Source of the DNA: Candidatus Tiddalikarchaeum anstoanum
GTDB lineage: Archaea; Nanobdellota; Nanobdellia; Tiddalikarchaeales; Tiddalikarchaeaceae
Reading direction: 5' to 3'
Length of the DNA stretch: 62,639 nucleotides
Assembly (NCBI GenBank): GCA_902385255.1
Contig: CABMEV010000008.1
Location: 1 to 62,639 of the forward strand
A program made the translations under genes and the position numbers. Positions 1-62,639 of the stretch are shown here, in pieces; position 1 is the first letter of the stretch, and each line of letters starts with the position of its first letter. Under the pieces are notes generated by a model, which was given only the letters and a program-made list of their open reading frames with translations, searched no databases and was not told where the DNA came from.

Positions 1-876
1 AACTTGTCGCCTGAGAACCTACATTACCGGTGCATATGCCGGTAACCTCCAGTGGGACATGAAGACCCTTTGAGCTTTACTGCAGTCTGTAGCTGCGTTA
101 TTAGTTTCGGATCATAGAGTAGCTAGGAGAATCCGAGATGCTTCCTTCGGGGGGCATTGATTCAACGATGTAACACTAGCATTTGTTGCTGATAACGCTA
201 ATCTTTCGAGAGACAACTACTGATGGGCAGTTCGGCTGGGGTGGCACTCTTACGATAAGATATCATAAGAGACCAATGGTCAGCTCATCCGGGTCAGAAC
301 TCCGGAGTTGAGTTTAAAAGCAAAAGCTGGCCTGACAGGAATCCTCACATCAAAGTTTCCTGCCACGAAAGTGTGGTTTAGCGATCCTCCACAGCCTATT
401 TCTGAGGCTTGGAGCTGACAGAAAAGTTACCAAAGGGATAACAGAGTGGTTGCGCCCGACAGTTCCAATCGACGGCGCAGCTTGCTTCATCGACGTCGAC
501 TCTCTCTATCCTGGCCGTACACAAGCGGCCAAGGGTGCGGGTGTTCACCGATTAAAAGGGATCGTGAGTTGGGTTAATACCGAGGTGACTCAGGTAGGAT
601 ACTATCTACTGGAGGTGCTCCGTGTCTGAGTGTAAAAGTGATTTAGTACGAAAGGAACGATCACTTGGGACCACTAGTGTACCAGTTGTCCGATAGGGCA
701 TCGCTGGGCAGCCACGTCCTAAGGGATAAAAGCTGAAAGCATCTAAGCTTGAAGCCCCACGCGAAACGAGACACGGTTCAACTCTGCCTCTCGTAAATGA
801 CGAGATCGATAGAAACGAGGTGTACGTACCCAGGAAACGAGGTACTCAGCCTGCGTTTACTAAACGGCAGAAAATC
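1..876 (+). rRNA. 23S ribosomal RNA, 3' portion (domains V-VI)
   Basis: The window opens inside the peptidyl-transferase domain of 23S rRNA. Recognisable landmarks are the central-loop strand around 55-70 (CATGAAGACCC), the GGATAACAG segment near 435, the A-loop near 540 and the sarcin-ricin loop at 645-658. The base equivalent to E. coli 2058 is G (position 61), as in archaea. The sarcin-ricin tetraloop reads GAAA rather than the near-universal GAGA. The 5' part lies outside the window, and the 3' end near 876 is estimated from the last helix-like sequence. No 5S rRNA or tRNA follows directly, so the operon seems to end here. Confidence 0.97.
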
Positions 877-975
877 TTCCAATCTATAAGGTTAAAAAAA
901 TGTAGATCGGTCAAAACTTATGTATTTGGCTTCTACAAAAAAAGATTATTAATTCCCACTACTACTCGACACTAA

Positions 976-998
976 ATTTCATTTTTTTATTTTTTAAA
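976..998 (+). terminator. T-rich tract downstream of 23S rRNA
   Basis: Runs of T (atttcatttttttatttttt) lie about 100 bases after the rRNA end. This is the usual form of intrinsic archaeal terminator; no hairpin is needed or seen. Confidence 0.4.
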
Positions 999-1044
999 AT
1001 TCTAAACTAGTGATAACTATCTTGAACTAAAAAATAGTAGTTAA

Positions 1045-1056
1045 TTTTATAAATAG
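1045..1056 (+). promoter_or_regulatory. TATA box for the gene at 1079
   Basis: TTTTATAAATAG is centred about 28 bases before the ATG at 1079. That places transcription start almost at the start codon, so a leaderless mRNA is likely. Confidence 0.6.
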
Positions 1057-1078
1057 ATTTTTTTCTTAATATAATATC

Positions 1079-1867
1079 ATGAATACTTATTCAGAAAACG
1101 TGTTTGACACACCAAATATAGAAAAGCTTGTTATAGAACATTTTGACCCTGAAGAAATTGATAAAATGGAAGTTTTATTATCATGGGCGAAAAACACGTA
1201 CCCTGCTGATTTTCTTAAGTACGTAAATGAGATTAATTCAGCATATTTGGGCGCTAAAGTGACATTAAATAATATAAAAAAAGATAAAACATTAACGGAC
1301 AAATATTTACAAAATGGTGTAGAATTAAATCTGGAAACAACAAAAGACGGATTCATGTTCTATTTAGATGACGTGTCCATTAAACAAATACGCAGCGAAA
1401 TCTCAAAATCATTGGAAACTTCCTTGGAGAATCTGCCAGACAAAGAGGAAAAATTCGCCAGATTCATAATGCCTCCTTTAAGCAATGTCATGAATAAGGA
1501 AACAGTTTCCGCTTTCAAGTTTTTAAAAGAATTATATTTAGAAACCTGCTTGAATAATATTCAGGTAGAGGACAGGAGCAGTATAATAAACCAGATATCA
1601 AAAGAGTATAAAATTTTAGAGCATTATAAAAAGAATGGAAGTTCTCCAACACTAATTATTGGGAGAAAAGATGGAAAAATATTCTGGAACTTCGAAGATT
1701 ATGATATAGAAAAATATGGCCTTAGAAGAAGTCCAGAAATTGTAACTCAAGTAAAACTAACACCTTCACCTATTACTATTACTTACCCAAAAATAAATAT
1801 TAAACAATTAAAACCACTTGAAGATAATGAAAACGATGTAATAATACCTCCTGATTTTTTTGATTAA
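1079..1867 (+). CDS. hypothetical protein, 262 aa
   Basis: I do not recognise a family. The first 170 or so residues are charged and mostly helical, with no signal peptide or membrane segment. The last 45 residues are rich in Pro, Ile and Thr and end in acidic residues followed by PPDFFD, which looks like an unstructured tail. The ATG is placed by a TATA box 28 bases upstream. It is the first of three short same-strand genes, each with its own TATA box, that face the coiled-coil/GTPase operon at 2827-6258. A link to that operon is only positional. Confidence 0.75.
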   Translation: MNTYSENVFDTPNIEKLVIEHFDPEEIDKMEVLLSWAKNTYPADFLKYVNEINSAYLGAKVTLNNIKKDKTLTDKYLQNGVELNLETTKDGFMFYLDDVSIKQIRSEISKSLETSLENLPDKEEKFARFIMPPLSNVMNKETVSAFKFLKELYLETCLNNIQVEDRSSIINQISKEYKILEHYKKNGSSPTLIIGRKDGKIFWNFEDYDIEKYGLRRSPEIVTQVKLTPSPITITYPKINIKQLKPLEDNENDVIIPPDFFD

Positions 1868-1889
1868 ATCAGTTTAGAAAGCCTTTTAG

Positions 1890-1900
1890 GTATATAATTT
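1890..1900 (+). promoter_or_regulatory. TATA box for the gene at 1916
   Basis: GTATATAATTT is centred about 21 bases upstream of the ATG at 1916, which suggests a leaderless or nearly leaderless transcript. Confidence 0.5.
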
Positions 1901-1915
1901 CTGTCTAACTGCCTT

Positions 1916-2404
1916 ATGAATACGAGTGAAAACTTAAAAGAGATATTCAACATCTACTCATTTAAAATCGGCAAAAACAGTTATGATACGTTAAAGAACA
2001 GTTTGATAACCGCTGTAGATATACTCTCACAGGAATACTTGAAACCAGACAATAACGGCGTTAATGATTTCATAAATATGGAGAATATTGAAATATACAG
2101 TTTAGTTGCAGATTTATATGCAATAAGTGTTCGCGATAAGGGTAATATTCTGCCTAATTGTGCTCTTGAAAAACTCATGAAGGATGCCGAGACATTAAGC
2201 AAATTCAAATATAACAAAGACAAGGGGGCATGCAATTACGCTAATTTCGTAGAAGACTCGTTCAAATTAGCCTTCTTATACGTGGATTTATTCGTTAACT
2301 ATACCAAGAAAGGCATGAATGAGGCTAAAAAGTACGAGGAGAAACTGAAGAATTTCGTAAATGATGTTAATACCAAATTGAAAAAGATAAGAAAACAATT
2401 CTAA
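1916..2404 (+). CDS. hypothetical helical protein, 162 aa
   Basis: No recognised family. It appears entirely alpha-helical and soluble, with alternating hydrophobic and Lys/Asp/Glu residues and a Lys-rich C-terminus (KLKKIRKQF). There is no signal peptide. It has its own TATA box 21 bases before the start and is followed 14 bases later by the TATA box of the next gene, so the three small genes look like separate transcription units rather than an operon. Confidence 0.72.
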   Translation: MNTSENLKEIFNIYSFKIGKNSYDTLKNSLITAVDILSQEYLKPDNNGVNDFINMENIEIYSLVADLYAISVRDKGNILPNCALEKLMKDAETLSKFKYNKDKGACNYANFVEDSFKLAFLYVDLFVNYTKKGMNEAKKYEEKLKNFVNDVNTKLKKIRKQF

Positions 2405-2417
2405 AAAAATAATAACG

Positions 2418-2427
2418 TTTATAAATA
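2418..2427 (+). promoter_or_regulatory. TATA box for the gene at 2451
   Basis: TTTATAAATA is centred near 2422. A start site 26-28 bases downstream would fall at about 2449, which favours the ATG at 2451 over the ATG at 2439. Confidence 0.6.
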
Positions 2428-2450
2428 AGATTATTTTAATGGGTAATCGA

Positions 2451-2837
2451 ATGACTTCAAACTCCTCAATTGAGAATGCTGATGAATTGTCAAATGTTTT
2501 TAATAGTTCATACACTGCCGCGTCTAAGAATATGGCCAGGAAATACTTAGCTGAAAAGATTAACCTTAAATCTACTTTTATACGAAAAATGCAGCAGATT
2601 AGAATATGCGGATGGGAATACGCAGGTTACAAAGTCCAGAATAAAGTTAAGGTAATATATGAAGATAATAGGAATCTTGATGAGATAAATAGAGACTTAA
2701 AAATATATAGGAGAGATGTAAATGATGCAGTTCTTGGAACTAATGATATTGTTTTAGTGCTGAAACATTATAAGAGCGGAAAGAAATTAGAAGTCTTATT
2801 GACTGACAGCGGGGACGTCAAATACATTACTTCTTAA
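2451..2837 (+). CDS. hypothetical protein, 128 aa
   Basis: No recognised family. The N-terminal third is polar and Ser/Asn-rich; the middle carries a basic stretch (FIRKMQQIRICGWEYAG); the C-terminal half has a beta-strand pattern, with IVLVLKHYKSGKKLEVLLTD ending the fold. An in-frame ATG at 2439 would add four residues, but the TATA box at 2418 favours 2451. Its last 11 bases overlap the end of the convergent GTPase-like gene at 2827-3321. Confidence 0.7.
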   Translation: MTSNSSIENADELSNVFNSSYTAASKNMARKYLAEKINLKSTFIRKMQQIRICGWEYAGYKVQNKVKVIYEDNRNLDEINRDLKIYRRDVNDAVLGTNDIVLVLKHYKSGKKLEVLLTDSGDVKYITS

Positions 2838-3321
2838 TCCAGTTTGCCTTTACTTTATCGCAGATTTGTTGTAATAATAGTGTATCTTCAAGGCTGTTAA
2901 CTTCGGTCGTGAAATAATCATTAATATTATAATCTTTAATGAAATCATTTATGGTTTTCTCAGGAATTACGAAGTCTTTGCTTTTTTTGCAGCCCACTAA
3001 TACATTATACTGCCCTGCCACTACTTTATCCCTTAAAAAATCAAGCGTGCCTTCTCTTGAAATGTCAAAAAAGTACATGAAACACTGCGCTCCTTCCTCA
3101 TACTGTTTAATCAAATTCTTGAAAAAGGAATTATTCGTTAATTCAAATATGTATAAATGGTTTTCATCATCTTTTGATTTAACAGCAGCGTAGTAAAACT
3201 TGGCGCCTACTGTCTTCATATAATCACTTTTAAAATCTGAGCGGGCAAACCTGTTAAGGAATACTGTTTTATCCGTAGTGTCATCGCCTATTACGCATAT
3301 TTTAACATTTCTAACGTTCAT
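2827..3321 (-). CDS. degenerate Ras/Rab-like small GTPase, 164 aa
   Basis: Length and motif order match the Ras superfamily. The P-loop position reads GDDTTDKT (residues 12-19), keeping Lys-Thr but with Asp where GxxxxGK[ST] needs Gly. Next come a TVGAKFYYAAV strand like Rab TIGVDF, and FELTNN where WDTAGQ should be. Then come GAQCFMYFFDISREGTLDF, like the Rab strand before helix 3, and VGCKKSKD at the NKxD site. The Switch II DxxG is missing and NKxD is damaged, so GTP hydrolysis is doubtful. The start overlaps the upstream gene by 4 bases (ATGA), which suggests translational coupling. It could be a pseudo-GTPase scaffold. Family call by eye. Confidence 0.72.
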   Translation of the reverse strand: MNVRNVKICVIGDDTTDKTVFLNRFARSDFKSDYMKTVGAKFYYAAVKSKDDENHLYIFELTNNSFFKNLIKQYEEGAQCFMYFFDISREGTLDFLRDKVVAGQYNVLVGCKKSKDFVIPEKTINDFIKDYNINDYFTTEVNSLEDTLLLQQICDKVKANWIKK

Positions 3322-3809
3322 ATTATCCGCCTCTTATACTGCGCTAATATGCTGTCAACAAATTGTTTAATTACAGGCTCGAATGAGTCAAAAGATTCGT
3401 ACGCGAGCATTATGTTAGCGCCTCTTTCTTTGTATTGTTTAATCTTTGAGTCTATAAGTTCTTTATTCTTGTCTGAAACGCTGCCTGTAAAATAAAATAA
3501 TACGCTCAAATTCCCGCAATTATCCAGTTCTGACAAGGAGTTATCTATTGCATTAATACTCTCTTCATCAAGCAGTTGTACAAGTCCTGCTGAGCCTTTT
3601 TTGAAGCTTTGTGATGATTTTTTGAACTTTTCCAAGTTGCTTGTATTCCATATTGTGAGAAAAACATTTGTTCCGTTGTCCAATTCCAGTCTTTTAATAT
3701 GCTGTTTTAATCCTAAAGTTTTTTCATTATAGTTGCTGACTGCTTGTTTCTTTAACGAGTCAGGTCCAATAAGTGCAAGTTTTATCTTATAACTGCTCAA
3801 TTCACTCAT
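3318..3809 (-). CDS. Ras-like pseudo-GTPase, 163 aa
   Basis: A second Ras-superfamily relative, more degenerate than its downstream neighbour. The opening KIKLALIGPDSLKKQ aligns with the Rab KLLLIGDSGVGKS strand-loop but has lost the P-loop Gly and Ser/Thr. VFLTIWNTSNLEKFK lines up with LQIWDTAGQERF, so the Switch II Asp and Gly are gone. GSAGLVQLLDEESI matches the GAxGIIxVYD strand. Nucleotide binding seems unlikely, and a structural or partner role is inferred. I chose the ATG at 3809 (MSELSSYK), which overlaps the end of the coiled-coil gene by 8 bases; an ATG at 3824 would add five residues. The operon order is coiled-coil, this gene, then the gene at 2827. Confidence 0.7.
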   Translation of the reverse strand: MSELSSYKIKLALIGPDSLKKQAVSNYNEKTLGLKQHIKRLELDNGTNVFLTIWNTSNLEKFKKSSQSFKKGSAGLVQLLDEESINAIDNSLSELDNCGNLSVLFYFTGSVSDKNKELIDSKIKQYKERGANIMLAYESFDSFEPVIKQFVDSILAQYKRRII

Positions 3810-6258
3810 TCTTTTTGCCCTCATTTTTATTAGTTAATTCTATTATTGTCTTCTCCCAATTACCTGGCAGGTAAAGAATAGTATCAAAAACCCCGTTTTC
3901 CGTGACTATCGGGTCGTAAGCGATTATTCTCTGCGAGTCTTCAAAATCTGATTCTAGTTTCTTAACTTTTTTAGCGATAAATACGGGCTCGTATGCAGAT
4001 TCATTTATTGTTGTAGCTGGTTCTTTGGGAGAAGGAGGAAGTTTAAGCGTTGACGGTATTCCTGGCTCTTTTGGCAGAGGAGGAGTTTTAGACATCCCGG
4101 GAATTTTAGGTGAAGGTATTAAGTTAGTTTTTACTATTGGTGTTGTTTTACGGGCAGGCACTTTAATATCTACAGTTCCTGTAAATAAAGGCTCATTTTT
4201 TGCAACAGCTTCACTTAATTTGCATTCAACCCTGTACTCTTCTAAAGATGAAACTATTTTCACAAGTTTTTTCTCATCTATTGTGTCTTGCGCCTGTTTT
4301 CCTATTAATGAACATAATAATTCATTCTCTACCTGAATAGGGAAAATGTCTATGTTGTCTAAGAGGGTGTCAGGAAGTGTTGAAATATAAGATTCCAAGT
4401 CTGCTAATTTATTTTTAACAATTGACATTTCATTTTTCTTAGCGGTTAAACTATTTTCAGCAGCTAACCTGTTTTTGTCCTTTGAGTACCAGTTATCTAT
4501 TATTTTGTTAAACGTTGTTGGTTTTTTGTAATTAACAAGTGCAACAAACTGCCTGACCAGGAATGAATCCAATAATTCAAGGTGGTTAGTTATGTCTATT
4601 GATTTTTTCTTTGCATTAATCGATTTTTCAAAATTCTTCAGTTCTAAATCCAGTTCTTTCACTAAACCTGCAACTTCTTCTGACTGGTAATTCTTTAGAT
4701 TCAGAGGCAGAGGAACTTTAAGTTTGTATAACGCCTGGCTAATTAAAGGGCTGTTATTTTCAAGTTTAATCGCATTCTCTACTGTTTTCTTGTCTAACTG
4801 TGATAGTTTTTTTACGTTTAACAGTTTCTTAATATCCGTCTTTATGTTCTCGTCAAGTTTTTGTTCGTAAACGGCAAAGTTAATTTTGTACAAAAAATCA
4901 TGCATTTTCCTGAAACTTGATAATTCGTAATTGTAAAACATGCATTTAACAGGGAGTCCTTCAACACCAAAATCAAGTTTATAATCATCTATGTTTTTTA
5001 ATATGTTGGATAATACTTCGGCATTAAACTGGTTTTTTCCCTTTTCAATGAATAGTTCGCTGCTTCGTGCAGTAACTGTTTTTCTTAAATCTTCAAGAAC
5101 CGATTCGACGGTTGTTAACGAATCACTTTTTATTTTCCAGAAATAATCATGGTATTTAACGTCTGATGAAGTGGACGTGGAGGTTCTAACTATGCTTTGC
5201 ACCTTAATTCCCAGATTGTCAGCAACGAAGCATTTTTCCTTGCTTAACATGAGGTACTGAATCCCGTATTTTCGTATCTCTATCGTTAATTCATTCAGGA
5301 CGCCTATAATTGATGTGTCAATGAATTTTTCAAGTTTTGTAAGAACATTAAAGAAATCTTTTTTTTCAGAATCAAATTCGCAATATTTAGATTCAATTTT
5401 ATCCTTATTCACATTTATCTTGTCACTATTTTGTTCACTATTCTCTGATAATAACAAAGTATCTGCTTCTACGCTTTTAATCTCATTATACGTTGTAATT
5501 ATATTCTTGTTTACTCCTAATATTGCTTGAACGAGGCCGTTAATAGTTTGTTCTGCAAAAACATTCAATACTTCTTCATTTTTCTTTGCTAATGGCTTTT
5601 TATAAATATTGGACGTGTCAGACCTGAATAATTCAAGTTTTTCTAATACTTCCTTGTCTACATTTTTGTCAAGCAGCTGGAATTGTGTGGCTATTTCACT
5701 TATGATTGTCAGGCTTATCTGCATCTTATCATATACTTTTTGTATGGTGGCAAACGGATTAATCCTTCCATCTGCATCAAGTAATGAGTATACATATTGT
5801 TGTAGTTCACTTTCATTCAGCATGCTATTCAATGTTGGCAGAATATTGTTTGTTTTTATCTGCGAGACATGCTCAATCTTTGATTTTTCACGGTCTTCAA
5901 CTGCAGTTTCAATATTATCTCCTTTTAGTATAGTGTCTAAAAGCTGTTCGTATCTTCGGCCGGAATTTACATGTTCTTCGTAAACAGGCAGGAATTTATC
6001 GCTCTTTATGTACTCTAAAACGCTTGATACCTTGTTAAGGTAAGATATCTGTTTGGTATAATCTTTAGTCTTTGAAAATTCGGAGGAACAGTTAGATATT
6101 GTATTTATGAAATACGCGTTAAATTCTTGAAACGTGTTAGACTCTAACTGCGGAATAATCTTATTCATGATATTTGTATATTCTTTTTTAACATTTTCAT
6201 CCTTAATTGATTCAACCGCACTGCTTATCGTCGTTTTAAAGCGTAATTTAAGACTCAT
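3802..6258 (-). CDS. large coiled-coil protein with Pro-rich C-terminus, 818 aa
   Basis: No named family recognised. About the first 680 residues are long, charged helices with repeated heptad-like segments (for example around 240-320 and 560-640), and no membrane span or signal peptide. Residues about 690-750 are a Pro/Lys/Ser linker with repeats such as PSPKIPGM and PPSPKEP, followed by a short folded-looking tail. It heads an operon with two Ras-like pseudo-GTPases that overlap it and each other. A cytoskeletal, tethering or GTPase-effector role is a reasonable inference from that context. The ATG at 6258 follows a short divergent region shared with lemA. Confidence 0.78.
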   Translation of the reverse strand: MSLKLRFKTTISSAVESIKDENVKKEYTNIMNKIIPQLESNTFQEFNAYFINTISNCSSEFSKTKDYTKQISYLNKVSSVLEYIKSDKFLPVYEEHVNSGRRYEQLLDTILKGDNIETAVEDREKSKIEHVSQIKTNNILPTLNSMLNESELQQYVYSLLDADGRINPFATIQKVYDKMQISLTIISEIATQFQLLDKNVDKEVLEKLELFRSDTSNIYKKPLAKKNEEVLNVFAEQTINGLVQAILGVNKNIITTYNEIKSVEADTLLLSENSEQNSDKINVNKDKIESKYCEFDSEKKDFFNVLTKLEKFIDTSIIGVLNELTIEIRKYGIQYLMLSKEKCFVADNLGIKVQSIVRTSTSTSSDVKYHDYFWKIKSDSLTTVESVLEDLRKTVTARSSELFIEKGKNQFNAEVLSNILKNIDDYKLDFGVEGLPVKCMFYNYELSSFRKMHDFLYKINFAVYEQKLDENIKTDIKKLLNVKKLSQLDKKTVENAIKLENNSPLISQALYKLKVPLPLNLKNYQSEEVAGLVKELDLELKNFEKSINAKKKSIDITNHLELLDSFLVRQFVALVNYKKPTTFNKIIDNWYSKDKNRLAAENSLTAKKNEMSIVKNKLADLESYISTLPDTLLDNIDIFPIQVENELLCSLIGKQAQDTIDEKKLVKIVSSLEEYRVECKLSEAVAKNEPLFTGTVDIKVPARKTTPIVKTNLIPSPKIPGMSKTPPLPKEPGIPSTLKLPPSPKEPATTINESAYEPVFIAKKVKKLESDFEDSQRIIAYDPIVTENGVFDTILYLPGNWEKTIIELTNKNEGKKNE

Positions 6259-6395
6259 AAGCCTAAAAGCATAAAATTCTACGATTTAAATATTTTGTAA
6301 CCATCCTGCAGTAACACTCCTTCTAAAACAAAATAGGGTTAAATTTCAACTAGGTAGTTAATTATTTAAAAAAATGTGTAGTAATTAATACTTTT

Positions 6396-6947
6396 ATGGA
6401 TGCGTACACGTTTGCATTAATAATTCCAGGAGTCATAATTCTCGCCCTGGTCTGGATATATAACAGCTTAATTAGCCTGAAGAACCAGGTTAAGAATGCT
6501 TTTGCACAAATTGATGTCCAGCTTAAGAGGCGCAATGACTTAATACCAAACCTTGTCGAGATAGTGAAAGGTTATATGAAATATGAAAAGGGAGTCCTGA
6601 CAGAGGTAACGAAGGCGAGGACTGCAATAATGTCTGCTAAGAGCATTGAGAATAAGGCTAAGGCATCCAATGATTTGTCAGACAGTCTGAAATCATTATT
6701 TGCAGTTTCTGAAAAGTATCCTGAGCTAAAAGCGAGCAATAATTTCCTGCAGCTTCAGGAGGAGATTAGCGGCACTGAGAATAAGATAGCGTACTCGAGG
6801 CAGTATTATAATGATACAGTTATGGTGTTTAATACGAGAATCCAGGTTTTCCCGCAGAGCATGATAGCTAATATTTTCAAATTCGAGAAGGAAAAGATGT
6901 TCGAAGCAAAGGAAGAGGAGAAAAAATCCGTAACGGTTGAATTATAA
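6396..6947 (+). CDS. lemA: LemA family protein, 183 aa
   Basis: LemA proteins are membrane-anchored helical bundles with a short N-terminal tail outside the cytoplasm. This one has a hydrophobic span at residues 5-25. The family core follows: AFAQIDVQLKRRNDLIPNLV and VKGYMKYEKGVLTEVTKAR, a middle helix with EKYPELKASNNFLQLQEEI, then a NDTVMVFNTRIQVFPQS segment. The length is normal. The HtpX protease gene follows 14 bases later, the classic lemA-htpX pair. A second LemA is encoded at 32691-33260 beside a GIDE-domain protein. Confidence 0.95.
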   Translation: MDAYTFALIIPGVIILALVWIYNSLISLKNQVKNAFAQIDVQLKRRNDLIPNLVEIVKGYMKYEKGVLTEVTKARTAIMSAKSIENKAKASNDLSDSLKSLFAVSEKYPELKASNNFLQLQEEISGTENKIAYSRQYYNDTVMVFNTRIQVFPQSMIANIFKFEKEKMFEAKEEEKKSVTVEL

Positions 6948-6961
6948 AAGGTGTTTTTTTA

Positions 6962-7864
6962 ATGGCTAGGTTAATGTTTGAAGAAGTATCCAAGAATAAG
7001 ATTAAGTCCTGGGTGTTAATCTCCCTATTTATCATAGTCATTGGAGCCTTGGGATGGACTATTGGATATGTTTATGACGCTCCTGGTATTGGGATTATTG
7101 CAATTTTCTTCTCATTATTATACACAGCTTTTGCTTATTATGGAGGTGACAATATGATTCTTACAATGAGCGGTGCAGTTCCTGCATCAAAAACTGAATA
7201 TCCTCACTTGGTGAATAGTGTTGAAGGGCTTGCTATAGCAGCTGGAATCCCTGCACCTAAGATTTACGTGATTAATGATTCGGCACTTAATGCGTTCTCA
7301 ACAGGCCGTGATCCAGGACATGCATCCATAACCGTAACTAAAGGACTTTTGGATAAGATGGACAGGCAGGAGTTGGAAGGAGTTATAGCTCACGAGATGA
7401 GCCATATAAAGAATTATGATATCCGTTTCATGATGCTTACTGTCGTGCTTGTTGGTATTATCACACTCATTAGTGATTTCATACTAAGGTCTTTCTTATG
7501 GAGAAAGAAAGATAATAATTCAAGGAGTGAGGGAGGAGGATTAGTTGTAATATTCGTCATAGTCGGCATATTATTAGCGGTTTTAAGCCCTTTCATCGGC
7601 AAACTCATCCAGTTAGCAGTGAGCAGGCAGAGAGAGTTCTTAGCGGATTCGAATGCTGTAATACTTACAAGGTACCCGATAGGTCTTGCAAATGCGTTGA
7701 AAAAGATTAAAAAAGACCCAGACCCATTAGTTGATACTGCTAATCGTGCAACTGCGCACTTGTTCATATCAACGCCTTTCAAAGAGAACAAGAGTTTTAT
7801 TACAAACATATTCTCAACACATCCTCCTATTGAAGAGAGGATAAAAAGATTAGAGGAAATGTAA
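6962..7864 (+). CDS. htpX: HtpX-like membrane zinc metalloprotease, 300 aa
   Basis: M48-family membrane protease thought to degrade misfolded membrane proteins. It has two N-terminal membrane spans (about residues 17-55) and the zinc site HEMSH at 144-148, where His-Glu-x-x-His binds and activates the metal. Two more spans lie between about 160 and 215. A second conserved patch, SRQREFLADSNAV, supplies the third ligand Glu. The N-terminal pattern PASKTEYPHL and the C-terminal FSTHPPIEERI are typical of HtpX. It lies 14 bases after lemA and is probably co-transcribed. Confidence 0.96.
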   Translation: MARLMFEEVSKNKIKSWVLISLFIIVIGALGWTIGYVYDAPGIGIIAIFFSLLYTAFAYYGGDNMILTMSGAVPASKTEYPHLVNSVEGLAIAAGIPAPKIYVINDSALNAFSTGRDPGHASITVTKGLLDKMDRQELEGVIAHEMSHIKNYDIRFMMLTVVLVGIITLISDFILRSFLWRKKDNNSRSEGGGLVVIFVIVGILLAVLSPFIGKLIQLAVSRQREFLADSNAVILTRYPIGLANALKKIKKDPDPLVDTANRATAHLFISTPFKENKSFITNIFSTHPPIEERIKRLEEM

Positions 7865-8012
7865 AAAAAAATATTTTTTAAACAACACTTTGCCTGCTTA
7901 TGGATGCGTTTTAATATATTCAATTTTTCTTTTAATGGTTTTTCTTATTTTTCTAAATGGACTTTATATCCGCAGACTGCGTATTATTATAATTGGGGAA
8001 TAGGGAAAAAAA

Positions 8013-8447
8013 ATGAGGTGGGGGTGGAAGGTAGTTATGATAAGTAATGGAAAGACTATAATAAAAAATAGGACATTTACTTACATTGGAGCAGTACACC
8101 AATACTTTAAAGACAAAAATTTAGTAATAGATAACTTGTCTGGACCTGAAGAGGGACAATTAGAACACGAATTGAAGCCTTACGAGGATGGGATAAGGAC
8201 TTGTTACAAGATTAACTTGGTTGGAACATTAGTGCAGGCGTTCTTAGGTGTTGTAGCAATAGTGATACCTAACTATTGGGTTCCTGCACTTGAAGGGATT
8301 GGCGGGACGCAGATTACGAAGTATGTGAACAATTATGAGGGCAGAAAACACTTGAATGACGCGTATGAGATATTAAGTAAGTATTTGGCAAAAGCTGAAC
8401 CTAAAGAGAAAATAACAGATTCGTTATGTCCAACAATGTTCATATAA
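8013..8447 (+). CDS. hypothetical protein with one membrane span, 144 aa
   Basis: No family recognised. One hydrophobic span lies at about residues 69-92 (LVGTLVQAFLGVVAIVIPNYW). The N-terminal part is beta-rich and the C-terminal part is an amphipathic helix (YEILSKYLAKAEPKEK). The first ATG is at 8013; an in-frame ATG at 8037 preceded by GGAAGGT is an alternative start that would drop eight residues. It stands alone between htpX and a convergent phosphatase-like gene. Confidence 0.65.
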   Translation: MRWGWKVVMISNGKTIIKNRTFTYIGAVHQYFKDKNLVIDNLSGPEEGQLEHELKPYEDGIRTCYKINLVGTLVQAFLGVVAIVIPNYWVPALEGIGGTQITKYVNNYEGRKHLNDAYEILSKYLAKAEPKEKITDSLCPTMFI

Positions 8448-8493
8448 AAAAAAGTAGGCTGTGGGGAAAATAAAACTTTTTTTCTCTTAATTA

Positions 8494-9372
8494 CTATTCT
8501 GCTCCGAAGAATGATATGGCAATGAGCGAGCCTTCGGATTCGTATCTCTTGTCTTGTTTAGCCATATGGTTGCAGAACTCGTCCAAGCTTATGAGCCCGT
8601 AAGTTAATATATGATGTATGAAGCTTGAAGAGTACACTATATCTTCCATGCCGTGTGAATAGAAGAAGACATAATCGCCGTATGATAATTCAACCTTTCC
8701 TGTTTTTAAAAAACGCATCACGTTCTGTTCGCCTGTGAAAGCCCCGTATGATAATAATCTTCCATTTATTACGTTTCGTGGATTATTCCTGAACCTGCTT
8801 CTTACAAGTTTTCTGCACTCTCTAAGTTTCCAGTCGAATTTTATTGACTCTAAGTATTGTTTTATGTTTTTCATGTCATTGTTAGTCCTGAATTTTAAGC
8901 TGCCATTCTTGTCATAAACGCATACTCCGCAGTCGCAAATATAACTCCAGTATAATGTATTATTCTGTATTACTCCTCCTGATGCTTCGCAGCCCCAGTA
9001 ATCATTCGCCAAATAATCCATGTTTTTCAAATTCTTCTTGTTTAATATCTTAATCTCATCATTGCAGTGCTGAAATGTATCCCGGAGTATTCTCTCATTA
9101 ACATCAAGTTTGCCGTCCAAGTAATATACGAAAGCGTTGCAGAAGACGTCTGCTGCAATTTTGGCAGGACTAGGTTTAGGGTAGTATAATTTCATATCTT
9201 TGTAATAGTCTATGCTGTTAAAATCAGGTATCACATTGCCATTCACTAAGTCCCGGGTGATGCCGTCTGCCACGCACATAATCATATTCTTCTTATTTCT
9301 CCAGTACCTGAATGCGTCTTCAACAGGTATTTCATGCTGGCCTAACTTGCATTTAGAAAAAGAAATGATCAT
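8494..9372 (-). CDS. PP2C-like protein phosphatase, 292 aa
   Basis: The layout matches PPM/PP2C phosphatases, which use two metals bound by Asp residues to remove phosphate from Ser/Thr. Visible are VEDAFRYW (ED motif) then MCVADGITRD (the DG motif) near residues 18-42, SGGVIQNNTLYWSYICDCGV (the core strand pair with the GD-like turn), GDYVFFYSHGMEDIV (like GDxLLLxSDGL, with SHG replacing SDG) and a final SEGSLIAISF like DNxTxVVV. Replacement of the SDG Asp by His makes activity uncertain. An inserted Cys-rich stretch (CDCGVCV) is unusual. It is transcribed toward htpX. Confidence 0.65.
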   Translation of the reverse strand: MIISFSKCKLGQHEIPVEDAFRYWRNKKNMIMCVADGITRDLVNGNVIPDFNSIDYYKDMKLYYPKPSPAKIAADVFCNAFVYYLDGKLDVNERILRDTFQHCNDEIKILNKKNLKNMDYLANDYWGCEASGGVIQNNTLYWSYICDCGVCVYDKNGSLKFRTNNDMKNIKQYLESIKFDWKLRECRKLVRSRFRNNPRNVINGRLLSYGAFTGEQNVMRFLKTGKVELSYGDYVFFYSHGMEDIVYSSSFIHHILTYGLISLDEFCNHMAKQDKRYESEGSLIAISFFGAE

Positions 9373-9425
9373 TTCAAATACAAGTAATACCTCTATTTTT
9401 AAACTTTAACTCATAAACCGATATA

Positions 9426-10325
9426 TTATTGTTTTATGATGCTGGCAAGGATGGAGTTAACGCTGACCTTGCTGGCTTCGGTTTTTACTGAGTCTGTAGT
9501 GGCAATGAAAACGCCAAGCTGTTTCAGGGCGTTTAATGAGTCGTTAAAGAAGAACCCATGTGTTGCACAAACAGTTATATCCTTATTTTTTAATTCCTTA
9601 ACTGCTGATAATATGGTTTTCCCGCTGCCTATTATGTCATCAATTATCAGGACTTTATTATTCTTAATCTCGGCTTTCAGCTTCGCTGTTATTTCATAGT
9701 CTTTGACGCTGCTTTCGCACCTGCATTTTTGGGCGGGAAGTTTGCATTTCCTGCATGTTTTCTTCTTGTCAAACACTACTTTTCCGCCGACCAATTCTAA
9801 TAATTCATCGCTTCCCTCATCAGGACCTACAATTTCAACATCGCCTTTTTTCTGCCTGACATAATTTACTAATTCCTTTGCGGCGCTGACATTAGTCCAC
9901 TCCAAGTTGAACATGTTAAAGTTTCCAGGCTGCCTGTGAAAATGAGAATCTACAGTTATAACTTTATTTATGCCTGCGCATTTTAACAGTTTGGCAACAG
10001 TTTTTAGCGAAAAACACTCTGTTGGAAACCATTTCTTATCCTGCCTGGAGTAAGCAAACCATGGAGCAATTAATGTAATATTATTAATCTTCTCTTTCAA
10101 TAAGTCGCTAATCAGTAATATTTCAAACAGTGCCTCAGTAGGAGCAGGATACGTTGATTGGTAAATGAAAACTTCTCCTGCTTCATCTATATTCTTATCA
10201 AGGTGGATGTGCATTTCACCATCAGGAAAATATCTTTTAACGCTTTTGACAAAAGAATAATTTGTTATCTTCGCCAAATCTTCTGCTTCAGTGCAGGAAT
10301 TAGAGCAGCCTATGATTGTTTTCAT
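9426..10325 (-). CDS. prs: ribose-phosphate pyrophosphokinase (PRPP synthetase), 299 aa
   Basis: Makes PRPP from ribose 5-phosphate and ATP for purine, pyrimidine and His/Trp synthesis. It shows FPDGEMHI, WFAYSRQDK (the SRQD loop), a TVDSHFHRQPG segment like TVDLHA, VGPDEG, and the PRPP-binding loop VLIIDDIIGSGKTI. Where other enzymes have the short KRR flexible loop, this protein has an insertion with four cysteines, KKTCRKCKLPAQKCRC (C-x2-C-x6-C-x-C), likely a small zinc knuckle. Length is near the archaeal norm. The gene lies 25 bases after the upstream rsuA-like gene, probably in one operon. Confidence 0.93.
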   Translation of the reverse strand: MKTIIGCSNSCTEAEDLAKITNYSFVKSVKRYFPDGEMHIHLDKNIDEAGEVFIYQSTYPAPTEALFEILLISDLLKEKINNITLIAPWFAYSRQDKKWFPTECFSLKTVAKLLKCAGINKVITVDSHFHRQPGNFNMFNLEWTNVSAAKELVNYVRQKKGDVEIVGPDEGSDELLELVGGKVVFDKKKTCRKCKLPAQKCRCESSVKDYEITAKLKAEIKNNKVLIIDDIIGSGKTILSAVKELKNKDITVCATHGFFFNDSLNALKQLGVFIATTDSVKTEASKVSVNSILASIIKQ

Positions 10326-10350
10326 TTTCTTTTTTTAAAAAGCGAAGGGG

Positions 10351-11127
10351 TTATTTAATATTTTTTATGCCTAATTTTTCAATAATAAAATCTTTATCAA
10401 CCAGTTTATATTCCCCTTCATTGATGTCTAATTTGTCAATATACAGGCTGCCTATTGCAACTCTCTCCAGGCTTAAGACGTTGTTATTGACAGCTTCAAA
10501 TATCCGTTTTACCTCCCTTTTTTTGCCTTCTGAAATTGTAATAAACACTTGGTTATTAGGCAATACTTCAATTTTGCACTTCTTTGTTTTATAAGGAATA
10601 ATCCGCCCTTCCTCCTCAAGTTTGATTGTGACTCCTTCAGTTATCCTCCGAATATCATCGCGCGAGAGTGGTTTATCCAGGAATACTTTATATTTCTTTG
10701 TTATATTATTATCCGGATTCGTGATTGTATTAACCAAGTCTCCGTCGTTTGTTATTATTAATAATCCAGTCGTATTCTCGTCAAGCCTCCCTGCGCATAC
10801 GAGTGTCTTCTTTGTTCTAAAATCAATGTCAGTTAATAGTTCGAAAACGCTTTTTTTGCCGAAATTCTTCTCCTCTTCTGATAACTTAGTTGCTGACAAG
10901 TAGCCTCTCGGCTTGTTCATGACTACGTACACATCTTTTCTGAAAGGTTTAATCAGTTTCCCGTTATAGTACACGTTCTTCTTTTTCGGATTGAACTGGT
11001 AGCTTGGTGATTTGACTAATTCGTTGCCGCTTAAGGTAATGCTGCCTTCTATTAATGCATCATTAACTTCTTTCTTGCTTTTAAAAAAGCCAGACCTTGA
11101 CAGGAATTGGCGGATGCGGAGTTTCAT
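10351..11127 (-). CDS. RsuA/RluB-family pseudouridine synthase, 258 aa
   Basis: Converts uridine to pseudouridine in rRNA. The N-terminus is an S4-like RNA-binding domain (residues 1-60). The catalytic domain begins at VYVVMNKPRGYLSA and holds the active-site motif GRLDENTTGLLIITNDGD, whose Asp is the nucleophile. ISEGKKREVKRIFEAVNNNV and LERVAIG are further RsuA/RluB signatures. This family is mainly bacterial, and archaea usually use other pseudouridine synthases, so transfer from bacteria is inferred. Probably co-transcribed with the PRPP synthetase gene downstream. Confidence 0.9.
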   Translation of the reverse strand: MKLRIRQFLSRSGFFKSKKEVNDALIEGSITLSGNELVKSPSYQFNPKKKNVYYNGKLIKPFRKDVYVVMNKPRGYLSATKLSEEEKNFGKKSVFELLTDIDFRTKKTLVCAGRLDENTTGLLIITNDGDLVNTITNPDNNITKKYKVFLDKPLSRDDIRRITEGVTIKLEEEGRIIPYKTKKCKIEVLPNNQVFITISEGKKREVKRIFEAVNNNVLSLERVAIGSLYIDKLDINEGEYKLVDKDFIIEKLGIKNIK

Positions 11128-11217
11128 AGTTTTAAAATAACCTCAGGTATTTTTAAATAGATTTTTCTAACAAGTAAACAAACTTAATAAGTCAAAGATT
11201 CCTTTTTAGAGAAAAAT

Positions 11218-12048
11218 ATGGATAATGTATACGTCTTGGACAATCAGGATTTAGTGGAGAAGATTAAGAGGATTAAAAATGCAGGTGCAGACAAGCTTCA
11301 CATAGTGGCTGATTTTGACAAAACTCTGACTAAGTTTTTGATAAACGGGAGGCAGATTCCTTCAGTCATATCATTAATACGGGAAGGCGGCTATTTGACG
11401 AATGATTATCCAAGAAAGGCTTATGCCCTTTATGATAAATACCACCCTGTTGAATTAGATGACACTATAAGCATTAAGGATAAGAATGAAAAAATGCTGG
11501 AGTGGTGGAGAACTCATGAAAAATTACTGGTTGAGTCAGGGATGAACAAGAGTGTCATAGATGATATTATCAAAAAATATCCTGATATCTTAAGGGTTGG
11601 CGCGGATGAATTCTTCAACTTATTGCACAGACATAAAATACCCTTACTCATATTCTCTTCAGGGGTTGGCAACATAATTGAAGGGTACATTAAAAAAGAT
11701 TATGACAACATACACATCTTATCTAACACTTTTAATTTTGACAAGAAAGGGTACGCAACGGGTTATAAGGAGGATATAATACATGTCTTTAACAAGTCGG
11801 AGACTGCAATAAAGAATGAGAAGTACTTAAAAGCTATTTTCGGCAGGAGGAATATAATACTTTTAGGCGATTCTTTGGGAGACTTAGGTATGGTTAAAGG
11901 GATAAAATATGATACTTTAATATCGATAGGTTTTCTTAATGAGGAGATTGATAAAAAGCTTAGTATTTACATGAAGAATTTTGATGTTGTTATTACAAAT
12001 GACGGAGATATGGGTTATGCTAATAAATTAATTGAAGAATTAGTGTGA
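11218..12048 (+). CDS. cytosolic 5'-nucleotidase III-like (UMPH-1) HAD phosphatase, 276 aa
   Basis: HAD-superfamily enzyme expected to remove phosphate from pyrimidine nucleoside monophosphates. Motif I is VADFDKTLT (about residues 31-39), with the two catalytic Asp. Motif II is IFSSGVGN and motif III/IV is LLGDSLGDLGM. The long cap insert with DKYHPVELD and WWRTHEKLLVESGM is diagnostic of the UMPH-1/cN-III family rather than other HADs. That family is best known from eukaryotes. A TATA-like AACTTAATAAG lies about 30 bases upstream. It could supply nucleosides for salvage alongside the pyr genes of this window. Confidence 0.88.
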   Translation: MDNVYVLDNQDLVEKIKRIKNAGADKLHIVADFDKTLTKFLINGRQIPSVISLIREGGYLTNDYPRKAYALYDKYHPVELDDTISIKDKNEKMLEWWRTHEKLLVESGMNKSVIDDIIKKYPDILRVGADEFFNLLHRHKIPLLIFSSGVGNIIEGYIKKDYDNIHILSNTFNFDKKGYATGYKEDIIHVFNKSETAIKNEKYLKAIFGRRNIILLGDSLGDLGMVKGIKYDTLISIGFLNEEIDKKLSIYMKNFDVVITNDGDMGYANKLIEELV

Positions 12049-12083
12049 AAAGATTAATAAGCATAAAAATCCCTGTTTTCTTT

Positions 12084-12394
12084 GTTGTGGTTAGAAGTTT
12101 CGCAATCAACGCTGCAAGAAAATGCAGTGAGGAACTTCTGCTCACTGAAACTGCGCGCTAAAGACGGCATAATCGCCGTCTTTACTAATCCGTTAACAGC
12201 AGAAAAAATCCCTCAATGTTTCGTGAACGATGAAGACTTTAAGTTCGAGGTTGAATTAGTGAGGTTGGAAAAGATTAATGGAGCGTTTTGAGGTGCAAGC
12301 ACTACTTTGTGCGCTTAGTATAATATTGCGACCGTTCAACCCTTGCAAGTAATAGGGGAATGGTACAGAAAGCAGGGTATTCTCTAACCACAAC
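12084..12394 (+). ncRNA. rnpB: RNase P RNA
   Basis: Catalytic RNA that trims tRNA 5' leaders. The two ends form an 11-bp P1 helix: GTTGTGGTTAG at 12084-12094 pairs perfectly with CTAACCACAAC at 12384-12394. Inside are matches to the universal conserved regions: GTGAGGAACTTC near 12127 (CR-I, usual GAGGAAAGTCC), TTAACAGCAGAAAAAATCC near 12195 (CR-II/III), GCAAGTAATAGGGGA near 12345 (GCAAG..AAATAGGGG) and TACAGAAAGCAGGG near 12364 (CR-V, usual ACAGAAnnnGGCUUA). A T-run follows at once. A 69-residue reading frame inside it is spurious. About 311 nt, in the archaeal range. Confidence 0.9.
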
Positions 12395-12426
12395 CTTTTT
12401 ATACTCTAATATGCACTTTTTCTTTC

Positions 12427-12624
12427 ATGCCAATATGTGACATGTGTTCAACAGAAGTTGAAGACATCTTCGAATGCAAAGAGTGCGGCATGCAGTGCTG
12501 CGAATTTTGCGGGGATAAGGATAAGAAATTATGCGATGTCTGCAAGCAGCATTCCAAAGGCGGAAGCAGCGAAGATGAAAATGAAGAGTTTGAAGAAGAA
12601 TCTGAAGATGAAGAAGAGTACTAA
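12427..12624 (+). CDS. small Cys-rich zinc-binding protein with acidic tail, 65 aa
   Basis: Contains repeated Cys pairs in the first 42 residues: CDMC, CKEC, CCEFC and CDVC, suited to bind two zinc ions in a cross-brace or double-ribbon fold. The last 20 residues are almost all Glu, Asp and Ser. No named family recognised; similar small archaeal zinc-ribbon proteins bind protein or nucleic acid partners. It begins 32 bases after the RNase P RNA and stops 3 bases before secG, so co-expression with secG is likely. Confidence 0.75.
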   Translation: MPICDMCSTEVEDIFECKECGMQCCEFCGDKDKKLCDVCKQHSKGGSSEDENEEFEEESEDEEEY

Positions 12625-12627
12625 AAA

Positions 12628-12789
12628 ATGAAAAACAACAAATTACCTGCAAGTGCAGGCGGAATAGTGCAGTATTATGATGAAGCAACAAGCAAAGTGA
12701 ATATTTCGCCAAAACAATTAGTATTCGTAAGCATATTCTTTGTCATACTCATCTTAATTCTAAAATGGACTAACTTATTCGGATTATAA
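12628..12789 (+). CDS. secG: preprotein translocase subunit SecG / Sec61-beta, 53 aa
   Basis: The smallest subunit of the archaeal SecYE-beta channel. The translation has a short polar N-terminus, the family hallmark SAGGIVQYYDEA at residues 9-20 (compare archaeal SAGLxRYFDEE), KVNISPKQ just before the membrane, and a single C-terminal span (about 31-45). The length of 53 residues is normal for the family. It lies 3 bases after the small zinc protein gene. This is tail-anchored, with the N-terminus in the cytoplasm. Confidence 0.93.
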   Translation: MKNNKLPASAGGIVQYYDEATSKVNISPKQLVFVSIFFVILILILKWTNLFGL

Positions 12790-12834
12790 AAAAATAAAAA
12801 ATATTTTTAAAAGCATACGGATTAGTTTTTCTCA

Positions 12835-14157
12835 ATGAATTTTTTTGATGCATTATTCGATGCAAAAATAGTTGCAGTAATAGGCGCCAGCAATAAGAAA
12901 GGAAAAGTAGGCACAACCGTATTTAACAACTTGTTAAGAAGCGGGGTTAATGTAATACCTGTTAATATTAACACTAAATGGATTGGCGTGCATAAATCTT
13001 ATGAGAAAATAACTGATTATCAGGGAGTAATAGACCTCGCTATTATATGCATTCCTGCACAATTCGTCCCAAGAACAGTCGAGGAGTGCGGCCATAAAGG
13101 CATACACTCAGTCATAATTATAAGTTCAGGATTTGCAGAGGTGGGCAATAAAGAATTAAATGACGAATTAGAACGCGTATGCAAAACTAATAATGTTGAA
13201 GTTCTAGGTCCTAACTGCCTTGGCGTTATAAACTGCAAGAATAAGTTAAACGCGAGCTTTTTCAAAAAAGTCCCGAAGTATGACACTACAGCGTTTATTT
13301 CACAATCAGGAGCTCTTGGAACCGCAGTGCTCGATAAGGCATTGTTGAAAAACGAGGGTTTTTCCAAATTCATAAGCGTCGGCAATATGTTAAACACCCA
13401 GTTTCACGAAATCATCGAATACTTAAACCAGGATCCTGAGACAGAAGTAATATGCATGTATGTTGAATCATTAAAGAAAGGCAGGGACTTTATCAGGGTT
13501 GTAAAACACACGAAAAAGCCTTTAATAATTTTAAAAGCAGGTAGGAGCGAGAGCGGTGCAAAAGCTGCATCAAGCCATACTGGAAGCTTGGCAGGAAGCA
13601 GCAAAGTATACGACGGCATATTCAAGCAGTTTAACATATTATCAGTTAATACGCTGGATGAATTGTTCTCACTGGCTAAGATGATTAAGACAGCAAAAAA
13701 GCCTGAGTCTAAAAACGTCTGCATAGTCACGAATGCAGGAGGGCCAGGGGTATTGGCAAGCGATGCCTGTGAAAACTTCGGATTAACTATTGCAGCACTG
13801 CCTGAGAACCTGAAAGCGAAGCTCAACGAGAAACTGCCTTCAAACTGGAGCCATAATAATCCCATAGATGTGATAGGTGACGCGATGAGCGACAGGTATA
13901 TTGAAGTGTTCAAAAACGTCAGCAATAAAGATTTCTACAGCATACTCCTTTGCATATTAACACCTCAGGATATGACAGAGCCTGAACAGACAGCGAACGC
14001 AATCATACACTTTGAGAAAGAAAACAAGGATAAAAGCGTATTCACATGCTTCATGGGAGGGGAACGCTTAATAGAGGCGAAAAAAATATTGGAGCAGAAT
14101 AATATAATAAATTTTGAAGAACCTTACGATTTTGCAAGAATAGTCTCGAAACTTTAA
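12835..14157 (+). CDS. acdA: acyl-CoA synthetase (ADP-forming) alpha subunit, 440 aa
   Basis: With the beta subunit, converts acetyl- or acyl-CoA plus ADP and phosphate to acid, CoA and ATP, the main archaeal substrate-level phosphorylation step in fermentation. A CoA-binding domain at residues 1-130 opens with VAVIGASNKKGKVG; the ligase domains include GPNCLGVIN, FISQSGALGTA and the phosphohistidine loop AASSHTGSLAGS, whose His carries the phosphate. THE NAGGPGV turn is also present. Length is normal for a separate alpha subunit. The beta partner is at 15368-15982 on the opposite strand, not adjacent. Substrate range cannot be told. Confidence 0.94.
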   Translation: MNFFDALFDAKIVAVIGASNKKGKVGTTVFNNLLRSGVNVIPVNINTKWIGVHKSYEKITDYQGVIDLAIICIPAQFVPRTVEECGHKGIHSVIIISSGFAEVGNKELNDELERVCKTNNVEVLGPNCLGVINCKNKLNASFFKKVPKYDTTAFISQSGALGTAVLDKALLKNEGFSKFISVGNMLNTQFHEIIEYLNQDPETEVICMYVESLKKGRDFIRVVKHTKKPLIILKAGRSESGAKAASSHTGSLAGSSKVYDGIFKQFNILSVNTLDELFSLAKMIKTAKKPESKNVCIVTNAGGPGVLASDACENFGLTIAALPENLKAKLNEKLPSNWSHNNPIDVIGDAMSDRYIEVFKNVSNKDFYSILLCILTPQDMTEPEQTANAIIHFEKENKDKSVFTCFMGGERLIEAKKILEQNNIINFEEPYDFARIVSKL

Positions 14158-14216
14158 AAGAAATGCGTCGCTGCATGCCGAATAATAAGATTTTAAAAGA
14201 TTTGAAAAATCAATAA

Positions 14217-15362
14217 ATGTTATTCATGAAATTCAGATTTAGCTATATAGTATTAATCATCATGCTCTTAAGCCTGTTCGTTAACGGCATGGATTTAACG
14301 CACCACCTTCATAATTCATGGCTTTACAACCAGATGATTGAAAAATTAGACTTCTTAGGCACCGACCCTTACTTTCAAAGCCAGATAACTTACGCTTACG
14401 GAGTTCCTGCTTATTTATTATCAGGCCTCCTTTGGTCAATATTCAGCATACACACGGTTGACATACTCATGGGTATTTTTCTAGTTATCGAATACGTACT
14501 GCTCATTAAATGGTTTAAAAATGACGACACCTGGATTTGGGCGTTAATGCTTGTAAACTTGTTCTTCACGACTTGGGACTCTTATGTTGCAGCATTCAGT
14601 AACTGCTTATTCTGGATTGCGAGTTACGCTTACTTTAATAAGAAAAACTGGTGGAGTATCCCCCTCCTTATTGCAGCATTCAACCATCCTTTCACATTCG
14701 CAAGCTCATTATTCTTCGCAGTGCACTCACCTGCACTATTAGTTCCGCTTAGTGCAGTAATGACGTACTTTGTCATTGCTGGAAAATTATTCACATCAAA
14801 CATATTCCTCCCTATTTACACAATATTCGTGCTCGTGATTAGGGTAATAATCAATCTTTTGCCGATAATGGTATTATCCAGCAAAGGCAAAATAAAACTG
14901 AATGATATGAAGATTCTTGAAACATTAAGCAAAGTAAAGCTGAAACTGCCGGCATTATTATTAATACTCATACTGGTTGGTTCAACCGAGCTTTTCCTCG
15001 CAATATACGCATTAACTTACCAGCCTCCAAAAAGCATGATAGATATCACTATGTTTGAAGGAATACCTCTTGTAAACGGCACAGTGAGAGCGGTGGATTA
15101 CATATCCCTCCCTAGCGTGTACATCCTCCCTTCATATAATTTCACATTGGAAGCTGGAAGTTTCAGGGAGAATAACCCGCAGCACATGATTAAGATAACA
15201 TGGGCTAACGCTTCAGATTACCTGCATTTTTTAGAGGGGAATAATATCAGCTACGTATTGTTCTGCAAGATGTGCAATCCGCAGAGCAATGAAAGAGAAA
15301 TGCTGAATAGTTTCAACCTGACATGGGAGAATGATTACTACTACTTATACAAGATTAAATAA
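14217..15362 (+). CDS. polytopic membrane protein, 381 aa
   Basis: About eight hydrophobic spans fill residues 8-265 (the first is a signal-anchor at 8-25), followed by a C-terminal soluble domain of about 115 residues. That domain has several N-glycosylation sequons (NGT, NFT, NAS, NIS, NLT) and probably lies outside the cell. This many-span plus outer domain layout recalls GT-C glycosyltransferases, but I see no clear DD/DxD motif in the first loop. An in-frame ATG at 14226 is an alternative start. It is inserted between the two acyl-CoA synthetase genes, convergent with the beta subunit gene. Confidence 0.75.
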   Translation: MLFMKFRFSYIVLIIMLLSLFVNGMDLTHHLHNSWLYNQMIEKLDFLGTDPYFQSQITYAYGVPAYLLSGLLWSIFSIHTVDILMGIFLVIEYVLLIKWFKNDDTWIWALMLVNLFFTTWDSYVAAFSNCLFWIASYAYFNKKNWWSIPLLIAAFNHPFTFASSLFFAVHSPALLVPLSAVMTYFVIAGKLFTSNIFLPIYTIFVLVIRVIINLLPIMVLSSKGKIKLNDMKILETLSKVKLKLPALLLILILVGSTELFLAIYALTYQPPKSMIDITMFEGIPLVNGTVRAVDYISLPSVYILPSYNFTLEAGSFRENNPQHMIKITWANASDYLHFLEGNNISYVLFCKMCNPQSNEREMLNSFNLTWENDYYYLYKIK

Positions 15363-15367
15363 AAATT

Positions 15368-15982
15368 TTATTCCAGGGTCTCCATCCTGGCATCGACTAC
15401 GTAATAATTGCTCTTATCGAATATTATCGGGTTCAAATCCAATGTTTTAATGCGTTCCTTATCTGCAATCTGAGATAACTTCACCAATAACTTCTTTACA
15501 ACTGCCTTATTCACCTTATCAGCGCCCCTGAACCCTTCCAATAACTTCTTAGTTTTCAATTCTTCAATCATCTCTTCAGCATCATCAAGATTTATAGGAC
15601 ACGCCCTGAAGGATACATCCTTTAATAATTCAACAAATACTCCTCCAGCTCCGAGCATTATTATAGGTCCGAAACTGTCATCGTACTGGAGTCCTATAAT
15701 TAATTCCACACCCTTAACCTGCTCCTGTATGACAACACCTTCCCCTAATTTTATTAATCTTTTAAACTCTTCAACAAGCTCATTCTTGCTGTTAATGTTT
15801 AAAACTACACCCTTAACGTCGCTTTTATGGCTGAATTTTTCACTGTTAATCTTCAAAACTACAGGCTTGTTTAACCTGTCAAAAGCGAGATTTAACTCCT
15901 TCAAATTCTTGCATTCGTAAAATCTTGCAATGTTAAAACCCCTCGTTTTCATAAAACGCAGCGAATCAGTGACGCTAAACAT
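15368..15982 (-). CDS. acdB: acyl-CoA synthetase (ADP-forming) beta subunit, 204 aa
   Basis: ATP-grasp subunit that passes phosphate between the alpha-subunit histidine and ADP. Visible are LKINSEKFSHKSDVKGVVL, with the conserved HKSD (the second phosphohistidine), VVIQEQVKGVELIIGLQYD, FGPIIMLGAGGVFVELLKD and a final LDLNPIIF, all standard for this subunit. Length is close to the usual 220-230. It is transcribed toward its alpha partner with a membrane-protein gene between them, an unusual split arrangement. Confidence 0.94.
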   Translation of the reverse strand: MFSVTDSLRFMKTRGFNIARFYECKNLKELNLAFDRLNKPVVLKINSEKFSHKSDVKGVVLNINSKNELVEEFKRLIKLGEGVVIQEQVKGVELIIGLQYDDSFGPIIMLGAGGVFVELLKDVSFRACPINLDDAEEMIEELKTKKLLEGFRGADKVNKAVVKKLLVKLSQIADKERIKTLDLNPIIFDKSNYYVVDARMETLE

Positions 15983-16080
15983 AGACTAATACTGATAACA
16001 TAATAGTTTTTAAAATTATTCCATTTCTTTAATTGAAAACTTTTAAAAAAGTACGATTCTCATTAATTACTTAATATTTT

Positions 16081-16155
16081 GACTCGGTAGCTCAGTTTGG
16101 ATAGAGCGACTGCCTTCTAAGCAGTAGGTCGAGAGTTCAAATCCCTCCCGGGTCG
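16081..16155 (+). tRNA. tRNA-Arg (anticodon TCT)
   Basis: Acceptor GACTCGG pairs with CCGGGTC (one G-U). D-arm GCTC/GAGC; anticodon stem ACTGC/GCAGT with loop CTTCTAA; T-loop TTCAAAT. Discriminator G; CCA is not encoded. The T-stem GAGAG/CCCTC has an A52-C62 mismatch, shared with the tRNA-Arg(CCT) gene at 17474. A coding sequence starts 11 bases downstream. Confidence 0.95.
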
Positions 16156-16159
16156 CTAA
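16140..16159 (+). repeat. direct repeat, copy 1, at tRNA-Arg(TCT) 3' end
   Basis: AATCCCTCCCGGGTCGCTAA spans the last bases of the tRNA and four bases beyond it. It recurs exactly at 17673-17692. A tRNA 3' end repeated downstream is the usual footprint of integration, although duplication and decay of a tandem tRNA is also possible. Confidence 0.7.
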
Positions 16160-16166
16160 AAAGACC

Positions 16167-16874
16167 ATGATGAATAATAGCGTAAGCAGTATATCTAAAG
16201 TAACAATACCTGTGGGGTTTTTATCACTTATACTAATTCCATCATATATCATATTATACTTATTCATCTGGTATTTCAAGACTTTTTTCACCTCAGACTA
16301 TTTCATAGCGCTTTTTCCTCTAGTATTGCTGGGATTATACCTGTTATTGATATTAATTGTAATAATCGAAGCTAAGGTAATACTTGCAGTTATTAACAGG
16401 ACTGGCAAGGAAGGATTATTCCCTGCTAAAGGCAGTGAGTACGCAGTTCTTTACTGGTCATTAAACAGTCTCTTTGTCGGCGTTATTGAATCACTTCTTG
16501 ATAAATTAATCATCCCAAAAGGAGTGAGCGGGGAAGTCATATATTCACTCTTTGGGGGAAAGCACGGAAAGCTCGGATTCATCTCGACGCCTTTAGCCGA
16601 CCCTTACCTTATTGAAATAGGGGATAATTCAATCATTGGAAGGGATGCATTAGTCACAGGGCACTACATAGTTCACGACAAGATTTACATCAAGAAAGTA
16701 ATAATCGGAAAAAACGTGACTATCGGCGCTCATTCTACAATAAGCCCGGGCGCAGTCATAGAGGATAACGTGGTAGTCGGAGCTAACAGTTTCGTAAAAA
16801 AAGATATGGTTCTTGAAAAGAATTCAATCTATGCCGGCAGCCCTGTAAGATTAATCAAAAAAAATGAGCATTAA
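16167..16874 (+). CDS. membrane-anchored hexapeptide-repeat acyltransferase, 235 aa
   Basis: Two or three N-terminal hydrophobic spans (about residues 15-37 and 46-75) precede a left-handed beta-helix domain (about 145-230). Hexapeptide units are visible: IGDNSIIGRDALVTG, VIIGKNVTIGAHSTISPG, VIEDNVVVGANSFV and IYAGSPVRLIKK, the last being the standard end of LbH acetyltransferases. Such enzymes transfer acetyl or acyl groups to sugars or peptides at the membrane. The substrate is unknown. The start ATGATG sits 11 bases after tRNA-Arg, and the 3' end overlaps the convergent gene by 4 bases. Confidence 0.85.
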   Translation: MMNNSVSSISKVTIPVGFLSLILIPSYIILYLFIWYFKTFFTSDYFIALFPLVLLGLYLLLILIVIIEAKVILAVINRTGKEGLFPAKGSEYAVLYWSLNSLFVGVIESLLDKLIIPKGVSGEVIYSLFGGKHGKLGFISTPLADPYLIEIGDNSIIGRDALVTGHYIVHDKIYIKKVIIGKNVTIGAHSTISPGAVIEDNVVVGANSFVKKDMVLEKNSIYAGSPVRLIKKNEH

Positions 16875-17371
16875 TCATATACTGAAACGTTCAGTTCTTT
16901 CTTAACTACTTCTTTTATGGCCTGTAATTCCTCAATGTATCTTATTACTAATGGCAGTAAAACTCTCGGCCAATACCACCACTTTAAGTATATGAACAAG
17001 AACCTGCTTAGAATACTGTTATTGCGCCACGTTTTTTTATAATCAATCTCGAAAGTGTAACTTGGTGCGAATATGCCCATTACTTTATCCCCAACGATAC
17101 GGTAAGCATTATTTCCGAGTTTGAATTTGATACGTGAAAAAGTATCTATGTTCTTGTAAGCAACCCATTCCCAATATCGTTTCTCTGAGCCGTCGCCGTT
17201 GTCCGTTGTTATATACGTTGTCTCCTGGACTTTCAGCCCGAATTTTTCAATAAGCAACGTGTACATGTTAATATAATATGGTCCAAGTTTGACTATACTG
17301 CCTTTATTCTTGATTCCTAACTTGCCTAAAGGGTATTCTCCTGTGTTTATCAGCGCTTCAAAGTCAACCAT
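16871..17371 (-). CDS. hypothetical protein, 166 aa
   Basis: No family recognised. The first 110 residues look like a beta-rich soluble fold with many Tyr and Lys. An aromatic-rich hydrophobic helix follows (residues 120-145, FLFIYLKWWYWPRVLLPLVI), which could lie in or on the membrane, and then an amphipathic tail. It overlaps the convergent acyltransferase by 4 bases. It sits between the two tRNA-Arg genes, in the stretch bounded by the repeated tRNA 3' end. Confidence 0.7.
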   Translation of the reverse strand: MVDFEALINTGEYPLGKLGIKNKGSIVKLGPYYINMYTLLIEKFGLKVQETTYITTDNGDGSEKRYWEWVAYKNIDTFSRIKFKLGNNAYRIVGDKVMGIFAPSYTFEIDYKKTWRNNSILSRFLFIYLKWWYWPRVLLPLVIRYIEELQAIKEVVKKELNVSVYD

Positions 17372-17473
17372 TTCAAATTATTATAAAACTTTTCAGTTAT
17401 TAAAAACGTTTTCTAAACAGCACCCGCAAAAGGTTTTAAAAGTTTAAAAAAACCTATATTTAGAATTAGAAAA

Positions 17474-17615
17474 GACTCGGTAGCTCAGTTTGGATAGAGC
17501 GACACCCTCCTAAAGTAATGAAGAAAAACTAAAGGTCTGACAAAATATGATGAAACTGACCTACTCTGAATTTGGAGACAGGTGTAGGTCGAGAGTTCAA
17601 ATCCCTCCCGGGTCG
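17474..17615 (+). tRNA. tRNA-Arg (anticodon CCT) with intron
   Basis: The exons give acceptor GACTCGG/CCGGGTC, D-arm GCTC/GAGC, anticodon stem ACACC (17502-17506) with GGTGT (17581-17585), loop CTCCTA|A, and T-loop TTCAAAT. Outside the anticodon arm it is almost identical to tRNA-Arg(TCT) at 16081, including the A52-C62 T-stem mismatch. A 67-nt intron follows position 37. Discriminator G. Confidence 0.93.
17513..17579 (+). other. archaeal tRNA intron with bulge-helix-bulge motif
   Basis: The exon-intron boundaries fold into the splicing endonuclease target: CTCC (17507-17510) pairs with GGAG (17574-17577) as the 4-bp central helix. Three-base bulges TAA (17511-17513) and ACA (17578-17580) flank it, with cuts after A17512 and C17579. 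Insertion at 37/38 is the canonical site. Length is 67 nt. Confidence 0.9.
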
Positions 17616-17672
17616 TTTTTAACATTTTTTCTCTAGTCCAGGTCTCTTTTTCGAAAAAGAGAAGTGGGTTTT

Positions 17673-17692
17673 AATCCCTCCCGGGTCGCTAA
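17673..17692 (+). repeat. direct repeat, copy 2: orphan tRNA-Arg 3' fragment
   Basis: An exact 20-base copy of 16140-16159 with no tRNA body before it. Upstream is a perfect hairpin CTCTTTTT-CG-AAAAAGAG (about 17643-17660). The T-loop reads TTTTAAT instead of TTCAAAT, so it is not a working tRNA. It could be an attachment-site scar or the remains of a third tandem tRNA-Arg. Confidence 0.7.
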
Positions 17693-17701
17693 TTTTTTCC
17701 T

Positions 17702-18157
17702 TTAAATTGCGCTTTCATATCTCTCAATAGAACTCCTGAATTTTTCGACAAGTTCGATAAAATCAGATTTTAAAGCCCACATTTTAAGATTTGAAAAAAA
17801 CCCTTTTTTATCCTCTAAATTGCAGAAGCCTTTTAGCGAATCTTCATTAACATAGTTAATCTTGAATGTGTATACTGTGTGCATGTTCTTGTCGAGCTTG
17901 TTCAACGCGCTAGTCGTGTATGAAAGTATGTTTAAGAATTTCTTCTTGCATGTATCATCGAGAGTTGCGTAGTAAAGCCATACTTTGTTCGAGTCAGACT
18001 TGTATAATTTCATCAATTTGCCCATTGAGGAATACGCATTTGAATCGTCATAATAGCTTTTGTAATCTATCACATTTTGAAACAGAATCATAACTAAGTC
18101 ATCACTCTTATTTGGAGCAGCTGTACATGCATTAAATTCTGCAATTTCGGTTATCAT
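17702..18157 (-). CDS. hypothetical protein, 151 aa
   Basis: No family recognised. Soluble, alpha/beta mixture, with no signal peptide. The open frame extends back to 18265 but then overlaps the HAD gene, and the extra residues are basic and low-complexity, so I prefer the ATG at 18157 (MITEIAEFN). It lies between the tRNA-Arg fragment and the FkbH-like gene, and follows the latter by 49 bases on the same strand. Confidence 0.6.
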   Translation of the reverse strand: MITEIAEFNACTAAPNKSDDLVMILFQNVIDYKSYYDDSNAYSSMGKLMKLYKSDSNKVWLYYATLDDTCKKKFLNILSYTTSALNKLDKNMHTVYTFKINYVNEDSLKGFCNLEDKKGFFSNLKMWALKSDFIELVEKFRSSIERYESAI

Positions 18158-18206
18158 AGAGACTTTAACAAAGAGAGCCAACTGCCTATAAAGCTTGTTA
18201 GTACAC

Positions 18207-19196
18207 CTACTTTTCCTGAAGAAGTATCCATGGCGGATAATCAGGAATCCTGCTCTTAAAATCAAAAGAATAATACTCTTTATTATCGCGTATTTCAGTT
18301 TTCTTAAAACCTCTTTTTACATAAAGAGGGCGCATTCTCCAATTTTCTTTAGTTTCAATGAGGAATCCTGTTATTCGTTTAATATTCCTCTTTTTGGCCA
18401 AGTTCATTAAGTAGATTAGGAGCGTTTTTCCAACACCTCGACCCATGGTCCTGCAGCTTATTGTGAAATCCTTAATCAGCCACTCGTTATTTCTTTCCTC
18501 AATCACTGACTCCCCTATTATGCCGTAATCGCCGAATTTGTCAGTCAATTCAGCAACTAGAATGAGGTCATTGGTTTTTCGGAGCGTATCAAGCGACATC
18601 CTGCTGTTTGTAGCGTTTAACTCGTTAGTTCTCGCTATAAGCTGCGCTACCCTTTCCAAATCCTCAGGCTTAGCTCTTCGCACAGTCATTACTAAATTGC
18701 ATGATTTTAAGAAGTCAAAAAAGTCCCCATTATACTCTTTCTCAGCACAAACCCTGTCCTCTTGTTGTTTGATTATTTCAACCCTGTCATTCTCAACATT
18801 AAGGTATGGCAATAAATCTATAATATTGTTGAAAAATACGCTTTTCACGCCAGTAGTCTGTGACACTTCCTCCCTCTGAAAGATGTCATCATCCACGAAT
18901 AATGCCTCAATGGGGCTTACTTTAAACTCGTTAAGCAGTTCTTTAACGTATAAGCTTTTCACGCCCCATCCTATTCTTTTAGCGCTGAAGAATTTTAATA
19001 TATCAAATTTTTCCAATAATTTAACTGCGTCGTCCTCGTTATTCCTTGAGCATATTACGTTCTTAATATCCCTCTTTGTAAGCTCCTTAAGGACTGACGC
19101 TGCACCTTTCTTTAAGGTAATCTTGTCACGGTCATCATAGTATACTGAACCATTCCATAATGTATTATCAAGGTCCCAGATTACTATTTTCACCAT
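18207..19196 (-). CDS. FkbH-like protein: HAD phosphatase fused to GNAT acyltransferase, 329 aa
   Basis: The N-terminal HAD-IIIC domain (residues 1-130) has WDLDNTLWNG (nucleophile Asp), VICSRNNE and the LFVDDDIFQRE motif. The C-terminal GNAT domain (about 155-320) has VRRAKPEDLERVAQL, KDFTISCRTMGRGVGKTLL (acyl-CoA loop) and YVKRGFKKTE. This pairing is the FkbH architecture, known for making glyceryl-acyl carrier proteins in polyketide clusters and for modifying surface sugars or lipids. I use the ATG at 19196; a TTG one codon upstream is possible. It is divergent from the acyltransferase at 19231, and the two share a 35-base promoter region. Confidence 0.88.
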   Translation of the reverse strand: MVKIVIWDLDNTLWNGSVYYDDRDKITLKKGAASVLKELTKRDIKNVICSRNNEDDAVKLLEKFDILKFFSAKRIGWGVKSLYVKELLNEFKVSPIEALFVDDDIFQREEVSQTTGVKSVFFNNIIDLLPYLNVENDRVEIIKQQEDRVCAEKEYNGDFFDFLKSCNLVMTVRRAKPEDLERVAQLIARTNELNATNSRMSLDTLRKTNDLILVAELTDKFGDYGIIGESVIEERNNEWLIKDFTISCRTMGRGVGKTLLIYLMNLAKKRNIKRITGFLIETKENWRMRPLYVKRGFKKTEIRDNKEYYSFDFKSRIPDYPPWILLQEK

Positions 19197-19200
19197 CAAG

Positions 19201-19210
19201 TTTAAATAAA
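19201..19210 (+). promoter_or_regulatory. TATA box for the GTG-started gene at 19231
   Basis: TTTAAATAAA is centred about 26 bases before the GTG at 19231. This supports that unusual start and a leaderless transcript. Confidence 0.5.
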
Positions 19211-19230
19211 GCCTTTAAATTTTAAAAGTA

Positions 19231-20238
19231 GTGGTTGTTAAAAAAAGGCTTTTATACGTTGACGCTTTCAGGGGATTAGCTATAGTCTTAATGGTTTTCC
19301 TGAACGTGTTCGATTACGTCAGCGTTTATGATATACATACTGAGGAGCCGTTCTACATCTTATTATTAAACAGTGTTACAATACTTCCTCCAATATTATT
19401 GTTCAGCTTCGTCTCCGGGATGAGCGCTTTATTATTGACTGATAGTGTTAAAAAGAAAACTCTTAATTTCTTGCAGTTCATAAAAAAAGTCACATTAAGG
19501 TATGGCAAGTATTTCCTGCTCAGCATCCCTTTCACATTTTTCATGTGGGGTCTTAAAGTATTTTACACTTGGGAGGAGGCAATACAAGGATTAAGCATCA
19601 GTTCAATAATAACCTGCCTAATATTATACTATGTTCGGGATAAGAGGAAACTAATATGTTTAACTGTAATAATCTACTTATTGCAGTCTTTCTTATTATT
19701 CTCGTGGCGCTCATACGGCTTCACAGGAAGCATACCTTTCTCTGATGATTTTACGATTTTAGGATTACTGGTTAATCTAATCTTCAGGGGATGGTTTAGT
19801 ATTTCAAACCTTGTCCCTTTCATGCTTGTTGGCGCCGTATTTCTTGAAAACTTCAGGGAAAGCAGAGTTAATCTTAACATATTAATTGCCTTGGCATCTT
19901 TTTTAGTAGTAATAACGTTATGGCCTATTGTTCCTGTTGATTACTACATGCGCAGCTTCACCTTAATATTTTACGTCGCTGGAATGTGCGGAGTTATAAC
20001 TTCGATTATTTATTATTTAACAATGCTTGGCAGTATGTTCAAGATTTTGAGAACTTTCGGACTCGTATCATTTGAGGCGTACATACTTCATTTCCTACTA
20101 GCTAAGGCGATAAGGCTGCTTGGCATGGGTGACGCTTTGCCTTTTATTCCTGCAAGCATCATATCTTTCTCTGTCTTGCTATTATTTTATATAATAGGCA
20201 GTTTTTACATTAAAACGGTGAAAAAACAAGTGTTATGA
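19231..20238 (+). CDS. polytopic acyltransferase, HGSNAT/DUF1624-like, 335 aa
   Basis: About nine membrane spans. The N-terminal signature RLLYVDAFRGLAIVLMVFLN matches the heparan-alpha-glucosaminide acetyltransferase/DUF1624 and acyltransferase-3 type proteins, which move acetyl groups across the membrane onto sugars. SFVSGMSALLL and the late SFEAYILHFLLAK also fit. It starts with GTG, placed by a TATA box 26 bases upstream; the next ATG would remove the signature. Its stop overlaps the ATG of the PIG-L deacetylase (4 bases), so acetylation and deacetylation of the same surface glycan is a plausible joint role. Confidence 0.8.
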   Translation: MVVKKRLLYVDAFRGLAIVLMVFLNVFDYVSVYDIHTEEPFYILLLNSVTILPPILLFSFVSGMSALLLTDSVKKKTLNFLQFIKKVTLRYGKYFLLSIPFTFFMWGLKVFYTWEEAIQGLSISSIITCLILYYVRDKRKLICLTVIIYLLQSFLLFSWRSYGFTGSIPFSDDFTILGLLVNLIFRGWFSISNLVPFMLVGAVFLENFRESRVNLNILIALASFLVVITLWPIVPVDYYMRSFTLIFYVAGMCGVITSIIYYLTMLGSMFKILRTFGLVSFEAYILHFLLAKAIRLLGMGDALPFIPASIISFSVLLLFYIIGSFYIKTVKKQVL

Positions 20239-21110
20239 AACGCGTAATCCTCCTAATCTTTTTAATATTACTATTTTGCCCTTGTTTTGGTGCAGTTACT
20301 TTATTCGTAGCCCACTCTGATGATGAAATCATAGGCGCGACTTCAGTATTAAGCCATAATGATAATATTACTATAATTGTTTTCACTGACGGTGCACCAA
20401 GCGAGTACGGGTTAGGCGAGAACGAGTCACTAATTAGGGCAGGCGAGGAGGAAAGAGCGTTAAACCTCCTCAATAAGACTGTTAGTGTCGTGAATTATGG
20501 TTTTGACGATTTAAGCTTTTATGATGACTTAGGAGTTTTTGGGATTTTTAACATGATTATGAACGTCAGCGATTATATCAGCAATAACTGCCCCACTAAC
20601 TTATACGTTCATGCTTACGAAGCTGGGCATGTGGACCACGACACTGTTAATTTCATAGTGGCTAATGCTTACAGGTTAAGCAATTGTTCATCGCCTTTGT
20701 ACGAATTCGTAGAGTATAATTATCAGGGTTTTGGGATGCCTCTTCCTCATTATTATTTTAACAGGGTGAACCTGACTTTGGAGGAAGTATTACTCAAGAG
20801 GGAGATGCTGTCAAAGTTCGTATCACAGGATGTTAAAGGCAATTGTACGATTGCTGATTATGATTCATTATCAGTTAAGTGCAGAGACAGCATATTATAT
20901 ACTTATTATTTCCAGGATGAGTATTTTAAGCCGATTAGTGATTACAATTATTTTTTAAGCCCGTGCATAAATTATTCATGCAAGTTGGAGTATCCTAATT
21001 TTTATGAAACGTTGTTATTAACCAAGTTTTTAGTGGATGTTTATGTTATTCGTTTTGTTTTAATAACCATAATCCTTTTATGCATAGTTTTATATAAATT
21101 CAGAAAATAA
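20235..21110 (+). CDS. secreted PIG-L/LmbE-type deacetylase, 291 aa
   Basis: PIG-L enzymes remove N-acetyl groups from sugar conjugates with a zinc ion. A signal peptide (residues 1-19) is followed by VAHSDDE, the family AHPDDE with Ser for Pro, which keeps the zinc and base residues. FTDGAPSEYG comes next, then EAGHVDHDTV, the second zinc motif HxDH. A C-terminal span (about 268-286) anchors it, so the catalytic domain faces outward. It has many N-glycosylation sequons. It is coupled to the acyltransferase gene by an ATGA overlap. Confidence 0.88.
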   Translation: MKRVILLIFLILLFCPCFGAVTLFVAHSDDEIIGATSVLSHNDNITIIVFTDGAPSEYGLGENESLIRAGEEERALNLLNKTVSVVNYGFDDLSFYDDLGVFGIFNMIMNVSDYISNNCPTNLYVHAYEAGHVDHDTVNFIVANAYRLSNCSSPLYEFVEYNYQGFGMPLPHYYFNRVNLTLEEVLLKREMLSKFVSQDVKGNCTIADYDSLSVKCRDSILYTYYFQDEYFKPISDYNYFLSPCINYSCKLEYPNFYETLLLTKFLVDVYVIRFVLITIILLCIVLYKFRK

Positions 21111-21123
21111 TATTTTTTTAATC

Positions 21124-21474
21124 ATGAGCATTAAATTCTTCATATTACTTATCCTGGGGTTAATAGCTTTGGGTATTCTTGTCGGAGCCAGTTACCAGGC
21201 TATCTCGCCGATGTTTGGTGTCATGCCTTCAGGTGCGGATGTTGCTATTACTGATTTATTGAGCGACTGCAACAGTAAGTTAAGGACTTATAACCAGGCG
21301 AGGACTGAGGCTAATAAGAAGAGTTTCTGCTGCACTAGCAGTGACTTGAATAGTAATGGTGTTGTGGAGAACGATGAGTATTGCAGCACTGCATGCAGTG
21401 AGTGTTCGCTTTCAGGCCAGACGGCGAGTGTTATCTGCAGCCAGTACATTCCAGGGAGCGCTAAGTGTTCATAA
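21124..21474 (+). CDS. pilin-like secreted protein with EF-hand loop, 116 aa
   Basis: One N-terminal hydrophobic helix (residues 4-24), then a small Cys-rich outer domain with nine cysteines. Residues 73-84, in the stretch DLNSNGVVENDE, match the 12-residue calcium-binding EF-hand loop at positions 1, 3, 5, 6, 8, 9 and 12. The overall layout is like a small archaeal pilin or anchored disulfide-rich surface protein; I see no clear class III signal-peptide cut site. It begins 13 bases after the PIG-L gene and may be in the same operon. Confidence 0.7.
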   Translation: MSIKFFILLILGLIALGILVGASYQAISPMFGVMPSGADVAITDLLSDCNSKLRTYNQARTEANKKSFCCTSSDLNSNGVVENDEYCSTACSECSLSGQTASVICSQYIPGSAKCS

Positions 21475-21495
21475 GAGTGGTAATTTGAATTTTTT

Positions 21496-21849
21496 TTAAT
21501 TTAGGTAAGGAACGTTTTCTTTTATTCTTTTTCCAAGAGTGTTTATTAAATAACTAATTGGGTCTTTTTTTCTGCTTAGCATTAGTTCTGTCTTGTATAA
21601 TATCTTATTTTTTGCAAATGTAAGTTCGTCCCGTACTAATATTCCAAGTTTAATGTCAGCGCACCAGCATTCTTTTTCTTCATCAAATACAGGTGTCTCA
21701 TTTTCAATATAGGTTATTATTGCTGAACAGCCTTTTGGGAGTTCGCAGATATACTTGTTTTTTTCGCAGTTTAAGACGTTGAAATTTCCTTCTCCGAATG
21801 TTTGCTCCAGCGAGGAACTAATCATTAATCCTAATGGGTCTGAGTTCAT
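21496..21849 (-). CDS. hypothetical protein, 117 aa
   Basis: No family recognised. Soluble; five cysteines, including a CWC pair at about residue 62, in a beta-rich centre and a basic C-terminal helix (ISYLINTLGKRIKENV). It stands alone, convergent with the pilin-like gene. Confidence 0.65.
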   Translation of the reverse strand: MNSDPLGLMISSSLEQTFGEGNFNVLNCEKNKYICELPKGCSAIITYIENETPVFDEEKECWCADIKLGILVRDELTFAKNKILYKTELMLSRKKDPISYLINTLGKRIKENVPYLN

Positions 21850-21921
21850 AAATCTTAATTTGATTAAATTACTCGCCTTATAAATCTTTTTAATATAGTA
21901 TTTTACTAGTATAAATTTACT

Positions 21922-21995
21922 GGGCCTGTAGTATAACCTGGATAGTACAGAGGACTTCGGATCCTTTGATCAGGGTTCAAATCCCTGCAGGCTCG
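21922..21995 (+). tRNA. tRNA-Glu (anticodon TTC)
   Basis: Acceptor GGGCCTG/CAGGCTC, D-stem GTAT/GTAC, anticodon stem GAGGA/TCCTT with loop CTTCGGA, T-arm CAGGG-TTCAAAT-CCCTG. Discriminator G. CCA is not encoded. The arsM gene starts 49 bases downstream. Confidence 0.95.
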
Positions 21996-22044
21996 CTAAT
22001 TTTGGTTAATTTTATTAATACTCTCGTTTTAATTATATTTTTTA

Positions 22045-22797
22045 ATGAAATCTTCTGATGTTAAGTCTATTATTAAGAAAAAATACGGCGAAATTGCAAA
22101 GAAAGAATCCTGCTGTAACACGTGCGGTACTGGAAACCCTATGAGCAAAGTACAGATTGCGAAAGAGATAGGTTATACTGAAGACGAGATGAAACTCGTA
22201 CCTGAAGCAAACATGGGTCTTGGATGCGGAAACCCAACAGCGCTTGCAGAACTAAAAAAAGGAGAAATCGTGCTTGACTTAGGAAGCGGCGCCGGATTTG
22301 ATTGTTTTCTTGCTGCTGTAAAAGTAGGAAGCACAGGCAAAGTAATAGGTGTAGACATGACGGAGGATATGATAAAGAAAGCAACAGCCAACGCGAAAAA
22401 GTATGGTTATACTAATGTCGAATTCAAATTAGGAGACATAGAAGAATTGCCAATCAAGGATAACTCAATAAATGTAATAATAAGCAACTGCGTAATCAAC
22501 TTAGCGCCAAACAAGTTAAAAGTTTTCAAAGAAGCATACAGGGTATTAAAGAAAGGAGGAAAACTCTGCATATCAGATATAGTATTACTCAAAGACTTGT
22601 CAGAGGAGCAGAAAAAGGATGAAAACCTGCTTGCCGGATGCGTTGCAGGAGCACTGCTAAAAGAAGACTATCTTAATCTGATAAGAAAAGCGGGATTTAA
22701 AGTAGTCATAAAAGATGAAGACAAGAAGATAAGTAAAACCCAATATCAGGGAATAGCATTAGAAAGCCTGAAAATAATAGCAGTTAAAGTCAAATAA
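22045..22797 (+). CDS. arsM: arsenite methyltransferase ArsM, 250 aa
   Basis: SAM-dependent enzyme that methylates As(III), a detoxification route. The conserved cysteines of the family are visible: CCNTC near the N-terminus, [17 protein letters not shown] and GCVAGAL. The SAM-binding Rossmann fold shows [16 protein letters not shown] (motif I) and [11 protein letters not shown] (motif II). Length is normal for the prokaryotic type. No ArsR-type regulator or arsenic pump lies beside it, although a PadR-type regulator is encoded about 700 bases downstream. Confidence 0.93.
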
Positions 22798-23376
22798 TTA
22801 GTTGAAGTATTCTTGCAGTATGTTTTTGTACACTTCACTTATATCGAAAAGGACTATTTTTGCAGCCTCAATGTCAAGATTTTGTTTTTTCCAGTCAATC
22901 ATTAATGCAAAGGATTCTTTTCCTCCTCTTTTTGTCGAATTGTTTATTTCAAAATAATAACTTAATACCGAGCCGTTTAAGTATACTCCAAATCGTAAAG
23001 GCTGTGAAGTTAGTGATTTTGCAAATGCGACATCTGTAATTAAAGTCATCTCGTCATCATATTTTATAAAACGTTCAGGCGAATAGTCTGAGAGTTCAGG
23101 CCCGCAAATCTGATTAAAATATAAAAGACCTATTTTTGCATAAGTTTTTTTATCTGTATTTCTTAAAAAATTGTTTAATCTTCCGCTTTGAATACCTTGT
23201 GCCTCAAATATGTGGGTTTTACAAAAATATTCGTTGGCCTCCGTCAAACGCCCAGTAATTTCTCTTTTAATCACCGACTCCAAGTTTTCCTGAATGACTG
23301 TTTCAAACTCAGGAGGACTAAGATTAATTTGAATTGCTCCAACAAAGGATGATTTTAACGCTGCTTCTGTTTCCAT
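22798..23376 (-). CDS. hypothetical protein, 192 aa
   Basis: No family recognised. Soluble alpha/beta protein without signal peptide or metal motif; the middle contains alternating beta strands (RFGVYLNGSVLSYYFEINN). It directly abuts the convergent arsM stop codon. Its start region is AT-rich and shared with the divergent padR promoter, so the PadR-like protein may regulate it; padR and regulated neighbour are often divergent. Confidence 0.65.
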   Translation of the reverse strand: METEAALKSSFVGAIQINLSPPEFETVIQENLESVIKREITGRLTEANEYFCKTHIFEAQGIQSGRLNNFLRNTDKKTYAKIGLLYFNQICGPELSDYSPERFIKYDDEMTLITDVAFAKSLTSQPLRFGVYLNGSVLSYYFEINNSTKRGGKESFALMIDWKKQNLDIEAAKIVLFDISEVYKNILQEYFN

Positions 23377-23455
23377 ATAGTATCACATTAATATATATTA
23401 ATATTTAATATATGATATTTACGCTTATAAACATTTCGTTAATATATAAAGAGAA

Positions 23456-23501
23456 ATAATATATAAATATAAACCATATATTAATATCCGATACGTTTCG
23501 G
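23456..23501 (+). promoter_or_regulatory. padR promoter and operator-like palindrome
   Basis: TATATAAATATAAA (from about 23460) is followed by the inverted repeat CCGATACGTTTCGG at 23488-23501, which sits at the expected transcription start. Further TATA-like stretches lie at 23423 and 23443, and AT repeats (ATTAATATAT) extend back toward the divergent gene. A repressor bound here would block padR itself. Confidence 0.5.
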
Positions 23502-23509
23502 TGGACATT

Positions 23510-23788
23510 ATGGACCTTAAAGACATGATATTGAAAATATTATCAAAATCACCTAAACATGGTTATCAACTAGCCAAAGAGTTAAGCGTAGTTTTAGAAA
23601 AAGAGATTTCCATAGGAGGCATGTACCCAATACTAAAAGAGCTTGAAGAGAAAGGGCTGATACTCGGCCATGATATGGTCGAATTCGGCAGGTTCAAAAA
23701 AGTGTACAAACTAACATCTAAAGGCAGGAAAGAAGTTGAAAAAGTAGACAAACATTTCAAATTAATCAAAAAAATAATGGAATCGTGA
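23510..23788 (+). CDS. PadR-family transcriptional regulator, 92 aa
   Basis: Short PadR-type winged helix. Landmarks are LKILSKSPKHGYQLAKEL, IGGMYPILKELEEKGLI (recognition helix and start of the wing; usual GSLYPALxRLExxGLI), KVYKLTSKGRKEVEK and a short C-terminal helix for dimerisation. Length fits the small PadR-s2 class. I use ATG at 23510 because the GTG at 23501 lies inside the operator-like palindrome. Likely autoregulated through that palindrome. Targets and ligand are unknown. Confidence 0.85.
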   Translation: MDLKDMILKILSKSPKHGYQLAKELSVVLEKEISIGGMYPILKELEEKGLILGHDMVEFGRFKKVYKLTSKGRKEVEKVDKHFKLIKKIMES

Positions 23789-23946
23789 AAATAACAGCCT
23801 AACTTTCTAAAAATTTTAAAAAAAATCAAAATAATAAAATTTATAACCACAAAAAAATAAATTATTATTAAAATCTCTCTTGGCGTATTTATGGTTTTTA
23901 CATACAAGGAGCATAAAAAACGGAGTATAAGAAAAAAAATCAGGAA

Positions 23947-24039
23947 ATGATTGAGCTATTAATAGAATGGTTTAGAAGTTTAGCCTCTTACGCAGCCATA
24001 TTGATTATTGGCATAGTAGTTGGATACTTATTACCATAA
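23947..24039 (+). CDS. possible small single-span membrane protein, 30 aa
   Basis: A 31-codon frame begins with ATG at 23947 and encodes a short amphipathic start then one hydrophobic helix (LASYAAILIIGIVVGYLLP). It occupies the otherwise empty 515-base stretch after padR. The sequence is a clean transmembrane helix but no ribosome site or homology confirms it. Confidence 0.35.
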   Translation: MIELLIEWFRSLASYAAILIIGIVVGYLLP

Positions 24040-24141
24040 AGCTTAAAGAAAAAAAAGTAAAAACCCTTAATTAAAAAGGAAAATAATTTTACATAGTTAA
24101 TACTTTAAAAAAATAAATAAAAAAAATTAAGAAAAATTACT

Positions 24142-24237
24142 TTATTTCTTTCCTTTGGAGTCTGGTTTTTTTGCATGAAATTTCTTGTTATGTTCTGATA
24201 AATCTTTTACTTCTATTGTACAAATAGGGCATTTCAC
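24142..24237 (-). CDS. possible small C2H2 zinc-finger protein, 31 aa
   Basis: Starting from a GTG at 24237, the frame reads MKCPICTIEV then DLSEHNKKFH, a C-x2-C-x9-H-x4-H zinc-finger pattern, ending in a Lys-rich tail. Small C2H2 proteins of this size occur in archaea. A purine-rich GAGGAG lies upstream but farther than usual. The Cys/His spacing is the main support. Confidence 0.45.
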   Translation of the reverse strand: MKCPICTIEVKDLSEHNKKFHAKKPDSKGKK

Positions 24238-24303
24238 TTTTAATATTCATCTCCTCTTTTTAACTTAAAATGCCTTAAAATAAAAGGATTTGTTTCCTAG
24301 AAT

Positions 24304-25197
24304 TCAAGTTATGATTTTAATACGTTCATCTTTTTGGATGCCGATTCCTGACCTGATGCCTGCTATTATCTGAGGGTGCATCCAGGGGTTTACGTTTTTT
24401 AATGACTGGCTTCCCAAATCTTGCAGCGCCCTAATGCAGGTTACATCAAGAGCTATCCTATCCTTCGAGGCAAAAACGAGCCCTGGCTCCCTGAGTTCTC
24501 CTTTATCCGGTCCGCCGTCAATAAAGCATTTTGTGCCATCAACAATATTGATAACAGGAGTTATTAATCTCTGGAATTCCCCAATCATAGTTTTAAGGTT
24601 TGATGTGTGCATTTTCATCCTTGTTCTTAAATGCAGGCAGCCCATCAAATTCTTCATTGATAGCGTGAAATCAGCCATCCTATGAGTCTTTAATACACAC
24701 AAGTTGACCAAGTGGTCGAAATCGCAGAGTTTGGATGTAAGGTAGCAGGAAGTTAATGAAGTATTAGGCAGTTTCACATTATCCCACTCATAATCTTCAA
24801 AAAAGAGCAAAGGCGTATCCTCCTCTTTGCACGCTTTTAATATCCCTGCCTTGTCAGCACAAGTTCGGGTATCATGCCAGAAAGCGCTGCTCATATCGCC
24901 AACTGACACATCTACACCTTTATCTTTCAATAATCGTATGAGTTCAACTAACCCTTCTACCCTAGTAGTGCCCGGGTAGATATCATCTGAGTTAATATTT
25001 GGTTTTATCAGGACTTTGTCTCCTGATTTAACATCCTTTAACCCGTTAATTAACCTCAAAGCCCCGCTTATGATTTGGCTTTTTGAAACCAGGGCCGGAG
25101 TTTCAATGTTGAATGCCTTATGAATGAAAGGTTTACAGGACTTCTTCAGTTTTATTAAGTCTCCAATTCTGAAGGTATTAACCATAATTTTTAACAT
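24304..25197 (-). CDS. DUF362-domain protein, 297 aa
   Basis: The DUF362 domain is visible from KVLIKPNIN, TRVEGLVELIRLLKDKGVD, VLKTHRMADFTLSMKNLMG (the strongest family motif) and IVDGTKCFIDGGP to ALDVTCIRALQDLG. The function is not established; relatives often carry ferredoxin domains and are linked to iron-sulfur or redox chemistry. No 4Fe-4S motif is present here, and scattered Cys residues do not form a clear site. A second in-frame ATG lies at 25185. Divergent from grpE. Confidence 0.85.
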   Translation of the reverse strand: MLKIMVNTFRIGDLIKLKKSCKPFIHKAFNIETPALVSKSQIISGALRLINGLKDVKSGDKVLIKPNINSDDIYPGTTRVEGLVELIRLLKDKGVDVSVGDMSSAFWHDTRTCADKAGILKACKEEDTPLLFFEDYEWDNVKLPNTSLTSCYLTSKLCDFDHLVNLCVLKTHRMADFTLSMKNLMGCLHLRTRMKMHTSNLKTMIGEFQRLITPVINIVDGTKCFIDGGPDKGELREPGLVFASKDRIALDVTCIRALQDLGSQSLKNVNPWMHPQIIAGIRSGIGIQKDERIKIIT

Positions 25198-25269
25198 TTT
25201 CCTGTTACTTTAATGCATTTCGTTTTTTCCAAAAAATATTTTAATAAGATTAGTATATCTCAGAAATAT

Positions 25270-25770
25270 ATGGACGAAACAAAAGCTCAGGCTAACAAGA
25301 AAGATGAACCTGGAAAAAAAGGTAACAACATGGATAAACTGGAGAAAAAAGTCGAGGAAGCAATAAGTGCAGACAAAGTTTTATTAAACCAGTTGAAAAT
25401 CATGCAGGCCGATTTTGAGAATTACAGGAAAAGGATAGAGAAGGACAACAAAGAGACCATAAAATATGCAAATTTTGATTTAATGAAAGACTTGCTTCCC
25501 ATTATTGACTCTTTTGAGAAAGCATTAGTATTAACAAAGGATGATGGCATAAAATTATTATATTCAAATTTTAGGAAAATTTTGGAAAAGAACGGGCTAA
25601 AAGGCATCAAATCAGTTGGTGAAAAGTTCGATTTCAACGTACACGAGGCGGTTTTAACAGTAACCGGCAAAGGCGAAGATAACATGGTTGTTGAAGAGGC
25701 TGAAAAAGGTTATTTATTACATGATAAGGTTCTTAGGCCTGCAAAAGTAATAGTTAATAAAAAGGTTTAA
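25270..25770 (+). CDS. grpE: GrpE nucleotide exchange factor, 166 aa
   Basis: Releases ADP from DnaK. A long N-terminal coiled coil (residues 20-70) leads into MQADFENYRKRIEKDN, the GrpE hallmark, then LLPIIDSFEKAL, the DFNVHEAVLTV strand (usual F.P..HEAV) and a closing beta domain with GYLLHDKVLRPAKVIV. The frame is open back to 25213, but the first 19 residues are basic and atypical; I prefer ATG at 25270, 20 or so bases after a TATA-like AGTATATC. It opens the cluster grpE, 308-aa gene, dnaK, 410-aa gene, dnaJ. Confidence 0.95.
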   Translation: MDETKAQANKKDEPGKKGNNMDKLEKKVEEAISADKVLLNQLKIMQADFENYRKRIEKDNKETIKYANFDLMKDLLPIIDSFEKALVLTKDDGIKLLYSNFRKILEKNGLKGIKSVGEKFDFNVHEAVLTVTGKGEDNMVVEEAEKGYLLHDKVLRPAKVIVNKKV

Positions 25771-25796
25771 AAATAGAATTTTTTTGATTTAATTGA

Positions 25797-26723
25797 ATGT
25801 CTAACTTGGATATATCTGGCTTAGAAAGTACTTTAAGTAACTATATTGAAAACTCTGTGGATATGGTCAAATTTATTGAAAAGTACATGAATAAAGGTGA
25901 AATATTCCTAAACGATCAGAAACTATACCGCGGATTGATGACTGAGGTTATTAATATTGCATATAATCATTCTCTAAAAAATAAAGAGAATAAAGTGGAG
26001 TTCCATAATGATATCTCAGTCAGATTATTAAATATGAACAAAGACGCCCTTCAGGCATACATTGACAATTTAATTAATGTTGAAGTCTACAGCAAGATTG
26101 AGTCATGCCTCAGCAATATATTAAAGACGCATCCAAAATTTGACGTGAAGAATGATTTTGTTGACAAATTCTTCGTTTACGTTTATTATGCATTTAATCC
26201 TAACAAACTGGATGAAGTCCTAGCTTTAGAAAGGGTAAAGAACAGGGAGCTTCCGTTAGAGCAGCTACTTAATTCAAAGATTGCAAACAAAGATGTTCTA
26301 ACAGAGGCAAGTTCACTGATAGAATACTACATCAACCAAAAGACCATTCCAAATCCCGTAACAGGAGTGCAGATTATTAAGAATGCGGAAATAGCAGCGT
26401 ACAGGCATATGTTTTTTGAAGCGTTCAAGCTTGTAATTAACTTTACAGATAAAAAGAAAAAAGACCTAGAGATTTCACAGCCAATAATTGGGGAATTAAC
26501 GCTCAAAGGCAACCCTACCCTTTATGAATTCCTTTATCTAAGCCTTGATTCTAACATTAAAACGGAAATTAATGAATTATGCAGCAGTTATAATAATCTT
26601 TCTTCTTTCGGGATGGTAGTTGAAATATTTAATAAATTATATTATTCAATGAATAAGAAATTATTCGATTCTGCAATAGCTAAGGTTGAAAGCGCCTCAA
26701 ATTCTCTGCCATTATACAGGTAG
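25797..26723 (+). CDS. hypothetical helical protein in heat-shock cluster, 308 aa
   Basis: No family recognised. Almost entirely helical, soluble, with repeated Leu/Asn/Lys helices and no metal or nucleotide motif. It starts 26 bases after grpE and ends just before the dnaK promoter, so it is probably co-transcribed with grpE. A role with the Hsp70 system, such as a co-chaperone or adaptor, is inferred from position only. Confidence 0.7.
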   Translation: MSNLDISGLESTLSNYIENSVDMVKFIEKYMNKGEIFLNDQKLYRGLMTEVINIAYNHSLKNKENKVEFHNDISVRLLNMNKDALQAYIDNLINVEVYSKIESCLSNILKTHPKFDVKNDFVDKFFVYVYYAFNPNKLDEVLALERVKNRELPLEQLLNSKIANKDVLTEASSLIEYYINQKTIPNPVTGVQIIKNAEIAAYRHMFFEAFKLVINFTDKKKKDLEISQPIIGELTLKGNPTLYEFLYLSLDSNIKTEINELCSSYNNLSSFGMVVEIFNKLYYSMNKKLFDSAIAKVESASNSLPLYR

Positions 26724-26789
26724 TGTTGGTATACAACCACAACATTTATAAATTCTAGATTACAATAATGTTGGTATCAGATACTAACA
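26724..26789 (+). promoter_or_regulatory. dnaK promoter with operator-like repeats
   Basis: The TATA box TTTATAAAT (26745-26753) predicts a start near 26776. That start lies inside a 21-base near-perfect palindrome at 26769-26789, with arms TGTTGGTATC and GATACTAACA. The same TGTTGGTAT word also begins at 26724, upstream of the TATA box. A repressor binding both sites would wrap the promoter. This is not CIRCE. A Shine-Dalgarno-like GAGGTG is at 26797-26802, 10 bases before the ATG. Confidence 0.65.
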
Positions 26790-26812
26790 ATGAAATGAGG
26801 TGTTAAAAATTC

Positions 26813-28729
26813 ATGAGTAAAACTATAGGTATTGACCTTGGAACAACAAAATGCTGCATGGCAGTAATAGAAGGAGGACGTCCTCAAGTTATTCCTAACG
26901 CTGAAGGAGAGAGAACTATGCCTTCCATGGTAGCATTCACAAAAGATGGCGAAAGACTTGTTGGAAGAGCTGCAAAAAGACAAGCAGTCATAAATGCAGA
27001 AAACACAGTATTTCACATTAAACGATTCATGGGCAGGAAATATGACGATCCTGCAATAAGTTATGAAGTAAAAAACATGCCTTTCAAAGTAACAAAGGCG
27101 CAGAATGGTGATGTACGAGTTGAAGTTTCAGGAAAGACTTACTCACATCCGGAGATAAGCGCTATGCTGCTTCAGAAATTGAAAAAAGACGCTGAAGCAT
27201 TCCTCGGCGACACTGTAGACAAAGCAGTGATAACAGTTCCAGCGTACTTTAACGATTCACAAAGGCAGGCTACTAAAGCTGCAGGTGAAATAGCAGGTTT
27301 AGAGGTCCTTAGGATTATCAACGAGCCGACATCAAGCGCATTAGCTTACGGATTAGACAAGAAGGAAGACAAGAAAATCGCAGTCTATGACTTAGGTGGA
27401 GGAACATTTGATGTATCAATATTAGAAATAGGTGATGGCGTCTTTGAGGTTAAGTCAACAAATGGTGACACTCATCTTGGAAGCGCTGATTGGGACCAGA
27501 AAATAATGGACTGGTTAATCGCGGACTTCAAAAAAGAGCACGGCATTGATTTAACAAAGGATAAGACTGCAATGCAGAGATTGAAGGATTCTGCGGAGAA
27601 AGCAAAGATTGAATTAACAACTTTAACTAAAACAGAGATTAGCATACCTTTCCTCAGCATGAAGGATGGCTTACCTGTTCACATAAACAAAGAGCTTACA
27701 CGCGCCAAGTTTGAAGAGATTACAAGAGATCTTGTTGAGAGAACAGTAGCTCCATGCCAGCAGGCATTAAAGGATGCTAAATTAACAATCAAAGATATTG
27801 ATGAAGTAATACTCGTAGGCGGACCTACAAGGGACCCGATAATTCAGGAAAGGGTCAAGAAGATATTCGGAAAAGAGCCCAACAAGAGTGTTAATCCTGA
27901 TGAAGTGGTTGCTATAGGTGCAGCCATACAGGCAGGAGTGCTTGGCGGAGAAGTAAAAGACCTATTATTGTTAGATGTCACTCCTCTAAGTTTGGGTATT
28001 GAGACTCTTGGAGGAATATTCACGAAATTAATAGACAGGAATACTACAGTTCCAACGAAGAAGAGCCAGATATTCAGTACGGCTGTAGACAGCCAGCCTG
28101 CAGTAAGCGTTCACGTACTTCAGGGTGAACGTCCAATGGCAGGAGATAATCACACGCTTGGAAAGTTTGACTTAATAGGTATTCCTCCAGCGCCAAGAGG
28201 CATACCTCAGATTGAAGTATCCTTCGATATTGACGCAAACGGAATAATTAATGTTAGTGCAAAAGACTTGGGCACTGGAAAACAGCAGGCGATAAGCATC
28301 AAGCCAAGCACTGGGCTTTCAGAGAAAGAAGTTGAAAAAATGAAAGATGCTGCGAAGAAATTCGAGGCAGAAGACAAGTCAAAGATGGAAAAGATAGAGA
28401 TTGTAAACAAGGCAGAGACCCTGATATACACTATTGAGAGAACGATAAAAGACGTTGGCGACAAGATGGATAATTTAACCAAGAAAAAATTAGAGGAGAA
28501 AAGCAAAGAGTTGAAAGAGATACTGCCAAACGAGGATATTGAGAGTATTAAGAAGAAGACTGAAGAATTAGAAGGTATAATACAGGAATTCACAACGAAG
28601 ATGTATCAGGAAGCCGCAGCGCAACAGCAGCAACAGAAAGGAGAAGGCGGAAAAGCTGAAAAGCCTAAGAAGGGGAAAAAGGGCGAAGACGAGAACGTAG
28701 TTGACGGAGAATTCGAGGAAAAGAAGTAA
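26813..28729 (+). CDS. dnaK: chaperone DnaK (Hsp70), 638 aa
   Basis: ATP-driven chaperone working with DnaJ and GrpE. The nucleotide domain opens with [14 protein letters not shown] and has [45 protein letters not shown] and [14 protein letters not shown]. The substrate domain has [20 protein letters not shown] and [18 protein letters not shown]. The C-terminal tail is Gln-rich, then Lys/Glu-rich. Length is normal for bacterial-type DnaK, which some archaea acquired from bacteria. An operator-like palindrome overlaps its predicted start site, and a ribosome site GAGGTG precedes the ATG. Confidence 0.99.
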
Positions 28730-28730
28730 T

Positions 28731-28772
28731 TTTTCTTCTTCCTATTTTTAATATTTTTTTAATTTGTTTTTT
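28731..28772 (+). terminator. T-rich terminator after dnaK
   Basis: Several T runs (TTTTTCTTCTTCC, ATTTTTAATATTTTTTT and TTTTTTT) follow the stop codon within 45 bases, in the manner of archaeal intrinsic termination. Confidence 0.4.
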
Positions 28773-28835
28773 TAAGGAAAGAACAAAGTTTTTTAAGTCC
28801 AAATTTTGCTTTTGTTTTCCAGTGAGTAATATTTT

Positions 28836-30068
28836 ATGAAATTCAATTATGAAAAAAATGATAATACTGTATACTTTGCTAAAGCTAAAACTGAAAAGCC
28901 TGATATCTATGCTTTTATTCCTTTAGCTAATTATTATTCTGTAAAAGATAGTATAAATATTCCTCTAATTCCTGCTGATATGGAAGAAAAAAGGAGGTCT
29001 TGTTATCCTGGCTGGGTTGAAATACAAGGCAAGCCTTATGTTGTAAAAGTGAAAGGTGTCGGCTGCAGGCATAAAAAAACAGATTTTCTAAATTTTATTC
29101 CTAAAAAAAGTATTGACATAATTCCTGGAGATTATGCATCTTTAATAGCTGCAACCATAAGGTGGTGCAAAGACAAACAGCCTGATGTTTTCAAAAGAAT
29201 ATATGGGGGCTTGGACACTAATAATGAAGTCTCAGCTTACGGTGATGGAAAAGAGCTCGGAATTCCTGTCCCAAAAGTGTTAGCTTGTCTGGATATGAAT
29301 GATTCTTGGATGATTGATTCTTATCATAAGTTAGCGCCAATAATTTCAAACAGCACCATAAAATCAATGAGTCCATTATACCAATTGCAATTATTATTTA
29401 AGGGAAAATTTAGGTGTGATATTGACAGATTAGTCATAAAAAAGGATAAGGATGAAGTTAAAGAATCAATAATTGATTTCGCATCCAAAGTTTTAGATGG
29501 AGTAATAAAATCTGTAACTCCTGAAGGTGGGTGTTATGAATATTTTAGTCTGGATGATTTTGTATTAACTCAGGGTCCGCGCACTTTTTCGCATCACCAT
29601 CCTCTTGAACATATCCAGGCAACTTATGATGAGAATAATACTTATTTCACTTTGTTTGACGGCGAAGGATGGGGTTTTGAAGTAGTGGAGAAAGATGAGC
29701 TTCCTTTGAAACTGCTTAGTCAGTTATCAGGCACTTTTTCGGGTGCTAAATATTTTTTCAGCAGGGCTGAAACTTTATTCGACGAGGATGATAAATCATT
29801 TATTCCTGAGTTTGCAAGGGAAGTTAAGGATAACAGTGAATTTATTGATGATGTAGTCGTGCATAATATGGGTGATTATGATTTAGTTGTATACAGTGTT
29901 AAGAAGGGTAATTTAGAATTTGAGCTTCCTTTATTGCCTAATCATTCAGTAAGTTGTGACTTTGCTGATCATTCAATTAATTATAAGAGGTTAGTTTGTG
30001 ATTTAGGGGAAAAAATGCCTCATTTATTGCCTAATAATTTCGGAGGAAAAGACATAAAAAATATCTGA
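28836..30068 (+). CDS. hypothetical protein between dnaK and dnaJ, 410 aa
   Basis: No family recognised with confidence. Soluble alpha/beta protein without signal peptide. Conserved-looking spots are PYVVKVKGVG (about 66-75), ELGIPVPKVLACLDM and SHHHPLEHIQATYDENN followed by LFDGEGWGFEV. The last pair faintly recalls the His-rich catalytic loop and metal-binding strand of divergent kinase-like folds, but I could not verify the fold. It ends right where dnaJ begins (stop followed at once by ATG), which suggests translation coupling and a role with the Hsp40/Hsp70 system. Confidence 0.72.
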   Translation: MKFNYEKNDNTVYFAKAKTEKPDIYAFIPLANYYSVKDSINIPLIPADMEEKRRSCYPGWVEIQGKPYVVKVKGVGCRHKKTDFLNFIPKKSIDIIPGDYASLIAATIRWCKDKQPDVFKRIYGGLDTNNEVSAYGDGKELGIPVPKVLACLDMNDSWMIDSYHKLAPIISNSTIKSMSPLYQLQLLFKGKFRCDIDRLVIKKDKDEVKESIIDFASKVLDGVIKSVTPEGGCYEYFSLDDFVLTQGPRTFSHHHPLEHIQATYDENNTYFTLFDGEGWGFEVVEKDELPLKLLSQLSGTFSGAKYFFSRAETLFDEDDKSFIPEFAREVKDNSEFIDDVVVHNMGDYDLVVYSVKKGNLEFELPLLPNHSVSCDFADHSINYKRLVCDLGEKMPHLLPNNFGGKDIKNI

Positions 30069-31247
30069 ATGTCTAATGAATTCAAAAATATGGCTAAAAA
30101 TTATTATGAAACATTAGGTGTAGGCAAGGATTCTAATGTTGATGCTATTAAGAAGGCGTATCGCAAGCTTGCCAGGCAGTACCATCCTGATGTTAATAAG
30201 AATCCTAATGCTGAGGAGAAATTCAAGGAGATTAATGAGGCTTTCAGCGTTTTAAGCGATCCTGATAAGAGGCAGCAGTATGATAATTTTGGAACTACTA
30301 ATTTCAATGCAGGCGGAGGGAGTGGTCCTCAGGGATTCGGAGGAGGTTTTGAGGGTTTTGGCGGAGGTAATTTCAGGGGTTTTGAAGACATGTTTAATGA
30401 GGATATCTTTGCTGACTTGTTCGGATTCGGAGGAGGCAGGAGGACTAGGCGTGAAACTCGTGAGGAGCAGGGTGAGGATTTAAGGGTTGACGTTGAGGTG
30501 ACCTTAAAGGATGTTTATTTTGGTGTTAAAAAAAATGTTGAATATTATAATTATGTCAGCTGCGATGTTTGCAATGGGAGCGGCGCAAGGAAGGGCAGTA
30601 AGCCTGTAACTTGCCCTAATTGCCGCGGCTCCGGCTACGTGAATGTTATTCGAAACTTAGGGCCTATCAGGATGCAGAGCACTGCTGTTTGCAACAATTG
30701 TGAAGGCAACGGCAAGATAATCAAGGATAAGTGTGAAAATTGCAATGGCGAAGGCAGAGTCAGAAAGAAAATTAGTGTCAGTGTAAAGATTCCACGCGGG
30801 GTGCGTGACGGCACTAAGATTAGAATACAGGGAAAAGGTGCGAGCGGCAAGAATAATGCGGGCACAGGTGACTTATACGTTTTTGTGAAAGTGTTAGAGC
30901 ATGAAATGTTTGAGAGATATAATGAGAATTTATTAACTACTATTGATTTGTCTTATCCTCAGCTCGTTCTTGGTGACAAGATTGAGATTAACACTTTTGA
31001 TGAAAAAATGGATTTGAAGATACCTGGCGGGACACAGCCAAACACAGTATTCCGTTTGAAAGGGAAAGGTCTTCCTTATATGAATGAGGATGTCTTTGGA
31101 GACTTATTAGTTAAGGTCAATGTTACCGTTCCGAAGAATCCTTCAGGCAAGGAGAAAGAATTAGTTGAAGAATTATACCATCTTGAAGGGAAAGTAGTAA
31201 CTCCCCGCAAAGGGTTCTTCGAGAAGCTGAAAGAGTACTTAAAATAA
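30069..31247 (+). CDS. dnaJ: chaperone DnaJ (Hsp40), 392 aa
   Basis: J-domain at the N-terminus with YYETLGVGKDSNVDAIKKAY and the HPD tripeptide in RQYHPDVNKNP, which triggers DnaK ATP hydrolysis. A Gly/Phe-rich linker (residues about 80-130) follows. The zinc domain has four CxxCxGxG-type repeats: CDVCNGSG, CPNCRGSG, CNNCEGNG and CENCNGEG. Then comes the C-terminal substrate domain (VKIPRGVRDGTKIRIQGKG). A type I DnaJ of normal length. ATG at 30069 directly follows the upstream stop; ATG at 30090 (MAKNYYETLG) is an equally good start. Confidence 0.98.
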   Translation: MSNEFKNMAKNYYETLGVGKDSNVDAIKKAYRKLARQYHPDVNKNPNAEEKFKEINEAFSVLSDPDKRQQYDNFGTTNFNAGGGSGPQGFGGGFEGFGGGNFRGFEDMFNEDIFADLFGFGGGRRTRRETREEQGEDLRVDVEVTLKDVYFGVKKNVEYYNYVSCDVCNGSGARKGSKPVTCPNCRGSGYVNVIRNLGPIRMQSTAVCNNCEGNGKIIKDKCENCNGEGRVRKKISVSVKIPRGVRDGTKIRIQGKGASGKNNAGTGDLYVFVKVLEHEMFERYNENLLTTIDLSYPQLVLGDKIEINTFDEKMDLKIPGGTQPNTVFRLKGKGLPYMNEDVFGDLLVKVNVTVPKNPSGKEKELVEELYHLEGKVVTPRKGFFEKLKEYLK

Positions 31248-31251
31248 TCTC

Positions 31252-31818
31252 TTAATTCGGTATCATTGTCAGAATTGAAGTTCCATCTAAGTAATGCACA
31301 AGAAGCCTGTAATCTTTGTCAAGTATGAAGTATTTCCTTCCTTCTTCACTTGTTGAGATGAATATATTATGCGGCGAACTTAACTTATTTAATTGGAAAT
31401 ATTCCAAATTGTAATAAGTTGTTAGCTTCGGCTTTGACAGGCTGAAGTTCGTAATCACGTTTCCGAATCTTTTCTTAAAAGAGTTTAATACTAATTTTAA
31501 TTCAGCCCTCTTAAGAAAGAAATCCTTATTCAGCGGGTCTAAAAGTTTCATGTTTTCGATTAAGTAATTAGTCTCGTTATCGAAGATTCGCTTTAAATTA
31601 GTGTAATTTATGAATACGTTTTCTGTTTTATACTTTAATACAAAATTCGTCTTAATTCCTCGTTTTAAGGTATCATAAAACTGTTCTGGAAAGTTTAAAA
31701 GAGTAGTGTGCAGGAATGACTCCAGATTGGCTTTGTTTATTACATTAGACGCTGATTCTGACGTAAAAGGTTTTATTTCATAACTGAATGAATTATTTAT
31801 AAATACTTCATATGCCAT
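31252..31818 (-). CDS. hypothetical protein, 188 aa
   Basis: No family recognised. Soluble, mixed helix and strand, Leu/Phe/Asn-rich, with a beta-rich end (YFILDKDYRLLVHYLDG). It is convergent with dnaJ, 4 bases away, and has its own AT-rich promoter region facing the GIDE-domain gene. Confidence 0.65.
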   Translation of the reverse strand: MAYEVFINNSFSYEIKPFTSESASNVINKANLESFLHTTLLNFPEQFYDTLKRGIKTNFVLKYKTENVFINYTNLKRIFDNETNYLIENMKLLDPLNKDFFLKRAELKLVLNSFKKRFGNVITNFSLSKPKLTTYYNLEYFQLNKLSSPHNIFISTSEEGRKYFILDKDYRLLVHYLDGTSILTMIPN

Positions 31819-31925
31819 AAGCAGAGAACTAAAATATTTAGTATATAAATATTTTTGTCTGCGAAAAAATGACTATTTCTTTTAAATAAAAAGTTTTAAA
31901 ACGAATCATTGCCGTTTTCTAATTT

Positions 31926-32675
31926 ATGTCATCATCTAATGCTGATCTTTTATTTTTGGGTTTTGCATTATTAATTGTCGGACTCGTCGCTTTTTATAAC
32001 GGTCTTAAGAATTTCAGGTTAAAGCTCCTCATAGAGAACACTCCAACTTCCAAGATTAGGTCTATCGCGATGGGCAGCGTTGAAGTTTATGGAAAAATAA
32101 TACCCCTACCTTTAAAGATCCTTAAGGCCCCTTTTTCAGGCAGGGATTGTGTATGGTGCAAGTGGACTGTTGAAGAATGGCGTAAGAGCAAACATGGAGG
32201 TTACTGGAATAAGTTTAAAGACGGATTAATTAGCGATTATTTTTATATTAATGATAATAGCGGTACTGTGCTCGTAGACCCTAAGAATGCAAATGTTGAT
32301 ACTCCTTGTGATTTTACTGAAGAAGTTGGCAGTAACAGGACGCTTCTTGGTACGATTCGCAGTTTAAAAGTGTCTACTGATATCTTTGGTATTCCTAGGA
32401 CGCTTAGGGTTGCTGAACAAGCTCTCTCTGAGAATGAATTTGTTTACGTATTAGGTACAGCTATTGATAATCCTTTTGTTGCTGAGGGAACTGCCGTTAA
32501 GCATGAAGCAGATGTTTTGATTAGCAAGGCAGGTAATTTCTTTTTAATATCCGAGAATTCGGAGAAGAATTTATTGTCACAAACCAGAGCTATAACAAAA
32601 TTAGGCATTATTAGCGGCATAGTCATGATTATTATTGGTTTACTAATAATATTTTTAAGACTGGGCAAGTTATAG
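31926..32675 (+). CDS. GIDE/MULAN-type membrane protein, 249 aa
   Basis: Two spans, at about residues 7-26 and 226-246, enclose a GIDE (beside-a-membrane) domain. Its signatures are IENTPTSKIRSIAMGSVEVYGK and APFSGRDCVWCKWTVEEW, the latter close to the MULAN pattern SPFSGxxCVxYxxxVEE, followed by LVDPKNANVD. In eukaryotes the domain belongs to the MULAN ubiquitin ligase, but here no RING follows, so no ligase activity is implied. A second lemA lies 15 bases downstream, which suggests a joint envelope function. A TATA-like TTTTAAAA lies about 27 bases upstream of ATG. Confidence 0.85.
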   Translation: MSSSNADLLFLGFALLIVGLVAFYNGLKNFRLKLLIENTPTSKIRSIAMGSVEVYGKIIPLPLKILKAPFSGRDCVWCKWTVEEWRKSKHGGYWNKFKDGLISDYFYINDNSGTVLVDPKNANVDTPCDFTEEVGSNRTLLGTIRSLKVSTDIFGIPRTLRVAEQALSENEFVYVLGTAIDNPFVAEGTAVKHEADVLISKAGNFFLISENSEKNLLSQTRAITKLGIISGIVMIIIGLLIIFLRLGKL

Positions 32676-32690
32676 TTTTTTGGTGAAAGT

Positions 32691-33260
32691 ATGGGTGTTG
32701 GCTTAGATATAACAATTATTACAGGAGTGGTTCTTGTTCTTATAGTCTTAGTTTTTTATTTTGTATTGACTTATAATGGATTGGTTGGTTTAAAGAATAA
32801 TATTGCAAAGAATTGGTCGAATATTGATGTTCTTTTGAAGCAGAGAAGCCAGGAGCTTCCTTTGCTTGTTGATACTGTCAGGGGTTATATGAAGCATGAG
32901 AAGGATGTTCTTGAAACTTTGACTAAGGCGAGAATAGATATTATGAGTGCGAAGAGTGTTAGTGAGAAGGCAAAGGCTGACTTGGTTATTAGCGAGAGTT
33001 TGAAGAGTGTATTTGCTGTTGCAGAGAGTTATCCTGACTTGAAGGCTAATTCGAATTTCTTGAAATTGCAGGATAGGATTTCAGGACTTGAGAATGAGAT
33101 TGCTGACAGGAGGGAGTTTTTCAACGATTCCGTGAATAATTATAATATTAAGATTGAATCTTTTCCTGATGTTTTCATTGCGAATATGTTGAAGCTTGAG
33201 AAGAAAGATTTGTTCAGCGTCAATGATAGTGAGAAGGCTGCTGTGGATGTCAAAGTATAA
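32691..33260 (+). CDS. lemA: LemA family protein, second copy, 189 aa
   Basis: Paralogue of the LemA at 6396. An N-terminal span (residues 7-27) is followed by the LemA core: NWSNIDVLLKQRSQELPLLV, VRGYMKHEKDVLETLTKAR, ESYPDLKANSNFLKLQDRI and NDSVNNYNIKIESFPD. Residues shared with the first copy are dense, so they arose by duplication or came from related sources. This one is paired with a GIDE-domain gene instead of HtpX. Confidence 0.95.
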   Translation: MGVGLDITIITGVVLVLIVLVFYFVLTYNGLVGLKNNIAKNWSNIDVLLKQRSQELPLLVDTVRGYMKHEKDVLETLTKARIDIMSAKSVSEKAKADLVISESLKSVFAVAESYPDLKANSNFLKLQDRISGLENEIADRREFFNDSVNNYNIKIESFPDVFIANMLKLEKKDLFSVNDSEKAAVDVKV

Positions 33261-33270
33261 TTTTTTTCCC

Positions 33271-33618
33271 CTAGTTCCAGTTTATTAATTCGTCTATCGT
33301 TTTAAGCCTGAATGGCTTCATTATTACTTTTTTAGCCCCTGCTTCTAAGATTCTTTCCTCATTTTCAGGTCTTCCTGTCATTGCGTAAATTTCCTCATCC
33401 GGATTAATACTTTTTATGTACTTAATTAGTTCAATACCTTCTTCCCCGTTTCTTGTTAAGTTAATATCTGTTAGTATCAAAACGTAAGTGTTTGGTGCGT
33501 AATTATATTTTGCACTATTTAGGTCGTTTGCGATAATGCATGTGCACTCTTTCTTTTTTAAGTACGAGCTGAGCACTTTTGTTATTATTGTTTCATCATC
33601 GACTATTAACGCGTTCAT
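33271..33618 (-). CDS. stand-alone response-regulator receiver domain, 115 aa
   Basis: CheY-like fold with the acidic pair Asp7-Asp8, phospho-acceptor Asp51 (LILTDINL), Thr81 (AMTG) and Lys101 (VIMKPF), so phosphorylation looks possible. No output domain. No histidine kinase is visible in the window, so the partner is unknown. Convergent with the second lemA, 10 bases from it. Confidence 0.93.
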   Translation of the reverse strand: MNALIVDDETIITKVLSSYLKKKECTCIIANDLNSAKYNYAPNTYVLILTDINLTRNGEEGIELIKYIKSINPDEEIYAMTGRPENEERILEAGAKKVIMKPFRLKTIDELINWN

Positions 33619-33705
33619 TTTTAGAACATCTTGGTTAAATTTTTGTATTTAAATACTTATTTTAATACTAACTATTAAATAGTTCTATCTCATAAGTTTC
33701 ATTTT

Positions 33706-34104
33706 ATGAAAGAGGAGCGTTCTGTTGGTGCTGTAGTGTTTAATGGTTCTGATTTTCTTTTGTTAAGGTATGGTTATGGCCACTGGGATTACGTCAAGGG
33801 CAATATTGAGCCTGGTGAAGTTAAGGAGGAGACGTTGATGCGTGAACTTCGTGAAGAGACAGGCATATTAGATGGCAAGATTATTCCCGGTTTCTTGGAG
33901 AAGATTGAGTATTTTTACACCCGTGACGGCGTGAAAACGCATAAGGAAGTTGTTTTCCTGCTGCTTAAAGTTGATACTAAGGATGTTAAGCTTAGTTTTG
34001 AGCATACTGATTATAAGTGGCTGAGTTATAGTAATGCGTTAAAGCAGTTAACGTTTGATAATGCTAAGGAAATATTGAAGAAGGCGAAAGCATTTCTAAA
34101 ATAA
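33706..34104 (+). CDS. Nudix hydrolase, 132 aa
   Basis: The Nudix box GNIEPGEVKEETLMRELREE (residues about 27-46, continuing TGI) has the Gx5Ex7REUxEExGU spacing. The N-terminus RSVGAVVFNGSDFLLLRYG and the late EHTDYKWLSYSNAL resemble bis-nucleotide (Ap4A) hydrolases of the NUDT2 type. It hydrolyses a nucleoside diphosphate linked to some other group; the substrate is inferred. TATA-like TATTAAATAG lies about 28 bases before the ATG. Confidence 0.9.
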   Translation: MKEERSVGAVVFNGSDFLLLRYGYGHWDYVKGNIEPGEVKEETLMRELREETGILDGKIIPGFLEKIEYFYTRDGVKTHKEVVFLLLKVDTKDVKLSFEHTDYKWLSYSNALKQLTFDNAKEILKKAKAFLK

Positions 34105-34195
34105 GATAATTAATGTTTTTTCCTTTAATGGCAGTAACATTTTCATGCTGGATTATTAAAAAAATCCTTTAAAGACTAAAATTTCTAAGTTTGTT

Positions 34196-35398
34196 TTATT
34201 GTGGCAGGCTAAAGGACCATGTTATTATTCCTGTTCCCCTGTTGTCTACGTTCTCGCATGCAAACATGTTTTCAGGTGGGTACTGCATAAAAGTGCTTGA
34301 CCCTGTTAAGTCAACATTGGTAACTGAATTCTCTATTATTACCCCTTCTATCTCTTCTTCAGAATCTTCTGAGTCAAAGCTTGGGTTTATTCCTTGACAT
34401 TCTGATGTTACAGTCCTGCTAAAGTGCTCATTCATTGTACCAATCATGTAAGGGTATGACCAGCTAATATCATATTTTCCGTTGCTGTTCTTCATAATTG
34501 TTGCTGTTACTTCTGCGCTGTCTGACCCTGTGTATTCCCTAGTAGTGCGGGTTGTGGTTGCGACTAATCCTCTGCTTCCTATTGGGGCTTCCGGGTTTAA
34601 GCAAGTCATTGTATAACTTGAGTATTCATCTCTGTTCTCGCTGCCAGTAAGTATGTAAGTGCCTGTTCCTTTGAAATTATAGCTTTGTTCGCTTACAAGC
34701 CAGTCCCAAACATTATTATCAGTATTTGTGTCTGGTATTAAGTTTACGCTGAATGATTGAATGATTGTTAGAGTATTCTGGCATGTATCAGTAGATCCTT
34801 CGTCTGCACAATTGCATGACACTTCGTGTCTTAATTCAACTGTTATTCTTCCGCTGCCTATGCATGACTCTTCGCTGGCTTCGCTTCCTCCTAATTGTTC
34901 GCATCTAGTTCTAGTTGTTAGTGTGTTAAACGGGCTGCAGCAAATATTACTGCATTCGTCTATATTAGTACAGCTTCCTTCATGCCATGTTCCACCATAT
35001 CCGTGCTCTTCTCCGCATTCTGCCTGTGTTAGTTCAGCACAGTAAGGTGTGCAGCATCCATTTTGGCATTCGTCAACGGCTGAACAGTCTAGTCCTGTTG
35101 CTATTCCTCCTCTTTGTTCGCATTCGACTTTTGTTAATGGAGCACAGAAGGGGTCGCAGCAGCTAATTTTGCAGTCATCAACTTCTGAGCAGCTTGCTGC
35201 TGTAAACGTGCCTCCCATTTGCTCACATGTTATATTATCTGTTGTTGTGCAAAAAGGTGCGCAGCACGCATTAAGTCCTGGTTCTGATTCTAAGTTACTG
35301 GATACTGTGCCAATATTGTTAGAACTAGTGTCTACATTAACTGTACATCCTGAGGTAAACATAATTAAAATTGTCAGTATAATTAGTGCTTGTTTCAT
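34196..35398 (-). CDS. surface lipoprotein with four Cys-rich repeats, 400 aa
   Basis: Signal peptide ends in a lipobox-like FTSGC (Cys18). Residues about 45-175 hold four tandem repeats of about 33 residues, each following CC-x2-[FY]-C ... C-E-x2-GG ... C ... DEC (for example CCDPFCAPLTKVECEQRGG); the last repeat lacks one Cys. They probably form disulfide-bonded knobs outside the cell. The remaining 220 residues are a beta-rich Ser/Thr domain with two Cys pairs. No family recognised for either part. A lone gene with a T-rich region after it. Confidence 0.82.
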   Translation of the reverse strand: MKQALIILTILIMFTSGCTVNVDTSSNNIGTVSSNLESEPGLNACCAPFCTTTDNITCEQMGGTFTAASCSEVDDCKISCCDPFCAPLTKVECEQRGGIATGLDCSAVDECQNGCCTPYCAELTQAECGEEHGYGGTWHEGSCTNIDECSNICCSPFNTLTTRTRCEQLGGSEASEESCIGSGRITVELRHEVSCNCADEGSTDTCQNTLTIIQSFSVNLIPDTNTDNNVWDWLVSEQSYNFKGTGTYILTGSENRDEYSSYTMTCLNPEAPIGSRGLVATTTRTTREYTGSDSAEVTATIMKNSNGKYDISWSYPYMIGTMNEHFSRTVTSECQGINPSFDSEDSEEEIEGVIIENSVTNVDLTGSSTFMQYPPENMFACENVDNRGTGIITWSFSLPQ

Positions 35399-35510
35399 TT
35401 TTTTTAGTAGAATATTATGTACCTGCCAGTCCTAATAAATATTGCTTCTTTAACTAGGTAAAAAAATAAAGGTTTTAAAATAAGAAACAGTCAATTATTT
35501 CTATTCAATT

Positions 35511-35582
35511 GGGCTGGTAGCTCAGCAGTAGAGCGCTACATTCGCAATGTAGAGGTCCCGGGTTCGAATCCCGGCCAGTCCA
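35511..35582 (+). tRNA. tRNA-Ala (anticodon CGC)
   Basis: Acceptor GGGCTGG/CCAGTCC with the G3-U70 pair that marks tRNA-Ala. D-stem GCTC/GAGC, anticodon stem CTACA/TGTAG with loop TTCGCAA, T-arm CCGGG-TTCGAAT-CCCGG. Discriminator A; CCA is not encoded. Its 3' end is duplicated at 37279-37303. Confidence 0.96.
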
Positions 35583-35585
35583 CTA
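35561..35585 (+). repeat. attL-like direct repeat inside tRNA-Ala
   Basis: GGTTCGAATCCCGGCC followed by AGTCCACTA, covering the T-loop, T-stem and acceptor 3' strand plus three bases. It is identical to 37279-37303. Confidence 0.85.
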
Positions 35586-35609
35586 AAAACTTATGAAATA
35601 ATAAAGTAT

Positions 35610-36092
35610 TTAGAAAACATGCATGCGGTAATTTGAAATTAGAGGTATTTTTTTTACTGCAAAATCATTGAATTTTTGTTTTTCTTCGCTTTCCCCTTCA
35701 AAATAACAATGAATATCTTTATTTAGAAAATCGATTTTAATAGTTCCTATTAAATTTAATTCGTCTTTGTATAATAAAATCTCTGCATAAGGTATGTATT
35801 CTTCAACTTTGACAGTTGGTTGAATTGCAAGTACTTCTTCAATAGTTTTAGAATCAAATTTATTTTTATAAGTATCACTTCTTTCAATATTATACTCTAC
35901 ATCAGCATCTATATCTTTTTTCTCAATTGATTCAGTATGAGTGTATATTGAACCGTTACGCGTTATAGTTACATCATGCATTATTTGACTTAATACAGGA
36001 GTATAATTCACATTTTTAGCTTCATCCATAATACCTAAAACAATAGGCATATTTCCAATTGTTGAAATATCAATTTTATTATTTTGTGTCAT
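35610..36092 (-). CDS. hypothetical protein of the tRNA-Ala element, 160 aa
   Basis: No family recognised. Soluble, beta-rich, acidic, with Asp/Glu-rich loops and a C-terminal run of strands (IPLISNYRMHVF). Its stop codon lies 28 bases from the tRNA. Its start faces the AT-rich repeat region shared with the divergent gene at 36469. Base composition is even more AT-rich than the chromosome around it, as expected of a mobile segment. Confidence 0.65.
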   Translation of the reverse strand: MTQNNKIDISTIGNMPIVLGIMDEAKNVNYTPVLSQIMHDVTITRNGSIYTHTESIEKKDIDADVEYNIERSDTYKNKFDSKTIEEVLAIQPTVKVEEYIPYAEILLYKDELNLIGTIKIDFLNKDIHCYFEGESEEKQKFNDFAVKKIPLISNYRMHVF

Positions 36093-36468
36093 AAATGTAA
36101 AACTACGGAATTATGTTATTTAATAACTTTTATGGCGAATAGATGAGTTTAAAGTTAAAACTGTTTATAAAAAATTTAAAACTTAACTAGAACTAATGCG
36201 CGTTAACTTTAAATTATATTATTTTATCTTGAAATGTTTTAATAATAATATTAATGTTTAAACTAAGGATTAATAGTGAATAATTTGTGTTAACTTTAAT
36301 CTAATATTTTTAAAAAATTAAACTATAATGCGTATGTAATAACTTTATATGATTAAGTTTAACTGGCGATACTTCAATTTGGATTTAAAATTCTTTAAAA
36401 CAGATGTTCACTTTAAAGTTGTTTATTTATCATAAAAGTATTTAAACAGAATAATTGAGTAGATAAAT
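36093..36468. promoter_or_regulatory. AT-rich divergent region with iteron-like repeats
   Basis: TTAACTTTAA occurs exactly three times: at 36203-36212 and 36290-36299 on the plus strand, and at 36149-36158 on the minus strand. Near-copies lie at about 36353 and 36408. Other repeated words are TAATGCG (two) and GGCGA (36135, 36365). The TATA box for the gene at 36469 is TATTTAAAC, about 29 bases upstream of its ATG. The repeats could be an origin-type iteron set or binding sites for an element-encoded regulator. Confidence 0.45.
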
Positions 36469-37194
36469 ATGAAATACGAAAATTTTCGAAATAATATTAA
36501 AAACCTAAATCTTCCAGAGACCCTTAAATCTAAATTATTAAGACCAGATAATTATGGTTCAAATAATTGTGATTTAGAGGAACTTTTTAAAAATAATCTT
36601 GAAAATATTCCAAATACTGTAGAATTTTATTCTGAAGTATTAGAATATATGATGGGTACTAGTTTAGGCGAAAATGATAGTTTTACTGGATATTATCTGA
36701 ATTTTTTTAATTTATTTCACAAATATAAGAGTGATATTTTTAATAATACTGAAACTCACAGGAAAGCCGCTATAGTATTCATAAAATATAAATTAGAAAA
36801 ACTTGATGATTTCAATAATCTTTTACAAAGTTACGGAATAAATGTCTTCCCATTGAAGAAAGATGAAATCGAAGATGTATTACAAACAGCTTTTGAAACA
36901 AATGATAATGGAGATTCTTTAGAACAAACAATAACTCAAATTAAAAAAGGAGTAATAGCCAATGAATCAGATTGTAAATGGGGTGAAAAATTAGTTGAAT
37001 CAATACTTGAATATGATTTAAATACAGATAGGTTTAGCAATCTCTTAAAAGGATATGAATTTGATAAAGACGAACTTAAACAAGTTATTGTATGTTATTT
37101 ATCTAAAGATAGATTAGAAGATGTTATCAAAGAATTGAACAATATAACTAATTTATCAATTAAAATTGATGTAAATATTACAAATAAAGAATAA
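36469..37194 (+). CDS. hypothetical protein of the tRNA-Ala element, 241 aa
   Basis: No family recognised. Mostly helical, very Asn/Lys/Leu-rich, without signal peptide, zinc motif or recombinase residues. The C-terminal 30 residues switch to beta strands (LSIKIDVNITNKE). ATG is placed by a TATA box about 29 bases upstream. It ends about 85 bases before the right-hand direct repeat. Not an integrase by any visible R-H-R-Y pattern. Confidence 0.65.
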   Translation: MKYENFRNNIKNLNLPETLKSKLLRPDNYGSNNCDLEELFKNNLENIPNTVEFYSEVLEYMMGTSLGENDSFTGYYLNFFNLFHKYKSDIFNNTETHRKAAIVFIKYKLEKLDDFNNLLQSYGINVFPLKKDEIEDVLQTAFETNDNGDSLEQTITQIKKGVIANESDCKWGEKLVESILEYDLNTDRFSNLLKGYEFDKDELKQVIVCYLSKDRLEDVIKELNNITNLSIKIDVNITNKE

Positions 37195-37278
37195 ATAAAC
37201 ATTGAAATAAAATCACATATTATCAACAAATATGACTAATAAACGATACGTAGTTAATAGCCTGCTGGCGAGTGAGGC

Positions 37279-37303
37279 GGTTCGAATCCCGGCCAGTCCA
37301 CTA
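37279..37303 (+). repeat. attR-like direct repeat (orphan tRNA-Ala 3' end)
   Basis: Exact second copy of 35561-35585. The preceding bases (GAGGC) do not complete a T-stem, so this is not a tRNA gene. Confidence 0.85.
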
Positions 37304-37405
37304 CACAATATAATAATAAATTAAGAAAAATTAGTACTCAAACTTATAATTTTTTAAATTAAATAATAAGAATTATTATTTAAAACATTAATTATTAAAT
37401 AGTTT

Positions 37406-37921
37406 ATGTATTTTTTAACACAAAAAGTTCCTATTAATGGAAGAATCAGATTTAAGTGTCTTCGTGAAAAATGCAAAAAGTGTTGCAAAGATATATTTAT
37501 CAATGATTATAAGAAATTTTGGGCTAATAAGAATAAGATACGAATTCCACCTACCTCATCTAATAACTGTTGCATATTCCTAAATAATAAAAATTATACT
37601 TGCACAATAAATAAAGATAAACCCAAAATCTGCAAACTTTTCCCAATTGTAAGCGTCAATAAAAATTATGTAGAAATTGCAAAAAACTGCCCAGGTATCG
37701 GCAAAGGAGAGTATATGTCTATTAAGAAATGGATACAAAAGTCATCAACTAACAGATTCGAACCTGACTATGTAAAATATTATATTAATTACAATCCATT
37801 ATTTATCATATTCGTGTTAGTATCTATTATTCTGCTTTTTTTTAAAACACCTTATTCAATAATTCTTTTTTTTTATCCATTAATATGGCTTTATACCTTT
37901 TTTAGAAAGAATTCAATCTGA
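37406..37921 (+). CDS. YkgJ-type Cys-cluster protein with membrane tail, 171 aa
   Basis: The N-terminal 110 residues carry the YkgJ/UPF0153 pattern for a bound zinc or iron-sulfur ion: FKCLREKCKKCCKDI (C-x4/5-C-x2-CC), then CCIFL, YTCTINKDKPKICKLFP (usual C.iye.RP..CR.FP) and a late CPGIG. Two hydrophobic C-terminal spans (about 132-165) are an unusual addition. Function of the family is not settled. The gene begins about 100 bases beyond the tRNA-Ala insertion. Confidence 0.82.
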   Translation: MYFLTQKVPINGRIRFKCLREKCKKCCKDIFINDYKKFWANKNKIRIPPTSSNNCCIFLNNKNYTCTINKDKPKICKLFPIVSVNKNYVEIAKNCPGIGKGEYMSIKKWIQKSSTNRFEPDYVKYYINYNPLFIIFVLVSIILLFFKTPYSIILFFYPLIWLYTFFRKNSI

Positions 37922-38048
37922 ATAAAATTTTAGATAAATACGGATTTAATTTAAAAATCAAATATGAAAAAAGAAAAACGAACAAGGGATGGATTGAACC
38001 CGCATAGAATAAAACATATTTTTAAAATTATTAAGTTTATCCTATGGA

Positions 38049-40544
38049 CTAGTTATTCTTTTTTAATATTTCTGTAGGATTGCCGTTACGTAAATGCATT
38101 CTATTGATAATGAATTTTACTATTTCAACTATCATCATCATGCTAAAACCCACTAAGAGCACTAGAACCCATTCAAAAAAATTGAGCGGGACAGTGCCTA
38201 ACATAGTATTAAAAGGAGGAACGTAAATAGCCAGTAATTGTTGTCCTATACCAAGTAATACAGTAAGATTTAACCACTTGTTTGAAAAAATATTAGTCTT
38301 AAAAACGGAGTGGCGTAAACTCTTGTAAGAGTATATATAAATCATATCCTGAATTGCTATTGCAGTAAATACAATAGTTCTGCCTAATGCTATACCCCTT
38401 CCTTCATTGCCAAAAAATTTGAAGTAACCCCACATATAATTAAATAATAAAAGACTCAAGACAGCTGATGCTAAACTAATTGCAATGATAAGAAAGATGC
38501 TGCTCTTATCCAAGATATTGCTTTTCTTGATTGATTTTGGCGGCTCGTTCATTATTCCTCTCTCACCGCGTTCGAAACCTAAAGCTATATCCGACGGACC
38601 GTCGCATATTAAATGAATCCAAAGTATTTGAGCAACAGTAAGCGGTGCTGGCCAGCCGAACAGGAAAGCAAAGAAAACAACTAATATTTCTGCAAATGAA
38701 TCGGAAAGTACGTAAGCAGCTACTTTTTTGATATTATCAAATATTATCCTTCCCTCCTCCACTGCATCAACTATTGTCTGGAAATTGCTGTCAAGCATTA
38801 TGAGACTGCTAGTCTCCTGCGCAACATCAGTTGCAGTGCCAACAGTAACCCCTATATTTGCCTTCTTTAAAGCCGGAGCGTCATTCACTCCATCCCCAAT
38901 CATTGCTGTAACTTCTCCTGCATTTTGGAGCGCTGTAACAATCTTCAGTTTATGTTGAGGTGTAACTCTGCAAAATACAGTCACATCTTTTACTATGTTT
39001 GTTAATTCTTTTTCTGACATTTTGTCAATCTCAAATCCTTCAAGAACATGCCCCTCACTGACAGGTAATCCTAAACCTTTTGCAACATTAATAGCAGTTA
39101 TTCTATAATCACCTGTTATTATTTTAGTCTTTATTCCTGCGCCATTGCATAATTGTATAGACTTCTTAACCGTAGGCCTAATTGGGTCTTCTATTCCAAC
39201 CAATCCAACCCAATCATAGCCTGATAATTTGCCAATTTTTTTTTCAGACTTCTTGTATGCTAGTCCTATAAGTTTTAATCCTTCCGAAGCCCAAGTGTTT
39301 ATTTTGTCAACTATTTTCTTTTTTTCACTAATACTTAAATTACAGAAGTCGAGCAGAATATCAGGCGCGCCTTTTATTAAGAATAGCTCAGAACCTTCTA
39401 TGTTATTTGAAGTTAACATATACTTTTTCTCGCTAGTAAACGGGATTTCTTCAACTCGTTTGTATTCATTGACTAATTTTTGAGGGTCTATACCTAAACT
39501 TTTTTTAACATAATCCCACAAAGTAATTTCAAGAGAGTCCTCTAGATTATTACATAACGCCATTACGTAACCGGCTATTTTAGTATTTGTTAAATCCACT
39601 TTTACAACCTTCATCTGCCCTTCAGTTAATGTTCCAGTCTTGTCTGTCGCAATAGTTGTTACAGAACCCAGTGTTTCCACAGCAAGCAGTTTCTTAACCA
39701 AACCCTTCTTCTTAAGTATCATTCGCATACCTATTGCCAAAATCATTGTCACGGCGATAAGAAGCCCTTCAGGTATTGCAGCAATTGCAAGCACTATTGA
39801 CAATCTTATCATTTCAAAAACGTCTTTACCGAAGATTATGCCTGTAATAAATATCAGCGCTGAAATAATAACTACTATATAAGTTAATGTTTTTCCAAAC
39901 GCGTTAAGCCTCACCTGAAGCGGTGTAAGTTCTTCTTTTATTTCAACAAGTGAAGATGCAATCTTGCCTAACTTTGTTTTTAACCCCGTACCTGTTACTT
40001 TCATTAATCCGCGTCCGGATAATATTATTGTTCCCATTGAAACGGTGTCCTTAATATTCTTTATTATCGGTTCGCTTTCTCCAGTTAGTATAGCTTCATT
40101 TAATCCAAGGCTTACTGCTTCAATTAATTCACCATCTGCAGGTATTCGTTCTCCTGTGTTTAGTATTACTAAATCTCCTGGAACAATTTCAGATACTTCA
40201 ATATTTATAACGTTGTTATTACGAATTACTCTCGCCATCGGGTTTAGTAAATGTTTTAGCGCTTCCATTGTCTTTTCAGCCTTGTATTCCTGGGCAAAAC
40301 CGATTATGACATCGAATAAGATTACTATTATTATTATTACTGCATCACTATACTCTTCTAATAGTATAGAAACTAGTGCTGCAATTGAGATAATGTAAAT
40401 TAAAGGACTCTTAAATTGGCTTATAAAAATTGTAAAAGCGCTTTTTCCAGATTTTTCAGGCAGTTTATTAAAACCAAAACGTTTTCTTTTCTCATTAACC
40501 TCTGAATTAGTGAGCCCTTTGTTTAATAATTCAGTACTTACCAC
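38049..40544 (-). CDS. P-type cation-transporting ATPase (Ca2+-type), 831 aa
   Basis: P2-type ATPase. Actuator domain with LTGESEPI; M4 with AAIPEGLLIAVTM (usual PEGLP, here PEGLL); phosphorylation site DKTGTLTEG with Asp301; nucleotide domain KGAPDIL; hinge MIGDGVNDAPALKKA; M6 with HLICDGPSDIALG. The full set of about ten spans is present and the length fits. The M4 and M6 residues suggest Ca2+ or a related cation exported at the expense of ATP; the ion is inferred. It has a 213-base divergent promoter region with the gene at 40758. Confidence 0.95.
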   Translation of the reverse strand: MVSTELLNKGLTNSEVNEKRKRFGFNKLPEKSGKSAFTIFISQFKSPLIYIISIAALVSILLEEYSDAVIIIIVILFDVIIGFAQEYKAEKTMEALKHLLNPMARVIRNNNVINIEVSEIVPGDLVILNTGERIPADGELIEAVSLGLNEAILTGESEPIIKNIKDTVSMGTIILSGRGLMKVTGTGLKTKLGKIASSLVEIKEELTPLQVRLNAFGKTLTYIVVIISALIFITGIIFGKDVFEMIRLSIVLAIAAIPEGLLIAVTMILAIGMRMILKKKGLVKKLLAVETLGSVTTIATDKTGTLTEGQMKVVKVDLTNTKIAGYVMALCNNLEDSLEITLWDYVKKSLGIDPQKLVNEYKRVEEIPFTSEKKYMLTSNNIEGSELFLIKGAPDILLDFCNLSISEKKKIVDKINTWASEGLKLIGLAYKKSEKKIGKLSGYDWVGLVGIEDPIRPTVKKSIQLCNGAGIKTKIITGDYRITAINVAKGLGLPVSEGHVLEGFEIDKMSEKELTNIVKDVTVFCRVTPQHKLKIVTALQNAGEVTAMIGDGVNDAPALKKANIGVTVGTATDVAQETSSLIMLDSNFQTIVDAVEEGRIIFDNIKKVAAYVLSDSFAEILVVFFAFLFGWPAPLTVAQILWIHLICDGPSDIALGFERGERGIMNEPPKSIKKSNILDKSSIFLIIAISLASAVLSLLLFNYMWGYFKFFGNEGRGIALGRTIVFTAIAIQDMIYIYSYKSLRHSVFKTNIFSNKWLNLTVLLGIGQQLLAIYVPPFNTMLGTVPLNFFEWVLVLLVGFSMMMIVEIVKFIINRMHLRNGNPTEILKKNN

Positions 40545-40757
40545 TTTTTATATTATAATAATAAGGTTTTTAAGTATTTTGACTTTCGAAATCCCTGTGT
40601 GAATATGACCATTAGCAAATTGCGTATACAAGCAAGAAGTAACATATCTAACTATTTTATTTTAAACTTTAAGTTCTAAATATTAAAAAAAAACAATGTA
40701 TTTTGACACCAGTATTTTTAGTATGTATTTTTAATATCTTAAATATAAGTTAAAAAT

Positions 40758-42410
40758 ATGAAAAACAGCAAAGAAAGTCAGAATTCTAAATTATTTTTAC
40801 AAATTAGTAAGAGACTGAAATCTTTGTTTCATAATAAAAAAAAGCTGGCTATTATTCTCGCGATTATAATATCTTTTAGTATAGTGTTGGCTAATGCATG
40901 GGTTACGGATGATGCATTCATTACATTTAGATACGTGAATAATTTTGTTAATGGATATGGTTTAGTTTATAATATTGGAGAAAGAGTTCAAGGATATACT
41001 CATCCGTTATGGCTGGGGTTATTAATTATCGGAGGACTTATTAAAATTGACTTATTTTACTGGTCGATTTTTATTGGGTTATTATTTAACTGTTTAACAG
41101 TATATTTTTTTGCAAAATTAATTGAAAAGTCTAAACTATTTTATTTCTTACTCACATTTTTTTTAATAACAATATATACGTGCTCCTCATTTGTGGACTT
41201 TCAAACTTCAGGACTTGAAAATTCTCTTACTAATTTCTTGCTAATAATGCTTGTTTCTTCCGTGATTAACAAAAATAAACTTTTAACAAGCTGCCTATAC
41301 ATAGGATTATTATTATTAAACAGGTTGGACTTAATTTTTATTGTATTTCCAGTATTACTTTATTTATTCTTTTCAAGTAATGAAAAACTAACTGAACGAA
41401 TAATCCAAACACTAAAAGGCTTGCTTCCAATAATAATCTGGGAGGTTTTTTCAATAATATATTATGGATTCTTATTTCCAAACACAAAATACGCCAAAGC
41501 AGGAGCGTATCCTTTAAATTTGGCATTAGACCTTGGATTTTTTTATTTAAAGGATTTTGTTACTTGGGAAATAATGCCCTCTGCTATTTTTGTTCTATGT
41601 TTAATCTTATTAATTATTTTTACGCTTATTGACAAATTTGCTATTTATTTTAAAAAAAATACGCATTTAACCTCGGATTTGATTGTATTCCTTATAGGTG
41701 CAGTGTTACAGCTTAATTATGTTATATTTTTAGGTGGAGATTTTATGAGAGGCAGGTTTTTGTTGCCTTCTTTTTTTTTAGTGATTACACTAGTTTCAGC
41801 AATGATAAGTAAGATTAACGTAAAATTATTATTGGATAAAGAAAAAACTTCAATATTTCTTTTAATTTTATTTATACTTTGTTTTTTGTCAAAGGAAAAC
41901 GCGGAAAGCTTTGTTTATCATTATCCTCATAATGGTGTTGTTAGTGAAAGAGATTATTGGTGGGAAACAAACAGTTTATGGAATAGACTAAGTAATGGTT
42001 CTTACAATATTAACGCTCCTAAAATGCAAAAAATTTACAACTTTGAAGCAGAAGGTTCTTATCTTAGAAACCAGGCGATTAATGGGACTATTGTCACTAA
42101 ACAAAAAAGTATTGGTATGCTCGGTTTTTTTGCAGGACCAAATGTTACAGTTTTGGATTATTTTGGTTTAACTGATGCGTTTATAGCTAGAACCCCTGTT
42201 AGTTTAAACATTATAAGAGTTGGACATGTAAGACATTTCATTCCTGAGGAGTATTTTTTAGAACGAGAGAATAATACAGTAATTGAAAATTGGGAAAACC
42301 CTGAACTAAAAAATTTATGGAAAGATATTAGAGTAATAACTCAAGGACCAATATTTAGTATTGGTAGAATAGAATCAATAATAACTGTTTGGACTAAATA
42401 TGGAATTTAA
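40758..42410 (+). CDS. GT-C-fold membrane glycosyltransferase, AftB-like, 550 aa
   Basis: About ten membrane spans, then a C-terminal outer domain of about 150 residues. The first outer loop holds WVTDDAFITFRYVNN, NGYGLVYNIGERVQGYTHP and LWLGLL, very close to the family that includes mycobacterial arabinofuranosyltransferase AftB, where the paired Asp is catalytic. It uses a polyprenyl-linked sugar as donor in that family. Likely role here: adding a sugar to surface glycan or glycoprotein. A basic N-terminus of about 30 residues precedes the first span. Confidence 0.82.
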   Translation: MKNSKESQNSKLFLQISKRLKSLFHNKKKLAIILAIIISFSIVLANAWVTDDAFITFRYVNNFVNGYGLVYNIGERVQGYTHPLWLGLLIIGGLIKIDLFYWSIFIGLLFNCLTVYFFAKLIEKSKLFYFLLTFFLITIYTCSSFVDFQTSGLENSLTNFLLIMLVSSVINKNKLLTSCLYIGLLLLNRLDLIFIVFPVLLYLFFSSNEKLTERIIQTLKGLLPIIIWEVFSIIYYGFLFPNTKYAKAGAYPLNLALDLGFFYLKDFVTWEIMPSAIFVLCLILLIIFTLIDKFAIYFKKNTHLTSDLIVFLIGAVLQLNYVIFLGGDFMRGRFLLPSFFLVITLVSAMISKINVKLLLDKEKTSIFLLILFILCFLSKENAESFVYHYPHNGVVSERDYWWETNSLWNRLSNGSYNINAPKMQKIYNFEAEGSYLRNQAINGTIVTKQKSIGMLGFFAGPNVTVLDYFGLTDAFIARTPVSLNIIRVGHVRHFIPEEYFLERENNTVIENWENPELKNLWKDIRVITQGPIFSIGRIESIITVWTKYGI

Positions 42411-42414
42411 GAAT

Positions 42415-42546
42415 CTAATACCCATCTAATTCTGCTGAGCTTTCTTCTGATGCTTCATCTGGTTCTTCTGGCTCTTTTGGAATACCTGGAATTAATGGAG
42501 ATGGCATCGGCGGCGTTGGTATTTTGGGTTGCATTGAGTGTCTCAT
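42415..42546 (-). CDS. possible Pro-rich small protein, 43 aa
   Basis: ATG at 42546 opens a frame reading MRHSMQPKIPTPPMPSPLIP, then GIPKEPEEPDEASEES. The Pro-Lys motif resembles the Pro-rich linkers of the 818-residue protein (PSPKIPGM, PKEPG) and of the coiled-coil protein at 43887. Either a real small gene, or the surviving C-terminal tail of a lost larger gene. Confidence 0.4.
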   Translation of the reverse strand: MRHSMQPKIPTPPMPSPLIPGIPKEPEEPDEASEESSAELDGY

Positions 42547-42653
42547 CAATTAATAGCATTCTTTAAGTCTTTAAAGATGATTTGGTATTATAACCCAAAT
42601 ATGATGTCTAAAACGTTAATTTTTTAATTAAATGACCTTTTAGTATTAAATTT

Positions 42654-43022
42654 ATGAATAATTACTTGAAAATTATGCTCTACGGAGCACTAATATGGGT
42701 AGTGCCGTATGCACTCTCAATGGCGTTATTTCCTACAGGAATAATGACTACAATGCCGAATTTATTCAAGAATATAATGACACTAAGCGGTTCAATAACA
42801 GGACTAGTAGCGACAGTATTGTACTTCAAGAAGAGCAAGACGGATATTAGAGGAGCTTGGATTGTAGTTATAATATGGCTTGTAGTTAATTGGTTGCTAG
42901 ATTTCGCGCTATTAATGCCCTACACAGGATACGATTTTGGCAAATACTTCCTGGACATAGGAATATCATATCCGGCAATGGTAGTAGGTCCTTTAGCAAT
43001 AGCTTATACAAGCAAGAAATAA
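42654..43022 (+). CDS. four-span membrane protein, 122 aa
   Basis: Hydrophobic spans at about residues 8-26, 40-60, 68-88 and 100-118 with short loops, no charged pore motif and a Lys-Lys end. Family not recognised by name. It may be a small transporter or sensor subunit. It stands apart from its neighbours. Confidence 0.72.
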   Translation: MNNYLKIMLYGALIWVVPYALSMALFPTGIMTTMPNLFKNIMTLSGSITGLVATVLYFKKSKTDIRGAWIVVIIWLVVNWLLDFALLMPYTGYDFGKYFLDIGISYPAMVVGPLAIAYTSKK

Positions 43023-43105
43023 GTTATGTTTTAATTGATTTTTTTTATATTCCTTTATTTTTTTTCCAATAAATTTTTAAACCCGTCACTAACTCATTAA
43101 TAGTG

Positions 43106-43882
43106 ATGACTGGGTTTTTCAGAAACATATGGAAAAAATGGCATTTAGCCGTCGAATTAACACCTCTGTTAATACTTGTAATCACGCTCAAAATATTATC
43201 CCACCTCCTTGGGTTTGAAATAATATCATTTAATGCCTTATTCTCAAGCATAATTGCAGCTTCAACATTCCTGATAGGATTTCTGATATCAGGAGTAATC
43301 TCTGATTATAAGGAGAGTGAAAAATTACCTGGCGACTTAGCCTCAAGCATGGAAATACTGTTCGATGAAGCGTACATTTTGGATAAGAAGTATAAGAGTA
43401 AGCTTTCAAAGTCGTTCTATAACTTTCTGGTTCAATTTTTAGACTCGTTCAAGAGATGGTTTAACAAAAAAGAGAAAACGTTGAAATTATTTGACACCCT
43501 TAAAAAGATGAATGATTACTTTTTAGAACTTGAAAATACAGCCTCGCCTGCATCAATATCCAGGATGAAACTGGAACAACATAATATAAGAAAAATGATT
43601 ACCCGAATTCATACAATTAGGGAAACAAGTTTCGTACCTTCCGCTTACACTATTGTTGAAGTTTTGGCAATAATGTTAATATCCGCGTTGATTTTCCTGA
43701 AACTGGAGCCGTTTTACGAGTCAATATTCTTCGTATCATTAGTGTCTTTTATTGATTTGTACATGCTGGTTTTAATTAAGGACTTGGACAACCCTTTCGA
43801 ATACCCGGACTCAGGTGAGACAAAAACTGAAGTTTCCTTAAAGCCATTATATGATTTGGCAGAGCGTGTAAAGCATCAATAA
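43106..43882 (+). CDS. membrane protein, bestrophin/DUF4239-like (tentative), 258 aa
   Basis: Two N-terminal spans (about residues 15-35 and 45-65), a long charged helical cytoplasmic middle (70-185), and two C-terminal spans (about 188-232). The layout 2 TM - helices - 2 TM and the FLIGFLISGVISDYKESEKLPG segment recall DUF4239/bestrophin-like proteins, but the match is weak. TATA-like TTTTTAAAC is centred about 28 bases before the ATG at 43106, which I prefer to the GTG at 43103. Confidence 0.65.
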   Translation: MTGFFRNIWKKWHLAVELTPLLILVITLKILSHLLGFEIISFNALFSSIIAASTFLIGFLISGVISDYKESEKLPGDLASSMEILFDEAYILDKKYKSKLSKSFYNFLVQFLDSFKRWFNKKEKTLKLFDTLKKMNDYFLELENTASPASISRMKLEQHNIRKMITRIHTIRETSFVPSAYTIVEVLAIMLISALIFLKLEPFYESIFFVSLVSFIDLYMLVLIKDLDNPFEYPDSGETKTEVSLKPLYDLAERVKHQ

Positions 43883-43886
43883 ATAT

Positions 43887-44735
43887 TTATTTGCCGCTTT
43901 TCATTATTTCTTTTAATTTCTTTAGTTCCAGTAAAAGTTCATCCTTAAGTTCGATTAAATTTGTTGGCAGGTTCTTATTCAAAACAGGTGTCGTTACTGG
44001 ATTATTTTCCTTCTTCTCAACTCCCGGCACATTAAGAGGCATGTTTAGAGGAGGCTTAATTATAGCAATATTATTTGGTTGTACATTAACAGGTTTAACT
44101 GGCAGTTTTATGTTTTCAGGCGGTGCAGTAGGAGGTCTGTTTATAGGAGGTTTGCTAATAGAGATATTATCAGGCTGAATACTAACTTTAACAAATTGTT
44201 TTTCTGACTGAGCAGTAATTGGTTTAACTGGCATTTTAATATCATTATGTATGGTAATTGTTTTAATTGGTGAATTAACAGTATTTTGGCTATAATTAAT
44301 CGTTGGTTTTGAAATAATCTGGCTCATTGGTTTTATCGGCATTTGCTGATTAATTTGTTGACGTGCGCCTTCCTGCGAGTCCTCTGCTAATTTCTTAGGT
44401 GACTGTTTTAATAATATTTCAAGCTGCGAGCGTAAGTTTTCATTTTCCTTTTCCAGCCTTTCAAGGCGCTCATCGTATTCCATCTGTGCAGTCTCCACGC
44501 TGGCCATGAAGTTTGCATAAAACTCGTATAATGAATTTATCTTCTCTTCCATGCTGTAATTTTTATTTAATGCACCTATAAGTTTTTTTACGACATCTAA
44601 TTGTTCTTTATATTTTACATTAGGGGGAGTGTAATTTTTTGGCAATGATACAACTAACTTTTCAGATTTTCCGTTTTTCTCTTCAGTCTCATTTAAGAAT
44701 TTCTCAAGGTCTTTAGGTGTACTCGCATCTTGCAT
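43887..44735 (-). CDS. coiled-coil and Pro-rich protein, 282 aa
   Basis: N-terminal acidic region, a coiled coil at about residues 55-110 (DERLERLEKENENLRSQLEI), then a 130-residue Pro/Lys/Ile-rich linker built from degenerate repeats such as NISISKPPINRPP, NIKLPVKPV and NIAIIKPPLNMP. A final amphipathic helix follows (LKDELLLELKKLKEIMKSGK). That last helix resembles the ends of the proteins at 46725 and 48090, which suggests a shared docking tag. Convergent with the gene at 43106. Confidence 0.72.
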   Translation of the reverse strand: MQDASTPKDLEKFLNETEEKNGKSEKLVVSLPKNYTPPNVKYKEQLDVVKKLIGALNKNYSMEEKINSLYEFYANFMASVETAQMEYDERLERLEKENENLRSQLEILLKQSPKKLAEDSQEGARQQINQQMPIKPMSQIISKPTINYSQNTVNSPIKTITIHNDIKMPVKPITAQSEKQFVKVSIQPDNISISKPPINRPPTAPPENIKLPVKPVNVQPNNIAIIKPPLNMPLNVPGVEKKENNPVTTPVLNKNLPTNLIELKDELLLELKKLKEIMKSGK

Positions 44736-44833
44736 AAATAATAATAAAGCAGTTATTACTTATAAAAATACACAATCACTCTTTAATGGGTGGAAAAAAA
44801 CTAATTTAGGAAAAATCTCTTTAAAAAGATTTT

Positions 44834-46342
44834 CTAAGTTTTATTGTATATCGCTCTTTTTTGTTCTTTTTTCTCCCTAAATCCTCTTGGTACGAATACA
44901 GGTTCTCTTGTTTTTGGGTTTAGTCCTGTATAATACATGCATGTTGATTCAGTCATTGGTGTAGGAGTGAATAACTGCACTGATTCAGTATTTCCAAGTT
45001 GTTTAATCTTATTAGATAACTCTTTTGCTTCTTTGATTGTGGATCCTGGGTGTCCTGTCATGAAATAATATTTTAATTCCCCGCCCATTTTTTTAAAATT
45101 GTATACGAATGTGTCAAAATCACCCTTGTCCTTATTCATAAGTTTCAGCACTTTCTTGCTTACGTGTTCTGGTGCTATTTTCAGGCTTCCTGAGATGTGG
45201 TGTTGTATTAATTCTTTTATATATTCATTACTTGCAAGGTCGTAGCGCACCCCGCTCCTGACGTAAACGTGTTTTACTCCTTTTATTTTGCGCACCCTTC
45301 TTAACAAGTTGATTAATTTATTATTTGTCCTGTCTAATTTTGCACAGTCTATGCAGTTATTTCTGCACTTTTTGCAGTCCATCCCATACATATTCGCAGA
45401 TGGTCCTCCCAAGTCATCGATTGTGCCCTTAAAATTAGGCAGTTTCGTTATGCGTGTTATCTCCCTTATTATTGAGTCTTCGCTCCTGGATATTATCTTA
45501 TCACCCTGTAATAACCTAAGCGAGCAGAAATTGCAGTTCCCAATGCATCCCCTGTGCGTGACTACGCTGAAAGTGAATCCTTTCAAGTATGGAGAGTCTA
45601 CTTTTCTCGTATAAGGGAGTTCGTAGTACTCATCCAAGTCATGGCTTGTATAATCAGGGTATTCATATTGCAGTACAAACCAGTCTCCTGTTTTCTGCGC
45701 CAAGTTTTTATAATTGGAGAATGAGTTTTGCATATCGCAGAATTTCTCCTTAGAAGCAAAGACTTCTTCGAATGAAGGAATTATTGTAAAATTGCCAGGC
45801 GCTGTTTTTTCTCTTATGCATGTCCCTTTTATCCCTTTAAGGCTAAGGTTATTCTTCACCCTGTCTGCTATTTCAAGTATTTGTTTCTCACCATTCCCAT
45901 ATACGAGTATGTCAGTCTTGGAGTCGAACAGTATTGATTTTCGGACAGTGTTACTCCAATAGTCAAAGTGTGCAAAGCGTCTCATTGATGCTTCAACTCC
46001 CCCTATTACGATGATACTCCCTTTGAAATGCTGTTTTATCCAGTTGCTGTATACTATGACTGCCCTGTCCGGAACGTAAGGCATGTATGTTGTATGCGTG
46101 TCTTCGCTTCTTTTCTTGTTTAAAGGCGTGTAATTCCTTACCATTGAATCTATGCTTCCTGATGTGACTCCGAAGAAGAGTTTTGGTTTTCCTAATTTTT
46201 TAATGTCAGAATCGTTTTTTGGCATTGTTATTAATCCAACAGTGTATCCATATTTTTCAAGCAGTCTTTTGAGTATGGCAACCCCGCATAATGGGTAGTC
46301 AAAGAATGGTTCCCCTGTTACGAATATTATATCATAAATCAT
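44834..46342 (-). CDS. YgiQ-family radical SAM protein, 502 aa
   Basis: UPF0313/YgiQ. An N-terminal B12-binding-like domain (DIIFVTGEPFFDYP, VVIGGVEASMRRFAH) precedes the radical SAM core with the 4Fe-4S motif CIGNCNFC inside VTHRGCIGNCNFCSLRLLQG. A second Cys cluster CKKCRNNCIDC follows DDLGGPSANMYGMDC, a family hallmark. The later KIAPEHVS and TGHPGST motifs also fit. The reaction is unknown. Somewhat shorter than bacterial YgiQ. Monocistronic, divergent from a small membrane gene. Confidence 0.93.
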   Translation of the reverse strand: MIYDIIFVTGEPFFDYPLCGVAILKRLLEKYGYTVGLITMPKNDSDIKKLGKPKLFFGVTSGSIDSMVRNYTPLNKKRSEDTHTTYMPYVPDRAVIVYSNWIKQHFKGSIIVIGGVEASMRRFAHFDYWSNTVRKSILFDSKTDILVYGNGEKQILEIADRVKNNLSLKGIKGTCIREKTAPGNFTIIPSFEEVFASKEKFCDMQNSFSNYKNLAQKTGDWFVLQYEYPDYTSHDLDEYYELPYTRKVDSPYLKGFTFSVVTHRGCIGNCNFCSLRLLQGDKIISRSEDSIIREITRITKLPNFKGTIDDLGGPSANMYGMDCKKCRNNCIDCAKLDRTNNKLINLLRRVRKIKGVKHVYVRSGVRYDLASNEYIKELIQHHISGSLKIAPEHVSKKVLKLMNKDKGDFDTFVYNFKKMGGELKYYFMTGHPGSTIKEAKELSNKIKQLGNTESVQLFTPTPMTESTCMYYTGLNPKTREPVFVPRGFREKKEQKRAIYNKT

Positions 46343-46434
46343 AAGTTTTAATTAGTATTAATCAGTTATTTAGCTTATTAAACTTTTACTAACTAAATTA
46401 TTTAAATTCAGGGTTTATTACTTAATTAATAAGA

Positions 46435-46728
46435 ATGGCAGATATCCTTGGCAGTATTATATTACTCATTCTCGGATTAATCTTTCTCATATTAATTGCA
46501 GGACTTGTGTACTCAATTTTTATCATAACAGTATCATTTAGGAGGAACAAATTATTAGGGCTCATCCTTGCAAGTATTCTTCTAATCTGTATTTTTATAG
46601 GTTTAAACGGCAATATTGGCCCTTTCCTGTTTTTTGTGATGCTCCTTAGCGCGTACGGTTTGCTCCTCCTTATAAGACTAGTTTACACTATATGCGTTAA
46701 GAAGTTGAAGAAGAAAGTGAAAAGTTAA
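46435..46728 (+). CDS. small membrane protein, three spans, 97 aa
   Basis: Almost wholly hydrophobic: spans at about residues 5-30, 38-58 and 62-85, with a basic C-terminus (KKLKKKVKS). No family recognised. Its stop overlaps the end of the convergent pseudogene by 4 bases. Confidence 0.65.
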   Translation: MADILGSIILLILGLIFLILIAGLVYSIFIITVSFRRNKLLGLILASILLICIFIGLNGNIGPFLFFVMLLSAYGLLLLIRLVYTICVKKLKKKVKS

Positions 46729-47162
46729 CTTTCACTTTTCTCTTTTTGCTTTCTCTCATTAAACAATTTTTGCAGCTCTTTCACCAAATCTTCTCTTAAT
46801 GTTGTAGGGGATGAGTTCTTCGTCTCAGTAGGTGGTGTTTTTGCCTGTATTACAGGCTGCGTGTTAGTGCTGGTTTTCTCTTTTTCTATTTTTGTCATGT
46901 TTTCAGATAAATAGTTCATTCTAGTTTCCAAGTTGTCTATTCTTGGCTGTATTTGCTGAAGCGTGTTTGACAAGTATAACTATTTTTTGGTCTACGTCAT
47001 CTGATATCATATACACGGCTTTGACTATTTTTTCCAATACATCCGTCAACGCTGCTACTTTTTTTTTCAGTGTTGTTCGCTGTTGTCGTGTATTAACTTG
47101 GTGAAATCATATACTGGGTTTGTCTCTATGTTTTCAGCCATATTAATTAAGTAGTCATTCAT
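46725..47162 (-). pseudogene. frameshifted coiled-coil gene, paralogue of 48090-48488
   Basis: Three successive frames align in order with the intact protein at 48090. From ATG at 47162 the first frame gives YDFTKLIHDNS and then stops. The next gives VAALTDVLEKIVKAVYMISD. The last gives SNTLQQIQPRIDNLETRMNY and a normal C-terminus (LREDLVKELQKLFNERK). The intact copy reads FTKLIHDNS, STLSNIVEKIYMVVYLIS, then STIQQLNPRLDNLENKINY. Two frame changes are needed, the first beside a run of nine A. Real decay or assembly error are both possible. Confidence 0.8.
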
Positions 47163-47277
47163 TTTATTAATCTGTTTCTGTTTTTCGCGTTTTAGGTTAA
47201 TTTTATAGGTTAGAAACGATTTTTAATTTTAATAGTTTAATATTAAAAAAATAAATAAAAAAAAGTTTGATAAAAAT

Positions 47278-47589
47278 TTATTTCTTCTTGTGTTCTACGG
47301 TTTTATGTTCTGCTGTTTTGTGTTCTTTTTTCTTTCCTATTTCAAACAGTTCTATTCCTAGGAATAGTACGACTGACCATATTACTACGTTGAAGAAGAC
47401 ACTCACCCATATGATGTTGAATGGTGCTGCCACATCTGGACCAAGCACTGCTTGAGTAAGCCATGGAAATGGCAATCCCCAAAGGTTGGCGCCTAATATT
47501 GCGTAATATGGTGTCTGAAACAGTCCAGTTAATAGGGATATGCATAACCCTCCAATAACTGAATATATGATTTTAGTCTTTAATTCCAT
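47278..47589 (-). CDS. small membrane protein with EHK-repeat tail, 103 aa
   Basis: Two spans (about residues 7-30 and 60-82) and a short basic tail of repeated KEHKT-AEHKT-VEHKK units. No family recognised. The His/Lys-rich tail may bind metal or nucleic acid. Upstream gene at 47610 is on the same strand 20 bases away, so co-transcription is likely. Confidence 0.65.
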   Translation of the reverse strand: MELKTKIIYSVIGGLCISLLTGLFQTPYYAILGANLWGLPFPWLTQAVLGPDVAAPFNIIWVSVFFNVVIWSVVLFLGIELFEIGKKKEHKTAEHKTVEHKKK

Positions 47590-47609
47590 ATTTTTATAAG
47601 TGTTATTGA

Positions 47610-48059
47610 TTAATTATAAAACTTTTTTTTGCTAATCCTTACATTGTGGGTTATGGCATCATCTTTTTGTCTAATCTTGTCTTCAAGAATTTCCCCTTCA
47701 AGTTCTAATATTATTTTAGTCTCAGGCCATGCAACGTGTCCAAGCATTGCTGTTTTCCTTTTCAGCCAGTAATCTGTGTGTTCTGACTCGTTTTTTAATA
47801 CCTGCATTGTCGGCATTAACTCTTCTAAGCATATGTAGTATACTTCGTTGTATAAGTAGTTGTCAAATTGCGTTAATATATTCGTATTATCGGGTGCGAT
47901 TTGGGTTAAGTATGCGAATACGTATTTTGTTAATCGTTGAGTGTTTGTTTCTGGAATGTAAGTTATGCAGGCGTTCTTTAGTCTGGTTACTTCGTTGTAA
48001 AATTCATCCCAGTTTTTTTTAGGTATTATTATGTCAACTTTTTGCGTATTTTTAGCCAT
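47610..48059 (-). CDS. hypothetical protein, 149 aa
   Basis: No family recognised. Soluble, helical, with a Trp/Tyr-rich middle and a basic end (KKKFYN). Part of a same-strand run 48488 to 47278 with the coiled-coil gene upstream (30 bases away) and the small membrane gene downstream. Confidence 0.65.
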   Translation of the reverse strand: MAKNTQKVDIIIPKKNWDEFYNEVTRLKNACITYIPETNTQRLTKYVFAYLTQIAPDNTNILTQFDNYLYNEVYYICLEELMPTMQVLKNESEHTDYWLKRKTAMLGHVAWPETKIILELEGEILEDKIRQKDDAITHNVRISKKKFYN

Positions 48060-48089
48060 TACTTTCTTAGTTTAGTGGGCTAAATATTC

Positions 48090-48488
48090 TTATTTATAAA
48101 AGTTGTTTTCTTCTGATTTTCTTTTGTCCATTAATCCTTTTATCTCGCCTAGTACTTTGCTTCTTAGTGTTGGCTCTTTAACTGGTTCTTCTTGTTTTTG
48201 CGGTAATTGTGTAATTGCTGTTTTTTGTGCAAGTTCTGCTTTTTTCACGTCTTCTTCTAGGTAGTTTATCTTATTTTCGAGATTGTCTAGTCTCGGATTT
48301 AATTGTTGGATTGTTGATGATGTATAGTTAAGGTTGGTGTCCAAGTTTTCCGAGATTAAGTATACCACCATGTATATCTTTTCAACTATATTGCTTAGCG
48401 TGCTTATTTTCGTTTCCAGGCTTGCATTGCTGTTGTCGTGTATTAGTTTGGTGAAGCCTTCCAAGTAATTAGTTGTTATTTCATCCAT
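48090..48488 (-). CDS. coiled-coil protein with C-terminal helix tag, 132 aa
   Basis: Two helical segments with heptads (residues about 15-95), a short Gln/Pro-rich linker, and the C-terminal helix LRSKVLGEIKGLMDKRKSE. The linker and helix layout is shared with the frameshifted copy at 46725 and, more weakly, with the protein at 43887. I use the ATG at 48488 (MDEITTN); a TTG at 48509 would extend it by seven residues. Unknown function; a dimeric adaptor is a reasonable guess. Confidence 0.72.
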   Translation of the reverse strand: MDEITTNYLEGFTKLIHDNSNASLETKISTLSNIVEKIYMVVYLISENLDTNLNYTSSTIQQLNPRLDNLENKINYLEEDVKKAELAQKTAITQLPQKQEEPVKEPTLRSKVLGEIKGLMDKRKSEENNFYK

Positions 48489-48601
48489 TTTTTTTTGCGG
48501 TATTGTCAAGTGATTATCTGGTTAAAAATATTCTTACTATCCCATTTTCCGGCGGTGACGTAAAGGTTTAAAACCACCAAATTCACTTAGTAATATTTAT
48601 T

Positions 48602-48675
48602 GCTCTGATAGTCTAGCTTGGACAGAACTTCAGATTGCGGATCTGAAAACCGGGGTTCAAATCCCCGTCAGAGCG
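48602..48675 (+). tRNA. tRNA-Arg (anticodon GCG)
   Basis: Acceptor GCTCTGA/TCAGAGC; anticodon stem TCAGA/TCTGA with loop TTGCGGA; T-arm CGGGG-TTCAAAT-CCCCG; discriminator G. The D-stem GTCT/GAAC contains one C-A mismatch. Reads CGY codons. With the TCT and CCT genes, three of the arginine tRNAs are in this window. Confidence 0.92.
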
Positions 48676-48747
48676 TTTCTCTTTATTAGAACATTAAGTA
48701 ATAAAGCACCAAAAAGGATAAAAGGGCAGTATCTTTTCTAAAAAAAT

Positions 48748-49467
48748 ATGATGTTTAAACTGCCAAAACTCAGCCTGGAAGACGAGATGGTAAAAAGCGA
48801 ATTGGGAGAAGAACAATTAAACACGCTGAAAAAATACTCTAACGTTGGGACAATATATGAATTCTCCAATTATGAAGGGAGAAGAAAAATGTTCCCCTTC
48901 GGAATCTCAAACTATAATAAGATAATATACCTGCAACATTTCTCTAAAATAATGGAACTCAAAGACTGGGAAGAATTATACGAGCCATACCGTTACTCAT
49001 ACTACTTCAACCAGACATGGAGCAGCGAACACACATCATTATTCATGGAAAGTGTATTATCTAAAGGTGCAAAAATCGCCTTCTTCGTGCCTCCAAACAT
49101 CAAAACTTACACGGAAAACGGGAGAAAATATTACGTAACAAACCACGAATTAGAAATACTGGCAGAACATACCGGCTCCTTACAGGACCATTATTTCATA
49201 TTCGGACTATACAGCTTAATAAGCAAAGAAGACAAGGATAACATACTAAACTTCTATTCTAAAAACAACTTTAATGAATTCGGCAGCATTGAAGAACTGA
49301 CACGATGGACTGTCAGAGAAATAATATACAATTATAAAAAATACATGGAAGAGAAAGACTTGAATGAAGTAATACTAGACATAGTCAACGAGTGGAAGAG
49401 GAAAAGAGAGGAATATAAATTAGTTTGTTTTCAAAAAGCTTTTAAAGGTCTTTTTTCCCAAGATTAA
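48748..49467 (+). CDS. hypothetical protein paired with ART-like gene, 239 aa
   Basis: No family recognised. Soluble alpha/beta protein with aromatic-rich stretches (YEPYRYSYYFNQTWSSEH) and a charged helical C-terminal third. It ends 5 bases before the ART-like gene at 49473, so the two are surely co-transcribed. It could be the antidote, target or loader of that protein. ATG at 48751 is an alternative start. The pair lies just downstream of tRNA-Arg(GCG). Confidence 0.68.
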   Translation: MMFKLPKLSLEDEMVKSELGEEQLNTLKKYSNVGTIYEFSNYEGRRKMFPFGISNYNKIIYLQHFSKIMELKDWEELYEPYRYSYYFNQTWSSEHTSLFMESVLSKGAKIAFFVPPNIKTYTENGRKYYVTNHELEILAEHTGSLQDHYFIFGLYSLISKEDKDNILNFYSKNNFNEFGSIEELTRWTVREIIYNYKKYMEEKDLNEVILDIVNEWKRKREEYKLVCFQKAFKGLFSQD

Positions 49468-49472
49468 GAAAT

Positions 49473-50357
49473 ATGAACTTAAAAGATAAGATTTGCATAC
49501 CCTTGACTGAAATTTTGAAAAGGGCAGTGGTATACACTGAAAATGAAGATTTTTATACAAATCATAAAGGCGGACTATTATGGCGTTGCCATAATAAGAA
49601 TGCTAAAAAAGAGCTGAAATTCACTGCGCAAGAATTAAACCTGCAACTCGACAGCAAATACAACATAAAACCCGAATCATTGCTCGACTATGAAATAATA
49701 AAAAAACACGAATTTTACGGCAAATTCAGCAAAGAAATTCTAACAATACTCGCACAACAATATGACATCCATCTTGATGATGCAGGATGCGGAAACTGCA
49801 GATATTATATGAGTGACAACCTGTACAACCTGCTTGCAAAGTTAAAACTTGCACATAAAGATGAATCATTTGATTTCATTACTTATCACTTGGATATTGA
49901 AAATAAAAACGTGTCACACCCAAATTTCGAACCTGTTGTGAATATGCTACGAGAGCTGCCAGTACGAAAAGACTTGATGAGTATCATTAACTCATATATT
50001 TTCAAAACAATTAAAGAATACGTGCTAAAAACAGGAGTAGTATATAAAGGAATGTCAGCATATGATAACAAAACAGGCGTAGACTATTTCAAGAAAGATA
50101 TTGCAGAGAAAGGATTCAGTGAAAACCCAAAGCATGAGTTAATATGCTTATCTGGAGATGAAGAAGTATCTTCCCAATTCAGCAGCAACATATTAGAACT
50201 AGACCCTTCCAAACTAGAATTAGTGCCTTGCAAGTACAACAATCATGAAAGCGCGTTCATATTCCACAGGACAGAATTAGAAATAAGAACACCAAAGATA
50301 ACAAAAGAAAGCATAATTAAAATAAAACACATTCAGAAAAATATATTAAAGAGTTAA
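49473..50357 (+). CDS. possible ADP-ribosyltransferase-like protein, 294 aa
   Basis: The last 110 residues have the order of an R-S-E type mono-ADP-ribosyltransferase: GVVYKGMSAYD (usual YRG, here Lys), EKGFSENPKHELICLSGDEE (like the STS loop), an SQFSSNILEL strand, and FHRTELEIRTPKITKESIIKI, whose ExE resembles the catalytic E-x-E strand before the final beta strand. The first 180 residues are unrelated and include a Cys pair (CGNCRYY). Lys for the conserved Arg weakens the call. If right, it would modify a protein or nucleic acid using NAD. Convergent overlap of 12 bases with the TPR gene. Confidence 0.5.
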   Translation: MNLKDKICIPLTEILKRAVVYTENEDFYTNHKGGLLWRCHNKNAKKELKFTAQELNLQLDSKYNIKPESLLDYEIIKKHEFYGKFSKEILTILAQQYDIHLDDAGCGNCRYYMSDNLYNLLAKLKLAHKDESFDFITYHLDIENKNVSHPNFEPVVNMLRELPVRKDLMSIINSYIFKTIKEYVLKTGVVYKGMSAYDNKTGVDYFKKDIAEKGFSENPKHELICLSGDEEVSSQFSSNILELDPSKLELVPCKYNNHESAFIFHRTELEIRTPKITKESIIKIKHIQKNILKS

Positions 50358-50822
50358 TTTATCAGATATTTCCTTCTTAAGATTAATGAACAATTCATTA
50401 TCAGGGCCTAGAGCCAAAGCAGTATTAATATGCTCTAATGCTAATCTATATTTATTCAATTTAAACTCCACCTTGGCAAGATTAAACCAGAAATTTACAT
50501 TATTAGGGTCTAAATTTGCCGCGCAAGATATATTCTTCTCTGAATTATCATAATCTTTCAGCCTGAAATATAATAATCCTAAAAAGTTCCAGTACGCGGC
50601 ATCGGATGGGTCTAATTCTAATGCTTTTTTTACGCAAAGCACAGCTTCATCAACCCTGTACAAATTAGACAAAGTGAGGCCTTTGTTAAACCAGAAAGAA
50701 TCCTTATCCGGGCACAGCTTTACTGCTTCATCAAAACACTTTAACGCCTCATCGTACAACGCATTATCACATAAAGAAATTGCATGATTACTTAATTTCA
50801 CAGCATCATCATACTTGCTCAT
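50346..50822 (-). CDS. TPR-repeat protein, 158 aa
   Basis: Four 34-residue TPR units cover nearly the whole protein: ALYDEALKCFDEAVKLCPDK, YRVDEAVLCVKKALELDPSD, KDYDNSEKNISCAANLDPNN and NKYRLALEHINTALALGPDN. Such proteins hold partners together. Partner unknown. It follows a DUF1801 gene by 5 bases and probably shares its transcript. Confidence 0.92.
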   Translation of the reverse strand: MSKYDDAVKLSNHAISLCDNALYDEALKCFDEAVKLCPDKDSFWFNKGLTLSNLYRVDEAVLCVKKALELDPSDAAYWNFLGLLYFRLKDYDNSEKNISCAANLDPNNVNFWFNLAKVEFKLNKYRLALEHINTALALGPDNELFINLKKEISDKLTL

Positions 50823-50827
50823 AATTT

Positions 50828-51172
50828 TTATTTCTCTACAGGCTTACTTTTTTTCCTAACTAGCAATATTAGTTCTGCAAGTTTTTTCTCATCAACGTCA
50901 CCAGCTGATTTGAACTCCAAATGCTTCATAGTCTTCCCTGTACCTGAGAATAGCTTGGCCTCTTCATCAGACAGTCCTAGTACTGAAAAGCCCATATTAA
51001 CCTGACCCTTTAAAGCAACAATGTAATACAAGTTTTCATAACCTATAACGCCATATTTCATCTTCTCAGTAATTCCAGGCAGTGTTTTAAGTAAGAATCC
51101 CCTCAACTTGTTGATTATCTCAACCTTTAAAGGCCTCTGCCTGTCAATATACTCCTTAACATCATTATCCAT
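50828..51172 (-). CDS. DUF1801 (YdhG/YjhG-type) protein, 114 aa
   Basis: The family pattern is visible: YIDRQRPLKVEIINKLRGFL, a central MKYGVIGYENLYYIVALKG (usual M.YG.P.f...g..v..a..K) and FSGTGKTMKHLEFKS, the standard SGTGKxMRHLK end. Function of DUF1801 is not known; the fold is similar to iron-sulfur-cluster-assembly-like helical bundles. It stands at the head of a two-gene unit with the TPR gene. Confidence 0.85.
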   Translation of the reverse strand: MDNDVKEYIDRQRPLKVEIINKLRGFLLKTLPGITEKMKYGVIGYENLYYIVALKGQVNMGFSVLGLSDEEAKLFSGTGKTMKHLEFKSAGDVDEKKLAELILLVRKKSKPVEK

Positions 51173-51268
51173 AATAGTTAGAAAAAAACAAGTTTGTGAA
51201 ATATAACCTTTTTGTTTTAAAAAAACAAAACTTTTTTTAAAGACTAATCTCTACTTTCCATATTATCT

Positions 51269-51910
51269 ATGCCAGATAATGATATACTTGCAAATTTACT
51301 GCTCGGCGGCTTAGGAGGCTACTCTCTTAGCAAGGCTAACTATGCAGGATGGGAGAGTTTTATCAAAGTAGCCGAGGAGAGACTGTCACACCTCATATAC
51401 TTCAAAGTGATTATACCTGTAGGATTATTCGTCAAAATCCCGCTCTCAAAGCAGTGGTATGCTGAAGGATTCAGGTCATACATCTTCGGACTCCCTAACG
51501 CGTCACTGCCCATGCTGTTTAAAAGCATGGAAATGGCTCTTAAGGAAAAATATTCTGAAGTTGAAAATAAGAAACCAGACAAGTTAAGCAACGGACAACT
51601 AATAACCTGGGCTGAACAATTCTTAAAGGAGAACACGGAGATAGCGCAGGGATTAAGGATATTAAGGAATATATTACAGCATGAGAACAGCTCCATAAAA
51701 GAACAGCAAAGCATAGATGCGATTAGGTATATCTCTGAAATGCTTAACTTATTATACCCTTATGATGAGGCGAAGCTTAATTTCACATGCTTGCACTGCG
51801 GAAAACAAAACAGTGCAGACCTAAAAAGCAAGGACAACTTCTTAGGAAACACTTTCAACATAGTATGCTCAAATTGCAGGAATAATATACAGTTTAGGAA
51901 CATTATCTAA
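51269..51910 (+). CDS. hypothetical protein with C-terminal zinc ribbon, 213 aa
   Basis: The N-terminal 165 residues are helical and unrecognised. The last 45 form a zinc ribbon: CLHC (about 173-176) and CSNC (about 199-202) with beta strands between. Such ribbons bind nucleic acid or protein. The PHP gene follows 12 bases later on the same strand, so the two may be co-transcribed. Confidence 0.7.
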   Translation: MPDNDILANLLLGGLGGYSLSKANYAGWESFIKVAEERLSHLIYFKVIIPVGLFVKIPLSKQWYAEGFRSYIFGLPNASLPMLFKSMEMALKEKYSEVENKKPDKLSNGQLITWAEQFLKENTEIAQGLRILRNILQHENSSIKEQQSIDAIRYISEMLNLLYPYDEAKLNFTCLHCGKQNSADLKSKDNFLGNTFNIVCSNCRNNIQFRNII

Positions 51911-51921
51911 GAGGGAAAAAA

Positions 51922-52593
51922 ATGAAGGTTTATTATTTCATAATTATGGCAGTTATTATTATGGTATTTCTCGGATTTTACAAAGTCGGATATTTTTCAG
52001 AAAGTGGAGTGAAAGGTCCTGGCTTTTATACAGGCAACCTGCACACTCACACTATTGCAAGCGATGGGAATGCTGATTATAACACTATGATAGATGAAGC
52101 TGTAAGATTAGGGTTTGATTTTATAGCACTAACAGACCATAACACGATTAGTCCAACAACAATATTACTATGCCCATTGGATAAGAGAATACTATGCATT
52201 ATTGGTGAGGAAGTTACAACAACAGACGGCCACTTATTGGCAATAGGCATAAAACAAGTAATACCTAACGGATTAAGCGCCAACGAGACAGTAAGCCTCA
52301 TTCATGAACAAGAAGGATTAGCGATTCCTGCACATCCTGGAGGAGTTTATATCAGCGCTGAATTATTAAGGACTATTAATTTTGACGCTGTCGAGTGCAA
52401 CCTTTCAGTAAATCCGTCAGAGCAGGAAACAGGCTGCAACAATACTTACTCAAAAGTGTACAACTCAGACGCCCATAATACGGAGATGCTGTCATTAGGC
52501 GCGAATAACTGCTATTTGGCTAACCTGACTTGGCAGTCATTAAAAGACAGCATTAAAATAGGCAACTGCACATTAGTCTCGTCAAGAATATAA
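51922..52593 (+). CDS. membrane-anchored PHP-domain phosphoesterase, 223 aa
   Basis: An N-terminal span (residues 4-21) is followed by a PHP metal-dependent hydrolase domain: GNLHTHTIASDG (first HxH), ALTDHNTIS, CIIGEEVTTTDGH, IPAHPGG and YNSDAHN. These His/Asp/Glu residues bind two or three metals. The C-terminus keeps SDAH, so the metal site is nearly complete. N-terminal anchoring and NAS/NET/NLT sequons suggest the enzyme faces outside. The substrate is a phosphoester, not known further. Confidence 0.88.
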   Translation: MKVYYFIIMAVIIMVFLGFYKVGYFSESGVKGPGFYTGNLHTHTIASDGNADYNTMIDEAVRLGFDFIALTDHNTISPTTILLCPLDKRILCIIGEEVTTTDGHLLAIGIKQVIPNGLSANETVSLIHEQEGLAIPAHPGGVYISAELLRTINFDAVECNLSVNPSEQETGCNNTYSKVYNSDAHNTEMLSLGANNCYLANLTWQSLKDSIKIGNCTLVSSRI

Positions 52594-52617
52594 ATACGAG
52601 AATCATAAAAGAAAGGT

Positions 52618-53022
52618 ATGAAATTCGCTGAATATTTCATAAAAGGAAAGAATTATTTCATCACAATTATTGTAATAACATTACTGCAAGTGTTAGCAAC
52701 ACTATTCGCATTATACCCTAAAGGATTAATCGACCCGGTCGGAATAATTAAGATATTAATCGTTGGTTATGCTGCTTATAAATTAAAGTTAGGAATTAAA
52801 GAATCAGCAATGTTCGGAGCATTATTGTTTGTATCAATAATATGGTACGTGCCTTTCGTAATACCTGGAATTGTACTCTCAGCAGGCGTGCTGAATTTAA
52901 CGCTAGTAATAATAATTGACGTATTAGCCAATATGGCGATTTATGTGAGTTCAGGAATAGTTGGAAACTTGTTCGCGATAAGGATGATGAAGAATAAAGC
53001 AGGAAAAATAAAGAAGAGATAA
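52618..53022 (+). CDS. membrane protein, four to five spans, 134 aa
   Basis: Hydrophobic spans at about residues 13-33, 40-58, 62-82 and 88-122, with a short basic tail (KNKAGKIKKR). No family recognised. It follows the PHP gene by 24 bases, perhaps in the same transcript. Confidence 0.68.
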   Translation: MKFAEYFIKGKNYFITIIVITLLQVLATLFALYPKGLIDPVGIIKILIVGYAAYKLKLGIKESAMFGALLFVSIIWYVPFVIPGIVLSAGVLNLTLVIIIDVLANMAIYVSSGIVGNLFAIRMMKNKAGKIKKR

Positions 53023-53030
53023 AACTTTTT

Positions 53031-53639
53031 TTATAGTTCGCTCTTTAATAATATCTTCCTGGTTTGGCCGTAGTCTTTTTTATCAATAATACCCTTTGAT
53101 TCCAATGAATCTGTTATCCTAAAAATCTTAACCTTGGTGAGCCCGGATTGTACTGTAAGCTCTTTCTGGGTTATGTCTCCATTATTCTTCAGTATGATAT
53201 CAAGAATCAGTTTCTCATCCGGTGTAAGCAATGCTTCGGTGGTTTTCTTGATGACTAACTGCGTTCTCTTAGTGGTCGTCAGGGAATGAATAGTCAGTCC
53301 TGCAAGCACCAATACTATGCCTGTTATCAAAAGGAGCACGTTGTTGTTGAACGTGAAAAATCGCGCAAAACTTATAGGATCAACCCGAGGTGGATGCATT
53401 TCAAATGTATTGCTAAAATTTTGAACTGAGTTATTAACCACAGGATGCTGGCTGAATGCGGCATTAACAAACCCCGATGAATTATTGTTTGAAGCATTGC
53501 TATAATTTGATATGAAATCTTCAATAAAGAAATGAAGATATACTGAGAATATGATGCAAAAACCTCCGAGTATGAAGCATGCAAACATGATGACTTCTGC
53601 AAATCTTATAGTACGCTTAATGGTTTCAAATGGTTTCAT
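53031..53639 (-). CDS. membrane-bound winged-helix regulator, 202 aa
   Basis: Two spans (about residues 13-37 and 98-117) enclose an Asn/Ser-rich outer domain of about 60 residues. The C-terminal 75 residues form a MarR-like winged helix (LTPDEKLILDIILKNNGDIT, QKELTVQSGLTKVKIFRITD, LESKGIIDKKDYG). A one-component regulator that senses outside and binds DNA inside is the natural reading. It is divergent from the MacB-like operon, with only about 36 bases between starts, so it probably controls that operon. Confidence 0.85.
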   Translation of the reverse strand: MKPFETIKRTIRFAEVIMFACFILGGFCIIFSVYLHFFIEDFISNYSNASNNNSSGFVNAAFSQHPVVNNSVQNFSNTFEMHPPRVDPISFARFFTFNNNVLLLITGIVLVLAGLTIHSLTTTKRTQLVIKKTTEALLTPDEKLILDIILKNNGDITQKELTVQSGLTKVKIFRITDSLESKGIIDKKDYGQTRKILLKSEL

Positions 53640-53662
53640 GAAACATATAAGGATGGTTACAT

Positions 53663-53674
53663 GCTTATAAATAT
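53663..53674. promoter_or_regulatory. shared TATA region between regulator and ABC operon
   Basis: CTTATAAATATA can act in both directions. Read minus, TTTATAAG lies about 27 bases before the regulator ATG at 53639. Read plus, TTATAAATA lies about 20 bases before the ATG at 53688 and 8 before 53676. Both transcripts would be leaderless, and a repressor here would control both. Confidence 0.5.
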
Positions 53675-53675
53675 A

Positions 53676-54458
53676 ATGAAAACCATTATGGAGCTGAAGA
53701 ATGTCAAGAAGCAGTATAAACTTAGCGAAGGAAACTACGTCAAGGCGCTTAAAGGCATTAACCTGAAAATAAATGAGGGTGAATTCGTGACCATATTCGG
53801 CCCGAGCGGATGCGGGAAAAGCACGCTAATGCACATAATGGGATTACTTGACAAACCTACAGAGGGAACAGTTTATATTAACAGTCAAGATACTAAAGAA
53901 TTAAATAGTAATGGCTTAACTGCATTAAGAAGCCAGACAATAGGCTTCGTTTTCCAATCTTTTTTTCTAACACCTAATCTCACTGCTTTAGAAAATGTAG
54001 AATTCCCAATGGTATTAAACAACCAAAATGAACATGAACGGGTTAAAAGGGCAAAAGAACTTTTAAAAAAAATGGAGCTTAGCGAACGCGCAAATCACTT
54101 ACCTTTCCAGTTAAGTGGAGGACAGAAACAAAGAGTTGCCATTGCGAGGGCATTAGCAAATAATCCAAAAATATTATTAGCAGACGAGCCGACAGGTAAT
54201 CTTGACTCAAAAACAGGTGAAGAAGTAATAAAACTTTTCAAGGAATTGTGGAGACAGGGAACTACATTGGTAGTTATCACTCATGATTCAAATCTTGCAA
54301 GCCAAGCTCCAAGAACAATTCACATGATGGATGGAGAAATGGTTAAAGACGAAAAAAATTATGCTCATATTAAGGAATTAATAAAGGAGACTAAGAAAAT
54401 TGACGCTCATCATAAAGCATTTGATGTTAAAAACAAAGGAGGTGAAATGCAAAGATGA
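53676..54458 (+). CDS. ABC transporter ATP-binding protein, MacB/LolD-like, 260 aa
   Basis: ATPase of a MacB-type exporter. Walker A GPSGCGKST (near residue 35), Q-loop FVFQSFFLTPNLTALENV, signature LSGGQKQRVAIARAL, Walker B ILLADEPTGNLDSKTGEE and switch His in VVITHD. The C-terminal 40 residues are charged and extra. Start is uncertain: ATG at 53676 or, to fit the TATA box, 53688; 53661 is open too. Its end overlaps the next gene by 4 bases (ATGA). Confidence 0.94.
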   Translation: MKTIMELKNVKKQYKLSEGNYVKALKGINLKINEGEFVTIFGPSGCGKSTLMHIMGLLDKPTEGTVYINSQDTKELNSNGLTALRSQTIGFVFQSFFLTPNLTALENVEFPMVLNNQNEHERVKRAKELLKKMELSERANHLPFQLSGGQKQRVAIARALANNPKILLADEPTGNLDSKTGEEVIKLFKELWRQGTTLVVITHDSNLASQAPRTIHMMDGEMVKDEKNYAHIKELIKETKKIDAHHKAFDVKNKGGEMQR

Positions 54459-55822
54459 GGAAACAAATAATACTTGTACTTTTATTAATGATTAGTACAA
54501 CGGTGACTTTTGCAGCAATAACACCTGCAATGCAGATTACAACTGAGCAAACAAATATGCAGCCAGGAGGAACAGGTTATTTGACGTTAACTTTGTCAAA
54601 TACTGGTTCGGGAACAGCGTACGCTACGAAAGTAACATTAAACGGGTTAAGCAATCCGTTAACATCCGATAATTTATGCACTAGTTGTATTTTATATGAC
54701 ACCAATCAAAACACTTGCTTAACATACAGTGATAGTTGCTATTATAATATCGGAGACATAGGTGTAAATAATGCAAAGACATACATAATACCTATAAAAA
54801 TACCTGAGAATATCACATCAGGTTATTATACTGCAAATTTGCAGATAAAATACCAGACTGATGCTTCGGGAACAACATCATACACTGATTATATAGAAAT
54901 AATAAGGATAAATAATTCAGCAAATGATAATTTAGTGATAACAAATGTAGGATTACCTGCAGGTACGATTAATCCAGGTGAAGAGTTTAATCTGACATTA
55001 AGCATTGCTAACATGGGTTCTTCTGATGCAAATAATGTAAGAGTTACACTGGACACAAATAATTTCAACACTATAGGCACGTCCAATATGTTAATAATAG
55101 GTAATATATTAAGCGGTGAAACTAAAACTGTAACCTTCTCATTGCTTAGCGATAATTCATTAACTGCTGGAGTATATCCTGTTGATTCAGTAATAAGTTA
55201 TACCAGCAATGGCCAAGTATTAGCATCTCAGGGGAGTTTTGGTATAAAACTTGGAGGTCAGGACACTAATTTTGCAGTGTATATTAGCAATGTGAGACAA
55301 ACTACCAGTGGTATAAGTTTTGATGCACAATTTGCGAATATTGGATTAATCACTGCTAAATCTGTAGGTGTAACTTTACAATATTTAGGTATGCCTGTAA
55401 ACAGCAATTATATTGGTGATTTAACTTCAGGTTCGTATTCTAAAACTAGTTTTACAATAACAACAGTAAACGCAGCTAATACAACAAATGGTTTTAATAG
55501 AACAAGAAGTGCAAATGGACAGCAGGGTATGAACGCATCAGGATTTTTTAGAAACCAGACAAATATGTCATTTACAGGAACGCAACCCCTGATGTTTGTC
55601 ATAAGTTATACAAACTTGTTAGGCCAAAGAGTAACAACTAATGTTCCTGCTGAATTAAACCTTAATCAGATAACAGGAAGTTCAACCTCCACAACTGCTT
55701 TTAGACAGACAACAACATCTACAACTATAGATATGACAAGCGTTATAAGCTGGGTCTTTATTGGAGGAGTAATAATATTAGTAGTTTACTTCTTCATAAA
55801 ATCAAGGAGGAAAGAAAAGTAA
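54455..55822 (+). CDS. secreted CARDB-type repeat protein with membrane tail, 455 aa
   Basis: Signal peptide (1-21), then beta-sandwich repeats of the CARDB/COG1361 type: NMQPGGTGYLTLTLSNTGSG, then a second unit beginning NPGEEFNLTLSIANMGSSDA. A third unit is weaker. Ser/Thr-rich stalk (SSTSTTAFRQTTTST) and C-terminal span (about 432-450) follow. Placed between an ABC ATPase and its permease, it probably is the external accessory domain of that transporter. Overlaps the upstream gene by ATGA. Confidence 0.85.
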   Translation: MRKQIILVLLLMISTTVTFAAITPAMQITTEQTNMQPGGTGYLTLTLSNTGSGTAYATKVTLNGLSNPLTSDNLCTSCILYDTNQNTCLTYSDSCYYNIGDIGVNNAKTYIIPIKIPENITSGYYTANLQIKYQTDASGTTSYTDYIEIIRINNSANDNLVITNVGLPAGTINPGEEFNLTLSIANMGSSDANNVRVTLDTNNFNTIGTSNMLIIGNILSGETKTVTFSLLSDNSLTAGVYPVDSVISYTSNGQVLASQGSFGIKLGGQDTNFAVYISNVRQTTSGISFDAQFANIGLITAKSVGVTLQYLGMPVNSNYIGDLTSGSYSKTSFTITTVNAANTTNGFNRTRSANGQQGMNASGFFRNQTNMSFTGTQPLMFVISYTNLLGQRVTTNVPAELNLNQITGSSTSTTAFRQTTTSTTIDMTSVISWVFIGGVIILVVYFFIKSRRKEK

Positions 55823-55874
55823 AAAAAGCAAGGGTTTTAACTAAACCCTTCTTTTTGAAATTCTTTTAAAAAAA

Positions 55875-57161
55875 ATGAGATTTAATGATATTATAAATTT
55901 CGCATTTAAAAATGTAGGATTCAAAGGTTTAAGGAGCTGGCTTACAATTATTGGAATAATAGTCGGCATAGCTTCAGTGGTTGGTTTAATGACTTATAGT
56001 GAGAGTATTAGTGCAACGATTAATAACCAGCTTAGCAATTTTAATTCACAAACAATTACAATAAGTCCGGGATCTCCAGTACGGAGTACTGAAACAAGAT
56101 TTATGAGAACAGAAAATGCAGGTTTAAATGGAGGTTTCAGCGCTCCGAGGAGTGCATCTACAACTACAGGTGTACTTAAAGATTCTGATGTTTTAGCCCT
56201 TGAACAAATTGATGGAATAATCGCAGTAAGCCCTCTTTATTCACAGCGTTTAAGTGTAACATATGAAGGGCAAATCGTTAATAATGCAGTTAATTTTATA
56301 ACACCAAGCCAGTACTCAGAGGTTAATACTATAACATTAAGCGACGGGACTTTTCTAAATGATGGTGACAGCCAAATAGTTATAGGTTACGGATTAGCTA
56401 ATAGTTCTTTTAACACGCCAATTAAAGTCGGTGATGAATTATTAATCAGCTCTAAATATTATAAGGTTGAAGGTATACTCGCTGAAGGAGGATTCGGCTC
56501 CAATGATAATTCTATATTAATGGATATAGGACAAGCAAGTATGATAAGTAATTTTAGTAATAGTTATAATAGTATCCAGTTAAAAGCGTCAAGTATTGAT
56601 GTAATCGCTGAATTAACACCTGTAATTACTCAAGTATTAGACAATGAGAGAGGTATAATATCAGGACAGGAAGATTTTCAAGTCTCAAGTTTCACATCTG
56701 TAATTAATAGTGTCTCAACCATGATAAACACGTTATCATTATTCTTAATAGGTATTGCAGCAATTAGTCTGCTGGTTGGAGCAATAAGCATTGCTAATAC
56801 GATGTTTACAAGCGTATTTGAGAAAACGAGGGATATTGGCATAATGAAAGCTTTAGGAGCTAAAGACAGCGATATTCTATCTCTTTTTGTGACAGAATCA
56901 TCAATTATAAGTTTAATTGGTGGTTTGGGTGGGATAGTATTGGGTTTACTTATTGCCCAAGTGCTTGTAAGTTTCTCATCAAATCTGACTTCAATGCAGG
57001 GCGGAGCGGGAAGTAGTGCATTAGCAATGGTTCTTGTTGTAAAGCCCGAACTTATAGCATTAGCATTATTAATTAGTCTGGGTATAGGTATAGTATCGGG
57101 TTATTTACCTGCACGCCAAGCATCAAGATTGAATCCTATAGAAGCAATATGGTATGAATAA
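55875..57161 (+). CDS. ABC transporter permease, MacB/FtsX-like, 428 aa
   Basis: One N-terminal span (residues 20-42; LRSWLTIIGIIVGIASVVG), a 220-residue outer domain, and three C-terminal spans (about 280-305, 345-375, 390-415). The motif FEKTRDIGIMKALGAKDSDI and the ending PARQASRLNPIEAIWYE are standard MacB/FtsX signatures. With the ATPase and the CARDB protein it forms a mechanotransmission-type complex that likely exports or extracts a peptide, lipid or surface component. Confidence 0.94.
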   Translation: MRFNDIINFAFKNVGFKGLRSWLTIIGIIVGIASVVGLMTYSESISATINNQLSNFNSQTITISPGSPVRSTETRFMRTENAGLNGGFSAPRSASTTTGVLKDSDVLALEQIDGIIAVSPLYSQRLSVTYEGQIVNNAVNFITPSQYSEVNTITLSDGTFLNDGDSQIVIGYGLANSSFNTPIKVGDELLISSKYYKVEGILAEGGFGSNDNSILMDIGQASMISNFSNSYNSIQLKASSIDVIAELTPVITQVLDNERGIISGQEDFQVSSFTSVINSVSTMINTLSLFLIGIAAISLLVGAISIANTMFTSVFEKTRDIGIMKALGAKDSDILSLFVTESSIISLIGGLGGIVLGLLIAQVLVSFSSNLTSMQGGAGSSALAMVLVVKPELIALALLISLGIGIVSGYLPARQASRLNPIEAIWYE

Positions 57162-57225
57162 AAACTGCACCATAAATTAAAAGAATAGTTAACTTTTTAA
57201 GAACTGAAAATTGAACCTTTTAGAA

Positions 57226-57765
57226 ATGATGCTTAAACTATTACATCTTGAAGACGTATTGGAAAGAGATGAATTAACTGCATTTAATGAATTATTTAAT
57301 AGTATGAATAACGTATACTGCAGCAATACCTACGAGAAAATAGGATTATTAATGCAAAAATATACTCACAATCTGCATGCAAAGACGTTCTATTTAGACC
57401 TTCAGCAATCAAAGTTTAACATAAGCAAGAAAGGTTATGATTATAAAAGTGTGGACGGCGTAAAAATTATATCACTTCTTTATTATATAATAAAAAAAAC
57501 AAGCAGCAATGAATTGGCGCAGTTAGATGCAGCGTACGAATTCGTGCACGACTGCATATTAAGAACGAACTTTAGAAATACCAGCAATAAAGCAGTGCCA
57601 ATTGATATAGATTTTCCAATAATAAGGCACTGGATTAAAAATAATTTCTTCAAGAAAAACATAAAATATTATTTATGGTGTGATGAATTCGGAGACAATG
57701 TTAAATTTTTAAGCCCAGTCAAAGTAATAAAAAGTTTAAATTATTCACCGCGGAATACTCCGTAA
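57226..57765 (+). CDS. hypothetical protein, 179 aa
   Basis: No family recognised. Helical, soluble, no signal peptide. ATG at 57226 is used (MMLKLLHLEDVL); the frame extends five codons to a TTG at 57211. The last 25 bases overlap the convergent pyrC gene. Confidence 0.62.
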   Translation: MMLKLLHLEDVLERDELTAFNELFNSMNNVYCSNTYEKIGLLMQKYTHNLHAKTFYLDLQQSKFNISKKGYDYKSVDGVKIISLLYYIIKKTSSNELAQLDAAYEFVHDCILRTNFRNTSNKAVPIDIDFPIIRHWIKNNFFKKNIKYYLWCDEFGDNVKFLSPVKVIKSLNYSPRNTP

Positions 57766-58949
57766 AGGCTTGGCAAAGTCTCCCCAATCCACGGCGAATC
57801 CGAAGCAAGTGATGCTAAGTCAGTGCTCGTTGTCATCCTTCCTTCCATGTTTAAAACTATGGCCATTAAAGGATTACCTTCCTTAATCTCCCAGGAAGGC
57901 TTCAGGTTCAAACTTGCAGCATTAAGCAATTTCTGCTGATTAACTCCTTTATTGATAAGCCATCCTAAAACTCCGCAGTCGTAAGAAGGCATGCCTGACA
58001 ATTGCTTCGTTATCTTCTCATCATGATTGTGAGGTGCGTGATCTGAAACTAAGTAATCAATAACTCCGTCATTCAATCCTTTGATTAATGCCAGTCTGTC
58101 CTCCTCGGTTTTAATTGAAGGATTGCACTTTATCAGGGATTTCTTAGTGTTAAAATCCTCCTTGTTAAAATACAAGTACTGGTATGCTGTTTCGCAGAAT
58201 AAATTCTTATTATTTTTCTTGCCGCTCTGGACAATGTTTAATCCTTCCTTGCTGCTAAGGTGGCATATGACAAATGACAAGTCAGGCCTTTTAGGCAGTA
58301 CTTCTTCAACAACGAATCTTACACCTTCCTCTTCGACAATGTTAGGCCGCGCATCGTAATGAGTTATGGGATTTGACGGGTTCCAATTACTGCTGTAATC
58401 TTTCAAAAGTTTCGGGTCTTCGCAGTGAATCCTAATCTCAGCGTTTTTTGGCAGCATTAATATTTTATCACTAAGCTCGTTATTATTCGTGAAAAAACCA
58501 GAGCCTACGCTTTCAGACTGGAAAGCTTTAAACTTATTATTGCAATGCTCAGCCATCTTGAATAATTCATTAGCATTGCTTTTCGGGGTAAGAAGGCCGT
58601 AAACGCTTGTTTTTATATGTGCAGTATTGGAAATTATAGCATTGTAAAGTATTAACTTCTCGGCTGAGTCGAGTGGAGGAGACGTGTTAGGCATGGCAGC
58701 GGCGCCAAGAACTCCTGTGGATAATAAATGGTACGTCCCGCTCATCACTGTTTCCTTGTAACTCTGGTCCAAGTCCCTTAAATGAACGTGCGAGTCGAAA
58801 ATCCCGGAAGTAAGTATAGAATCCTTTCCTAATTCGTAAAAGGAGTCGTCGCTTAACGAGTTCCCAACTTTCACTATCCTCCCGTTAACTGTCTGCACTT
58901 CGCGTGTCACGAATCCTTCCTTAGATAATACTCTGCCTTTAATTATCAT
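57741..58949 (-). CDS. pyrC: dihydroorotase, 402 aa
   Basis: Closes carbamoyl-aspartate to dihydroorotate, third step of pyrimidine synthesis. Class I enzyme: DSHVHLRDLDQSYKE supplies the HxH metal ligands, GAAAMPNTSPPL the substrate loop, CHLSSKEG a further metal His, and DYLVSDHAPHNHDEK the catalytic Asp and HAPH. Length is normal. Its start overlaps the pyrD-pyrK stop by 4 bases (ATGA), so the two are coupled. Confidence 0.95.
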   Translation of the reverse strand: MIIKGRVLSKEGFVTREVQTVNGRIVKVGNSLSDDSFYELGKDSILTSGIFDSHVHLRDLDQSYKETVMSGTYHLLSTGVLGAAAMPNTSPPLDSAEKLILYNAIISNTAHIKTSVYGLLTPKSNANELFKMAEHCNNKFKAFQSESVGSGFFTNNNELSDKILMLPKNAEIRIHCEDPKLLKDYSSNWNPSNPITHYDARPNIVEEEGVRFVVEEVLPKRPDLSFVICHLSSKEGLNIVQSGKKNNKNLFCETAYQYLYFNKEDFNTKKSLIKCNPSIKTEEDRLALIKGLNDGVIDYLVSDHAPHNHDEKITKQLSGMPSYDCGVLGWLINKGVNQQKLLNAASLNLKPSWEIKEGNPLMAIVLNMEGRMTTSTDLASLASDSPWIGETLPSLYGVFRGE

Positions 58950-60655
58950 TCTAGTCCGCCGTCCTTGCCTCTTTTTCTGAAATTCTTAGACTCAAAATAA
59001 GTATAGACTGTTTTTAGGCAAATCCTGTCGCCTTCAGGTCCTGTGTCGCAGGATGAGCATAAACCATAACCTCCGCATTTAAAGTAACTCTCCCAGTTCT
59101 CAATTATACGTTTTGGGTCTACCCCTTCCTTAACTGCCCACATGGCTACAGCTTTTATCATAGGTTCAGGCCCGCAGGTTATTATATAATCATACATTCT
59201 TGCGTTAATATTGGATAAGTCTATCTTAGCTCCAAGTCTCACTTTATAATTCGCAGTTAATTTTAATCTCTCTTCAATGTTTGACAAGATTTCAGTATTA
59301 TCTTTATATGCTGCTATGCAGTCTATGTTCGCGTCTATCTTCTCTGCTAAGTCTGTAAGCGAGGCGATGCCGCAGCCTCCTCCAATCAATAATAACTTCT
59401 TGCCTTTTAATGATTCAATATCGTAGCCGTTTCCTTTAGGACCTCTAATATACATTTTGTCAGATTCTGTTAAGCTTGTTAGGACAGTGCTTGTTTCCCC
59501 TCTTCTCTTTATAGTAATAGTATTATTGCCTGACATTGTAAAAGGTCTCTCCATAGGGTTATTATTCTTATCCCAAACCATAGCCATAACGTACTGGCCG
59601 GGTGTGTGGTTTAAATTGTTTTTTAACACTAATGTGTACGTATCTGCTGATTCCTTGATTGTGCGTTCTACTTCAAACTCTTTATGCTCATCATTTATTA
59701 CTGTCAAATAGCCGTTTTTTATAACTTCATTCCACCATAATGGTTCTTTGAAAGGTAAATAGGGTGCTTTGACAGCGCCGCATCTTAATTTTTCAATAAG
59801 GTTTGATATTTCTTTTTTCGATTTTCCTGCGAACACTGAGCCTAATTGTATGGTATTAGCGCCTATAGAAAACGCTCTCTTAACATCTTCTACTGTGCTT
59901 ACTCCTCCGCTGATATTTATTGGAAATGATTCATTCTCCAGTCTCGCATTGTAAACATTGTATACTGCGTGTTCGAACAATAACTGTCCTGATAATCCTC
60001 CTTTCAGTATTGGTTTGTTTGAGTACTTGTTTATCACAAGGCACGGCACTGTGTTGTAAAATGTGGCAGCGTCAGCGCCAGCCTCTTCTAATGGATTGAT
60101 GAAATTTGCCGCATTAACCAAAGGGCTAAATTTTATGTTCACTTTCTTGGATGTTATATTCTTTAACACCCTGACTGAAGAAATTATGTTGGATAAATCA
60201 TTGGTTGAACAACTCTCTCCCGGTTTTGTGTTCGGGCAGGACTTGTTAACTTCAAATCCTTTTATCTTTTTATATGATTCAGCGTCAGCTTCGAATAAGT
60301 TTACTATCCTTTCTAGCTCTGCATCGTTTTGTCCGAATATTGAAACTATAATGGGAGTATTTCCTTTGTAATCATTGAAGTCGGCAATCATCTTCTTAAC
60401 CCCTGGGTTTGGAAGACCCATCCTGTTAACGAAGTATTCCTTGCCTTCGTAGACGCCGTGAACCATTACTGGAGGATTCCATCCGTTCCTTCCTAATTCG
60501 CCATTCCAGTACTTGGCTCTTAACACTTCACTCATTGAAGACATATCATCAGGACCGTTTAATCCTATGCTCTTAGTTACGAATTCGTCAAATCCTAAAT
60601 CTGCATAAGTGACCCAGTTTAGGATGCCTGCACCGTTAGAAAGTTTAAAATTCAT
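58946..60655 (-). CDS. pyrD: dihydroorotate dehydrogenase fused to PyrK electron-transfer subunit, 569 aa
   Basis: The first 300 residues are a class 1B-like dehydrogenase barrel (VNKSCPNTKPGES with catalytic Cys, INISGGVSTVEDV, GANTIQLGSVFAG). The last 230 are PyrK: FAD domain NHTPGQYVMAM and ERPFTMSG; NAD domain KLLLIGGGCGIASL and ITCGPEPMI; and a 2Fe-2S-type Cys set KCGGYGLCSSCDTG with a later RICLKT. In class 1B enzymes these are separate proteins, so this single chain would pass electrons from dihydroorotate to NAD. It lies directly upstream of pyrC. Confidence 0.94.
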   Translation of the reverse strand: MNFKLSNGAGILNWVTYADLGFDEFVTKSIGLNGPDDMSSMSEVLRAKYWNGELGRNGWNPPVMVHGVYEGKEYFVNRMGLPNPGVKKMIADFNDYKGNTPIIVSIFGQNDAELERIVNLFEADAESYKKIKGFEVNKSCPNTKPGESCSTNDLSNIISSVRVLKNITSKKVNIKFSPLVNAANFINPLEEAGADAATFYNTVPCLVINKYSNKPILKGGLSGQLLFEHAVYNVYNARLENESFPINISGGVSTVEDVKRAFSIGANTIQLGSVFAGKSKKEISNLIEKLRCGAVKAPYLPFKEPLWWNEVIKNGYLTVINDEHKEFEVERTIKESADTYTLVLKNNLNHTPGQYVMAMVWDKNNNPMERPFTMSGNNTITIKRRGETSTVLTSLTESDKMYIRGPKGNGYDIESLKGKKLLLIGGGCGIASLTDLAEKIDANIDCIAAYKDNTEILSNIEERLKLTANYKVRLGAKIDLSNINARMYDYIITCGPEPMIKAVAMWAVKEGVDPKRIIENWESYFKCGGYGLCSSCDTGPEGDRICLKTVYTYFESKNFRKRGKDGGLE

Positions 60656-60830
60656 AGTTAAACAAGAAAACAGCGGTTTTAAAATAATTGTCTTAACCAG
60701 GAAGAAGTAAAATAATTCAAGATGAAAATGTATAAATCTGTTTGTATTTTAAAAAATTATATATCATGAATGATTAGTGAATATAAGATATAATTCCTTT
60801 AAAATCGTTGAAAATTCAGTAAATAATTGA

Positions 60831-62360
60831 ATGTGCGGCATTGCAGCTTTAATAAAATTTAACAGCGAGAAACAATACCATGCTGTAGCACCCAGTTTAT
60901 CCTCTTTGTTAAAAACAGTACAGAACAGGGGACAAGATTCTACAAAAATAATAACTCAATTATTAAACCCTAATGCTGAAACTTATTCATATAATAATGG
61001 AGTTAAAAATACTATTTTAAGAAACGCTTATGATAATATCCTTGTTTATTGTGAAACTGGAGGATTAGGCTTAGTTACAAAAGTTATTGATGAAAAGATA
61101 GAATCAGATTTGTTAGGCGACATGGGTATTGGAGCTGTTCGTTATGGAACAACAGGACCAGGTGGAAATATAACTAATGTCCAGCCTGTTAGGTATAAAT
61201 CAATAGTCGCGTGCGAAAATGGAGATATAAATAATTATCAGTTAATCAATGAATTCTTGCTTAAAAAAGGGTATCCTCCTTTCAGAACTACAAGTGATGT
61301 CGAGACGATAACACGATTATTTGATTATCATTATAAGACTATTGCTGATGAAATATTACCTGAAGGAAGAAGTCCGGGTATAGAAGCTATGAAACGATGT
61401 ATAAACGGGTACCTTGACGCTCCGCCTCTAATAGGAGGTTATGCAATATTAGTAATGACACCTCACAGTTTGATAGCTGCACTAGACACGAATGGCATTA
61501 GGCAGTTAAGTTATGTGAAAAAAGAAGATGGCGTACAATTCTTAAGTGAAAGCAAGGGATTATGGCATTTGAATAATGAGATTAACACATACAATTTTTA
61601 TGATTATATAAAAGAATTAAAACCAGGTGAAATAATTGAAGTATTCAGAGATGGGGATATTAAAAGTGAAATACTGCAAAATACGCGAAATAAGCATTGT
61701 TTCTTTGAATATGTGTACTTAAGTTTGGATAATAGTGTTATTCAAACTAATAGTGTTGGTAAAGTAAGAAGAGAAATAGGAAGGCTTCTTGCTCCGAAAA
61801 TAGCTGATAATATTAGGAAAAGCGGAAACAGTCTTGAAAACTGCATAGTTGTGCCTGTGTTAAGTACTGGTGAATCTTACGCTTTAGGTGTAGCTAAGGA
61901 ATTAGGGTTGGAATACGCTCCTTATCTCTACAAAGACAGGTACGCACTCAGAACTTTCATAATGGACACTCAGGAAATAAGAAAAAGAGGTGTTAAAATT
62001 AAATTCACACCTGATGTATTCGATTTAAGAGATAAAAATATCATACTTATTGATGATAGTATAACGAGGGGAAACACTTTACGTGATATTAAAAATGTAT
62101 TAGTTAAAAAAGCTGGAGCAAATAAAATTCATGGGGTAAGTGCTTGTCCGCCTGTAAATAATTCCTGCTATTACGCTGTTGATTTAAAAGATGAACTTAT
62201 TGCAAGAACTAATACAATAGATCAGACAAGGGATATACTTGAACTTGACTCGCTAACTTATGGTGAAGAAACGATGTGGATTCAAGTCATAGGAGAAGAC
62301 TCCTGCCGCGCGTGCATTAATGGAGAATATCCTACACAAATTATTAGAACAACAAGATAA
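60831..62360 (+). CDS. purF: amidophosphoribosyltransferase, 509 aa
   Basis: First step of purine synthesis: PRPP plus glutamine to phosphoribosylamine. Cys2 after the start Met (MCGIAALIKF) is the glutaminase nucleophile; RYGTTGPGGN and ENGDINNY complete that domain. The transferase part shows VVPVLSTGESYALGVAKELG, YAPYLYKDRYALRTFI, and the PRPP loop NIILIDDSITRGNTLRDI. A usual end cluster SACPPVNN is present. The 476-510-residue length is normal. Leaderless or nearly so, with an AT-rich promoter region, divergent from pyrDK. Confidence 0.95.
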   Translation: MCGIAALIKFNSEKQYHAVAPSLSSLLKTVQNRGQDSTKIITQLLNPNAETYSYNNGVKNTILRNAYDNILVYCETGGLGLVTKVIDEKIESDLLGDMGIGAVRYGTTGPGGNITNVQPVRYKSIVACENGDINNYQLINEFLLKKGYPPFRTTSDVETITRLFDYHYKTIADEILPEGRSPGIEAMKRCINGYLDAPPLIGGYAILVMTPHSLIAALDTNGIRQLSYVKKEDGVQFLSESKGLWHLNNEINTYNFYDYIKELKPGEIIEVFRDGDIKSEILQNTRNKHCFFEYVYLSLDNSVIQTNSVGKVRREIGRLLAPKIADNIRKSGNSLENCIVVPVLSTGESYALGVAKELGLEYAPYLYKDRYALRTFIMDTQEIRKRGVKIKFTPDVFDLRDKNIILIDDSITRGNTLRDIKNVLVKKAGANKIHGVSACPPVNNSCYYAVDLKDELIARTNTIDQTRDILELDSLTYGEETMWIQVIGEDSCRACINGEYPTQIIRTTR

Positions 62361-62385
62361 TTTTTTTATGGAATAATCTGCAAGA

Positions 62386-62639
62386 TTAGATAACTGTCCC
62401 GTTAATGCACTCATTAGTATAGCTTCTGAAATTATCAAGTATGCCGTCGTCGCCGCAGCATGGACCATTCTTTCCTACAATTGCATGGTTCTCCCACCAA
62501 GCGACTGTGTTAGTTCCGGGGGATGTAGCAGTGATATCCAAGTCGCCGTCATTATCCAAGTCTGTTAGGAATTAGTCAAATCCGTTGAAAGAGTTGCTTA
62601 TTATTGACTGCCGCCACTTGTAATTGTTAATGTTCTGAC
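62386..62639 (-). pseudogene. broken FG-GAP/VCBS-repeat surface protein, partial
   Basis: The minus frame running in from the window edge reads WRQSIISNSFNGFD, then an in-frame TAA at 62572-62574, then FLTDLDNDGDLDITATSPGT, NTVAWWENHAIV and on to a stop at 62386. DLDNDGDLDIxA is the calcium-binding core of FG-GAP/VCBS repeats found in large secreted adhesins. The stop inside the repeat marks a nonsense mutation or an assembly error. The rest of the gene is outside the window. Confidence 0.7.

Follow-up and report, generated by a model that had tools for sequence, protein, structure and literature searches.

In islands at tRNA genes and in archaeal integrative elements, the 3′ part of the tRNA gene serves as the attachment site, the tRNA gene is rebuilt, and the displaced fragment is found at the far end (PMC4383910, PMC8371274, PMC6563490). 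The smallest thaumarchaeal cryptic element, of 2.6 kb, encodes an integrase (PMC6563490). The closest known kind to the arrangement described here is the additive flexible genomic island at tRNA genes of streamlined bacteria, found in Ca. Actinomarinales (PMC7771536) and as fGI-2 in Ca. Methylopumilus (PMC10872708); in these islands the last 20 nt of tRNA-Lys are repeated, the inserts start at 330 bp and one CDS, and a high share of the genes is unknown (PMC7771536, PMC10872708).

Here we describe, in a host identified as an archaeon from its rRNA genes, a stretch of about 1.7 kb with two unknown genes that lies between tRNA-Ala(CGC) and a copy of that tRNA's own tail. The first-pass annotation speaks of DPANN archaea, an assignment that would fit the genome sizes. 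The window, meaning the whole stretch of DNA that was analysed, is 62,639 nt long. The target tRNA gene lies at 35511-35582 on the plus strand (Rfam RF00005, 71.5 bits; ARAGORN gives 35511-35583), and both programs find it intact, so the first-pass annotation was right that the gene had been kept whole despite the insertion-like layout. It was also right about an exact 25-base direct repeat and its coordinates: the proximal copy (35561-35585, plus strand) is the last 22 nt of the tRNA with CTA added, and the distal copy (37279-37303, plus strand), at a distance of 1,718 bp, forms the right edge of the insert. A match of this length is expected, from composition, about 1e-10 times in the 1.16-Mb genome. 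Directly before the distal copy the insert ends in TAATAGCCTGCTGGCGAGTGAGGC (37255-37278, plus strand), where there is no significant hairpin (z_shuf 0.5). A direct repeat of the tRNA 3′ part together with an intact tRNA is likewise the layout of tRNA-targeted tyrosine-recombinase elements. GC content is 24% in the interval, against 37% upstream and 32% downstream. A plain duplication of the tRNA had been named as one explanation that would undo this picture; neither ARAGORN nor Rfam calls a tRNA at 37279-37303, and the distal copy comprises only the part from the T-loop to the end, so it is not a duplicated tRNA.

No integrase was seen in the interval, which gave no usable match to Pfam, PHROGs, PADLOC or NCBIfam, in agreement with its earlier description as integrase-less, and the two orphan genes reported there reappear as two divergent ORFs, neither with a usable family match. 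ORF1 (35610-36092, minus strand) encodes 160 aa, with its stop codon at a distance of 27 nt from the end of the tRNA, and ORF2 (36469-37194, plus strand) encodes 241 aa; ORF calling and family searches leave both as ORFans. Both look coding from their GC content by codon position (0.40/0.24/0.14 and 0.37/0.21/0.13), and the longest stop-free frame, 243 codons, compares with at most 145 in 500 simulated intervals. GC3 is 13-14% in the two ORFs. Of six other genes set beside them, five have 29-41% and the sixth, an AT-rich gene just downstream of the insert, has 25%. Structure predictions of both ORFs had a mean pLDDT of 43-44; ORF2 is predicted, with low confidence, to be all-helical. From their position, both genes may be taken as cargo.

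Viral contigs held no relatives of ORF1, and for ORF2 there were no credible ones in 280 genomes of the class, in viral contigs or in genome contigs. The first-pass annotation had proposed checking whether the two orphan proteins occur beside tRNA genes of other genomes, and within these scopes that search came back empty for both. What recurs, as shown below, is the architecture and not the ORF1 and ORF2 proteins. Nor was any gene found in common with a helper or virus, as a satellite of a virus or plasmid might have, viral contigs being among those searched.

Between the ORFs lies a divergent promoter region of 376 bp (36093-36468) with 17-22% GC. It had been described as an AT-rich repeated centre, of which the AT-richness holds but the repeat array does not. 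Two motif segments (about 36117-36224 and 36336-36450) recur with 74-83% identity at four to five further intergenic sites in the genome, among them C9:25868-25968, C1:10783-10846, C3:159249-159342 and C4:86397-86510, and a TATA-like CATAAAAG can be read from the sequence on both sides of the region. Since the segments also precede other genes and are followed there by the TATA-like CATAAAAG, we take them for a promoter type that several genes share and not for repeats belonging to the element. By eye, the same AT-rich motif is also present in the insert at tRNA-Gln(TTG), and it stands directly after tRNA-Gln(CTG) on C9, perhaps marking another cassette with no visible far end.

All 39 tRNA genes of the genome were scanned for downstream copies of their tails. 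At tRNA-Ala(TGC) on C1 a tail copy 1,411 bp downstream, with two mismatches in 22 nt, encloses a single M16-type peptidase gene; tRNA-Gln(TTG) has a 712-bp insert with one ORFan, and tRNA-Pro(CGG) an 894-bp insert with one HAD-type hydrolase. The Pro insert could be a native gene, its GC content of 0.36 being host-like. Short units, not gene-sized, follow two tRNA-Leu genes and tRNA-Arg(CCT), the second affected tRNA in the window. The latter (17474-17615, plus strand) contains an intron and was found with Rfam, being absent from the ARAGORN list; its unit (17616-17688) consists of a short hairpin (model R1, 17627-17670, plus strand, 60.1 bits, E 3e-12) closed by a copy of the tRNA 3′ end with one mismatch in 17 nt (17672-17688, plus strand). 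A candidate insert end 1460 nt downstream of tRNA-Arg(TCT) was rejected, as this "copy" belongs to the genuine tRNA-Arg(CCT), whose tail it forms.

We extended the census to five genomes of the same family, all draft assemblies, with 147 tRNA genes (39 in the source genome and 108 in the four others), counting tRNA genes whose last 17 nt recur downstream on the same strand, with two mismatches or fewer, in a copy that is not a tRNA in its own right. Tail copies were found at 22 of the 147 genes, a figure that counts one locus twice because tRNA-Arg(TCT) and tRNA-Arg(CCT) share a tail; cross-controls, using the tails of other tRNAs as queries, averaged 0.3, and the antisense count was 0. Fourteen of the intervals are gene-sized, and two more appear when three mismatches are allowed, where the control is 0.7. 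They span 0.7-2.2 kb, mostly at 22-32% GC, and contain one or two complete ORFs, often 0-40 nt from the tRNA end; none has an integrase of its own. By Pfam, the cargo includes ORF6N twice, a nucleotidyltransferase with HEPN (MNT-HEPN-like), a NUDIX-nucleotidyltransferase with NDK, Bro-N, NYN, two GNATs, an APH-type kinase, an MFS transporter, an M16 peptidase and a HAD protein, while several intervals gave no match. The two ORF6N proteins, at two different tRNAs of one genome (G003), are 68% identical. Some inserts are arrays; on contig C89 of G003 the order is tRNA, hairpin unit, ORF6N cassette, hairpin unit, hairpin unit.

Among the matches listed by a class-wide search with the Ala tail, a pattern that suits Ala-type tails only, there was no further gene-sized pair. 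In a sample from outside the family, 6 of 68 tRNAs had tail copies, all of them short units. One 12-kb stretch (L173, from genome G014) has three tRNA genes with tail copies 73-203 nt downstream and other intervening sequences.

The edges of the inserts can be placed from the alignment of copies with originals. Identity per position is 0.89-1.00 at tRNA positions 58-73, about 0.5 or lower at 56-57, and about 0.6 just past the tRNA end: the copy begins inside the T-loop (57/58) and stops where the tRNA stops. At single inserts the match extends 0-1 nt further to the left and mostly 0-4 nt further to the right, and at tRNA-Ala(CGC) six nt to the left and three to the right. No common terminal inverted repeat was found across the gene-sized inserts (P 0.99 for the one at tRNA-Ala(CGC)). 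A folding test found no hairpin before the distal copy of gene-sized inserts (mean z -0.6; 0.5 at tRNA-Ala(CGC)), whereas one is present in the short units (mean z -4.9). An attC-like hairpin ending all cassettes was accordingly rejected for the gene-sized inserts.

The hairpins of the short units belong to a family of micro-units of about 43 nt (TTTCTTTGGTnCAG-hairpin-TGnGTT) with matches in 97 of 378 genomes of the class at E≤0.1, and at least 16 in the genome richest in them. In the source family they lie between a tRNA and its second tail, sometimes in tandem. Besides the unit at 17627-17670 in the window, examples are G000:C3:195181-195223, 195243-195281 and 124166-124205 in the source genome and those at loci L115-L143. 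The same hairpin on the opposite strand is found inside tRNA genes at L115, L132 and L134, and by eye also at L118, L121, L122 and L124; its removal in silico restores tRNA-Lys(CTT) in L115, where it sits in the anticodon loop, and tRNA-Val(GAC) in L134, where it sits in the T-loop. Inside tRNA genes the hairpin therefore looks like a mobile, intron-like insert.

The genome's one tyrosine recombinase above cut-off, of 394 aa (G000:C12:97757-98935), lies 55 bp downstream of tRNA-Asp on the same strand. It most resembles archaeal XerA, its best model, although below the cut-off of that model, and integron models score far below theirs (65 bits against an integron cut-off of 265). Relatives of this integrase are found at the orthologous tRNA-Asp in G004 and at tRNA-Ser, tRNA-Glu and tRNA-Thr in G003, and 20 of the best 30 integrase loci in the class start 38-313 nt after the end of a same-strand tRNA. 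The family thus lives at tRNA tails and is available to act in trans. In G002 there is only a different, weakly matching integrase, and in G001, which is 87% complete, cassettes are present and no integrase was detected. At the 30 integrase loci examined, the 1.5 kb downstream contained no distal tRNA copy, and none was found within 10 kb at tRNA-Asp of the source genome. On these grounds we rejected the idea of the integrase as a single-gene cassette in its own right. Together with the findings in G001 and G002, the same result counts against the reading proposed below, and integrase-bearing elements need not use the same site as the cassettes. Downstream of the integrase in the source genome come a Vsr-like endonuclease, a large protein of unknown kind and a cytosine methyltransferase (L095 2755-9821, on G000:C12), a stretch that by eye looks like a restriction-modification island.

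We read the interval at 35561-37303 as a two-gene, integrase-less cassette inserted into the T-arm of tRNA-Ala(CGC) by a recombinase acting in trans, with a probability of roughly 0.55. Insertion as such is well supported; the enzyme would be a tyrosine recombinase, presumably working through a circular intermediate, and the cassette may still be mobile today. A compact unit, of one or more genes with their own promoter, would recombine with the tRNA gene inside the T-loop, so that the stretch between about position 57 and the 3′ end of the tRNA would come to stand on both sides, the second copy marking the far end. With a tail on both sides, the tRNA stays functional. Repeated insertion at one tRNA would give arrays. 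The most likely enzyme would be the XerA-like integrase family found directly downstream of tRNAs, here tRNA-Asp, or else an enzyme supplied by a visiting plasmid or virus. The excised circle would join ...GAGTGAGGC to GGTTCGAATCCCGGCCAGTCCACTAAAAACTTATG, and at the empty site CTACACAATATAATAATAAATTAAG would follow tRNA-Ala directly. The T-loop is 7 nt long and flanked by inverted stem arms, an arrangement that resembles the core-site layout of tyrosine recombinases, and such a loop-and-palindrome layout has been discussed for tRNA stems (PMC8371274).

On this reading a site carried by the cassette would have to agree with the tail of whichever tRNA is used, and a target-duplicating insertion would explain the matching more simply. 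In this main rival a staggered cut at the tRNA tail, of the Cas1/casposase or transposase type, would duplicate about 17-25 nt, the insert would bring no tRNA sequence and any tRNA could be used. The copy always matches its own tRNA, whichever that is, both edges of single inserts are nearly constant, and one ORF6N gene family at two different tRNAs is more easily accounted for in this way; casposons, moreover, can sit at tRNA 3′ ends, with duplications of 1-27 nt (median 15) (PMC4046053). Their targets, however, overlap only 4-7 nt of the tRNA end and do not reach the T-loop (PMC4046053), most gene-sized inserts have no terminal inverted repeats, and none contains Cas1. We consider target duplication rather unlikely.

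The first-pass annotation had offered a satellite or the trimmed remnant of an island. A remnant in this sense would be a larger, integrase-bearing tRNA island that lost its integrase and most of its cargo by internal deletion and kept its end repeats. Trapped archaeal elements that have lost their integrase are known, and with related integrases at tRNAs of the same genomes, integrase-bearing islands probably exist here too. The interval is, however, one of 14-16 compact inserts that recur at many tRNAs of five genomes and form arrays, and these hold one or two intact genes, not truncated ones, within tight edges, so gene cassettes fit better than deletion leftovers and we think decay an unlikely origin.

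The annotation had also suggested looking for an uninterrupted tRNA-Ala in relatives. Less occupied or unoccupied sites do exist for sister inserts, at the same and at another tRNA, but none was found for the source locus itself, which has no syntenic relative among the genomes compared; its downstream neighbour gene has no relatives in genome contigs. In G003, tRNA-Ala(CGC) is followed by a 969-bp ORF6N insert, two small ORFs, tRNA-Gly and a membrane-protein gene; in a congener, G001, tRNA-Gly comes 43 nt after tRNA-Ala(CGC), and then the orthologous downstream gene. At the second tRNA, the G003 array stops 52 nt short of a gene whose G001 counterpart begins 43 nt after a 179-bp unit, and G002 has no tail copy there. 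Content at the same tRNA thus differs between these close relatives. The conserved genes downstream of tRNA-Gln(TTG) and tRNA-Ala(TGC) of the source genome are 2.8-3.0 kb more distant than their counterparts in G002; the inserts account for 0.7 and 1.4 kb of this, respectively. The two small ORFs of G003 (L167 1724-2258) overlap, lie between the ORF6N cassette and tRNA-Gly and are absent from G001; by eye they are RHH-like and MazF-like and look like a toxin-antitoxin pair, perhaps an older cassette with a decayed far copy.

Chance, tRNA duplication or an assembly artefact, for which one could cite that the genomes are draft assemblies and several contigs are involved, is very improbable given an exact 25-mer expected 1e-10 times, a copy that is only a tail, and a pattern seen in five genomes, where the copies diverge and some orthologous sites are less occupied.

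Insertion of cassettes at tRNA genes suggests how very small archaeal genomes may gain single genes, by adding compact units onto essential tRNA genes that remain unbroken. The tRNA tail copy is a simple, computable mark of recently gained genes, toxin-antitoxin-like ones included, in genomes where few mobile elements are recognised, and the tRNA-adjacent integrase family makes it testable which enzyme moves integrase-less tRNA cassettes. More tentatively, the tRNA genes of this lineage may act as many parallel capture platforms, integron-like with the T-arm as the site, that take up single-gene cassettes genome-wide through an enzyme encoded elsewhere, either the tRNA-adjacent integrase or a Cas1-like tail duplicator; the hairpin micro-units would then be empty or non-coding cassettes.

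The junction in integrons is G^TT. Here it lies in the T-loop at 57/58, the gene-sized inserts end without a hairpin in the folding test, and the integrase scores far below the integron cut-off; one- and two-gene units, arrays, an enzyme encoded outside the cassette and varied cargo are nevertheless shared with integron cassettes, including those of archaeal integrons (PMC9668308). Casposons are alike in their siting at tRNA ends with a short duplication, but carry Cas1, PolB and terminal inverted repeats (PMC4046053), none of which was seen in the tRNA-Ala(CGC) element. At the fragmented tRNA-Thr locus of Caldiarchaeum, an archaeal insert of 1.8 kb similarly separates a tRNA gene from a tRNA fragment, but a recombinase gene is predicted within it, and the fragment there comes from the 5′ part (PMC3293823). 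The tRNA-targeted integrative elements carry an integrase, whereas the inserts here, of 0.7-2.2 kb, have none. In the open-access literature we found no paper that describes cassettes like these in comparable small archaeal genomes. With the additive islands the present inserts share the design of small cassettes at a tRNA, with a tail repeat closing each of them. Those islands are bacterial, with one or a few per genome, whereas here the host is an archaeon with inserts at many different tRNAs, the insert edge maps to the T-loop at 57/58, hairpin units occupy the same sites, and an integrase family lies next to tRNA genes.
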